The notes beneath the pieces were generated by a model. The model worked only from the letters and a program-made list of their open reading frames with translations, searched no databases and was not told the origin of the DNA. This document shows positions 1-40,309 of a DNA stretch of 40,309 bases, piece by piece. The DNA lies in the IMG/VR virus record IMGVR_UViG_3300047552_001188, positions 1 to 40,309 of that record; one strand, 5' to 3'. Within the stretch, counting starts at the first letter, position 1, and each line of letters opens with the position of its first letter. Made by a program: the position numbers and the translations under genes. The stretch comes from a virus.

Positions 1-1814
1 GTATAAAGTGACGCATCAACAGTTCCGGTTGCTCCGGTTAAACCAGTTGCCCCAATAGGTCCAGTTGCTCCGTCGATACCGTTTGCTCCAGCAGGACCAG
101 TTGCTCCCGTTGCTCCATCAATTCCGTTTGCTCCAGCAGGTCCAGTTGCTCCAGTTGCACCGTCGATACCGTTTGCTCCAGCAGGTCCAGTTGCTCCAGT
201 TGCACCGTCGATACCGTTTGCTCCAGCAGGACCAGTTGCTCCCGTTGCTCCGTCAACACCGTTTGTACCGTTTGCTCCAGCGGGACCTGTTGCTCCAGTT
301 GCCCCGTCAATACCGTTTGTTCCAGCAGGTCCAGTGGCACCTGTTGCTCCATCAACACCGTTTGTTCCAGCAGGTCCAGTGGCACCTGTTGCTCCTGTTG
401 CTCCAGTTGAACCACTTCCACCGCCACCACTACCACCAACATCCCCACTTATATATTCAGAACCTATATCTATATTAACCAACAACTCATTATTACTAAT
501 GGCAGTACCAATATAAACACGATTATCACCATCGTTGTAGTTAGGTTCCGGTGTAACTATATCTCCATTACTACCCAACCAATAGTGTTGTCCAGCGGAA
601 AATCCAGAGCCACTTAATACACCGAAAGTAACAAGTTTAGTTTCAGTTTCCGATATACCAATGGTGGCGGATTTACTATCAACCGTCATATCACCATATT
701 CAAAATTATTACCATTTAAGTAATATGCCTTTAACGGAGTTAACCCACCGGAAGTATTTAAAAATAATGTTGTATGTGAAACCGGTCCATAGGGACCAGT
801 TGCTCCAGTTAATCCAGTTGCACCTGTTGCTCCGTCGATACCGTTTGCTCCAGTTAATCCAGTTGCTCCCGTTGCTCCGTCAACACCGTTTGCTCCAGCG
901 GGACCAGTTGCTCCGGTTGCTCCGTCGATACCGTTTGCTCCAGCAGGTCCAGTGGCACCTGTTGCTCCATCAACTCCGGTTGCTCCGTCAACACCGTTTG
1001 CTCCAGTTAAACCAGTTGCTCCAGTGGCTCCGTCAACACCGTTTGCTCCAGCAGGTCCAGTGGCACCTGTTGCTCCGTCGATACCGTTTGCTCCAGCGGG
1101 ACCTGTTGCTCCAGTGGCTCCGTCAACACCGTTTGCTCCAGCGGGACCAGTTGCTCCAGTTGCTCCGTTACCACCCGAAGATGGACCAAAAGAAAAACCA
1201 CTGACATTTTCAGTACCAATATCAATATTAACCAATAACTGCCCACCATCAACAGCAGTTCCGATGTAAACTCTATTTTCCCCAATTCCATATGTAGGTT
1301 CCGGTGTAACTATATCCCCGTTAGTACTCAACCAATAATCGGAACCAGGAATGAACCCAGATCCAGACAACAATCCAGACAAAACCAATTTACTGTCACT
1401 CTCGGATATACCAATTATACTCGACTTTCCATCATCGGTCATGTCACCGTATGTATAAGTATTACCATCATGACAATATGCTTTAAAAGGTGTAAGTCCA
1501 ACCAAATCCAAAAACACTGTTTTGTTGTTTATAGGTTGAACGACGGGTGGAATAACAGGAGGTATTGTTGGTTGATAACTTTGATTAAATATATTCCACT
1601 GACCATTAATTAAAATATATGCACTTGACATTTCAACAACATAGCATGCCATGCCATCTTGTCTTCTCTCGTTTATTATATCGTCACGGTCGGATATAGA
1701 TGTGACTTGATGCCATCCACCCAAAATATCGTTAGCATATGCTGTAGCAATTGGATCACCTTCTGCTTGCGGTCTAATTGGAGCTATTACAAGTGTTCCG
1801 ACATTATTTGGCAT
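1..1814 (-). CDS. collagen-like tail fibre/adhesin, 3' end missing
   Basis: The frame is open from the ATG at 1814 to the window edge, about 604 codons, with no stop. The N-terminus ([15 protein letters not shown]...) has the look of a phage fibre attachment domain, to about residue 95. Two homologous globular modules of about 115 residues follow, at roughly 97-210 and 345-460. Both contain LTPx[24 protein letters not shown] and LLVNIDIG. Each module is followed by a collagen-like Gly-X-Y array (about 215-341 and from 470 to the edge) whose 15-residue unit is [15 protein letters not shown]. Collagen-like stalks in phages usually form trimeric fibre shafts, so this is probably a receptor-binding or decoration fibre. 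The Shine-Dalgarno is AAGGA and a late-type promoter motif lies 18 bases upstream. The missing C-terminus, which would hold the tip, lies outside the window. The structural class is confident; the exact role is inferred. Confidence 0.85.
20..405 (-). repeat. collagen-like Gly-X-Y coding repeats, array 2
   Basis: About six tandem copies of a 45-bp unit encode [15 protein letters not shown]-type residues, with V/I and N/T substitutions and one extra GTN insertion. Units are near-identical at DNA level, so the copy number is likely to vary by slippage or recombination. Reading frames on the opposite strand are by-products of the repeat. Confidence 0.85.
790..1168 (-). repeat. collagen-like Gly-X-Y coding repeats, array 1
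   Basis: About eight copies of the same 45-bp collagen unit as the array at 20-405, with some GLTGANG variants and one shortened unit ([13 protein letters not shown]). It lies between the two homologous globular modules of the left-edge fibre. Confidence 0.85.
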
Positions 1815-1832
1815 GTTATTTATTCCTTACTA

Positions 1833-1840
1833 TATTTATG
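1833..1840 (-). promoter_or_regulatory. T4-type late promoter motif CATAAATA
   Basis: CATAAATA on the minus strand differs from T4 late TATAAATA only in the first base. It sits 18 bases upstream of the fibre ATG at 1814, the same gap as at the gp25-like gene, and overlaps the 3' end of the 370-aa fibre gene. Confidence 0.5.
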
Positions 1841-2948
1841 AAACGTTTATAGATATACCAGATCCATTTTGAACAGTATTACTTCTATAGACGTTATACG
1901 ATTCAACATGACCACTTGCGTTTGTATGATTTATAACGCTTAGAGTCCAAGCCGTATTCAGAAGACCATTAACCGTAAAAGACGCTGCACCCCAAGATTC
2001 TGGGTATGCTATATAGATATATTTAGCATCACCATCCAAAACCATAGATTTAGATCTTGATGTTGAGAATTCATTATTTCCCAATGTCAACAATCCAGCA
2101 CTTGTCATGGTTGATGATGCACTGACACCCCACCACCTACGATGTCTCCAATTAATAGTATATGAACCAGTGAATGTTCCACTATTAGTGTTAGTTCCTC
2201 TAATCTGGAATGTATGGGAAGTTGATGATGTTTTTGTTATGCTTCCATTAGTAACTACTTGGTTGCCGTCATTTGCCAACGATGACGCAAGGACGGTATT
2301 TCCATTAGTTTGGTCTATTATGCTTATACTATTTGCCAAAACATTTCCACTATTGGATGTTGACCATGTAAATGTTCTATTTGACGCTATAGTATCACCA
2401 ACTTCGACCGTATTACCAGATGCAGACGATGCTCCAAGGTTTGATATGCTAAATGAGGTAAATCCGGGAGATTGATATGGGTATAAAAGCATATCCAAAA
2501 CCTGCTGGACGGTTTTTGGTGATGATGCTGGGAATGTAGTACCAGACTGTATCCCACCAATGGTGGAAGTTGTCGGGTTTTCATTTATATAGTAAGTATC
2601 CGCCGAAGCCGCAACAGTTGCACTTATAACTATACTATCAACACCGTCATCAGTTATTTGAATGTTGCTACCAGCATTAATATTAATATGATTTCCAGGG
2701 TTTGTCAGACCATTTAAACTTGAAAATCCACTGACTCCAGTTGCACCAGTTAACCCTGTTGCACCGTCTGCACCATTTGCACCAGTTGGACCTTGAGGAC
2801 CGACCATTTGGTTTTGTTTCAACCAAACAGTTCTATTTGCCAACTTCTTAAATGCTTCTTCTACAATTGGAGCGTAGTTTCTATCTCCACTTTCCGGAAC
2901 CGGAATATCGGTGTCAAACGAACTATTTTCATTTATTATTTTTGACAT
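1836..2948 (-). CDS. small tail fibre with collagen stub
   Basis: This 370-aa protein has an N-terminal helical segment (about 25-50, with EEAFKKLANRTVWLKQNQ). A short collagen-like stub with [19 protein letters not shown] follows at about 50-70. The rest is beta-rich, Ser/Thr/Asn-rich sequence, including an Ig-like stretch at about 165-270 and a C-terminal domain ending in NGSGISINVS. It lies between the baseplate giant and the partial collagen fibre, each preceded by a late-type motif, so it is most likely a virion fibre or whisker subunit. No enzymatic motif is visible. Its SD is GAGG upstream of the ATG at 2948. Structural class is fairly sure; specific function is unknown. Confidence 0.75.
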   Translation of the reverse strand: MSKIINENSSFDTDIPVPESGDRNYAPIVEEAFKKLANRTVWLKQNQMVGPQGPTGANGADGATGLTGATGVSGFSSLNGLTNPGNHININAGSNIQITDDGVDSIVISATVAASADTYYINENPTTSTIGGIQSGTTFPASSPKTVQQVLDMLLYPYQSPGFTSFSISNLGASSASGNTVEVGDTIASNRTFTWSTSNSGNVLANSISIIDQTNGNTVLASSLANDGNQVVTNGSITKTSSTSHTFQIRGTNTNSGTFTGSYTINWRHRRWWGVSASSTMTSAGLLTLGNNEFSTSRSKSMVLDGDAKYIYIAYPESWGAASFTVNGLLNTAWTLSVINHTNASGHVESYNVYRSNTVQNGSGISINVS

Positions 2949-2962
2949 TTTAACCTCTTATA

Positions 2963-2970
2963 TATTTATC
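2963..2970 (-). promoter_or_regulatory. late promoter-like motif GATAAATA
   Basis: GATAAATA on the minus strand lies 14 bases upstream of the ATG at 2948 and overlaps the stop of the 1924-aa gene. It matches TATAAATA in seven of eight bases. Confidence 0.4.
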
Positions 2971-5900
2971 CGCACTGTAACTCGTCCGAACCAAAACATC
3001 CCCACACTGGACGATTCCAATAAGTTTCCCCCCACGGTATGCAATCAGCAATTCCACAAAACTCTATATAAATTTTATTCTTACCGGCCCAAACTCTTCT
3101 TATTTTTCTGTTTGTGAATTTTAGATAGTTGAATATATGATCTATATTAAAAGATAAATCTTTAACATAAACAGATTTCGCTCCTACGAAATTCTGGTCA
3201 ACAATCTCAAAATCGGATTTTTCGGTATCATATCTAACTATAACATACTCACCACTAACATAAACTTCCGACACGCTATCCGAATATACGCTCAAACTCC
3301 CACCATGCAGCATGTATAAAAGATACTGATCGGAATGTATAACCGTCGTTCCACTTAATGTCTTTCCTATATATTTTATCGCATCGGTTCCGATAAGTCT
3401 ACGCATCTGCTCCAATAACACTGTTCTATCAGTTGCATCGTGAGTATTACCGTAAGTTTTATTTCCCTGTATCTGTGAAATATATTGAATATCGCTCATA
3501 TAGGTTAACTCGTTGTGGAAAACAACTCCACTAACGGTCCCACTTGGTCTAAATGAAGAAACCAATTCCTCGTTAAAGTTTTCTTTGGCGAATAAATCAG
3601 TTGTCTTTTCACCGAGTTTACCCGGATAGGTTATAGACATCTTATCCAAACCAGTGACTATATACACCAACTCTTCAAATGACCCATCAATATATCTACT
3701 CTTTTGATTTTGGGTATTTTTCCTTATGTTATAGTTGATAACCAATCTTTCACTATCGCCACTTTCGTTGAATAAAACCCTTATAAAATCATCAGTGACG
3801 ATGGTTCGGAGTTTGTACCACTTATCAACTTCCACACCTCGCGTATTATATTCACCAAAACCGGCGAGGAATGATTTATCCATATTTCCGGTTTCCGGAT
3901 TATATCTCGCTATACCAATTCCAATATCAAAGTTGTAAACACCAACACCGACGAAATAATATGATCCTAATATATTCTTCTTTTGTTTTGGATCATAAAC
4001 GGTTTCCGCTTTTAGTATATACTCAAATTTCTTACCGTCATAATTTTTAGTATCTCCAAGTTTTTTATCAAACATAAAGGTAGAAGATATATCAAAAATA
4101 ACATTATTATCATCAATAACATATAATTTAGAAACATTATCTATTGCTTTTTTGCTAAAAGAAACTTCGTTATTAAGCATATTAGTGACACCATTTCTCT
4201 TATAGTCACGCTTAATAAAACTATTGCTATTTATTGACCTAAAAACAACACGATTGTTAATATTCTCAAGATTGTATATATTATCGCGAGAATTAAATAC
4301 CAAATTTGTATTTGGTTTTCTGGAAACCGATGAGAACGCTCCATCTTTATCCGACTCATATGGTAATAACTTTATAGTTCTTATCTTGTTAACATTAAAA
4401 TCATCTTCAGTTTTTACAGTTACATTATCATCGAACATGATATCGAAATAATATCTTCCAACTAATCTACAACCATTTAAACTGTTTGTTAAATCGTTCT
4501 TTAAAAATCTTATTTTACTATCTGACACAATATCATAAAGTGTCGGAGGTATTATAAGTTTATTAAGAGTTATTGATGTTATATCCTCTGCCCATCTTCT
4601 TACCGATTTTAACTGTGATGGTATGTTAAATATCTTTTGTGTGTCTGAAATTGCATATATCGTATAGTCATCGTATACTTCCCACCCAACGGATGACTTG
4701 TCAGCGACATTATATTTTATCTTTATTTCAGACCCAACGTTTATTGGATATGATGGTAGTATGGCATACTTATCAAATAACTTATACTTATCCTTTGGAA
4801 CTTCTTCAGCGATAAATTCTATTTCAACATTTTCGTCGAACAATTTATTCCATTCCTCTATCGACCAATCCCTTGTGGTGCTAACTATACCATTAATTGA
4901 AATAGAATCCGTTCTATTGGAATCTCCAGCGTTATTGATTAAGTATGTCATAAGACCGATTGGTGTTATGGTTACTGAAGGTGAAGATTCATCAACACCA
5001 GAACTTCCAGTTATATAGTTAAACCATTCTATGTTATTGTCAAGTGGTTTCTCTGGATACCATGATATAGGTATATAGAAAGTTGAGCATGTTCCAACTG
5101 GCGATCTTCTGAAATCGTTATATACCTTTCTTGTCCCTTCCTTTACTTCTATACTTTCCAATTCTTGTATATCTATCGGATTGCTGGCGGAACCTATGTC
5201 AGCAATTTCTCTGTATTTAAAACCGCTATAATTAAGATAAACATTTACCTTCGCATAGTAAACAGTATTTTTATTTACATTACCATCTAATAGTTTATAA
5301 CTTAACGCTTTAGGTTTCTGAGATCCAGATTCCATCTTTAAATTGTAGAAGAATTTATCAAATTGGTTTTTATTATAATTTATACCAGACATTATATCGT
5401 TTTTATACGATGCCGAAACACGCTTAACCTCACGGCGCATCCAAACTGACGATGGCAACCACCAACGATAATCAACATCATAAGTATATTTACTTTGTTT
5501 ATTAGAACATAGTGTTCCAGGTCTTATGTCAGATTCTATACCATTTAGCAACCTTCTAACATCTTCCCCCAAAATATACGTGGTTGGAAAAGAATCCCCG
5601 TAATCAAAAGATTGTATCTTAGTCGCCAATTTCATCTCACCACTTAAGTAGAACTTGCATAGGAGATTATCAACCTCCGACTCATATGGGTTCTTAAGTC
5701 TATCATTTAAAGTAATAGTCTCGTCACTCTGATTGTATTTTATCTTATCTTTAGGATTTCTAACATATATACCCTCAATACGAATAAGATCGCTTCCAGA
5801 ATTTGACTCTATCTGCAAAAACTCCGAATTCAAACTATACGTTCTTATATTTCTATCAAGAATACCAAGTGGGACGAAAAACTTAACAACATAAGTGTCT

Positions 5901-8740
5901 GTTAAACTTGGGTGTGCTGTGAATTTGGTTTTATCTGGAGCATATCTTATAGACTCAGCACTAACATCCATGGAAAACAACCCATACAATTGAACAGATT
6001 TGTATATATCAGTTGCATTTGCTGCTATAAGTCTGTCTATATCATCACAGTTTCTAAATCTAACGCCAACAACACGAGCCCCATATGAAGTATTGATAGT
6101 TATGGGTTGGAAAATTGGATTTTTGTATAAGGTTCCATCGGTATACCTTATATCATTACCCATAAACTCAAAATTACCAGAATGTGGGCAAACTTCTTGA
6201 AAGACACCCTTCAACCCAAGAGGTATTTTGGCACTGTTGTATTGTGCTATTTTGTTTGATGTTTTAAATGTTAAGGCGTTTATTCTGGTTAGTGTTGATA
6301 TTTGATCACCGGGCTCTAAATCATATGTGTCAAGTATGACAGATTCATTATACCTAAACAACCCAGGTATTGATTTTTCATTACTATCAACTACATCATA
6401 ACTTCCGTAATAATTTCTGTAGAGATTGTTATTATGCCACCTCATCTCCGGAACAAACCACTTACGCTGCTTTCCAAAAGGAATTATTATTTTGTCCGAC
6501 ACTTCTTTAGGGGTGCTGAAATTTTCCTTCATCCACGATTCATCGAATGTTATCGTATACCGTGTGGATACTTCCTCAGTGATATTTACACCATCGCCAT
6601 AAATGAAATTTAAAGATTTAGTATCAACATCGTAATCTGTTTTTGTCGGGTCAAAATTATCAACTATACCACTGGAGTAAAAAACATCAGATTCTTTACT
6701 ATAGTTATTAAATCTCATCTGCTTATTTTTAAGACCCAAGAACTTAGGCATCAAGTTAAATTCTTTTTCCGTAGTAGTGTATAACGTCTCATCAGCATCA
6801 AGAATATTAATATAGAAATCTTTCAATTCTATTATAGACGACCTAACCCCAAAACCATAATGCCCAGCGGAATCAATATAAGTATACTTCTTATCTATGA
6901 CATCGTTGCCCTCGGCATCATGTGTTAAAATTTGAGAAGCGTCTTGGTCTAAGTTTACATTCTCAAATAGTATAATGGGTTCTTGGCAAGTTAGTGAATT
7001 ATAAACATTACCACCCACATCCGAATCGAAATTGTTTTGAATTTGTGTTTCTATTTCATTCTTATATAGATATGCCGATATCAAAGAACCAGATGTCTTT
7101 ACTTCCAACTCATATATGACATCGTATTCCAATTCAGTTGGACAAGAAGCATTATCAGATTTTATTATTTGGGAATCATATATTGGGAGATTCTTATCAC
7201 CGGAAATATTTAACTTTTGATAAACGACATTTGCGCCGTTGTATATAACTTTTACCAAGGTGCATGTTCCACGGGCACCATTAACGATTATTTTATAATA
7301 TTCGTCAACAGTTGCATACAAATCAACATTAGATTTAACACCCCTAAACAAAATAAATACTTCATTTTCAGGGTATTTGAAGTTTTCAAATTTATTAGGA
7401 TCCTCTATTTTCCTAATAACAAATTTAGACTTCATATCAAAGTCTTTTACTTTTCTTTCTTTGGTCATTAAAATGCTATCAAAAGTGGAATCTTCTGCAC
7501 CGTAATAAACAACGGACAATCTTGATCCATTTTCAACTGTATCTGGTTTTATTTGTAATACACTACTCTTCCTGATATCACTCCGTGGCGGCGTATTTGG
7601 AACTATATCATATACATCAGGTTCCAGTTTATATTCACTTTCATCAACGAGTATCCTACCATTAGAATTTCTAACATCAAAAATATACGAACCGTGCTTA
7701 TCAAGTTCTATCTCATGCCACCCGACTTTATCACCTGAATAAACAGTAGAAACAACATCTGAAGGATATGAAACCTTTTGTATATCGTGATAATTATCAA
7801 TTATTATTGAACTAAGGTTTTTCTTTATATAACCTTTATCAGTCGTACAATTTCCTATTACTCTTATATTATCCCAAACAAAACCATGCTTGTTATTTTC
7901 AAAATCAAAACCTATAAAATTTTCGTCTATCTCGCCTATCGGTGTTTGTCCCCAATTTCGTGTCCAAAGTTCTATGGACTTGGCGTTTATCGTAAACAAC
8001 GATAGGAACTTCTCTATGTTCTGTGGAGAACCCTTCTTTCGGAACAACTCTGAAGAAAATATTAAAAATCTACGAAACGATGCTATTTCTTCTTTGCTGG
8101 CCTTACCAAGTTTTATTCTATCGTATATGTCATAAGTTTCAAAGTCATGAATTTTCATATCATAACCTATCTTCTTAGCATAATTACTATCATGTCCCAA
8201 TGTTAGGGACAGATATTCAAAAAACTTCGGGTTTATCGTATCAGCATCCCATAAGTCAAACAGTCCACCGATGTCACTATGTATCTTCTCGAAGAAGTTT
8301 GCAGATGCTTTGTAGAAATCAAGAGTTGCGTTGTTTTTTGTCAATTCCCAAGTTGGGTTGTAGTAAAGTAAATCTTTTAATATTTTAGAATTTACAGTAA
8401 CATCTAAGTAAGAAGAATCAACGAAGTAAAATTTACGACCGTCTCCTGTTAAAAATGGCTCACTCCATACTGAAAGTTTTACTTGGTAAACTCCACTTTT
8501 GATAAACTTATGATTTATGATGGGGTCTGAATAAAATTTACCATCACTGGTTTCCCACTGTATCTTTGATATAGTGTAACATGTATAAGACGATTTATCA
8601 ATTTCACCGTCTTGAACGTCACCGACGATAATACAACTATCAGATGGACTTCCAACTGTTGACTTGCTTATTAATTCAACAATTTCTCCGGCATATGACC
8701 CATCCCCAACAACATCTATGATAGATTTGAACATTGACAT
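2966..8740 (-). CDS. giant baseplate protein, PKD plus tail protein I-like
   Basis: This 1924-aa protein starts with a PKD-like beta-sandwich (about 35-115, motif SGVYQVKLSVW). A region at about 138-262 resembles phage tail protein I / gp7-type baseplate proteins, with FYKASANFFEKI, the FFEYLSLTLGHD stretch and FRRFLIFSSELFRKKGSPQN. The remaining 1650 residues are beta-rich with no recognised enzymatic motif. The C-terminus carries two Cys in CGIADC and ends ELQCG. It is translationally coupled to the gp6-like gene by a TAATG overlap (one base). By synteny after gp25 and gp6 it should be a baseplate wedge protein occupying the gp7 role. The length is far above the usual tail protein I (about 200 aa). 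The baseplate role is well supported by context; domain calls are from motif reading only. Confidence 0.75.
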   Translation of the reverse strand: MSMFKSIIDVVGDGSYAGEIVELISKSTVGSPSDSCIIVGDVQDGEIDKSSYTCYTISKIQWETSDGKFYSDPIINHKFIKSGVYQVKLSVWSEPFLTGDGRKFYFVDSSYLDVTVNSKILKDLLYYNPTWELTKNNATLDFYKASANFFEKIHSDIGGLFDLWDADTINPKFFEYLSLTLGHDSNYAKKIGYDMKIHDFETYDIYDRIKLGKASKEEIASFRRFLIFSSELFRKKGSPQNIEKFLSLFTINAKSIELWTRNWGQTPIGEIDENFIGFDFENNKHGFVWDNIRVIGNCTTDKGYIKKNLSSIIIDNYHDIQKVSYPSDVVSTVYSGDKVGWHEIELDKHGSYIFDVRNSNGRILVDESEYKLEPDVYDIVPNTPPRSDIRKSSVLQIKPDTVENGSRLSVVYYGAEDSTFDSILMTKERKVKDFDMKSKFVIRKIEDPNKFENFKYPENEVFILFRGVKSNVDLYATVDEYYKIIVNGARGTCTLVKVIYNGANVVYQKLNISGDKNLPIYDSQIIKSDNASCPTELEYDVIYELEVKTSGSLISAYLYKNEIETQIQNNFDSDVGGNVYNSLTCQEPIILFENVNLDQDASQILTHDAEGNDVIDKKYTYIDSAGHYGFGVRSSIIELKDFYINILDADETLYTTTEKEFNLMPKFLGLKNKQMRFNNYSKESDVFYSSGIVDNFDPTKTDYDVDTKSLNFIYGDGVNITEEVSTRYTITFDESWMKENFSTPKEVSDKIIIPFGKQRKWFVPEMRWHNNNLYRNYYGSYDVVDSNEKSIPGLFRYNESVILDTYDLEPGDQISTLTRINALTFKTSNKIAQYNSAKIPLGLKGVFQEVCPHSGNFEFMGNDIRYTDGTLYKNPIFQPITINTSYGARVVGVRFRNCDDIDRLIAANATDIYKSVQLYGLFSMDVSAESIRYAPDKTKFTAHPSLTDTYVVKFFVPLGILDRNIRTYSLNSEFLQIESNSGSDLIRIEGIYVRNPKDKIKYNQSDETITLNDRLKNPYESEVDNLLCKFYLSGEMKLATKIQSFDYGDSFPTTYILGEDVRRLLNGIESDIRPGTLCSNKQSKYTYDVDYRWWLPSSVWMRREVKRVSASYKNDIMSGINYNKNQFDKFFYNLKMESGSQKPKALSYKLLDGNVNKNTVYYAKVNVYLNYSGFKYREIADIGSASNPIDIQELESIEVKEGTRKVYNDFRRSPVGTCSTFYIPISWYPEKPLDNNIEWFNYITGSSGVDESSPSVTITPIGLMTYLINNAGDSNRTDSISINGIVSTTRDWSIEEWNKLFDENVEIEFIAEEVPKDKYKLFDKYAILPSYPINVGSEIKIKYNVADKSSVGWEVYDDYTIYAISDTQKIFNIPSQLKSVRRWAEDITSITLNKLIIPPTLYDIVSDSKIRFLKNDLTNSLNGCRLVGRYYFDIMFDDNVTVKTEDDFNVNKIRTIKLLPYESDKDGAFSSVSRKPNTNLVFNSRDNIYNLENINNRVVFRSINSNSFIKRDYKRNGVTNMLNNEVSFSKKAIDNVSKLYVIDDNNVIFDISSTFMFDKKLGDTKNYDGKKFEYILKAETVYDPKQKKNILGSYYFVGVGVYNFDIGIGIARYNPETGNMDKSFLAGFGEYNTRGVEVDKWYKLRTIVTDDFIRVLFNESGDSERLVINYNIRKNTQNQKSRYIDGSFEELVYIVTGLDKMSITYPGKLGEKTTDLFAKENFNEELVSSFRPSGTVSGVVFHNELTYMSDIQYISQIQGNKTYGNTHDATDRTVLLEQMRRLIGTDAIKYIGKTLSGTTVIHSDQYLLYMLHGGSLSVYSDSVSEVYVSGEYVIVRYDTEKSDFEIVDQNFVGAKSVYVKDLSFNIDHIFNYLKFTNRKIRRVWAGKNKIYIEFCGIADCIPWGETYWNRPVWGCFGSDELQCG

Positions 8741-11700
8741 TAGTCTTCCCTCTTTATTATAACATCACCGATTTTAGGAAATTCATAAGACCCAAACTGA
8801 ATATCCAAACTATAATTCCATTCCCGAGTTCCATCGGTCTTCATCGTATCAAATAATGGTTGAAAAACCTTAATGAGCGACGGGTCTTTGGCAACAAGAG
8901 TCATGAGTTTATTTCTTCTGGATATATCTATATCAGTGCTTGATTGTCTAATATTAATATCATAATCATTAGCATTGAAATTGTTGTTTGGGTCTTTATT
9001 CAACATCACTTCCACTGATTCAACATAGTCAACCTTTAGCAATGATACCATATCAGAGTGACTTATCTTTCCGCCAAGGGTATGATTCTTTGGATTGAAA
9101 AAATCTTGAACATTCTTTCTCATTTGAGTTTCCACCTGTTCAGCGGAACCAAATCGTGTCTTTTTATATCTTATTGCCACATCAACCGGAACCCACTTCG
9201 CTTCAAGGATTTCATGTTGTGCCCCAAGCATCTTAAATGTAGACCCATTTAGAGAATTTATCATGGCATCTTTGAGATTCCTGGATATAACATTACTACC
9301 GTCTTTATTCAATCCTATGATGAATATATGATTAAACCAGTAATTTTGATTTCCAGTTATCAATCCTTCACTCTTCGCTTGTTCGTATGATAAAACTTTT
9401 GATTCTTGTAGATAATTATTAAAGGTTTCTTTTACATATCTTTCATAATCATTAAGGGATACATTTCTGTCCTGTCTTATGAAGGAATTGGTTAAATTCT
9501 GTCGTATCTCATCTACAGATTCTACTTCATTCCCACCGAAGGCGTTCTTGTTTTGTATTATTCTAAGATCACCATCCCGCAGTTTTGTTTTTTCAGAATC
9601 TATTATACTGGTTATAGTTTTCCCACCTTCAAAATATGCGGAGGATTTTAGACCAAGAAGAGATACGAAGTTCTTCTCAAATGATATATTAGTAGTATCA
9701 TTACCCAATATATATTGAGATACAATGATATTATCAGACAAAACATTCTTAGATATATCACCATCTTTACCTATAGACTTTAACCCCAATATAAATGCTT
9801 CTTTGTTCAGAATACTTTCGCCCCAAACTTCACCATCACCAAATTCTATGATAACTTTTTTATCAGGGTTTACTTTTACAAAGAATACGAGGTTTCCCGG
9901 ACTAACATCTTCGTCAAATCCAGTTCCAGCACGCTTCCACTCATCCCATGTTCCTCTTTCATTCTTAACAAAAACACGAATTCCGTTGGTAGAAATAGTT
10001 AAATCATCAACTATAAATCTAACATCCGTTTGAAACTGTCTGGAAGGATCTAAAGACATCTTCATACCGTTGTTGGAAGAATCTACAACAGTATTTGAAT
10101 TTATATAAGTGAAACAAACATTTCCCTGAATTAAGTTTGGAATTTCAAAAGTTTCAGGAACATTGGAAAAGTATAAACCTGGAATCTGCAATTCATTAGA
10201 AGATTGACCAGCGAAATCTATTTCTCCGTGCTTTTGGAATAGATAATCTTCACTGGAGTCTACGTACCAATCAACGGTTACGATTTCCTTTGTTTGCTCC
10301 GCTTTTATAAAGAATCCGTTTGATGTTTTGTTACTGTAGAAAACGTTCACATTTTTATTTGGTATTAACTGAATAGCATAATTACGCTCATTCATCGGAA
10401 CATCAAGAGTAATCTCTACACCATTTTCAGCGTCGGATGGGTTTACAACTATTGTACCACGCTGTCTATAAGCGGATTCCACTTCAACTGGAACCATATC
10501 ACCACCGAAATAGTTAAATATACTCCAACTTATCTTACCAGTGAATTCTTTCTCGGTTCTTATTTTAAACCCATATGGGGTTGGATCTTCATACCAAACT
10601 TGGATATTTTCATTTGGCGTCAATTGAACCATGTAATTAGATGATGAACCTTGTAAATTCAAAGCAGACGGTATAGATTCGTTGAATTCAACCTGAACTT
10701 CTTTAAAGTTACCCTCTATAGTTCTCGTGGCGGTCCAAGCAACATACCCCTCAAATTGAGATTCCGGTTCTATGTAAATGTCAAAACCTTTATCGGTTTT
10801 ATTTGCATACCATGTTCTAACATTTCCTTCGGGAGTTATGTTGGTTATATACGATACAATATCTTCATTTTCAGATTTAACAAATGGCGAGTCAAATATT
10901 ATCCTTTGTAACCGTTCGCCCCTTTGAAAATATAATCTTCCAGCTTTCTGCTCAGATGTTTTTATCTTTGACTTCTCAACAAACTTCATGTCACCAAATC
11001 TCTTACCAGAGGTTGATTCCAATGTCCTTGTGTTTGTTTGAGGATCGGTATACTTTGTGTTTATTTTGGCAATTGTTATTTGATTGGATATTGGTTCTTG
11101 AGAAGTTATCAACAATTGGGCGCCATAATTTGTTTCAGGTGATAACTCGTCCGTTATTACTAAATGAACATTATATTCTTCAACACCAGTATCCCAAAAA
11201 TCAACTGGTATTTTCTGACTATATATTACTCCAGAATTGAATGTAAATATTTTACCATTTACCAATACTGATAAAGGAGCCGAATTTCCATCCTTATTAA
11301 CAACTAATTTCATTCTTTCTACAGAATTATCTCTACCAGGAATAGGGTCATATTCAATACGGCAACTTTCCAGATTTCTCAATCCAGTAACACCGACATA
11401 GAATCTATTATGTGACCGCATCTCATCTATCTTTAAACTATAAAACGCTTCAGTGGAATCTGTTGGTTCCAAAGTAAAGGTACATATAACATCATCCTGT
11501 TTATCGTTTATAACATTGGATGATTCCGCTATTGTCAAATATGGTGACGATGTTGATGTATCAAGATTAAATACAAGAGCATACGATGTATTTGGGACAA
11601 GAGTAGAACCGTATTCTTGGGTACGAATGGTCTTGTTAAAAGGTTGTCCAACGCTTTGGTTGTCTGACTTATTTGTTAACGGATAGTTTTCAGTATCAAA

Positions 11701-12348
11701 CCCACGATAATTATCCGATGAATTCTTTTTTATTATTGATAATGGTTTTGTTAAAGACAATGGTAATGTTATAAAGGTCGGATCCAATCCTATGGTATTA
11801 GCATCCAATCGGAAGAATGACTTTGGAGCGGTAAATGGTAGGACATAACCCCGATACCGTATGTCTTCCGCCTGTAATTCTCTTATACCAAACCCTTTAA
11901 CAATATAAACAACTGGAAGTGGGTTTGTGAAACTAAAAGAAGAACCATCTGGTGAATCCACAGTTGACGGGAATATTGAATAAGCGGGTATCTCTATATA
12001 CTGCGAAACTTTACCATAAACATATCCTGGATTCAGTGAACCAATAACATCAACGGTTGACGATGTTTTTCCACGGGCCGAATATCTGAGAGTATTTCCG
12101 ATTTTATTGAGAGATTTATAAAGTTTAGCAGTATCTTTGAATATTTCATTAGCAGCGGCGTGTGTATAAAATGAATTTTGTGAACCCTGCATAGCAAGGA
12201 GTTCCATGAGAACTCTAATATTAGAACCTTGAACTTCAAAATCTTTGAAGGTATTGGTTTCTCTGAGGAAGTTTTCATACTCAGTTAATTTCTCAGCGAA
12301 ATCAAATGTTGTATAATCCAAACTTCTTTTTTCTTTTGATTGTTGCAT
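8740..12348 (-). CDS. baseplate wedge protein, gp6/baseplate J-like
   Basis: The N-terminus (residues 12-100) matches the T4 gp6 pattern: DFAEKLTEYENFL, TFKDFEVQGSNIRVLMELLA, then the conserved YTHAAANEIF and the LRYSARG segment. The C-terminal third has baseplate J-like features (VSLNDYERYVKETF, VDVAIRYKK). gp6 forms the dimeric wedge core of contractile-tail baseplates. The protein is 1202 aa against about 660 in T4. Much of the excess is three tandem beta-repeats at about 483-545, 553-612 and 640-697, sharing a pattern like Q-L-PN-NV-V-Y-GF-I. It starts one base after the gp25-like stop with no clear SD, so it probably depends on coupling. Confidence 0.88.
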   Translation of the reverse strand: MQQSKEKRSLDYTTFDFAEKLTEYENFLRETNTFKDFEVQGSNIRVLMELLAMQGSQNSFYTHAAANEIFKDTAKLYKSLNKIGNTLRYSARGKTSSTVDVIGSLNPGYVYGKVSQYIEIPAYSIFPSTVDSPDGSSFSFTNPLPVVYIVKGFGIRELQAEDIRYRGYVLPFTAPKSFFRLDANTIGLDPTFITLPLSLTKPLSIIKKNSSDNYRGFDTENYPLTNKSDNQSVGQPFNKTIRTQEYGSTLVPNTSYALVFNLDTSTSSPYLTIAESSNVINDKQDDVICTFTLEPTDSTEAFYSLKIDEMRSHNRFYVGVTGLRNLESCRIEYDPIPGRDNSVERMKLVVNKDGNSAPLSVLVNGKIFTFNSGVIYSQKIPVDFWDTGVEEYNVHLVITDELSPETNYGAQLLITSQEPISNQITIAKINTKYTDPQTNTRTLESTSGKRFGDMKFVEKSKIKTSEQKAGRLYFQRGERLQRIIFDSPFVKSENEDIVSYITNITPEGNVRTWYANKTDKGFDIYIEPESQFEGYVAWTATRTIEGNFKEVQVEFNESIPSALNLQGSSSNYMVQLTPNENIQVWYEDPTPYGFKIRTEKEFTGKISWSIFNYFGGDMVPVEVESAYRQRGTIVVNPSDAENGVEITLDVPMNERNYAIQLIPNKNVNVFYSNKTSNGFFIKAEQTKEIVTVDWYVDSSEDYLFQKHGEIDFAGQSSNELQIPGLYFSNVPETFEIPNLIQGNVCFTYINSNTVVDSSNNGMKMSLDPSRQFQTDVRFIVDDLTISTNGIRVFVKNERGTWDEWKRAGTGFDEDVSPGNLVFFVKVNPDKKVIIEFGDGEVWGESILNKEAFILGLKSIGKDGDISKNVLSDNIIVSQYILGNDTTNISFEKNFVSLLGLKSSAYFEGGKTITSIIDSEKTKLRDGDLRIIQNKNAFGGNEVESVDEIRQNLTNSFIRQDRNVSLNDYERYVKETFNNYLQESKVLSYEQAKSEGLITGNQNYWFNHIFIIGLNKDGSNVISRNLKDAMINSLNGSTFKMLGAQHEILEAKWVPVDVAIRYKKTRFGSAEQVETQMRKNVQDFFNPKNHTLGGKISHSDMVSLLKVDYVESVEVMLNKDPNNNFNANDYDINIRQSSTDIDISRRNKLMTLVAKDPSLIKVFQPLFDTMKTDGTREWNYSLDIQFGSYEFPKIGDVIIKRED

Positions 12349-12349
12349 T

Positions 12350-12742
12350 TTATAGCGCCTGTAGTCTAAAGTTTATGGTATCTCTCGTTTGTGTCGCACG
12401 TATACTATATGTAACTCGTATCTCATATGAAGAAGTATCATCGTCCATTATAACATCAATAGCAGAAGGTATTATTCTCGGTTCATATCCTATATTCATT
12501 TCTATATCTTTTCCTATCCGCATAGCGGTATTCTCATTATAAGGCTCAAAAAGATAAAGATTCAAATTACATCCAAACTCAGGATTTAACGGACGCGATC
12601 CTTTTACAGTATTTATGATGTTAAAAATAGACTGACGAATGGCTTCCTCGTCCCCCTTCATTGATATATCTTTATCAACACCCAAATCCATATTGAATGG
12701 TAAGTCATTGTAAAGAAATTGTCTCTTTAGTGAACGGGGCAT
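12350..12742 (-). CDS. baseplate wedge protein, gp25-like
   Basis: 130 aa, the usual gp25/GPW length. It shows the family pattern DEEAIRQSIFNIINT, RPLNPEFGCNLNLYLFEP, and the conserved GYEPRI segment near residue 88. gp25 proteins are lysozyme-like in fold only and bridge the baseplate wedge to the sheath initiator. It is the first gene of a gp25-gp6-giant unit and sits behind an exact TATAAATA motif and a GAAGG ribosome site. The family call is strong. Confidence 0.92.
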   Translation of the reverse strand: MPRSLKRQFLYNDLPFNMDLGVDKDISMKGDEEAIRQSIFNIINTVKGSRPLNPEFGCNLNLYLFEPYNENTAMRIGKDIEMNIGYEPRIIPSAIDVIMDDDTSSYEIRVTYSIRATQTRDTINFRLQAL

Positions 12743-12760
12743 AAATAATCCTTCATAGAT

Positions 12761-12768
12761 TATTTATA
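12761..12768 (-). promoter_or_regulatory. T4-type late promoter TATAAATA
   Basis: Exact T4 late consensus on the minus strand in the 40-base gap between the gp5-like and gp25-like genes, 18 bases upstream of the gp25 ATG, with GAAGG between. It implies a sigma-gp55-like late factor encoded elsewhere. Confidence 0.6.
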
Positions 12769-12782
12769 CGTTTGTCTCTTTA

Positions 12783-14414
12783 TCAACCTTCAAGATCGAA
12801 GAAAGTAAAGGTCGATGGTGGGGGTGTGTTAATAGGAGGCAAAGACTGCCCACTGAATACTTCAGTATATGCAGGTGGGTTTGGCGTTTCTAAGGTAGTA
12901 ACCGCTCCCGTAACAAATACAAGAGGTGTTGGTGGAACTGGTGGAGCGGGTGACAAAGGAGTTCCGGGATATGGTGCCGAGAATCCAGCAATTGGACCTG
13001 GGAAGCAACCTGGATGGCGAGCGTTTACCACCTGCGCATTACAAGTTTTATCGCCACCAAACCCACCAGCATCTATTCTAAATTTAGAACCACCGTCAAC
13101 ATGGAAACCTCCAGGTTTGGAGGTAACGCTATATTGCATACACTTGAAAGAAGTTGTTGTAGCATTTGTAACATTCATTGAAGTACCGGTCTTTATATTG
13201 AACTCGGTACCAGCCTCAAATGATATAGACTTCGCTGCTTTAAATGCTATTTCATCATCACATGTGACCGATGTTTTCTTAACAGCATGTATATTCAAAG
13301 TAGCATCTGTCTTCATGAAAATATCTTTATTGGCATGTATTTGTATCTGGTCCGTAGCATGTACATTGGTTTTACCCTTTGTATCAATGTTACAATCGCC
13401 CTTTTCGACGATAATACTTACATTTCCCTCACGACATACAATGCCGACATTCTTTTTCACACTTACCTGACAATCACCATCAATCTGTACAGATTTAGAT
13501 TTTTTGACAAATACTTCAAAATCACCACCTATATGCAATTCATAATTATTTCCGACCAAATGCTCAAAATCATTAGCAGTTCCTTTTTGACCGCTATTCT
13601 TAAACTCATTATTACCAACCATTACTTTACGCTGACCATTATGCTCAATATATTCAATGGTTCCTTTATGAATGATATAGTGTTTCTCTAAACCTTTCTT
13701 ATTAACGACGATATGTGTTACCCCACCTGGACTGGTGTAACTCGTTATATGATAATTTTCTATATCATCTATATTAAATATCTCTAATTTTGGTTTTTCA
13801 TTGATTAATTTTAACTTAGCATTTTGAGTTGGAATATCGGTTCCCTTATGCTCAATGCTGTCCAAAATCTTTTGGAACTCGTCACGCCAGTAGTTAACAT
13901 TATCACGCTTAATCTTTATGTCGCTAACTATTTTATTCTTTTGACTAACCCAATCGTCTTTTTTAGGAGCAGCAGCCCAGTAGTGAGGGCGGGTGTGGTC
14001 GCCGTTTTCAAAGAAAACCCAAACCATAGAACCTTTACGCGGAACCCCACCGAAATAACCACCCGTTCCTTCTTTTTTCATGACGGTATCTACGAAATCT
14101 TCCGTCAAAGAAGTTGTATTCCTTGGCGGTGGGGAAAATGTGCTTCCCTCTGGAGAGTATCTTTTTGGACTCCCATCCTCTTTACAATCTAAATTTTTAC
14201 CACCGGAGTAGTTAAGAGCGAGACAAGGCTCCGCCCATGGAAGATGATCAACTGGCGTTTCTTTATCATCAAGTGAATGCATTCCAAGTATTCTTACCCT
14301 AACACGACCAATATCAATTGGGTCGGCGTTATCCTCTACGATAGCACGATAATTTCCTTGGAATGTAAAAACATCACTTCCAATATCACTGATGTCTGCG
14401 CCAATTGGTGTCAT
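12783..14414 (-). CDS. baseplate hub spike, gp5/VgrG-like
   Basis: This 543-aa protein has an N-terminal OB-fold of the gp5 type at about 18-150, with GRVRVRILGMHS, LPWAEPCLAL, KGSMVWVFFENGD and RPHYWAAAP. A linker follows, then a repetitive beta-helix at about 225-420 with short strands such as YELHIGGDFEVFVKK and GDCNIDTKGKTNVHATDQ. The C-terminal 90 residues are Gly/Pro-rich and end in a Phe-rich tail. gp5 forms the trimeric membrane-piercing needle. The lysozyme domain that T4 gp5 carries between these parts is not visible; the linker is only about 75 residues. Synteny with gp25 and gp6 supports the call. Confidence 0.88.
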   Translation of the reverse strand: MTPIGADISDIGSDVFTFQGNYRAIVEDNADPIDIGRVRVRILGMHSLDDKETPVDHLPWAEPCLALNYSGGKNLDCKEDGSPKRYSPEGSTFSPPPRNTTSLTEDFVDTVMKKEGTGGYFGGVPRKGSMVWVFFENGDHTRPHYWAAAPKKDDWVSQKNKIVSDIKIKRDNVNYWRDEFQKILDSIEHKGTDIPTQNAKLKLINEKPKLEIFNIDDIENYHITSYTSPGGVTHIVVNKKGLEKHYIIHKGTIEYIEHNGQRKVMVGNNEFKNSGQKGTANDFEHLVGNNYELHIGGDFEVFVKKSKSVQIDGDCQVSVKKNVGIVCREGNVSIIVEKGDCNIDTKGKTNVHATDQIQIHANKDIFMKTDATLNIHAVKKTSVTCDDEIAFKAAKSISFEAGTEFNIKTGTSMNVTNATTTSFKCMQYSVTSKPGGFHVDGGSKFRIDAGGFGGDKTCNAQVVNARHPGCFPGPIAGFSAPYPGTPLSPAPPVPPTPLVFVTGAVTTLETPNPPAYTEVFSGQSLPPINTPPPSTFTFFDLEG

Positions 14415-14426
14415 TAAATCACCCTA

Positions 14427-14984
14427 TTAGTAGAAAAATACATTCCAAACTGCTTGACCTTCGGCATTCTTACTCTCCATAACAGATAAACCCCTATACA
14501 TCCATGTTTCCGATTTCCCATACTCTATGAGATTTCTATATTCAGCGGGAGTCGCTGGTATTTCAACAATATGTCCCGACATAACTTTAATATTTGGGTT
14601 TACACTTTCGGTGCGTGGTTGTTGGTTTATTTTACTACCCTCGGGTGGAACATTATTCTCGGGGCGAGGGCCGCTTTTAGCTTCTACGGAAACTACATTA
14701 TTATGCGAAGGTGTTACCTGCTGTGTTTGATTTGGGATAGAAACATCTATAAAAAGAGACGGTATTTTTTCACGCCACTTAGAGAAAAATTGTTTGAATA
14801 CATCTGTTTCTTTATGAGCGTTAATGTATTCATATATTTTTTTACGGCACCCACATTTTGGATTATCCTGAAACGATACAACATCTGCCTTTATATCGGG
14901 TGCTATACTAAGTAAATCTTCTCTATATTTATCATCAGTTCTTATCTTGTCAAGAAAAAGTGGAACGTTGAGAACTTCTGGCAT
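14427..14984 (-). CDS. unknown tail-cluster protein with CxC motif
   Basis: 185 aa, unrecognised. Residues 1-90 look helical and include NPKCGCRKKIYEYI, a possible metal-binding or redox CxC. Residues 90-130 are a Pro/Asn-rich linker, and the last 50 residues form a compact aromatic-rich module ending WNVFFY. It sits directly upstream of the spike gene with a strong AAGGAG site that overlaps the preceding stop region, so it is likely a minor tail component or chaperone of the spike. That role is inference from position only. Confidence 0.7.
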   Translation of the reverse strand: MPEVLNVPLFLDKIRTDDKYREDLLSIAPDIKADVVSFQDNPKCGCRKKIYEYINAHKETDVFKQFFSKWREKIPSLFIDVSIPNQTQQVTPSHNNVVSVEAKSGPRPENNVPPEGSKINQQPRTESVNPNIKVMSGHIVEIPATPAEYRNLIEYGKSETWMYRGLSVMESKNAEGQAVWNVFFY

Positions 14985-14994
14985 TTTAATCTCC

Positions 14995-15288
14995 TTATAT
15001 TATTTCTTTATCTACTAATATACAAGTTACAAAGTGTGTAACCAATCCGCAAAATATATTCGAAACCACATAATACGCCCCAATTTCATAAAAAGGATCA
15101 CATATTAGTATCGAACACACAACACCAAACCAAAACGACATGCATTTCGGACATAACCAAGGTTTTCTTAACATCGGATAATCTGCCATTTTATTCCGCA
15201 ATGGTCTGAAAATATCCGAGTCGGACCACATCTTTGTTAATGATATGGATGCGACTAACATAAAGAAAAGCATTAGTAACGGTATCAT
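14995..15288 (-). CDS. small membrane protein with CPxC-x2-FWxG motif
   Basis: This 97-aa protein has three hydrophobic segments (about 1-18, 51-64, 70-92). The motif LCPKCMSFWFGV (about 45-56) is preceded by an IFRPLRNK segment. The same arrangement, including the IF..FR..L stretch before the cysteines, recurs in the 117-aa protein at 29192-29545. The CPxCxxFWxG signature resembles DUF1360-type small membrane proteins of unknown function. It is the first gene of the tail-spike unit, behind GATAAATA and a terminator. Membrane location is fairly sure; function is unknown. Confidence 0.7.
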   Translation of the reverse strand: MIPLLMLFFMLVASISLTKMWSDSDIFRPLRNKMADYPMLRKPWLCPKCMSFWFGVVCSILICDPFYEIGAYYVVSNIFCGLVTHFVTCILVDKEII

Positions 15289-15313
15289 GATTCTTATTAT
15301 ACTCTGTCTTAGA

Positions 15314-15321
15314 TATTTATC
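15314..15321 (-). promoter_or_regulatory. late promoter-like motif GATAAATA
   Basis: GATAAATA on the minus strand, 25 bases upstream of the ATG at 15288 and immediately after the U-run of the terminator at 15321-15355. It would restart transcription for the baseplate operon. Confidence 0.45.
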
Positions 15322-15355
15322 AAAAAAAGAAACCCGAGGGTTACTCGGGTTTCTT
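15321..15355 (-). terminator. rho-independent terminator
   Basis: A perfect 12-bp stem (15327-15338 with 15344-15355, AAGAAACCCGAG arms) has a 5-base loop and is followed on the minus strand by seven U. It ends the 84-aa gene at 15380-15634. Confidence 0.88.
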
Positions 15356-15379
15356 AGTAGTTATATTATAACTTTATTA

Positions 15380-15634
15380 TCACATAACAGTCTGGACGGT
15401 GAACTTCTTGTCATCCACCTTTACCTTCGTGCAGCGGACAAGATCACCACCGTAGCGAAGAGATGCCTTCTGAGCGGCATCATAAGTGGCAAACCTCTGA
15501 GCAGCAGAGCGACGGGCCTTGGTCCAGCGATATGCGGGCTGATTCATATTGGTTCGACTGCGGCGGTGAGTAAGATACTCTCCACCTGTGATACGGTTGC
15601 GGACGATGAAGTATTCGGTTGCGGTAACATTCAT
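15380..15634 (-). CDS. small basic unknown protein
   Basis: The ATG at 15634 is chosen because a strong AAGGAG lies just upstream; the longer open frame to 15742 has no such site. The product is 84 aa, begins MNVTATEYFIVRNRITGGEY, and is Lys/Arg-rich (RSAAQRFATYDAAQKASLRYGG in outline), with no recognised motif. Its GC content is higher than its neighbours. It is a single-gene unit with its own promoter candidate and a strong terminator, and it diverges from the FkbM gene. Such isolated, strongly signalled genes are often host-acting accessory genes; that is inference. Confidence 0.75.
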   Translation of the reverse strand: MNVTATEYFIVRNRITGGEYLTHRRSRTNMNQPAYRWTKARRSAAQRFATYDAAQKASLRYGGDLVRCTKVKVDDKKFTVQTVM

Positions 15635-15657
15635 ATGTTTTTCTCCTTGTGAGATAT

Positions 15658-15672
15658 AGGGGAGAATCCCCT
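15658..15672. promoter_or_regulatory. palindrome in divergent intergenic region
   Basis: AGGGGA-GAA-TCCCCT, a perfect 6-bp inverted repeat with a 3-base spacer. It lies just upstream of the ribosome site of the 84-aa gene and between two divergent genes. It could be an operator or a 5'-UTR hairpin. Confidence 0.4.
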
Positions 15673-15686
15673 TGGTTGATAAGTAT

Positions 15687-15714
15687 AGTATAAGCGGGTT
15701 TCTAAATATTACAA
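15687..15714 (-). promoter_or_regulatory. sigma70-like promoter for the 84-aa gene
   Basis: On the minus strand TTGTAA (15714-15709), a 16-base spacer, then TATACT (15692-15687). It points to the gene starting at 15634. A second TATACT overlaps it at 15687-15682. Confidence 0.4.
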
Positions 15715-15724
15715 TGGAGGAATC

Positions 15725-16378
15725 ATGGCATACTATGATCACATATCATGTTCAAGTGAATGGCAGAAAAAACATAACTACGACAATATTGTGCGTGATG
15801 ATGCGTATTGCGTGAATGGAATACCGGAACCTTCATGGGTTCTTGATGTAGGGGCAAACTTCGGTGTTTTTTCGGCAAGATGTCGTCAGTTATTCGGTAA
15901 AAATCCTTTTATTCTGGCGATAGAGGGCGATTCTGATACTTATAAGCATTTGCTAATAAATTCATTACGGTACGGGTTTGATACCATTTTGGCGCCTATT
16001 GGTTCGCTGGACGGTAAATCTGTGAAAACATATGGTAAAAACAATACAAACAATCCTGGAAGTTGGCAAGTAAAAGAACAAGAAGGACCGTGTAACGGTG
16101 GGTGTACCAGGACACTGGAAAGTTTAATTATAGAATACGGTGTGAATCTTAGCAAGCGTGGGATACTAAAAATTGACTGTGAAGGGTGTGAAAGATATAT
16201 TATATTGAACCTGGATTTAATGCGCTGCATGTGGCAGATATCCATGGAGTATCATTTATTTGACGAGGAAATAAAAGATATAGCCTTATGGTTTCATAAC
16301 GAGATACAGAAAACACACGATGTTATTAGACAGGGAAATGGTAAGATATACGAGTGCGTGTATCGTAAAAGAACTTGA
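15725..16378 (+). CDS. FkbM-family methyltransferase
   Basis: 217 aa. The SAM-binding motif I is WVLDVGANFGVFS (38-50). The acidic AIEGD follows at about 65-69, and the FkbM signature LKIDCEGCE lies at 148-156. FkbM enzymes are O-methyltransferases that usually act on sugar hydroxyls or polyketides; in phage and surface-polysaccharide clusters they methylate glycans. It is one of only two plus-strand genes here, has a GGAGG site five bases before the ATG, and faces the glycosyltransferase/sulfotransferase island, which suggests a shared glycan substrate. Several Cys (GPCNGGC, DCEGCE) are unusual in number. Confidence 0.85.
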   Translation: MAYYDHISCSSEWQKKHNYDNIVRDDAYCVNGIPEPSWVLDVGANFGVFSARCRQLFGKNPFILAIEGDSDTYKHLLINSLRYGFDTILAPIGSLDGKSVKTYGKNNTNNPGSWQVKEQEGPCNGGCTRTLESLIIEYGVNLSKRGILKIDCEGCERYIILNLDLMRCMWQISMEYHLFDEEIKDIALWFHNEIQKTHDVIRQGNGKIYECVYRKRT

Positions 16379-16413
16379 ATAGAAGTTATAAGTTTATAAT
16401 ACCGGATTACATA

Positions 16414-16440
16414 TTGACTTGGGTTGGGAATCAATATACT
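16414..16440 (+). promoter_or_regulatory. sigma70-like promoter for secreted protein
   Basis: TTGACT (16414-16419), a 15-base spacer, TATACT (16435-16440), upstream of the ATG at 16469 with AAGGA between. The short spacer lowers confidence. Confidence 0.45.
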
Positions 16441-16468
16441 AGAAGCATAACCTACAAGGAAACCCTTT

Positions 16469-17068
16469 ATGAATCGTGTGACTGCTACTATCCTGTCCCT
16501 TGCCCTGGCTGCTTCGGCTGGCTGGGCTGCCGATCCTCCTGAGAAGAAGGATGTCCCCCTGCCTCCAGCCGTGGTGAATGCCGAGAATGCTGCCCTAGCT
16601 GCCGCAGACAAGGCTCGCAGCGTCTATATCAAGGCTATAGAAGCCGAGGTAAAGAAGCTACAGGCGGCTCTGGAGAAGGAGAAGCAGGCTGCTACCAAGG
16701 CAGGAAATCTTGAGCTTGCGCTGGCTATCAAGGCGAAGCAGGAAGCGATGACTGTGGATGCTGTAGTGGCGAAGGGGGCGGAGAGCGGTGGGGATTTGCT
16801 TGGGGAGGGGAAGGTGGATGTGGCTAAGGTGATTGTGGGGAAGTGGGGAAGTGATGGTGTTGTTAGATGGGAATTCTTTTCGGATGGAACAGGAAAGCAT
16901 TTCAATGATAAATTAGTATTTCAAATTAAATATTCCAAAATAGATGGTTCTGACGATTCATATAGCATCATACAAGGAGTTAGTAAACGCGAAATTGTTA
17001 TTACAGGAAAACAGTCCGCTAAGGAAATACTCGGTGGAACGACACGAATTCTAGAACCAATGAAGTGA
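16469..17068 (+). CDS. secreted coiled-coil protein, likely host-derived cargo
   Basis: 199 aa. It starts with a Sec signal peptide (MNRVTATILSLALAASAGWA, probable cut after A20-A21). An Ala/Lys/Glu-rich helical coiled coil follows at about 35-95 (KKLQAALEKEKQAATKAGNL). The C-terminal beta-rich module contains VGKWG and WEFFSDGTG. DNA for roughly the first 125 codons is visibly GC-rich, while the last 75 codons match the AT-rich phage. Such helical-plus-GxW modules recall exported proteins of planctomycetes (recollection, unverified). It has its own promoter, ends two bases from the convergent APS kinase gene, and is probably a moron gene acting in the host envelope. Confidence 0.8.
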   Translation: MNRVTATILSLALAASAGWAADPPEKKDVPLPPAVVNAENAALAAADKARSVYIKAIEAEVKKLQAALEKEKQAATKAGNLELALAIKAKQEAMTVDAVVAKGAESGGDLLGEGKVDVAKVIVGKWGSDGVVRWEFFSDGTGKHFNDKLVFQIKYSKIDGSDDSYSIIQGVSKREIVITGKQSAKEILGGTTRILEPMK

Positions 17069-17070
17069 AA

Positions 17071-17592
17071 TCATATATTGTAATCTGTAAATTCTTCGGG
17101 GAATGCTTTCAACATACACTTTATTGATTCGTCAATTGTCATAATTTCAGTATCAATTGTCAAATCCACGGAAGTTGGTATATCAAATACAGAACCAATT
17201 CCGGTAAAATTTTGTATTTCCCCGTTAATTGCCTTTTTATATAACCCCTTAACATCACGGCGAATGCATTCTTCTACGGAACAATTTAGATAACAAAGTA
17301 ATAAAGAGTCGCCAAGTATATCACGCAACATATTTCTCTGAGAATCTAATGGGGTTATAAATGAGCATATGGTAGAAACTCCGCTACGATTTGCCAACAA
17401 ACATATTTCGGCACATCTTCTTATATTCTCCATTCTATCACCTGGGGAAAAGCCAAGATCCTTACTTATACCATTTCTAAATTCATCACCATCCAATAAC
17501 ATGTATTCCGTGAGATAGTTTTTTTTGATGTAATTAGCAATAGTGGTTTTTCCAGATCCCGATAAACCCATAATCCATATGTTAGTAGGCAT
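17071..17592 (-). CDS. cysC: adenylylsulfate (APS) kinase
   Basis: 173 aa, near the normal CysC length. It shows Walker A GLSGSGKTT (9-17), the APS kinase signature LDGDEFRNGISKDLGFS with GDRMENIRR (33-59), SFITPLDSQRNMLR (77-90) and DVKGLYKKA with a following GIGSVFDIP (113-139). APS kinase phosphorylates adenylylsulfate to PAPS, the sulfate donor for sulfotransferases. A sulfotransferase gene lies three genes upstream in the same unit, so its job is probably to raise PAPS for it. No ATP sulfurylase is present in the window, so APS would come from the host or another phage gene. ATG follows the GT25 stop directly (TAAATG), with GGAG in the upstream gene. Confidence 0.9.
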   Translation of the reverse strand: MPTNIWIMGLSGSGKTTIANYIKKNYLTEYMLLDGDEFRNGISKDLGFSPGDRMENIRRCAEICLLANRSGVSTICSFITPLDSQRNMLRDILGDSLLLCYLNCSVEECIRRDVKGLYKKAINGEIQNFTGIGSVFDIPTSVDLTIDTEIMTIDESIKCMLKAFPEEFTDYNI

Positions 17593-18249
17593 TTAATTAA
17601 CTCCTTTTATTTTGTGATCGAAAGATTTGTTATCAATATTTTTAAAAACACCATTATGTTTTCCATCTTTTCTGAATTTATTAATTATATTTGACATAAA
17701 CGAGCAATTCTGAGCTACTAGATTGGACTTGGTAACAAACATATTGCATGTTTTCACCATACCGGCATACATATCATCAACAGGTTTATTTTTTTTAGTA
17801 ATATTATCTAATACTCGTTTCTTAAAATATGTATTTATTATAAAAAAATGAGCGCCAAAAGTATTTCCCCTCAACCACAAATTATTATCATTTTCTCTTA
17901 CAATTCCTTCTTTCGGGCGATACCCTGAATAATATAGAAACACCATATCCCATTTTAGTTTCTTTAAAGCGTCTTCGTATTCGATACTATGTTTATCAAA
18001 TTCTTCAGTGAAAAAAGCATCATCTTCAATAATAACGGCATGTTTATCATTTGATAGTGACTGATTAATTGCTTTTATGTGACTTTCTGTACATCCTAAT
18101 ACTGGTCTATGTGGGCGATATGATCCTGATACTCTGGTATATGGTATATCATATTTTTTAAGTTGAGAATCAATGAATTTCATTCTGTCAACATCTTTAT
18201 CAAGATTAATAACATATAAACTACATTCGTTTTTCAAAAATTTTATCAT
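17593..18249 (-). CDS. glycosyltransferase family 25
   Basis: 218 aa. It has the GT25 pattern YVINLDKDVDRM (12-23), LGCTESHIKAI (51-61) and VIIEDDAFF (72-80), where EDD is the metal/nucleotide-sugar site. The family includes LPS beta-galactosyltransferases and collagen galactosyltransferases. It lies between the APS kinase and the fucosyltransferase-like gene with an ATGA overlap to the latter, so they are co-translated. The acceptor is unknown: host surface sugar or the phage's collagen-like fibres are both possible. The enzyme class is confident. Confidence 0.88.
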   Translation of the reverse strand: MIKFLKNECSLYVINLDKDVDRMKFIDSQLKKYDIPYTRVSGSYRPHRPVLGCTESHIKAINQSLSNDKHAVIIEDDAFFTEEFDKHSIEYEDALKKLKWDMVFLYYSGYRPKEGIVRENDNNLWLRGNTFGAHFFIINTYFKKRVLDNITKKNKPVDDMYAGMVKTCNMFVTKSNLVAQNCSFMSNIINKFRKDGKHNGVFKNIDNKSFDHKIKGVN

Positions 18250-19049
18250 AATATATTTACCTTATTCCAAGTAACATGAATGTTTGCTGTATTTGGATTA
18301 ATCAAAAGACTGAAACAAGATAAATTTGATCTGGTATGAACTATACTACCACATTCAGCTAAAAGATAGCAATCTAGCATTGCCCCCCATAACTTTTCAT
18401 CTTCAGTAAAATTCTTGCTCATATGAATAGCTATATCTGTTCCTCTTCGAATTCTTTTAATATCTTGTTTGATTATTGGTACTCCAAGATTGGCTTTTTC
18501 AATATACTCAACAAAATCTACTTCATCGGTTGCCAGAAATATCTTATTATAATTACCTAGTTGCGATTTAACTCCCGATAAAAATAAATCATAGTCAATA
18601 TGCTTTCTCCCATAATACTCTTTATACTTGTCAGTTCCCCTATAATGTAAGCCGAGGGTTCTATTATCAATCCCAAGTTGCCGAACCTCATCTTTTAAAC
18701 GACCACTGAAAATACTGTTTTTTATAAAATACTTATTTAAAGTATCTGAATACATTCGGCGGTTTGAGTTAATTAATTCAGTTGCTCCAGTAGTATTTGA
18801 ATACCATCTAGTAGGAGCATCATCTGGAACTTTAGGATTAACAAAAAATATGTCCCATATATTACTTCCATCTGCTTTATATAGTAAGCTGTCCAACTCG
18901 ACATGAGCCTTGACGCTGCCGCGATTGCGATGTGCAATATTAAATCTTTTTAAGATTCCTTGTAAGAAACAAAAAAGCCCAGATTTTAAAAATCCCGGTG
19001 TACCGTCTGGATTTTTTTTCTTCCGAATATTTATTTCAAACGGTGTCAT
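18246..19049 (-). CDS. fucosyltransferase-like GT-B glycosyltransferase
   Basis: 267 aa from the ATG at 19049; a TTG at 19058 is possible but has no better ribosome site. Motifs match the alpha-1,2/1,6 and O-fucosyltransferase superfamily: LGLHYRGTDK (132-141; HxRxTD-like, GDP-fucose binding), IFLATDE (170-176), and DCYLLAECGSIVHTRSNLS (226-244). These enzymes transfer fucose from GDP-fucose; donor specificity cannot be read here. It overlaps the sulfotransferase stop by 14 bases, forming a tight cassette. Confidence 0.78.
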   Translation of the reverse strand: MTPFEINIRKKKNPDGTPGFLKSGLFCFLQGILKRFNIAHRNRGSVKAHVELDSLLYKADGSNIWDIFFVNPKVPDDAPTRWYSNTTGATELINSNRRMYSDTLNKYFIKNSIFSGRLKDEVRQLGIDNRTLGLHYRGTDKYKEYYGRKHIDYDLFLSGVKSQLGNYNKIFLATDEVDFVEYIEKANLGVPIIKQDIKRIRRGTDIAIHMSKNFTEDEKLWGAMLDCYLLAECGSIVHTRSNLSCFSLLINPNTANIHVTWNKVNIL

Positions 19050-19629
19050 ATATTTCAAAGTCCGTCTTATATATTTTATGAATTTTACTTTTCTGTTCCT
19101 CTGTTAAGTCACTAACCTTGAATATCTGTTTAGAGACATTGAATTTATCTATTTCCAAAGGAAAGTCCATGTTATATCTTTCGTTAATCTTTACAACAAT
19201 ATCTGAAAGTGGCTTGTCATATCTATGTATATAATCATGATTGAGTAATCTTATATGTTTAGTCTGATCGCGAAATATAAGATGGTTTCTTCTAATATCT
19301 GGTAAGTTTATAATCAAATCCATATCCAATGCGACATTCTTCTTGGTTTCATGTAGTCCATCTATAAAAGTCTTTTTCGTATCTGGAAAGGTATGTAAGT
19401 GATTGATTGCGCTTACATATCTCTCGTATGGGTGGCGAAGTATAGTAAATATAAAATTATCTGGTGATTCAAATCTTTTATTATCTTTTTGTAAATTGTG
19501 GCGAGTATTCTTAAAATCTATATCCGAGTAATTTCCAGCATCATGAAATTTATCAAGATTATTTCTTAGATGGCGGGCAATTGCCCTACCACCAGTTTTT
19601 GGAATATGGTTAAATAGAATTATATTCAT
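19036..19629 (-). CDS. sulfotransferase, PAPS-dependent
   Basis: 197 aa. The 5'-phosphosulfate loop is HIPKTGGRAIARHL (8-21), and the 3'-phosphate motif is TILRHPYERYVSAI (62-75). These are hallmarks of the sulfotransferase 2/3-type carbohydrate families. It transfers sulfate from PAPS to a hydroxyl, most likely of a glycan. It is short compared with typical 250-300 aa enzymes, but both cofactor motifs are intact. It lies in the same strand run as the APS kinase and two glycosyltransferases, supporting a sugar sulfation route. SD is AAGGAAA before the ATG at 19629. Confidence 0.87.
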   Translation of the reverse strand: MNIILFNHIPKTGGRAIARHLRNNLDKFHDAGNYSDIDFKNTRHNLQKDNKRFESPDNFIFTILRHPYERYVSAINHLHTFPDTKKTFIDGLHETKKNVALDMDLIINLPDIRRNHLIFRDQTKHIRLLNHDYIHRYDKPLSDIVVKINERYNMDFPLEIDKFNVSKQIFKVSDLTEEQKSKIHKIYKTDFEIYDTV

Positions 19630-19641
19630 AGAATATTTTCC

Positions 19642-20781
19642 TTATATTGAGTGTACCATTATTCGTGAATATATCATTCTTCTTAGTTGAAGAAACTTTA
19701 TCATGAGTGGCGAATTTAAAGTAAAGATTTCATTGTTATTGAATGAAACTTCGATATTACTTTGTTTTTCGTTTTTCAAAATATTTCTTTTATTAAAAAA
19801 CAGCCAATTCTTTATGTCATCATCATTATTATTAGTGACCAATATATGATCTCTAAAAATAGGAAAATTTTTAGTTGTATTAGGCATATTCATAATTGGG
19901 CGCACACCTATTATTTTCGAAGACTCCCAGCCATTTGGCATATCTTCAAAATAAGTATCGAATCCGCTAAAAACATTAACATCATCAAAATTACCCCAAT
20001 GTATTTCCGGAAACTTTTTGAATTTGCATTTACTTATATTATTACCAATTTCTGTTCCATGGGAAATAAGTGGTTTGTCGCAAATATTAATTAGCTGATT
20101 TATAAGTGGTCTAATATTTTTATAAAAAAACAATAATTTATTATTAAGTCTTTGATTATTTTTTAATAATACCTTTTCCATATCAACCCATTGACCCCAA
20201 TCGGGGAATCTTAATAATTCCCATCTATCCGAAATAATTAAATTTGAATGTAGAGTTTTATCGTCCGGTGTAGAATGACTATATGTTTCTTCGACTAGGT
20301 GGGGAAAATAGTATCTAACATATGAGTCGTGGTTTGGATATTTTTTTGCAAAATCATGTAAAACACACGATAAAAAGTAGTTAATATAATATTCATTTTG
20401 TTGAATATTAGTTAGTTGTAAATTATTTTCTTTAAACAGAATGAAAGAAACAAATGAAGTCATTAAACCATGAAACACCCCATGTAGATTATCTTTTTCA
20501 AAATTAATAAAATCTTCGTTTGTAGGTTTTGTTTGCCTATGTTCTCTATTATTAATTAATATAGTATTAATAATTCCAGTATGATGTGGATATTTTAAAC
20601 CATATCCTCTATTTTTATTTAGTGAGGAAAAATTATTTTTAAGGTTTTTTGCATATTCCGTTTCATGTGCATCTTGTCCATAATTTATAGTATTTTTACC
20701 TTGGCATCGTAATAATATATACAATGATGTATCAATAAAATCAAATAAATCTTTTTCTAACTCTAAAAATGTTGTATTCAT
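19642..20781 (-). CDS. unknown protein with HD-like metal motif
   Basis: 379 aa, very AT-rich. A helical region at about 100-185 shows H104 (HGVFHGLM), the H142-D143 pair in CVLHDFAK, and D185 in LIISDRW, spaced like HD-superfamily metal-dependent phosphohydrolases. The rest is not recognised; the C-terminal half is Asn/Phe-rich. It shares an ATGA overlap with the four-domain fusion upstream and leads into the sulfotransferase, so it belongs to the glycan island. A nucleotide-sugar or phosphate hydrolase is possible; equally it may be a non-catalytic protein. The motif reading is tentative. Confidence 0.6.
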   Translation of the reverse strand: MNTTFLELEKDLFDFIDTSLYILLRCQGKNTINYGQDAHETEYAKNLKNNFSSLNKNRGYGLKYPHHTGIINTILINNREHRQTKPTNEDFINFEKDNLHGVFHGLMTSFVSFILFKENNLQLTNIQQNEYYINYFLSCVLHDFAKKYPNHDSYVRYYFPHLVEETYSHSTPDDKTLHSNLIISDRWELLRFPDWGQWVDMEKVLLKNNQRLNNKLLFFYKNIRPLINQLINICDKPLISHGTEIGNNISKCKFKKFPEIHWGNFDDVNVFSGFDTYFEDMPNGWESSKIIGVRPIMNMPNTTKNFPIFRDHILVTNNNDDDIKNWLFFNKRNILKNEKQSNIEVSFNNNEIFTLNSPLMIKFLQLRRMIYSRIMVHSI

Positions 20782-23720
20782 TTAAACTCCCTTTTACCTA
20801 TAACGGACCCACCATATCCACATCTAACCAATGGTCTTTTTCCAAGTCCATCAACAACATATTTATGTGAAAATGATGTATAGTCTGTATGATAATATAA
20901 CTTCTTCATGTATGATAAATGATTCTCCCCACTATGCCCTTCAATATATAATACTTTTCCAAGTCTATTTGCAATTGATATCAACGCATCTTTCTCGGAA
21001 AAATTAGAGGTATTCAATATTGAAAGTAAAAACACGGTATCTACTTTTTCTATGGTTCTGAACCAATCGAAATCGTCTATATCTTGTAATCTAGCATCAA
21101 TATTCGAAATATTGTTTTCCGTACAATACTTCTTGATAAAATCTACACTTTCTTTATTGTATTCCAATCCGATGCATTTCTTTGCTCCAACTCCAACCGC
21201 AGATATCATCATACCACCCATCGAACATCCAATATCCAATATTGTTTTGTCTCTGATGTCTTCCACATCAAATTCTTTAATTCTTTCTTCGCAATTTCTT
21301 TTACCGACTGTATTACCTACCTTATGGTAATTGTTATATTCTTTGTTGGTAACTTCTTTTAGTTTCAGTTCACCGGACTCAAAAACCAAATTTGTATGTT
21401 TAGAATAAGACTCAAGATAAACATTACCATCTACCACTATTGTCTTTTGCATATATTTGTTCCAACTTTCACGGTCGAGAACAAAATCGTTATCTTCTGA
21501 CTTATTTCTACGATGAGTGTCAATAAGATAAATGTTACCTGAATTACATTTAATATTACTCAGGTACAAATCAATCTTACGGAATCTATTATCGTCAGAA
21601 ACCAACTTGGTAAATGATTCTATACTTTTCAAGAATACTTCCCGTGATACAGATTTATCATTCTTAATAAATTGTTCTTCTATTATATGGATGTCTCTAT
21701 CATTACACTTGATAATGTTATCTGAAATTCTTTTCGGAAGTTTTATAAAATCCTGTTGGATGTCTATTAGTTGCTTATAATAATCTTCTGTGAAATGATG
21801 ATATATCTTTACCGCAACAGAACCGACTTTAAATGCTCGGCAGGATGTGCCGTAACCTATGTATTCATACTTTCTATGTTCTTTCTTATAGTTTATGCAG
21901 TAATATTTGTTGGCATCAATAAAGAATAGCAATCCATTATTTTCACAGAATTTCCTAACCATTACGTCGTCTGCCTCGGTTCCTCTATTAGTCTGGATAA
22001 AACCACCAACCGATAGATAATTTTTATCTAACAAGTTTAATAATTTTGTAGAACATAAAATCTTCTTATATTTATTTTTTGTCTTCTTTATCTCTGTAAT
22101 ATCCGATTCGACGGAAATATCAATATCATTAATCTCTCTATCCCACCATCTTTCCACTTTGTAGGTATCGTAATTCAGAACATTATCCCAAAACGCCTCT
22201 TTGCTCCTATACACCCACATAGGTATTCTATATCCGGCGGCAATAAAGCATGGTCCTGTTTGTGGCGTTATCAATAAATCTAACTTTCTAACGGTTTCGA
22301 CTATCCAATTTATGTCACCCTTACCCTGTCTCCAATCCTCAACCCCATTTGGAACATACCTATTATCCATGTTTCCAATTGCAACAATCTTATGGTATGG
22401 ATACTTATTGCGAGCCTCTGCAACCATTTCATCAACTATATGGTTAGGTATATCTCCCTGTGTGTTTGCGTGTGTTACCAATCCAATTAACTTTTCGCCT
22501 GTTATTCTCCCACCCTTCATGTGTATATCAAAAGACTTTGGATTTGTTAGTGTTGGGTCCATCCACTTGTAGAATCTCTTGACGCCATTCATATTATCCC
22601 ACTCTTCACGCTTTGGATCCCTACCGGCGTCTATAGCATTTGGTATAGACTCTCTAGGAACCCAATCAACTCCATCAAAATAATCCAATATACCCTTTCG
22701 AGTTTCTTGGAACCAAACCTTCTGCCTCTTTCCGGTTTTAACATACATAAGATGGGCGGCTGCAACAAAACCAATAACATCTCCTAGAAGATTATGTCCG
22801 CTCCAAAACCCACCTTCAAATGATCCGATTTTATTACTTTGATACCAACTAATCATAGCTTTCTTACTTCTCATAGCATGCACAATGCATGGGTTGACAG
22901 GCTTCTTCTCCCCGCTCATATAGTCTTCAAACACCCATTCGTCTCCAGTTGGAATTTTATCCTTCCAATTTCCCGTCCAGTCAGTAACCCACAACCAATT
23001 AGTATTCTCAAATACTCTATCTTCTGGCTTCTGAAGTGTATGTCCAATGTAAGCCAAAGGCGGTTCCTCGGTGAAGCCCTTGTAACCTCTGCGATGTCCC
23101 TCTTCGAAAAACTTTACTCCAAGACGATAAAACTCGTCAACAACACCACGCTCAACAATCCAGAATCCAGCGTTAGTGTTCCATACCTGACCTTTACGAA
23201 CACCCATGTCATTCAACAGCGGACCCCACCTGTCTATTGGACAACTCCACCAATCTTTACGCTTACTACGCTTAGGATCGCAATCGTTTTCCATTTGAAC
23301 AAAGACTCTATTAGTATCAGACATCAAACGTGTCAAGTCACCAGGATCGCGAACAAAGAAGTTATCAGCATCAAAGAAAACATAATAGTCGTAGTTGAGC
23401 TTGCTTACTTCATTCTTCAAGAAATGAAACTTGAACATGTAGAGCTTCTTGTCGAAGTTTCCACATGGATGAACCGTAGCGTCTTCTATTTCAGGTAAGT
23501 CAGTCCAGATGTGGAAGTCAGCAGTTACACCACAATTACGAGCAGACTTGACAGTGGCTTTAGCCATCTCTCCATGTTTACCATCGGCAACCGTCCAATA
23601 ACAAAATGTCTTTTTACCGTTTGTATTGTATGGTTGTAGCTGTGAGATTACTGGCGAAGTATCTCTCTGCGGTATGCTTGAAAAAGTCTTGGTATCGCCC
23701 GTAAGTATCTTGAATGTCAT
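20778..23720 (-). CDS. GT-A / GT9-like / kinase-like / methyltransferase fusion
   Basis: This 980-aa protein has four segments. Residues 35-295 form a GT-A/GT8-like transferase with DxD in FFDADNF (115-121). Residues 395-530 resemble the C-terminal GT-B half of heptosyltransferase-like GT9, with LLITPQTGPCFIAAG (482-496). Residues 615-740 are kinase-like: YIGYGTSCRAF glycine loop, VAVKIY lysine (635-640), and IDLYLSNI...YLIDT (716-734), matching the catalytic D-x4-N and the metal D. Residues 825-980 are a SAM methyltransferase, TILDIGCSMGGM (826-837) then IGLEYN. It plausibly builds, phosphorylates and methylates a glycan. The N-terminal third is less AT-rich. The order of domains is clear; substrates are not. 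Confidence 0.82.
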   Translation of the reverse strand: MTFKILTGDTKTFSSIPQRDTSPVISQLQPYNTNGKKTFCYWTVADGKHGEMAKATVKSARNCGVTADFHIWTDLPEIEDATVHPCGNFDKKLYMFKFHFLKNEVSKLNYDYYVFFDADNFFVRDPGDLTRLMSDTNRVFVQMENDCDPKRSKRKDWWSCPIDRWGPLLNDMGVRKGQVWNTNAGFWIVERGVVDEFYRLGVKFFEEGHRRGYKGFTEEPPLAYIGHTLQKPEDRVFENTNWLWVTDWTGNWKDKIPTGDEWVFEDYMSGEKKPVNPCIVHAMRSKKAMISWYQSNKIGSFEGGFWSGHNLLGDVIGFVAAAHLMYVKTGKRQKVWFQETRKGILDYFDGVDWVPRESIPNAIDAGRDPKREEWDNMNGVKRFYKWMDPTLTNPKSFDIHMKGGRITGEKLIGLVTHANTQGDIPNHIVDEMVAEARNKYPYHKIVAIGNMDNRYVPNGVEDWRQGKGDINWIVETVRKLDLLITPQTGPCFIAAGYRIPMWVYRSKEAFWDNVLNYDTYKVERWWDREINDIDISVESDITEIKKTKNKYKKILCSTKLLNLLDKNYLSVGGFIQTNRGTEADDVMVRKFCENNGLLFFIDANKYYCINYKKEHRKYEYIGYGTSCRAFKVGSVAVKIYHHFTEDYYKQLIDIQQDFIKLPKRISDNIIKCNDRDIHIIEEQFIKNDKSVSREVFLKSIESFTKLVSDDNRFRKIDLYLSNIKCNSGNIYLIDTHRRNKSEDNDFVLDRESWNKYMQKTIVVDGNVYLESYSKHTNLVFESGELKLKEVTNKEYNNYHKVGNTVGKRNCEERIKEFDVEDIRDKTILDIGCSMGGMMISAVGVGAKKCIGLEYNKESVDFIKKYCTENNISNIDARLQDIDDFDWFRTIEKVDTVFLLSILNTSNFSEKDALISIANRLGKVLYIEGHSGENHLSYMKKLYYHTDYTSFSHKYVVDGLGKRPLVRCGYGGSVIGKREFK

Positions 23721-23727
23721 GATACTC

Positions 23728-24597
23728 CTATTCTACCATCAAATCAAAATCCTGTTCGCACTTTTTTGAATTCTTAGCGTCACAGTGTCCGGCAGTCTTG
23801 AACTTGCACCAGTCGCATAGTTTAGTAGGCTTCTTGATCCACTTTTCCTTACTTTCAATCTTTATACCATTCGTCTTCAAAAGCTCAATAGCTTTCTTCA
23901 CACGCTTCTCAGCCCTGGCGGAATCAAACTCTTCAAGCTTCTGATGCTCAATAGCAGCTTCCCCCACTACGCCGTTTTCCAGGCAGATGTTGACAACTTC
24001 TCCCACTACCTCTCTCCCAGCAAGCCACGGCTTTTGAACGCTCTCAATGAGGAACAAATAGAAGCCAATCTGCTCGCTGTGATCCTTTACCTTCTTACCA
24101 CTCTTGAAGTCCATGACAAAGACTTTTCCAGCCAACTCATATAGTCCGTCAAGCTTGCCCTGCAAGTGAATCTTGGTTCCATCAACATCTGCGAAATCGT
24201 AAATGTCAAAACACTTCTCATGAACGAAATTCTCAGCCAGCGGATACCGCTTCGTCAGGTAGTAATGCAGATTCTTCAATGCCTGCGGAATCTTGCTCTT
24301 ATACTCATCATCCAGCTTATCCCAATACTTAGCCCGTAGCTTCTCATTCGTCTGGAAGCACTTAGCCAAGCCCTTGATTTCCTCACCGCCACCACCCTTG
24401 TAGTTTTCGGCAATCAAATGCATTATCTTGCCGAAGGTATTAGCAGGCTTCTCGTCCTTTACCTTTATCTTCTCAATATACTGCAAGAAGTATTGACGAG
24501 GGCATTTCTCCAGCGTGTCAATAGAAGAGGGTGAAAGTGTTATTCCGGGTTTTTGCGGTTTATATTCCCCCTCACTAATAGTGTATTTTTCACTCAT
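23728..24597 (-). CDS. PD-(D/E)XK nuclease with Fe-S cysteines, Cas4/AddB-like
   Basis: 289 aa. It has LSPSSIDTLEKCPRQYFLQY (21-40), H60, GKLDGLYE (147-154), VMDFKSGKK (161-169) and EQIGFYLFL (175-183): the catalytic H, D, D-x-K and Q of the RecB-type family. C32 plus C261-x2-C264-x7-C272 is the four-cysteine layout of AddB/Cas4 iron-sulfur nucleases. In phages such proteins serve recombination, end processing or DNA degradation. No cas1/cas2 or CRISPR array is nearby. The gene is clearly GC-richer than its neighbours, suggesting later arrival, and overlaps the end of the 54-aa gene by 8 bases. Confidence 0.85.
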   Translation of the reverse strand: MSEKYTISEGEYKPQKPGITLSPSSIDTLEKCPRQYFLQYIEKIKVKDEKPANTFGKIMHLIAENYKGGGGEEIKGLAKCFQTNEKLRAKYWDKLDDEYKSKIPQALKNLHYYLTKRYPLAENFVHEKCFDIYDFADVDGTKIHLQGKLDGLYELAGKVFVMDFKSGKKVKDHSEQIGFYLFLIESVQKPWLAGREVVGEVVNICLENGVVGEAAIEHQKLEEFDSARAEKRVKKAIELLKTNGIKIESKEKWIKKPTKLCDWCKFKTAGHCDAKNSKKCEQDFDLMVE

Positions 24598-24754
24598 TTA
24601 TGATGCTCTTCTCACCGCGGGAGAATTCCTCTTTAAACGACTCAAGACACAATCTCGCTTCCTCAGACGGATTATACTTACCAGACTGAATAGCAGCGGT
24701 CCAAGCAGCCAACCAAACTTTTTGCTCAACGGTTAAATCGTTTTTACTGCTCAC
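24590..24754 (-). CDS. 54-aa GTG-started protein upstream of the nuclease
   Basis: Reading from GTG at 24754 gives 54 residues beginning VSSKNDLTVEQKVWLAAWTA and ending SIINE, with TGA at 24592-24590. It overlaps the nuclease ATG by 8 bases. GAGG lies nine bases before the GTG, inside the end of the 83-aa gene. Composition is helical and amphipathic. No function recognised. The tight fit between two genes and the SD support a real gene. Confidence 0.6.
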   Translation of the reverse strand: MSSKNDLTVEQKVWLAAWTAAIQSGKYNPSEEARLCLESFKEEFSRGEKSIINE

Positions 24755-24757
24755 TTT

Positions 24758-25009
24758 TCACCTCACCAAATAAATGTTAATATCTTTTTGAGTTATTATA
24801 TCCAAAATATCCTCGGAAAAATCACCAACGGACATAATAATAGTATCGTCTGAGAACTCCCCATATTGGTCATATTCGTCAGATTCAGCTTCAACCATAT
24901 CACATGACAGTAACTTACCTATTATCTTGGATATGGAAGATGCGCTTCTGTCAGTTGCATAAACACCTATAAGCATAGATTCCGTATCATCGGTGTAGTA
25001 TTGTAGCAT
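24758..25009 (-). CDS. acidic small unknown protein
   Basis: 83 aa, strongly acidic in the middle (AESDEYDQYGEFSDD), with alternating beta and helix. No family recognised. It sits 2 bases after the 128-aa gene in a run of short overlapping genes, typical of phage early or host-takeover clusters. The acidity would suit a DNA-mimic or inhibitor role, but nothing else supports that. Confidence 0.65.
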   Translation of the reverse strand: MLQYYTDDTESMLIGVYATDRSASSISKIIGKLLSCDMVEAESDEYDQYGEFSDDTIIMSVGDFSEDILDIITQKDINIYLVR

Positions 25010-25011
25010 TT

Positions 25012-25398
25012 TTATTCTCCGAATATATTTTTACTGTTGTTTTCGTTTGCTTGATTATATTCTATATCTTTTCTTTCCGATATGTATTCACCGATTAAAT
25101 CCACGATAAAAGAAATATCATTAGACATTATAGACTTTTTATATACCTTTTTAGTATAGTCTGTATAATCGACTTTTTCCATGACTGGTTCGTAATCAAC
25201 AACCACTATCTTTTCGTTTTTATAGTAGAAAAGTTCACAGTCTATACTATCAAGAATAGATAAATTTGGATGTAAGAAATGTCTGGCCCCAGGTGAGAAT
25301 ATATTTACATTTGAACTTGGTTTAGGTCTACTATGGTTGCTGAAAAAATGCCTATTGTCTTTTTTATTGTTTCTTGGGGGGAAACTTCTGGTGTTCAT
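25012..25398 (-). CDS. unknown protein of small-gene cluster
   Basis: 128 aa. The N-terminal 40 residues are basic and Pro/Asn-rich, probably disordered. A short beta hairpin (CELFYYKNEKIVVVDYEP) follows, then an acidic helical C-terminus. Not recognised. Its start overlaps the 87-aa gene's stop by 4 bases (ATGA). Confidence 0.65.
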   Translation of the reverse strand: MNTRSFPPRNNKKDNRHFFSNHSRPKPSSNVNIFSPGARHFLHPNLSILDSIDCELFYYKNEKIVVVDYEPVMEKVDYTDYTKKVYKKSIMSNDISFIVDLIGEYISERKDIEYNQANENNSKNIFGE

Positions 25399-25658
25399 AC
25401 ATTCCTTTCAACAAACTTTGTTATATCGTCCTGGTCAGCGAATTCTATATCCGTATCTAATTCAAACCACCCATTCCAAAATCTATCTGGTGAAACGCAG
25501 AATATTCCCTGCTTTCCATTTGGACATATACAAAGTGGGCGACCGTAATCATCATACTCTTGTAGTAACATACTATTACCATACCGTGATAAAATCTTTT
25601 TTACTCTATCATTTTTTCCTATGAGATTTACGGGGTGGAACCTGTTAAGATGTAGCAT
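25395..25658 (-). CDS. unknown 87-aa protein
   Basis: 87 aa. It contains SPDRFWNGWFELDTD and a CICPNGKQGIFC segment with three Cys that could bind metal. It is the first gene of a small operon behind a TATAAT promoter candidate at 25666-25693. Not recognised. Confidence 0.65.
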   Translation of the reverse strand: MLHLNRFHPVNLIGKNDRVKKILSRYGNSMLLQEYDDYGRPLCICPNGKQGIFCVSPDRFWNGWFELDTDIEFADQDDITKFVERNV

Positions 25659-25665
25659 GATTTAT

Positions 25666-25693
25666 ATTATATCAACAATCAATAATTTGAAAA
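25666..25693 (-). promoter_or_regulatory. sigma70-like promoter
   Basis: TTTTCA (25693-25688), 16-base spacer and a perfect TATAAT (25671-25666), upstream of the ATG at 25658. An inverted repeat covers the -35 box. Confidence 0.45.
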
Positions 25694-25706
25694 GTATTTT
25701 TTCAAA
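25686..25706. repeat. 8-bp inverted repeat over the -35 box
   Basis: TTTGAAAA-GTATT-TTTTCAAA is a perfect inverted repeat with a 5-base spacer. It overlaps the -35 element of the adjacent promoter and follows the stop of the 62-aa gene. It could be an operator or a weak AT-rich terminator. Confidence 0.4.
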
Positions 25707-25709
25707 ACA

Positions 25710-25898
25710 TCAACGATTTCTATCCCTACGATACTCAAAACATAAGTAATAATCGTTTCTTGGTGAAAATTGGTTAGACACTCTTTCCTCCACGATGGTT
25801 TGCCAACCTTCACCGTCATCAATGGTAAATTCACATATACTCGGCGTTTTTATGTAGGATTCGTCGTGTTTAAAAACATTAACAATAACTTTTCCCAT
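25710..25898 (-). CDS. 62-aa unknown protein
   Basis: 62 aa, beginning MGKVIVNVFKHDES, with basic C-terminus YRRDRNR. A strong AAGGAG precedes the ATG, which favours a real gene. No family recognised. Confidence 0.65.
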   Translation of the reverse strand: MGKVIVNVFKHDESYIKTPSICEFTIDDGEGWQTIVEERVSNQFSPRNDYYLCFEYRRDRNR

Positions 25899-25924
25899 AT
25901 ACTACTCCTTTTGTATGTTTATGT

Positions 25925-26119
25925 CTATTTATCCTGATCTAATTTTCCCATCCACACCAGCATTTCGACATGCTTTTTGAGAAGGAATAGATTAGCTTTT
26001 TCTGATAAATTTGGGAAATGGGATTGTATTTCTTTTAATACTTCGCCGCTATCATTGGTTATAGCAGCCATAAACGCACCATTTCGCATTTTAGTTACTT
26101 TTACTGGATAATTATTCAT
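25925..26119 (-). CDS. 64-aa unknown protein
   Basis: 64 aa, starts MNNYPVKVTKMRNGAFMAA, then a helical half (LSEKANLFLLKKHVEMLVW). It ends in TAG and overlaps the phosphoribosyltransferase by 8 bases. No family recognised. Confidence 0.6.
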   Translation of the reverse strand: MNNYPVKVTKMRNGAFMAAITNDSGEVLKEIQSHFPNLSEKANLFLLKKHVEMLVWMGKLDQDK

Positions 26120-26567
26120 CGTTGTCCCATGGATATACTATCCACCCATTTGGTTTTTCGGAACCGTAAAAATCAGGGGTTAAACCGCTATCATTTTTCT
26201 TATTCCAATGGATGACGGCTATATGGTAGTCAACGCCCCTCACTAACTTATAAGTATCAATGATATATTTTAAAGTTTTTCCAGAATCTATCAAATCATC
26301 ACAAAATATAAAAGGTCTTTCATCCATATCAAGGTCAAATAAATCAACAATTGGTTCGTCACGCAACTTTTCACCGTTGTAAAATGATACTTTGATGGAC
26401 CTATGCTTGACTCCTATATACTCCGAAACAGGAAGAGAAAGATTCAATCCGCCACGCTGGATGCCAACTACGGATTTATATTTTACCCCACCATCATAAA
26501 CTTCTTTACAAATACCTCGTATTTGCTCATTAATAATATCCCATTCTATTTTTATTTTTTCACTCAT
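26112..26567 (-). CDS. purine phosphoribosyltransferase (xanthine/hypoxanthine type)
   Basis: 151 aa, the length of Gpt-type enzymes. The PRPP-binding signature is FIFCDDLIDSGKT (86-98), preceded by VVGIQRGGLNLSLPVSEYIG (33-52). The C-terminus ends WIVYPWDNDE, a pattern seen in xanthine/guanine PRTs. It would convert a free purine base plus PRPP to a nucleotide. Together with the GMP reductase at 38362-39342 it suggests control of the purine nucleotide pool during infection. Base preference cannot be read. Confidence 0.85.
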   Translation of the reverse strand: MSEKIKIEWDIINEQIRGICKEVYDGGVKYKSVVGIQRGGLNLSLPVSEYIGVKHRSIKVSFYNGEKLRDEPIVDLFDLDMDERPFIFCDDLIDSGKTLKYIIDTYKLVRGVDYHIAVIHWNKKNDSGLTPDFYGSEKPNGWIVYPWDNDE

Positions 26568-27007
26568 ATAGGTTCCGTGTAAATATACTTAAGTTCATAA
26601 TCAACAACTTCTTTTGAAGCGTTTACTCTACCCTTACCACATGGCATATATTTCAAACCACCAGATTCAGCAAGTTGTGCAACCGCATTGCCAACACCAC
26701 CGTCTCTGGTTCCAACATGCGGATATTTACGAGCGTCAAACGGTTGAGCAAGCGAAAACTGTCGTGAAAAGAATGTAACCTCGGAAGTCAACTCTCCAGA
26801 ATTTTCAATAACAGCGGAACCCTTGACAAGCATACCAACTGCTCTGGACATATCAACATCGTCAGTCAACCCAACCCTGTTAACAATAAATACTGGTTCT
26901 GGATTACTGTTAATCCTTAATAGGATTTCCTCACATATTGCCCGTGGAAACACTCTTCCCGACTCTTTATTTGGTTTTTCAGCGACAATCTTTAAGCTTA
27001 TTCTCAT
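26564..27007 (-). CDS. unknown 147-aa protein
   Basis: The start is set at the ATG at 27007, which gives the best spacing to GAGG (6 bases); upstream alternatives exist to 27031. The protein is alpha/beta with VFPRAICEEIL, VNRVGLTDDVDMSRAVGML and a Gly-rich VGTRDGGVGNAVAQLAESG. Not recognised. It overlaps the phosphoribosyltransferase start by 4 bases and is overlapped by the membrane protein upstream. Confidence 0.65.
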   Translation of the reverse strand: MRISLKIVAEKPNKESGRVFPRAICEEILLRINSNPEPVFIVNRVGLTDDVDMSRAVGMLVKGSAVIENSGELTSEVTFFSRQFSLAQPFDARKYPHVGTRDGGVGNAVAQLAESGGLKYMPCGKGRVNASKEVVDYELKYIYTEPI

Positions 27008-27212
27008 CATCTTCCTCTTTAATATGAACACACTTCAATTCATCAACATTTACCGCATTATGTGACAAGTATTTTCCACGAATACACCATATCGTATTGA
27101 TATAAATGTCTCTTGCACACGAAAGAGTATGCATTATTACTCCAGTTATCAAGAATGACAAAAAGAAAGTTAACCATGGATTTGCCGCCGCAAATGTTAG
27201 AAGAATATCCAT
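26979..27212 (-). CDS. small membrane protein
   Basis: 77 aa with a hydrophobic N-terminal segment (about 10-30, WLTFFLSFLITGVIM) and a charged C-terminal tail rich in Asp/Glu/Lys. SD AAGGAAA before the ATG at 27212. It overlaps the next gene by 29 bases. Single-pass membrane location is likely; function unknown. Confidence 0.65.
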   Translation of the reverse strand: MDILLTFAAANPWLTFFLSFLITGVIMHTLSCARDIYINTIWCIRGKYLSHNAVNVDELKCVHIKEEDDENKLKDCR

Positions 27213-27313
27213 TTATGTTTCCTTATATGAATATATTCTAAGTATATTCGTAACTATACAATGTACCATTTTATGGAGTATCGGAATCGTCCAGTATCAC
27301 AATAAAATTATTA
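27213..27313. other. intergenic gap, no clear element
   Basis: A 101-base AT-rich gap with the SD of the 77-aa gene at its left end. No convincing hairpin or promoter was found. Confidence 0.5.
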
Positions 27314-27793
27314 TTATTTTCTATCCACTGGGGGGCGAAAATTGGCATCATTATCGGGCGATACCTCCATCGGACGACCCGCTTCATCAAACTGAATCCC
27401 ATATACATCTTCTTGTAAAGTCATAACAGCGGACTTCAACATACCCATTCTTTTTTCAGTTTGATTCTTTACTGTTTCAATCATCTCAAGGGCATCACTC
27501 AATTGCTCTTTAAGAGTTGTTATTTGCTGTTGCAGAGTCGTTACTTCAGCAGAAGATACTTTCTGTTCTTCGTTTTCTTTTTGAATATTTTCCAACTTAT
27601 GTTGTAGTTGAAAAAGAGATGCAATTGAAGCACCTTTCGCCGTTACTGGCGTATTGTCGGCAACTCTTTCCAAGAATATATACTTGAGTTCTCTATCCGA
27701 TTCAATAACATCTCCAGGGACAAGCATAATACGCTTGCCACCAACCATAAGGCTTTGTCTGAAATCAGAATTATTTTTATACTTATATCCCAT
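27314..27793 (-). CDS. coiled-coil protein
   Basis: 159 aa. An N-terminal beta-rich part (RIMLVPGDVIESDRELKYIF) resembles small head or tail decoration modules only loosely. A long heptad coiled coil spans about 62-125 (LQQQITTLKEQLSDALEMI), and the C-terminus is acidic and disordered. Oligomeric; function unknown. It lies 17 bases downstream of the nucleotidyltransferase stop. Confidence 0.7.
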   Translation of the reverse strand: MGYKYKNNSDFRQSLMVGGKRIMLVPGDVIESDRELKYIFLERVADNTPVTAKGASIASLFQLQHKLENIQKENEEQKVSSAEVTTLQQQITTLKEQLSDALEMIETVKNQTEKRMGMLKSAVMTLQEDVYGIQFDEAGRPMEVSPDNDANFRPPVDRK

Positions 27794-27810
27794 ATATTAC
27801 CCTTTTTATA

Positions 27811-28587
27811 TCACATGTTGAAAACAAATTTAAAATCTTTATTTTTTAAATATTCTTGAGCGGTCATCATACTCTTAGGAGTACCGAGGTCATGCCAAAA
27901 GTTTTTCACGAAAGAAGACCGTAGGGATTTTGAAGAAATAAGTGTATTATGAATATCAACTATTTCCAACTCTTTTCTATCCGAAACAACCAGTGTATCC
28001 GCTATATCATACACGCACTTATCAAATAGATAAAGACCGGTTGATGCATAATTCGATTTTGGGACTTTTGGTTTCTCTTCAATGTCAATAACTTCGTTAT
28101 TATCCATATTGATATGAGCAACACCAAATCTCTCAGGGTCGTCAACTTTTTTAAGAAATATGTGCCCCTTATAGTCACTATTCTTAAATTGCGATATCTC
28201 ATATTCAAAAGAATCTTCAAAAAAGTTATCACCAAGTATAACTGCAAACTTTTCATCGCCAGTAAAAACCTTGGCCAACTTAAGAGCACCTGCAATCCCA
28301 ACTGGTCGTAGAGGGTCGTGCATATTCTGTATTTTATATGTTATGTCAACAGAATCTCCAAACTTTCTACCATCTCCAACCATATCAACCATCATACCCG
28401 CTGCTTCATCGGAAGTTATTATTAGTATTTCATTTATTCCTGATTTTATAAGCGTATTTAGCGCAAAATAAATCATTGGAATAGAACCAATACCGTCTAT
28501 ATAAACGGGCATTAAATGTTTATTAATAACTTTAGAAGCTGGCATCATTCGTTTGGCAAATCCGCCTGCTAATATAACCCCTCGCAT
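27811..28587 (-). CDS. sugar nucleotidyltransferase, RmlA-like
   Basis: 258 aa, near RmlA length (about 290). It has VILAGGFAKRMMP (4-16) and VINKHLMPV (20-28), then VILGDNFF (116-123). PERFGV (151-156) is followed by EEKPKVPKSNYASTGLY (170-186) and FWHDLGTP. These are the nucleotide, metal and sugar-phosphate motifs of glucose-1-phosphate thymidylyl/uridylyltransferases. It makes an NDP-sugar such as dTDP-glucose, a donor for the glycosyltransferases further along the strand. The dTDP-sugar converting enzymes (RmlB/C/D) are absent here. Confidence 0.88.
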   Translation of the reverse strand: MRGVILAGGFAKRMMPASKVINKHLMPVYIDGIGSIPMIYFALNTLIKSGINEILIITSDEAAGMMVDMVGDGRKFGDSVDITYKIQNMHDPLRPVGIAGALKLAKVFTGDEKFAVILGDNFFEDSFEYEISQFKNSDYKGHIFLKKVDDPERFGVAHINMDNNEVIDIEEKPKVPKSNYASTGLYLFDKCVYDIADTLVVSDRKELEIVDIHNTLISSKSLRSSFVKNFWHDLGTPKSMMTAQEYLKNKDFKFVFNM

Positions 28588-28608
28588 AATACTTCCCCTT
28601 TGAGAAGC

Positions 28609-28638
28609 ATTATATCACAGTCACAGTTGATTCTTCAA
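28609..28638 (-). promoter_or_regulatory. sigma70-like promoter of the nucleotidyltransferase
   Basis: TTGAAG (28638-28633), 18-base spacer, perfect TATAAT (28614-28609), with GGGGAAG before the ATG at 28587. Confidence 0.5.
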
Positions 28639-28827
28639 GTTATTTAGGTATTCAACATGCCAACGCATGAAATCATCACTCTTGCTAATAGTATATGAGG
28701 CGGCAGTCCTCGCATTTGCAATACGAACACGCCCAGCGGTTCTCCCATAATTCTTTTTAAGACTCTCTTCAATTTTTAGAATCTCGCTCATCAAACCATC
28801 AATCCCACTACGAGGCATAGTGCTCAT
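28621..28827 (-). CDS. small basic unknown protein
   Basis: 68 aa, helical and basic (SLKKNYGRTAGRVRIANARTA in part). Not recognised; a nucleic-acid-binding or packaging helper role is only a guess. It has its own promoter candidate with an exact TTGACA box. Confidence 0.65.
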   Translation of the reverse strand: MSTMPRSGIDGLMSEILKIEESLKKNYGRTAGRVRIANARTAASYTISKSDDFMRWHVEYLNNLKNQL

Positions 28828-28858
28828 AAAATTCCTTTCGTATTAATTTTGAAAATGT

Positions 28859-28885
28859 ATTATGTACAGATAATTATTTTGTCAA
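28859..28885 (-). promoter_or_regulatory. sigma70-like promoter
   Basis: Exact TTGACA (28885-28880), 15-base spacer and CATAAT (28864-28859), upstream of the 68-aa gene. The -35 overlaps the stop of the preceding gene. Confidence 0.4.
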
Positions 28886-29205
28886 GGGGTGTCCCACCCG
28901 CCCAAATTTTCTGTTGATTCGGGGTCAAATATCTTATTAATACAGTCAAACCCATACTGACTCATAATCTCTATAACGCTTTTGGATTGCTCTTTTGGAC
29001 AAACTATTACTATTTTAGCGGACATTGGATCAGCGTCAACCCATTTAATTCCTATTTTAGAACAATCTGATTTTGCAGCGACAAGTCTCTGGTTAAATTT
29101 CTCAGGGTCGTTATCCCTACCCCATGAAAATTCCAACACTCCCCTTGAATATTTTTCACCATATAAACACATTTTTATACGGTTTTCAACTTCATCTATA
29201 TTCAT
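28882..29205 (-). CDS. unknown 107-aa protein
   Basis: Start set at the ATG at 29205, which has an AGGA site; a longer frame to 29238 is less supported. The protein is alpha/beta with VENRIKMCLYGEKYSRG, AKIVIVCPKEQS and a C-terminal acidic tail. It overlaps the membrane protein stop. No family recognised. Confidence 0.6.
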   Translation of the reverse strand: MNIDEVENRIKMCLYGEKYSRGVLEFSWGRDNDPEKFNQRLVAAKSDCSKIGIKWVDADPMSAKIVIVCPKEQSKSVIEIMSQYGFDCINKIFDPESTENLGGWDTP

Positions 29206-29545
29206 TTTTATTTTCATCCTGTATTTTAATAGGTTCACTAATAATCACATTTATAGTTCTTGATGGATCATAACCAGCGCCAAAAAACTGAATTATACAA
29301 TGTATCATCCAAGTGGTTGCTGAATAAAATGGTCCGTTGAGAGGATTCCACCATGCAAACGGCCCATAAAATAAACCCAACCCAATACCGACCCAAAACC
29401 CCAAACACATTGGGCATGTTATTAATGTATGTAAAAATTCACTTTTATCCTTTAAATATTCTCTAAAAGAATTGAATATAGAACCGTTTGATAATATATT
29501 ACATATACCATATACACAAATTATGGTTAATATGATATGTAGCAT
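29192..29545 (-). CDS. membrane protein with CPxC-x2-FWxG motif, second copy
   Basis: The start is the ATG at 29545, one base after the fibre stop (TAATATG). An upstream in-frame extension lies inside the fibre gene and is rejected. The product is 117 aa, with hydrophobic segments at 1-18, 49-61 and 73-88. LITCPMCLGFWVG (41-53) is preceded by IFNSFREYLKD. The layout matches the 97-aa protein at 14995-15288, so the two are probable paralogues. The last 25 residues are hydrophilic. DUF1360-like; function unknown. Confidence 0.7.
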   Translation of the reverse strand: MLHIILTIICVYGICNILSNGSIFNSFREYLKDKSEFLHTLITCPMCLGFWVGIGLGLFYGPFAWWNPLNGPFYSATTWMIHCIIQFFGAGYDPSRTINVIISEPIKIQDENKNEYR

Positions 29546-29546
29546 A

Positions 29547-32221
<2,675 letters not shown>

Positions 32222-32254
32222 TATTATATAATATTATTATATATCTATGAAAAT

Positions 32255-32632
32255 TTAAATGGATGGCATTACCCATCCAGAGGGTCTATACGAAGAATTT
32301 ATTATTAGAAAAATTTCCGTAAATGTGTATGGAGGGGGTCCGAGGTGATCATATGACATGTCAACCGGAAGTCCCGCTTCTATTGCTACCTTTTTCACCA
32401 TTATATACTCATACATTATGGAATCTTTCCACTGTTCCACCTTTAATATATAAGGTAATGCTGCTTCCAGGTCAACCAACCCCAATCCAAGGTCAATGGA
32501 CCGCTGTGATTGCGTTTTCCAGTCAAGTAACTGTGTGAATGCTGGTGGATCGTAATATTTATTTAAGAAATCCCACGAAGACTTTAAAGCCTTATCACGA
32601 TAATACTGTATATAAGTCGGTTCTATTGGCAT
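32255..32632 (-). CDS. unknown 125-aa fibre-operon protein
   Basis: 125 aa, helical with many aromatics and Pro near the C-terminus (LGPPPYTFTEIF). No family recognised. It lies between two fibre genes and follows the LamG fibre with a GAGGGG site inside that gene's end. Small genes in this position are often fibre assembly chaperones or joints; this is inference from context. Confidence 0.65.
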   Translation of the reverse strand: MPIEPTYIQYYRDKALKSSWDFLNKYYDPPAFTQLLDWKTQSQRSIDLGLGLVDLEAALPYILKVEQWKDSIMYEYIMVKKVAIEAGLPVDMSYDHLGPPPYTFTEIFLIINSSYRPSGWVMPSI

Positions 32633-32639
32633 TTTCCCC

Positions 32640-35600
32640 TCACCATGGTCTTCTAAAAGTTATATTTTGGTTTCCGGTCATATCTTTATTTCTAACAATA
32701 TTTAATCTCTTACCACCGCTGGCATTTATATCTTTAATATTCTTATATGGTCTAAAATTATACTTACCATAAACATTTATATTCAAACCGTTATTAGGTT
32801 TCATATCACTATTATTAGTATAACTTCCAGATATATTTATCAAATATCCAGGTGTGAATGTTGAAACATTTGTATCACTATGCATACTGAGAGTATCCAA
32901 TTCCAGCGGAGTCATAAAGTTATCAGTATACCCTATCAACCATTCCCCACCCATACCATTAACTTCAATATTTCTAACACCTGGGGTATTATTAAGCATA
33001 TCATAATCCATACATGATAACTTATAATAGGAGTTTGAATTATCGTCAGTAATATATCGGATTCTAAAACCATTACTTTCTGGTATATATCCGTAATACC
33101 TATAAGTATCAAAAGATGATACCGATAACCAATAAGTTCTATTATCTATAAACTGAAAGGACGGTTCCTCATAAGAAGATATCAATGTTCGTATTTTTTT
33201 ATCGTATAAACTATCTTCGAAAACTTCTATTATCGGGTTTGCACCCGATAGAGATTCTACGAGAATAGTATCACCTATAACACCATCAACTTGGTAATAT
33301 CTCTTACCATCACCCTGTGGAGTATTTGCCCCGAAGAAACCTTCTTCTGAAAAGTTTTTGTGTATTATTCGTGGATTATTCTTAGACCAATTCCCATTTA
33401 TGGATATTTTATTAGCATATGGGATTGTTTTTGCGTTTACATCCGGTCCAAGTCCTATATGTGGGAAATTGATGACATTTCTCCCACCATTCGCATCCTC
33501 GCTTATATTACTTCTTAACCATATATTATAATTAGAGTTACCATAATTATAAAAATATACTCCAATTCCACTGACAGGGACACTATCAAATACAGTAAAG
33601 TCACTGTATCCATCTTCACGCATAGTATCTACATATATCTTAGAGTTCTCGGATATAAGCGTATGTGACACCGACGATGGACCGTCGTAATTCCACATGT
33701 CACATGTTCTTGTTATTATTTTAGAGTTTTTAAGTGTATATGTGTGAATGCCGTTGAATGAAGTATATATACCAATTCCAGTGTTACCAACACCAAGATT
33801 ACAATTTTCAAATGTAATATCCATCTTCCCACCGGAATTGGATGTTGTGCTTGGATACATTCTAAAACTTCTATCGCAGTTTATGTTACCATTAAATGTA
33901 ACCTTCAGCGGGGACCTATAACTAATGGTGGACATTTTTCCAACATTTATATTACCACCAACTGTAATATTCGATCCAACGGAAGATGTCGTTTGACGAT
34001 AGTCATCAAATCCACCCAGCGTCAAAGTCCCACTATCACGCAAATCAATTTTTATAGTGTCTCCGTTGGGAACACTTCCACTACGCTGATATATTCTTAA
34101 ATTACCGCTACCATAAATATAACTTTTTTTACCAGAAGTGTTTATATAGGGTATAGTTTCACCAATAAAACCAAATATACTACTTTGTTCAAGGATGACA
34201 TTGTTTCCATTGGTGTTTATTGAATTGAAATACAATTCAGATGATGGATTTGTATTATTAATACGAATATCACGACGAACGTCAATCGGATTTTGTGAGT
34301 TTATAATAAATTTACCATTACCATTTATTCCAATGGTAGGCGAGTTAATAACAACATCTCCACCGCTTATAACGGAGGTTACAGTTGGACTTCCATTTGG
34401 ATACAATTGGAATGGAGCATCGCCGCTAATAGTCACGGACTTAAAATAACAATCGCTTGGGGACGCATATCCAAATGTAAACGAAGGTGTTTTTGAGTTG
34501 TTTGAAGATATGAATCTAATGTTTATATTATTGATTGGTGTTTGTTTACTGGTAGAATATCTAAAATCACAGTCAATAACATCTATATCGGTATTTAATT
34601 CTTTACTAGAGAAGTATGAAAATCTTCTACTATTCAGATTAGATCTCAATGTCAATTTAGGATACGATTCAGACCCAGATATTGGGAACCCGTTAAAAGC
34701 GAAATATGCATTAAGTCCATTAAAATTGGTATTGTTTGACAGTATAACATTATCAACCCCGGACATAGCATAAAATTCGCTGTCTATCCAGAAGTGCCCG
34801 CCAGTATCACCACCAATTCTCTCTATTTCATTCGTGGTCGTTGTATGTTTAATAAATGTTATAGGATATGAAGTTGTGTTGTACGGAACTCCTAAGGCAC
34901 ACTGACTGCTACCGGAATCAGCATCAACTACTAATTTACCGCGTATGGTTATTCTTCCAGTATGCGATGACCAGTTTCCCAGGCCAAATCCCGTATTAGA
35001 ACCATTCACCTCAATAGGCGCTACAAATATAATTCTATCACGAAGACCCGATCCCGAGACATTTTCTGGAAACAAGTCAAACTTACCACTTCCCATTAAG
35101 TATAAACAACCACTGATACCATCCCCAGCACCAGATATAACATTGTAATAATAACCGTCTTCATTGTTATTAGCAAAATTCATTCTAAGAGTATATCTAC
35201 CACCCCACACATATATATTCTTAGAGTTCCAGTTTGGTCTATAACTAAACGGTCCGTTGGTGGATTGGAATCTATGTATAACAGTCCCGGCAGAACCATC
35301 TGAGTTAAAAATGAAATCTTTCCCGGACCAAGATGTATCTATTGGAAAGTTAAAGTTAACAACCGCACCAGTACCAATATCCAATAAAAATGGATCCTGT
35401 ATTTGTATATTAGAGTTACTTCCCAATGTACAACTTCTGCCGAGACGGAATCTACTACCATTGGATTTAAATGTGAATTTTGTATCGGTATTTGATATAT
35501 AGGTATTATCATCAAAAACTATACTATTGGCAGATACGTTTGGGCATGAAAATGACACGGTTGATGGATATTGTATGGATTTTATAGTATCAACTTCCAC

Positions 35601-36542
35601 AGATTGTCTAAAGTTACAATCTCTAAAACCAATATCATACATTCCTTTAGCAGCCATGGCGTGTCTTTTTATAATTGACTCACCGAGGACAACATTGTAA
35701 TGAGTTAGTTCGTCAATTCTACCTTTGAAAAAATAACCACGGTTTATAAACCCACCCTGGACCCTGGACTTGTTATTTACAGCACCAACACCACCGCGAC
35801 CATAAAGACCGAAGAAATTTTCAATACTGGTTGGTATAGTGGAAGTATTTGATTGCTGTGTCGATAAATCACCATCAACATATAACTTATGATAAGGTTC
35901 GGCGCCGTTATATGAAACATTTATGTAATAGGTTTTCCCAACTGCGATTTGATCGTTGTGACGTATGAAAGATTCTTTTGTTTGATTTCCATTGAAAACA
36001 CCACTGAATAAATATCCACCGCTTATATAAACCGACATCCCAGAGAAAAAGTCACCATGCTCATATAAAAAGTTTATTCCCGTATAATTCAAGGAATCGG
36101 CATTAAACATCATCTCCACTGTCTTTGATTCAAAATCCCCATAATCTATGAGATTACTACTTGGTATCTGCACATATCCACTTCCACTTATGGACATTGA
36201 AAAGTTACCTGGAGGTTGACCACTCACGAGTGGAGGATTCATATAGGATATATCACCAGTATATATGCCATTTAATAACGGTGCGCTTCCGTAATTAACA
36301 CATGTCGTTCCCGAGGACTCATTAAATTTATACCATAAGACAGGTGAATCTAACGATATAACATTTTCAAAAGTGCTACCGCTGATGGCATAAGTATCAG
36401 ATTTAGTAAAAACTATTTCATCGGTTGTGAGAATACTACCAGATCCAGTTACGGGAACCAATCCAGTGGCAGAATAAGTATAGTTATATCTATTACTACC
36501 GTTACCATCACCAGTTAAATTTCTCCAATAGATAGTTGTCAT
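32640..36542 (-). CDS. LamG-domain tail fibre with beta-helix body
   Basis: This 1300-aa protein has an N-terminal concanavalin/LamG-like domain at about 60-300. It shows LWYKFNESSGTTCVNYG, the GFINRGYFFKGRIDELTHYN end motif and LYVDGDLST. From about 310 to 1000 it is a repetitive, Asn/Gly/Ser-rich strand pattern typical of right-handed parallel beta-helices, followed by a mixed C-terminal region. LamG folds bind glycans and the beta-helix is a common depolymerase or shaft scaffold. No catalytic residues could be assigned. It lies 13 bases from the 457-aa-class fibre. Likely a host-binding fibre or tailspike. Confidence 0.8.
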   Translation of the reverse strand: MTTIYWRNLTGDGNGSNRYNYTYSATGLVPVTGSGSILTTDEIVFTKSDTYAISGSTFENVISLDSPVLWYKFNESSGTTCVNYGSAPLLNGIYTGDISYMNPPLVSGQPPGNFSMSISGSGYVQIPSSNLIDYGDFESKTVEMMFNADSLNYTGINFLYEHGDFFSGMSVYISGGYLFSGVFNGNQTKESFIRHNDQIAVGKTYYINVSYNGAEPYHKLYVDGDLSTQQSNTSTIPTSIENFFGLYGRGGVGAVNNKSRVQGGFINRGYFFKGRIDELTHYNVVLGESIIKRHAMAAKGMYDIGFRDCNFRQSVEVDTIKSIQYPSTVSFSCPNVSANSIVFDDNTYISNTDTKFTFKSNGSRFRLGRSCTLGSNSNIQIQDPFLLDIGTGAVVNFNFPIDTSWSGKDFIFNSDGSAGTVIHRFQSTNGPFSYRPNWNSKNIYVWGGRYTLRMNFANNNEDGYYYNVISGAGDGISGCLYLMGSGKFDLFPENVSGSGLRDRIIFVAPIEVNGSNTGFGLGNWSSHTGRITIRGKLVVDADSGSSQCALGVPYNTTSYPITFIKHTTTTNEIERIGGDTGGHFWIDSEFYAMSGVDNVILSNNTNFNGLNAYFAFNGFPISGSESYPKLTLRSNLNSRRFSYFSSKELNTDIDVIDCDFRYSTSKQTPINNINIRFISSNNSKTPSFTFGYASPSDCYFKSVTISGDAPFQLYPNGSPTVTSVISGGDVVINSPTIGINGNGKFIINSQNPIDVRRDIRINNTNPSSELYFNSINTNGNNVILEQSSIFGFIGETIPYINTSGKKSYIYGSGNLRIYQRSGSVPNGDTIKIDLRDSGTLTLGGFDDYRQTTSSVGSNITVGGNINVGKMSTISYRSPLKVTFNGNINCDRSFRMYPSTTSNSGGKMDITFENCNLGVGNTGIGIYTSFNGIHTYTLKNSKIITRTCDMWNYDGPSSVSHTLISENSKIYVDTMREDGYSDFTVFDSVPVSGIGVYFYNYGNSNYNIWLRSNISEDANGGRNVINFPHIGLGPDVNAKTIPYANKISINGNWSKNNPRIIHKNFSEEGFFGANTPQGDGKRYYQVDGVIGDTILVESLSGANPIIEVFEDSLYDKKIRTLISSYEEPSFQFIDNRTYWLSVSSFDTYRYYGYIPESNGFRIRYITDDNSNSYYKLSCMDYDMLNNTPGVRNIEVNGMGGEWLIGYTDNFMTPLELDTLSMHSDTNVSTFTPGYLINISGSYTNNSDMKPNNGLNINVYGKYNFRPYKNIKDINASGGKRLNIVRNKDMTGNQNITFRRPW

Positions 36543-36555
36543 CTATTCTTCCCTA

Positions 36556-37923
36556 TTACCATGCTATCTTCATAGATATAACCGACGCATCGTTGATAAG
36601 ACTTCCACCAGTCCGTATCAATCGCATTATAACCATATCTCCCGGTTTTATATTATGATATTGTGGACTTGTCAATGTAATATCAACATCATTCACAGTG
36701 TTTACGGATGTGAAAGTATGTGAAAATGAATAAGTATTGTTACCAAGAGATGTCGTCCAATTGTCACCATCTGATAAATCGTCTATTTTCATATCAAATG
36801 TAGCACTACCTATACCATCGGATATCATTTTCAACTTAATTGTTATATTGCTACCGACTATAAACCCATCAATTATAGGAAAGTTAAAGAATGCGACATT
36901 GTAACCGCTTCCAAAATCAACGGAGTCAAACATAAGTCCACCCGCAGTTGTGCGACTTGATAATTCGGCGCCCGATACAGATGGTAGAAGAGCGGATGCA
37001 ATAGGTATTAATTTCTCTGTAACATCTGGACCGGAACCTATGTCGGCAGAAAGTCCTATTGTAAATGTTCCAACTGGATACTCCGATACAACTATATTAG
37101 CAGTACCGACAACATTTATAGAATTTATCTGTTGTTGCAAGTTACCACTTATCTGTGCTATAACAGTATTTGAAATAATATTATTATACTGTTCCTCGGA
37201 AAGATGATAATGTTGACCACTTATACCACCTTGCAATCCCAACAAATCGTTATGATTATATATTGGTGGCGTATAAGAGTTAGAACCAGATAAGCTGATA
37301 ATTTGCTGTTGTAAGTTTCCACTTATCTGTGCTAATGTGGAATTTAAAACCATGTTAGCGTATTGTGATGCGCTTAAGTGATAATGTTGACCACTTATAC
37401 CACCTTGCAAACCTAACAAATCTTCGTGAAACTGAACAGGCGATTCAGCAACTTCAATATTATAACTAAGTCCACTTTGGGTGACAGTTATCGTACCGCT
37501 TGAACTTGTTATAGTTGTTCCCTCTTCAACTATATCGTTTATCTGAGTTTGTAAATCGTCAACCGAATCCAGTATATCATCCAATTTAACGCCAGAATAA
37601 TCAAGTTTCTGTATTTGTGATGCAGCGTTTTTATGAACTATTACAATCTCACCCTCATGTGTGTTTACAACCATGCTTGGTTTTGGTGTATCTAATAATT
37701 CCGTGAAAGAATCATAACTACCAGATAAAGAAACCAACGATTCGGATAAGAAGGTCAATTGTTGTTTTAATTTACTATCAAAAACAACTTTTCCATTTAC
37801 AACAGTGATAACATCACCCTCAACGCCACCTGAAATTGGTAAAGTGTAACCATTTCCACTAATAGCGGAACCAACGGTTACACTACCATAAACATCCAAA
37901 TTACCGTTTAATATTTTAGACAT
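36556..37923 (-). CDS. tail fibre with duplicated GLQGG-YHL module
   Basis: The ATG at 37923 is preferred to the GTG at 37929; the product is 455 aa. The N-terminus is beta-rich (YGSVTVGSAI) and is followed by a helical segment. Two near-identical 45-residue modules lie at about 166-210 and 224-268, each starting HxDLLGLQGGISGQHYHLS and ending QISGNLQQQI. Such HxxLxGLQGG...YHL modules are common in phage tail fibres and tape-like adhesins. The C-terminal 180 residues are beta-rich. It is the first large gene after the late promoter at 38294. Confidence 0.8.
   Translation of the reverse strand: MSKILNGNLDVYGSVTVGSAISGNGYTLPISGGVEGDVITVVNGKVVFDSKLKQQLTFLSESLVSLSGSYDSFTELLDTPKPSMVVNTHEGEIVIVHKNAASQIQKLDYSGVKLDDILDSVDDLQTQINDIVEEGTTITSSSGTITVTQSGLSYNIEVAESPVQFHEDLLGLQGGISGQHYHLSASQYANMVLNSTLAQISGNLQQQIISLSGSNSYTPPIYNHNDLLGLQGGISGQHYHLSEEQYNNIISNTVIAQISGNLQQQINSINVVGTANIVVSEYPVGTFTIGLSADIGSGPDVTEKLIPIASALLPSVSGAELSSRTTAGGLMFDSVDFGSGYNVAFFNFPIIDGFIVGSNITIKLKMISDGIGSATFDMKIDDLSDGDNWTTSLGNNTYSFSHTFTSVNTVNDVDITLTSPQYHNIKPGDMVIMRLIRTGGSLINDASVISMKIAW
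37120..37428 (-). repeat. 174-bp-spaced direct repeat inside fibre gene
   Basis: Two copies (37294-37428 and 37120-37254), each about 135 bp, encode the duplicated GLQGG-YHL module. Parts such as TTGACCACTTATACCACC are identical, so the duplication looks recent. Confidence 0.8.
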
Positions 37924-38278
37924 TTCCACTTCCCTTATAAGATAGTATAATTTCCGAAGTTATTTGGTTAACTAATTTTTCACGGGATTCCGAATCATCG
38001 CCAAAAAAACCAGAATCTTTATCTGTATTTGGATTTTTTGGTTTGTCAGGGTCCTCACCATATTTATCTATAAGAATTTTCCTAAACATCTTCATGGCAT
38101 GTTGACCGTTGGGGGAGGATAGGAAATCGTTTAAACCACCTTCCATACCAAAGTGGTGTGATAATTTTTGCAAAACAGAAGATTGAACACCCATATAGTG
38201 CTTCATGTTAAAAAGTTCATATAACTTCTTAACCCCAATCATCTTCATACGAACGGATTCCTTAAATGGTAATGTCAT
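37916..38278 (-). CDS. unknown small protein, first in fibre operon
   Basis: The ATG at 38278 with AGAGG six bases before it is chosen over a TTG at 38284. The product is 120 aa, helical, with a disordered acidic patch (DKPKNPNTDKDSGFFGDD). No family recognised. It overlaps the fibre start by 8 bases, so it is probably co-translated with the fibre and may act in its attachment or assembly. Confidence 0.65.
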   Translation of the reverse strand: MTLPFKESVRMKMIGVKKLYELFNMKHYMGVQSSVLQKLSHHFGMEGGLNDFLSSPNGQHAMKMFRKILIDKYGEDPDKPKNPNTDKDSGFFGDDSESREKLVNQITSEIILSYKGSGNV

Positions 38279-38293
38279 GAACAACCTCTACCA

Positions 38294-38301
38294 TATTTAT
38301 A
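38294..38301 (-). promoter_or_regulatory. T4-type late promoter TATAAATA
   Basis: Exact consensus, 15 bases upstream of the ATG at 38278 and right after the terminator at 38302-38330. Confidence 0.55.
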
Positions 38302-38330
38302 TAAAAACCTCCAAGAATACTCCTGGAGGT
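38302..38330 (-). terminator. rho-independent terminator after GMP reductase
   Basis: A ten-pair stem with one G-U (38307-38316 with 38321-38330; ACCTCCA/TGGAGGT core), a 4-base loop and a run of five U on the minus strand. It lies about 30 bases after the GMP reductase stop. Confidence 0.82.
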
Positions 38331-38361
38331 AATTATTTTGACTTTAATTTTTATATTTGTG

Positions 38362-39342
38362 TTAATTTATTGATATTAACTCGCAAGACAGAAGTGCGGA
38401 AAGGTCTTTTCCACCTGCATAGGAGATACTTGACCTTAAATCTTCTTGCAACTCTATTAATAAATCTTCCATATCACCCTTATAATCAAGGAATAACTTT
38501 TTTCCCTCAACATGGGTATATTTACCCTTGTTATGCTCTGAAGCGGACCCATAGTAAACACATTTCTTATGCCCATCAATTTCTATTATCTCACCCGCTG
38601 ACTGGTTGTACCCGCAGAAAATAGAACCCGCCATGACCATAGTAGCACCGCATGCTATTGCCTTGGCAATATCCCCATGTTCACGAATTCCACCATCAGC
38701 AATAACAGGCTTCTTAGCAGCAGATACACACTCTTGTAAACATGATATAGTGGGTCTTGTGAATCCCGTCTTAACCTTTGTGGTACATGCCAAACCGGGA
38801 CCTATGAAGAGTTTGCAACAATCGGCGCCCCATCTCTCTATTTCCTGGACCGCTTCCGCTACTGCCATATTCCCAACAATCAGAAATGTTTTTGGTAGGC
38901 GATCCTTTATATACTTTATCATCTTCTCTGCCTTCGGGGACCAAGCAGATGCGATATCAAGTGTTATGTAATCAGGTTTACGGTTTGCGGATACTATGGA
39001 ATTAATTTGTTTGTATGAATCGTCATTCACACCTATGCTTATAGATGTATAGTACCCATAGGACTCCATCTCATCAATAAACTTAACAGGATCGGTACCA
39101 AAACGATGCATGACATAGAACCAACCCTTGGATGCCAAATATTTACAGGTTTCTATATTAACAACGGACGCCATGTTGGCGGGACATACTGGCATCTTAA
39201 AACTTCTTGGACCAAATTCAACAGAAGTATCACACTGACTTCGACTCCCAACTATTCCTTTTTTCCTGGAAAGAAGGTAAACATCACCGTAATTATATTC
39301 TCTGCGAACGCTTATAGATTTACTTGTATGAGATTTTTCCAC
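38362..39342 (-). CDS. guaC: GMP reductase
   Basis: 326 aa, matching bacterial GuaC, without the CBS domains of IMP dehydrogenase. It has PANMASVV (54-61), the catalytic loop FIGPGLACTTKVKTGF (179-194) with C186, IADGGIREHGD (214-224) and YYGSASEHNKG (263-273), the GMPR-type active-site flap. It reduces GMP to IMP using NADPH, which moves purine flux from guanine to adenine. That would suit an AT-rich genome. It starts at GTG behind AAGGAG. The gene ends at a strong terminator. The exact role in infection is inferred. Confidence 0.9.
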   Translation of the reverse strand: MEKSHTSKSISVRREYNYGDVYLLSRKKGIVGSRSQCDTSVEFGPRSFKMPVCPANMASVVNIETCKYLASKGWFYVMHRFGTDPVKFIDEMESYGYYTSISIGVNDDSYKQINSIVSANRKPDYITLDIASAWSPKAEKMIKYIKDRLPKTFLIVGNMAVAEAVQEIERWGADCCKLFIGPGLACTTKVKTGFTRPTISCLQECVSAAKKPVIADGGIREHGDIAKAIACGATMVMAGSIFCGYNQSAGEIIEIDGHKKCVYYGSASEHNKGKYTHVEGKKLFLDYKGDMEDLLIELQEDLRSSISYAGGKDLSALLSCELISIN

Positions 39343-39384
39343 TTCACTTCTCCTTATATCAACGATTTTATATCCGACATTTAG

Positions 39385-40077
39385 TTATTCAATAAACTTC
39401 TTCCACCCGCGACGATCCTGCTCATGTTTTGTTATTGGGTGTAGAGAAGAAACAAATCTATTTTTTCCGCCGTCTATATTGTGAATAACCTGAAATGCCA
39501 ATTTCTCAATAGGTATTGATAAGTTTTTATAGTCAATTATTATTTCTATATCCTCACCAACTCTAACATTAACCCCGTCACCAGACCACTTTAAAAAATT
39601 CTGAGGAGTTCTTGATATAACTCTATATCCATCTGGGGTTACGTTTGACCACAACCCCCCCTCATGCTTATAAAAAGTTACTTCATTTTGATTCGAAATT
39701 ATTACTTGATAGAATATTTCTATATTATCGGTATTTACAAAATATAATTCAACTCCGGATTTCTCCCACGGTTTAACACCAACTGCCGAATTATCTAAAA
39801 GATTAGTTTTGAAATTAAATGTTAATTTATCATCATCACTGTAACACCTAACAATAATATCACTATCCCCTACACTTTTTCCGAGAGGTATCATCGGGGG
39901 TAATATAAACCCACCGATGATACTGTTATTTGATTGAACCGGTAAACTTGTGATTGTATCTTTATCAGTATTAATATCTTCTTTTTTTAAAAATATATCG
40001 TATATTAAACTCATAGACGCTAGAAGAAGGGACACTGAAACGAGTAAAAATACAGAAAATTTAGTGTAGAATTTCAT
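39385..40077 (-). CDS. membrane-anchored CBM9-like protein
   Basis: 230 aa with an N-terminal signal-anchor (10-27, FLLVSVSLLLASMSLIY) and an extracytoplasmic beta-sandwich. VKPWEKSGVELYFVN, YQVIISNQNEV and a C-terminal GWKKF suggest the CBM9/DOMON-type carbohydrate-binding fold. It may act at the host envelope and bind a surface sugar. The family assignment is from pattern only and could be wrong. It overlaps the upstream partial gene by 4 bases (ATGA). Confidence 0.65.
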   Translation of the reverse strand: MKFYTKFSVFLLVSVSLLLASMSLIYDIFLKKEDINTDKDTITSLPVQSNNSIIGGFILPPMIPLGKSVGDSDIIVRCYSDDDKLTFNFKTNLLDNSAVGVKPWEKSGVELYFVNTDNIEIFYQVIISNQNEVTFYKHEGGLWSNVTPDGYRVISRTPQNFLKWSGDGVNVRVGEDIEIIIDYKNLSIPIEKLAFQVIHNIDGGKNRFVSSLHPITKHEQDRRGWKKFIE

Positions 40078-40309
40078 TGTTCTTTATATGGTAGTTTACT
40101 AATAATAGATGAAGTTTTCTCCTTTAAGGAATCATAGTCGTCCAATAGTTTGCGATATTTATCTTCCATGTCTTTAAATTTACTGTTTGAAATTATATTT
40201 CCATCGTAAAAATTTCTATACTCATCAATAAATTTTCTATATTCTGTTATTTTGTTGGAGGAATTTCTAACTTTCTTAACATTTTCTTCAAATTCAGTTT
40301 TCTTATCAG
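40074..40309 (-). CDS. Lys/Glu-rich helical protein, 5' end missing
   Basis: An open frame runs from the window edge to TGA at 40076-40074, with 77 residues visible. They are charged and helical (EFEENVKKVRNSSNKI, KDMEDKYRKLLDDYDSLK), likely a coiled coil. The ATGA overlap with the CBM9-like gene shows a shared operon. No family recognised. Confidence 0.7.
   Translation of the reverse strand, partial: DKKTEFEENVKKVRNSSNKITEYRKFIDEYRNFYDGNIISNSKFKDMEDKYRKLLDDYDSLKEKTSSIISKLPYKEQ

Follow-up and report, generated by a model that had tools for sequence, protein, structure and literature searches.

A transferable phage gene block joining APS kinase to a PAPS-dependent sulfotransferase: a probable glycan-sulfation cassette and a recurrent gene pair

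An operon in a contractile-tailed phage, with an APS kinase as its last gene and a PAPS-dependent sulfotransferase three genes before it, is probably a glycan-sulfation cassette (a reading to which we give a probability of about 0.6), in which APS of the host would be converted to PAPS and the sulfate then passed to a glycan. The identities of the genes, the layout of the operon, the transfer of the block and the recurrence of the kinase-sulfotransferase pair are established.

The DNA considered here (‘the window’, G000) is a 40,309-base IMG/VR virus record with genes for a contractile tail, among them those for a gp25-type baseplate wedge protein, a gp5-type protein with OB and trimerisation parts and a collagen-like tail fibre, and their presence excludes a bacterial contig mistaken for phage. 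An overlapping record of 51.9 kb (G001) shows 100% identity in the 20.5 kb that were compared with the window and, by its coordinates, continues ~17 kb beyond the right end of the window. A second phage with the same gene order (L003/G002, below ‘the relative’) provided the main comparison. All three are fragments. The features pertinent to what follows are these:

15725-16378, plus strand: FkbM-family methyltransferase, of a type typical of glycan O-methylation, facing the operon (TIGR01444, E 7.8e-14; PF05050, E 2.6e-8)
17065-22200, no strand: low-GC transferable block that contains the putative sulfation cassette, delimited by GC and identity to the relative
17071-17592, minus strand: APS kinase (adenylyl-sulfate kinase, CysC type), 173 aa, last gene of the operon
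17593-18249, minus strand: glycosyltransferase family 25 (GT25)-like protein, 218 aa (PF01755; PHROG 2835)
18246-19058, minus strand: fucosyltransferase-like protein (GT23/FUT8-like, weak), 270 aa, TTG start (FUT8_N_cat; HYRGTDK motif)
19036-19629, minus strand: PAPS-dependent sulfotransferase (Sulfotransfer_2), 197 aa (PF03567)
19642-20781, minus strand: 379-aa protein with no family match, under purifying selection
20778-23720, minus strand: 980-aa protein, N-terminal half weakly glycosyltransferase-like, C-terminal methyltransferase
23728-24597, minus strand: PD-(D/E)XK nuclease (PF12705, E 9.9e-26), directly upstream and outside the transferred block
27811-28587, minus strand: sugar-nucleotide pyrophosphorylase-like nucleotidyltransferase, upstream of the operon (PF00483, E 5.4e-49)
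29547-32198, minus strand: tail fibre with collagen-like G-x-T repeats, candidate O-glycan acceptor (Collagen, E 2e-14; PHROG tail fibre families)

The seven genes from the nuclease to the kinase run head to tail on the minus strand with no notable gaps. The 980-aa gene begins 7 nt behind the nuclease gene and is overlapped by the 379-aa gene by 4 nt; the sulfotransferase gene starts 12 nt behind the latter; the fucosyltransferase-like gene overlaps that of the sulfotransferase by 23 nt if its TTG start is used and by 14 nt if the ATG at codon 4 serves instead; the GT25 gene then overlaps by 4 nt, and it and the kinase gene abut (0 nt). The original prediction, which placed four genes with their motifs at 17071-19629 as one operon with a glycosyltransferase, is confirmed on the minus strand, the genes being co-directional and GT25 scoring above the PF01755 cut-off. 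As to the extent of the cassette, these four genes are real, but three more upstream genes and the low-GC block shared with the relative had been missed.

The 173-aa protein matches PF01583 over profile positions 3-152 of 152 (E 6.3e-44; 150.1 bits, cut-off 21.1) and exceeds the cut-off of the NCBIfam equivalog domain TIGR00455 apsK (155.2 bits, cut-off 138.7), while its best solved relatives in the PDB are APS kinases and PAPS synthetases (E 5e-35). It carries GLSGSGKTT at residues 9-17, LDGDEFR at 33-39 and DVKGLYKKA at 113-121. In an alignment with distant homologues the Walker A motif, DGD, ENIRR (the APS-binding Arg/Asn stretch), the lid KGLYKKA and FTGI are kept; the residue after DGD, here glutamate, is at a site variable among the homologues. 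All other P-loop kinase families in Pfam and NCBIfam score far lower, and a non-APS kinase is rejected. By these matches the protein is unambiguously an APS kinase, as had been predicted, and placement in another nucleotide kinase family, which would have undone the prediction, did not come about.

Similarly, PF03567 covers nearly all of its model in the 197-aa protein (positions 11-250 of 252; E 2.6e-11; 44.6 bits, cut-off 22), and PHROG 3347, annotated as galactose-3-O-sulfotransferase, matches at E 9.3e-7. Its motifs are HIPKTGGRAI and ILRHPYERYVSA. The 5'-phosphosulfate and 3'-phosphate loops, HIPKTGG and RHPYERYVS, are identical in the relative and recognisable in most distant phage sulfotransferases (those of the L053 pair and of L020, with looser forms in L064 and L047), with the loop arginine and serine invariant in 7 of 7 aligned rows. 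The loss of these loops in all homologues, named beforehand as fatal to the proposal, is thus not what is seen. Between the two phages there are 4 nonsynonymous and 10 synonymous changes, pointing to purifying selection (P 1.6e-4). The PDB yielded no trustworthy sequence relative: heparan sulfate 6-O-sulfotransferase came up at E 0.46, in a match confined to the two loops. A close relative was not found in any cellular genome, and the structure predicted from the 7-row alignment (pLDDT 37) was too poor to use. By profile coverage it is a full-length member of the PAPS-dependent Sulfotransfer_2 family with both loops, in keeping with the initial assignment.

The two genes between kinase and sulfotransferase are less conclusive. 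GT25 is matched by PF01755 (Glyco_transf_25) at E 8.3e-11 and 42.6 bits (cut-off 24), with only positions 68-119 of 199 covered, and by the PHROG 2835 glucosyltransferase at E 7e-14. For its neighbour the sole match is FUT8_N_cat, over the catalytic part and below cut-off (E 0.057; 12.6 bits vs 27.6); there is in addition the HYRGTDK motif, and a single-sequence structure prediction (pLDDT 35) was too poor to use. The earlier label of fucosyltransferase-like is, on this evidence, plausible but weak. In the relative a one-base deletion at a T run breaks the reading frame of this gene, possibly through sequence error, and the frameshift is a real caveat on its function there. The kinase, GT25 and fucosyltransferase-like genes differ by few changes between the two phages and show no sign of purifying selection (P between 0.3 and 1.0).

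Further upstream, the 379-aa protein has no match in Pfam, PHROG, NCBIfam or the PDB, and its 9 nonsynonymous and 13 synonymous changes relative to the second phage are those of a gene under purifying selection (P 2.9e-4). So is the 980-aa gene (P 4e-54), whose product matches Methyltransf_31 at residues 824-922 (E 2.9e-8) and, weakly, Glyco_tranf_2_4 at its N-terminus (E 0.04).

The block stands out both in composition and in kinship. Its GC content is 30.4% vs 39.5% and 39.0% for the flanks. From ~22.1 kb to 17.065 kb the window and the relative are about 94-99% identical in nucleotide sequence, vs about 65-80% over most of the flanking sequence (74.9% for the nuclease gene). On one side the limit of the block matches the end of the kinase gene. 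The other limit is inside the 980-aa gene, near 22.1-22.2 kb: identity, mostly 79-96% over the first half of this gene, steps from mostly 79-92% to 94-98%, and GC is 42% in the N-terminal half and 32% in the C-terminal part. Low GC together with high identity, set against diverged flanks, indicates that the cassette moved between phages as a unit, and by these measures it has passed as one block relative to the phage backbone.

How might the products work together? ATP sulfurylase (PF01747) is absent from all three fragments, as the original prediction had it for the window, and so is the CysD/PAPS-reductase (CysH) family PF01507; these absences hold for the stretches searched. There is thus no linked ATP sulfurylase or PAPS reductase to make up an assimilatory sulfate reduction set (cysDNC/cysH), and a complete nodPQ-like set is rejected since ATP sulfurylase was not found in the fragments. 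The phage would then depend on the ATP sulfurylase of the host for its APS. The phage kinase would phosphorylate it with ATP to give PAPS, from which the sulfotransferase would transfer the sulfuryl group to a hydroxyl of a glycan, presumably built by GT25 and the fucosyltransferase-like protein and perhaps capped by the methyltransferases of the cassette. With a kinase of its own the phage could raise the level of PAPS, which is only a passing intermediate of assimilation in cells that make no sulfated products and is absent altogether from some hosts, which do not make it.

The closest precedent is the rhizobial NodPQ-NodH-NodZ system for the sulfation and fucosylation of Nod factor, in which the C-terminal domain of NodQ is an APS kinase, NodH a dedicated sulfotransferase and NodZ a GT23 fucosyltransferase. 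As there, the cassette has an APS kinase that would supply PAPS to a sulfotransferase beside glycan-decorating enzymes, and its FUT8-like protein weakly resembles the NodZ class (GT23). In contrast, NodPQ includes an ATP sulfurylase, for which no counterpart was found in the phage fragments, and the present cassette is phage-borne. Chromosomal clusters for sulfated capsules of known product, such as those of Vibrio sp. KMM 8419 (PMC11641403) and Cobetia marina KMM 1449 (PMC11766843), likewise combine glycosyltransferases, a sulfotransferase and PAPS-forming genes, there for polysaccharide synthesis, whereas the block in the phage spans 5 kb and has no recognised export genes. Among phages, glycosyltransferases that decorate virion proteins are known from mycobacteriophages (Freeman et al. 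2023, cited in PMC12619734), with no sulfation described in the part of that source available. PAPS-dependent sulfotransferases (PHROG 3347 among them) are also encoded by other phages, such as those of OM43, where their function was called unclear and, as far as the available text goes, a linked APS kinase is not described (PMC10580990).

Virion surface proteins are the most likely acceptors, with host surface glycan next. Threonine in collagen-like repeats and serine tracts serve as O-glycan acceptors in bacteria. In the tail fibre 32 GxT fall within 160 residues, and serine runs of 58 and 221 residues occur in an 805-aa protein that the same phage encodes (L070:7244-9661); this Thr-rich, collagen-like fibre and the protein with the 221-residue run are, by composition, candidate acceptors. 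Alternatively, the cassette might sulfate a surface polysaccharide of the host, masking the receptor from other phages in lysogenic conversion or superinfection exclusion. Pfam describes GT25 as a family of LPS biosynthesis, and in one surveyed contig (L058) a sulfotransferase-APS kinase pair lies just behind the lysis genes, the classic position of a moron. Against this, no flippase, polymerase or membrane-anchored glycosyltransferase is recognised among the cassette genes, and the window encodes a contractile tail with no integrase recognised among the genes examined. We regard such a role as unlikely, though it is the strongest of the competing explanations.

Is the pairing of kinase and sulfotransferase peculiar to this phage? 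A profile search of viral contigs yielded 62 APS-kinase loci, which form 44 clusters at 90% identity, and three sulfotransferase families were looked for across the whole viral records. ‘Pseudomonas phage Y4’ and two gut ‘Bacteriophage sp.’ scaffolds were left out of the survey since their genes look bacterial; the search alignment does include their kinases. A sulfotransferase is on the same contig in 15 of the 44 clusters. In seven it is within 2 kb on the same strand, where random placement gives 0.57 and none of 20,000 trials reached as high, and in nine it is within 5 kb (1.2 expected). With none detected on the contig in the other 29 clusters, the pairing is frequent, not general. The linked contigs carry genes for phage DNA polymerase, PhoH, tail fibre, SbcC-like, thymidylate synthase-related or endolysin proteins; terminase (phrog_2) is present in only 19 of the 50 surveyed records, so that for the remainder a viral origin depends on the IMG/VR assignment and the phage genes nearby.

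The arrangements vary. Phage contig L020 has in a row GT25, Sulfotransfer_2, a GT10 fucosyltransferase, an FkbM methyltransferase and APS kinase; L059 has a sulfotransferase, CysD, CysNC and a TauE-type transporter within one gene run; and in L064 a PHO4-family transporter is accompanied by APS kinase and sulfotransferase. A maximum-likelihood tree that includes 35 cellular kinases shows clustering of the viral ones together with several origins for them (10 label changes vs 26 when shuffled), and those linked to sulfotransferases are at about six places; the window's own kinase is a long branch whose placement is unsure. Kinase and sulfotransferase genes recur as a pair in phages. The original prediction had considered an APS kinase beside its consumer unusual in a phage, which does not hold: the pair is in at least 7-9 of 44 clusters, far above random. 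The literature searched, with most subscription papers outside it, contained no paper joining a phage APS kinase to a sulfotransferase.

Phage cysC has hitherto been viewed differently. The 62 cysC and 167 cysH phage genes of the COBRA paper (PMC10914622), and the cysC of a Challenger Deep survey (PMC9529941), were interpreted in terms of assimilatory sulfate reduction; these are phage APS kinases as here, where the gene is in an operon with a sulfotransferase. By extension, the present kinase would be an ordinary auxiliary metabolic gene that speeds cysteine synthesis by the host, with the sulfotransferase an incidental neighbour. This seems improbable. Besides its absence from the three fragments, the CysD/PAPS-reductase family is in only 3 of the 50 viral records with APS kinase, and Sat-type ATP sulfurylase is in none of them. 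Of 80 sampled cellular APS kinases, 63 have close by them CysD, their usual neighbour in cells, vs 2 of the 44 viral clusters, a contrast that is only approximate because flank lengths differ between the two sets and contig ends limit both. The rarity of these genes beside viral kinases fits a PAPS sink other than reduction. Moreover, adjacency to a sulfotransferase is far above random, and the present kinase sits in a glycosyltransferase operon and travels with the sulfotransferase as one block. Together this suggests that phage cysC is often a gene for sulfation and not for the assimilation of sulfate.

That the glycosyltransferases and sulfotransferase instead decorate modified phage DNA bases against restriction, such base-modification systems having been proposed by Iyer et al. 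2013 (to go by their citation in PMC10829341), is very improbable, as no thymidylate-synthase-type base hydroxymethylase was found in the three fragments, the proteins searched match no TET/JBP dioxygenase family, and the FkbM methyltransferase, GT25 and sugar-nucleotide pyrophosphorylase point to glycan chemistry.

With the pair recurrent in phages, the reinterpretation of viral cysC becomes the main point. We consider the chances about even that many phages have their own supply of sulfate donor (APS kinase, or CysD-CysNC in L059) and sulfotransferases in mobile glycan cassettes, yielding sulfated glycans on virion or host, and that ‘assimilatory’ phage cysC genes belong in good part to sulfation. 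The argument that viruses steer sulfate assimilation draws on auxiliary metabolic genes of which phage cysC is one, and if a good part of viral cysC kinases feed sulfotransferases, that view needs correction. The question that can now be put to test is whether phage particles, or the hosts, bear sulfated, heparin-like or fucan-like sugars built by the phage. Sulfate groups there, if made, would alter charge, adsorption, restriction or enzymatic attack, and the transferred block is a compact, expressible unit with which such sulfation may be tested.

The APS kinase gene, which closes the putative sulfation operon, faces a convergent neighbour:

16469-17068, + strand, 50% GC: secreted-looking protein of 199 aa

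This gene looks like a separate, recent insertion, and it is missing from the locus of the second, related phage that shares the low-GC block (L003).

Two further proteins of the same phage are encoded in the overlapping 51.9-kb record G001, at the locus L070:

L070:4789-5481: phage-encoded protein of 230 aa, a short stretch of which matches class I Glu/Gln tRNA synthetases
L070:7244-9661: protein of 805 aa with serine runs, ~6.7 kb past the window's right end

The former has HIGH- and KSKS-like motifs. The serine runs of the latter (58 and 221 residues) are encoded by a mixture of AGC, AGT and TCN codons rather than by a simple DNA repeat.

Among the surveyed viral contigs, the 349-aa APS kinase ORF of three (L041, L044 and L045) is a fusion with a C-terminal nucleotidyltransferase-like domain, which in L020 is a gene of its own directly behind the kinase. 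Other contigs provide longer gene rows:

L059:6334-11280 (160-kb viral contig): sulfotransferase, glycosyltransferase-like gene, CysD, CysNC, TauE-type transporter
L064:9019-13096 (phage contig): PHO4-family transporter adjoining APS kinase, methyltransferase, glycosyltransferase and sulfotransferase
L058:7391-10513: endolysin and spanin-like gene, then Sulfotransfer_2 protein and APS kinase

By its gene content the first amounts to a full PAPS-making set, and the transporter of the second possibly has sulfate as its substrate.

An unverified phage record titled 'Pseudomonas phage Y4' (OQ572406.1, L007) has an APS kinase adjoining a sulfotransferase-like gene; since it also encodes a histidine kinase and glycosyltransferases, its DNA seems to be bacterial chromosomal. 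The terminase frames of two surveyed records contain in-frame TGA codons, that of G019 six, along with other stops, and that of G024 two; these are perhaps recoded phages or decayed genes.

In L058 the place of the sulfotransferase-APS kinase pair, behind the endolysin and spanin-like gene, is moron-like and so suggests lysogenic conversion.
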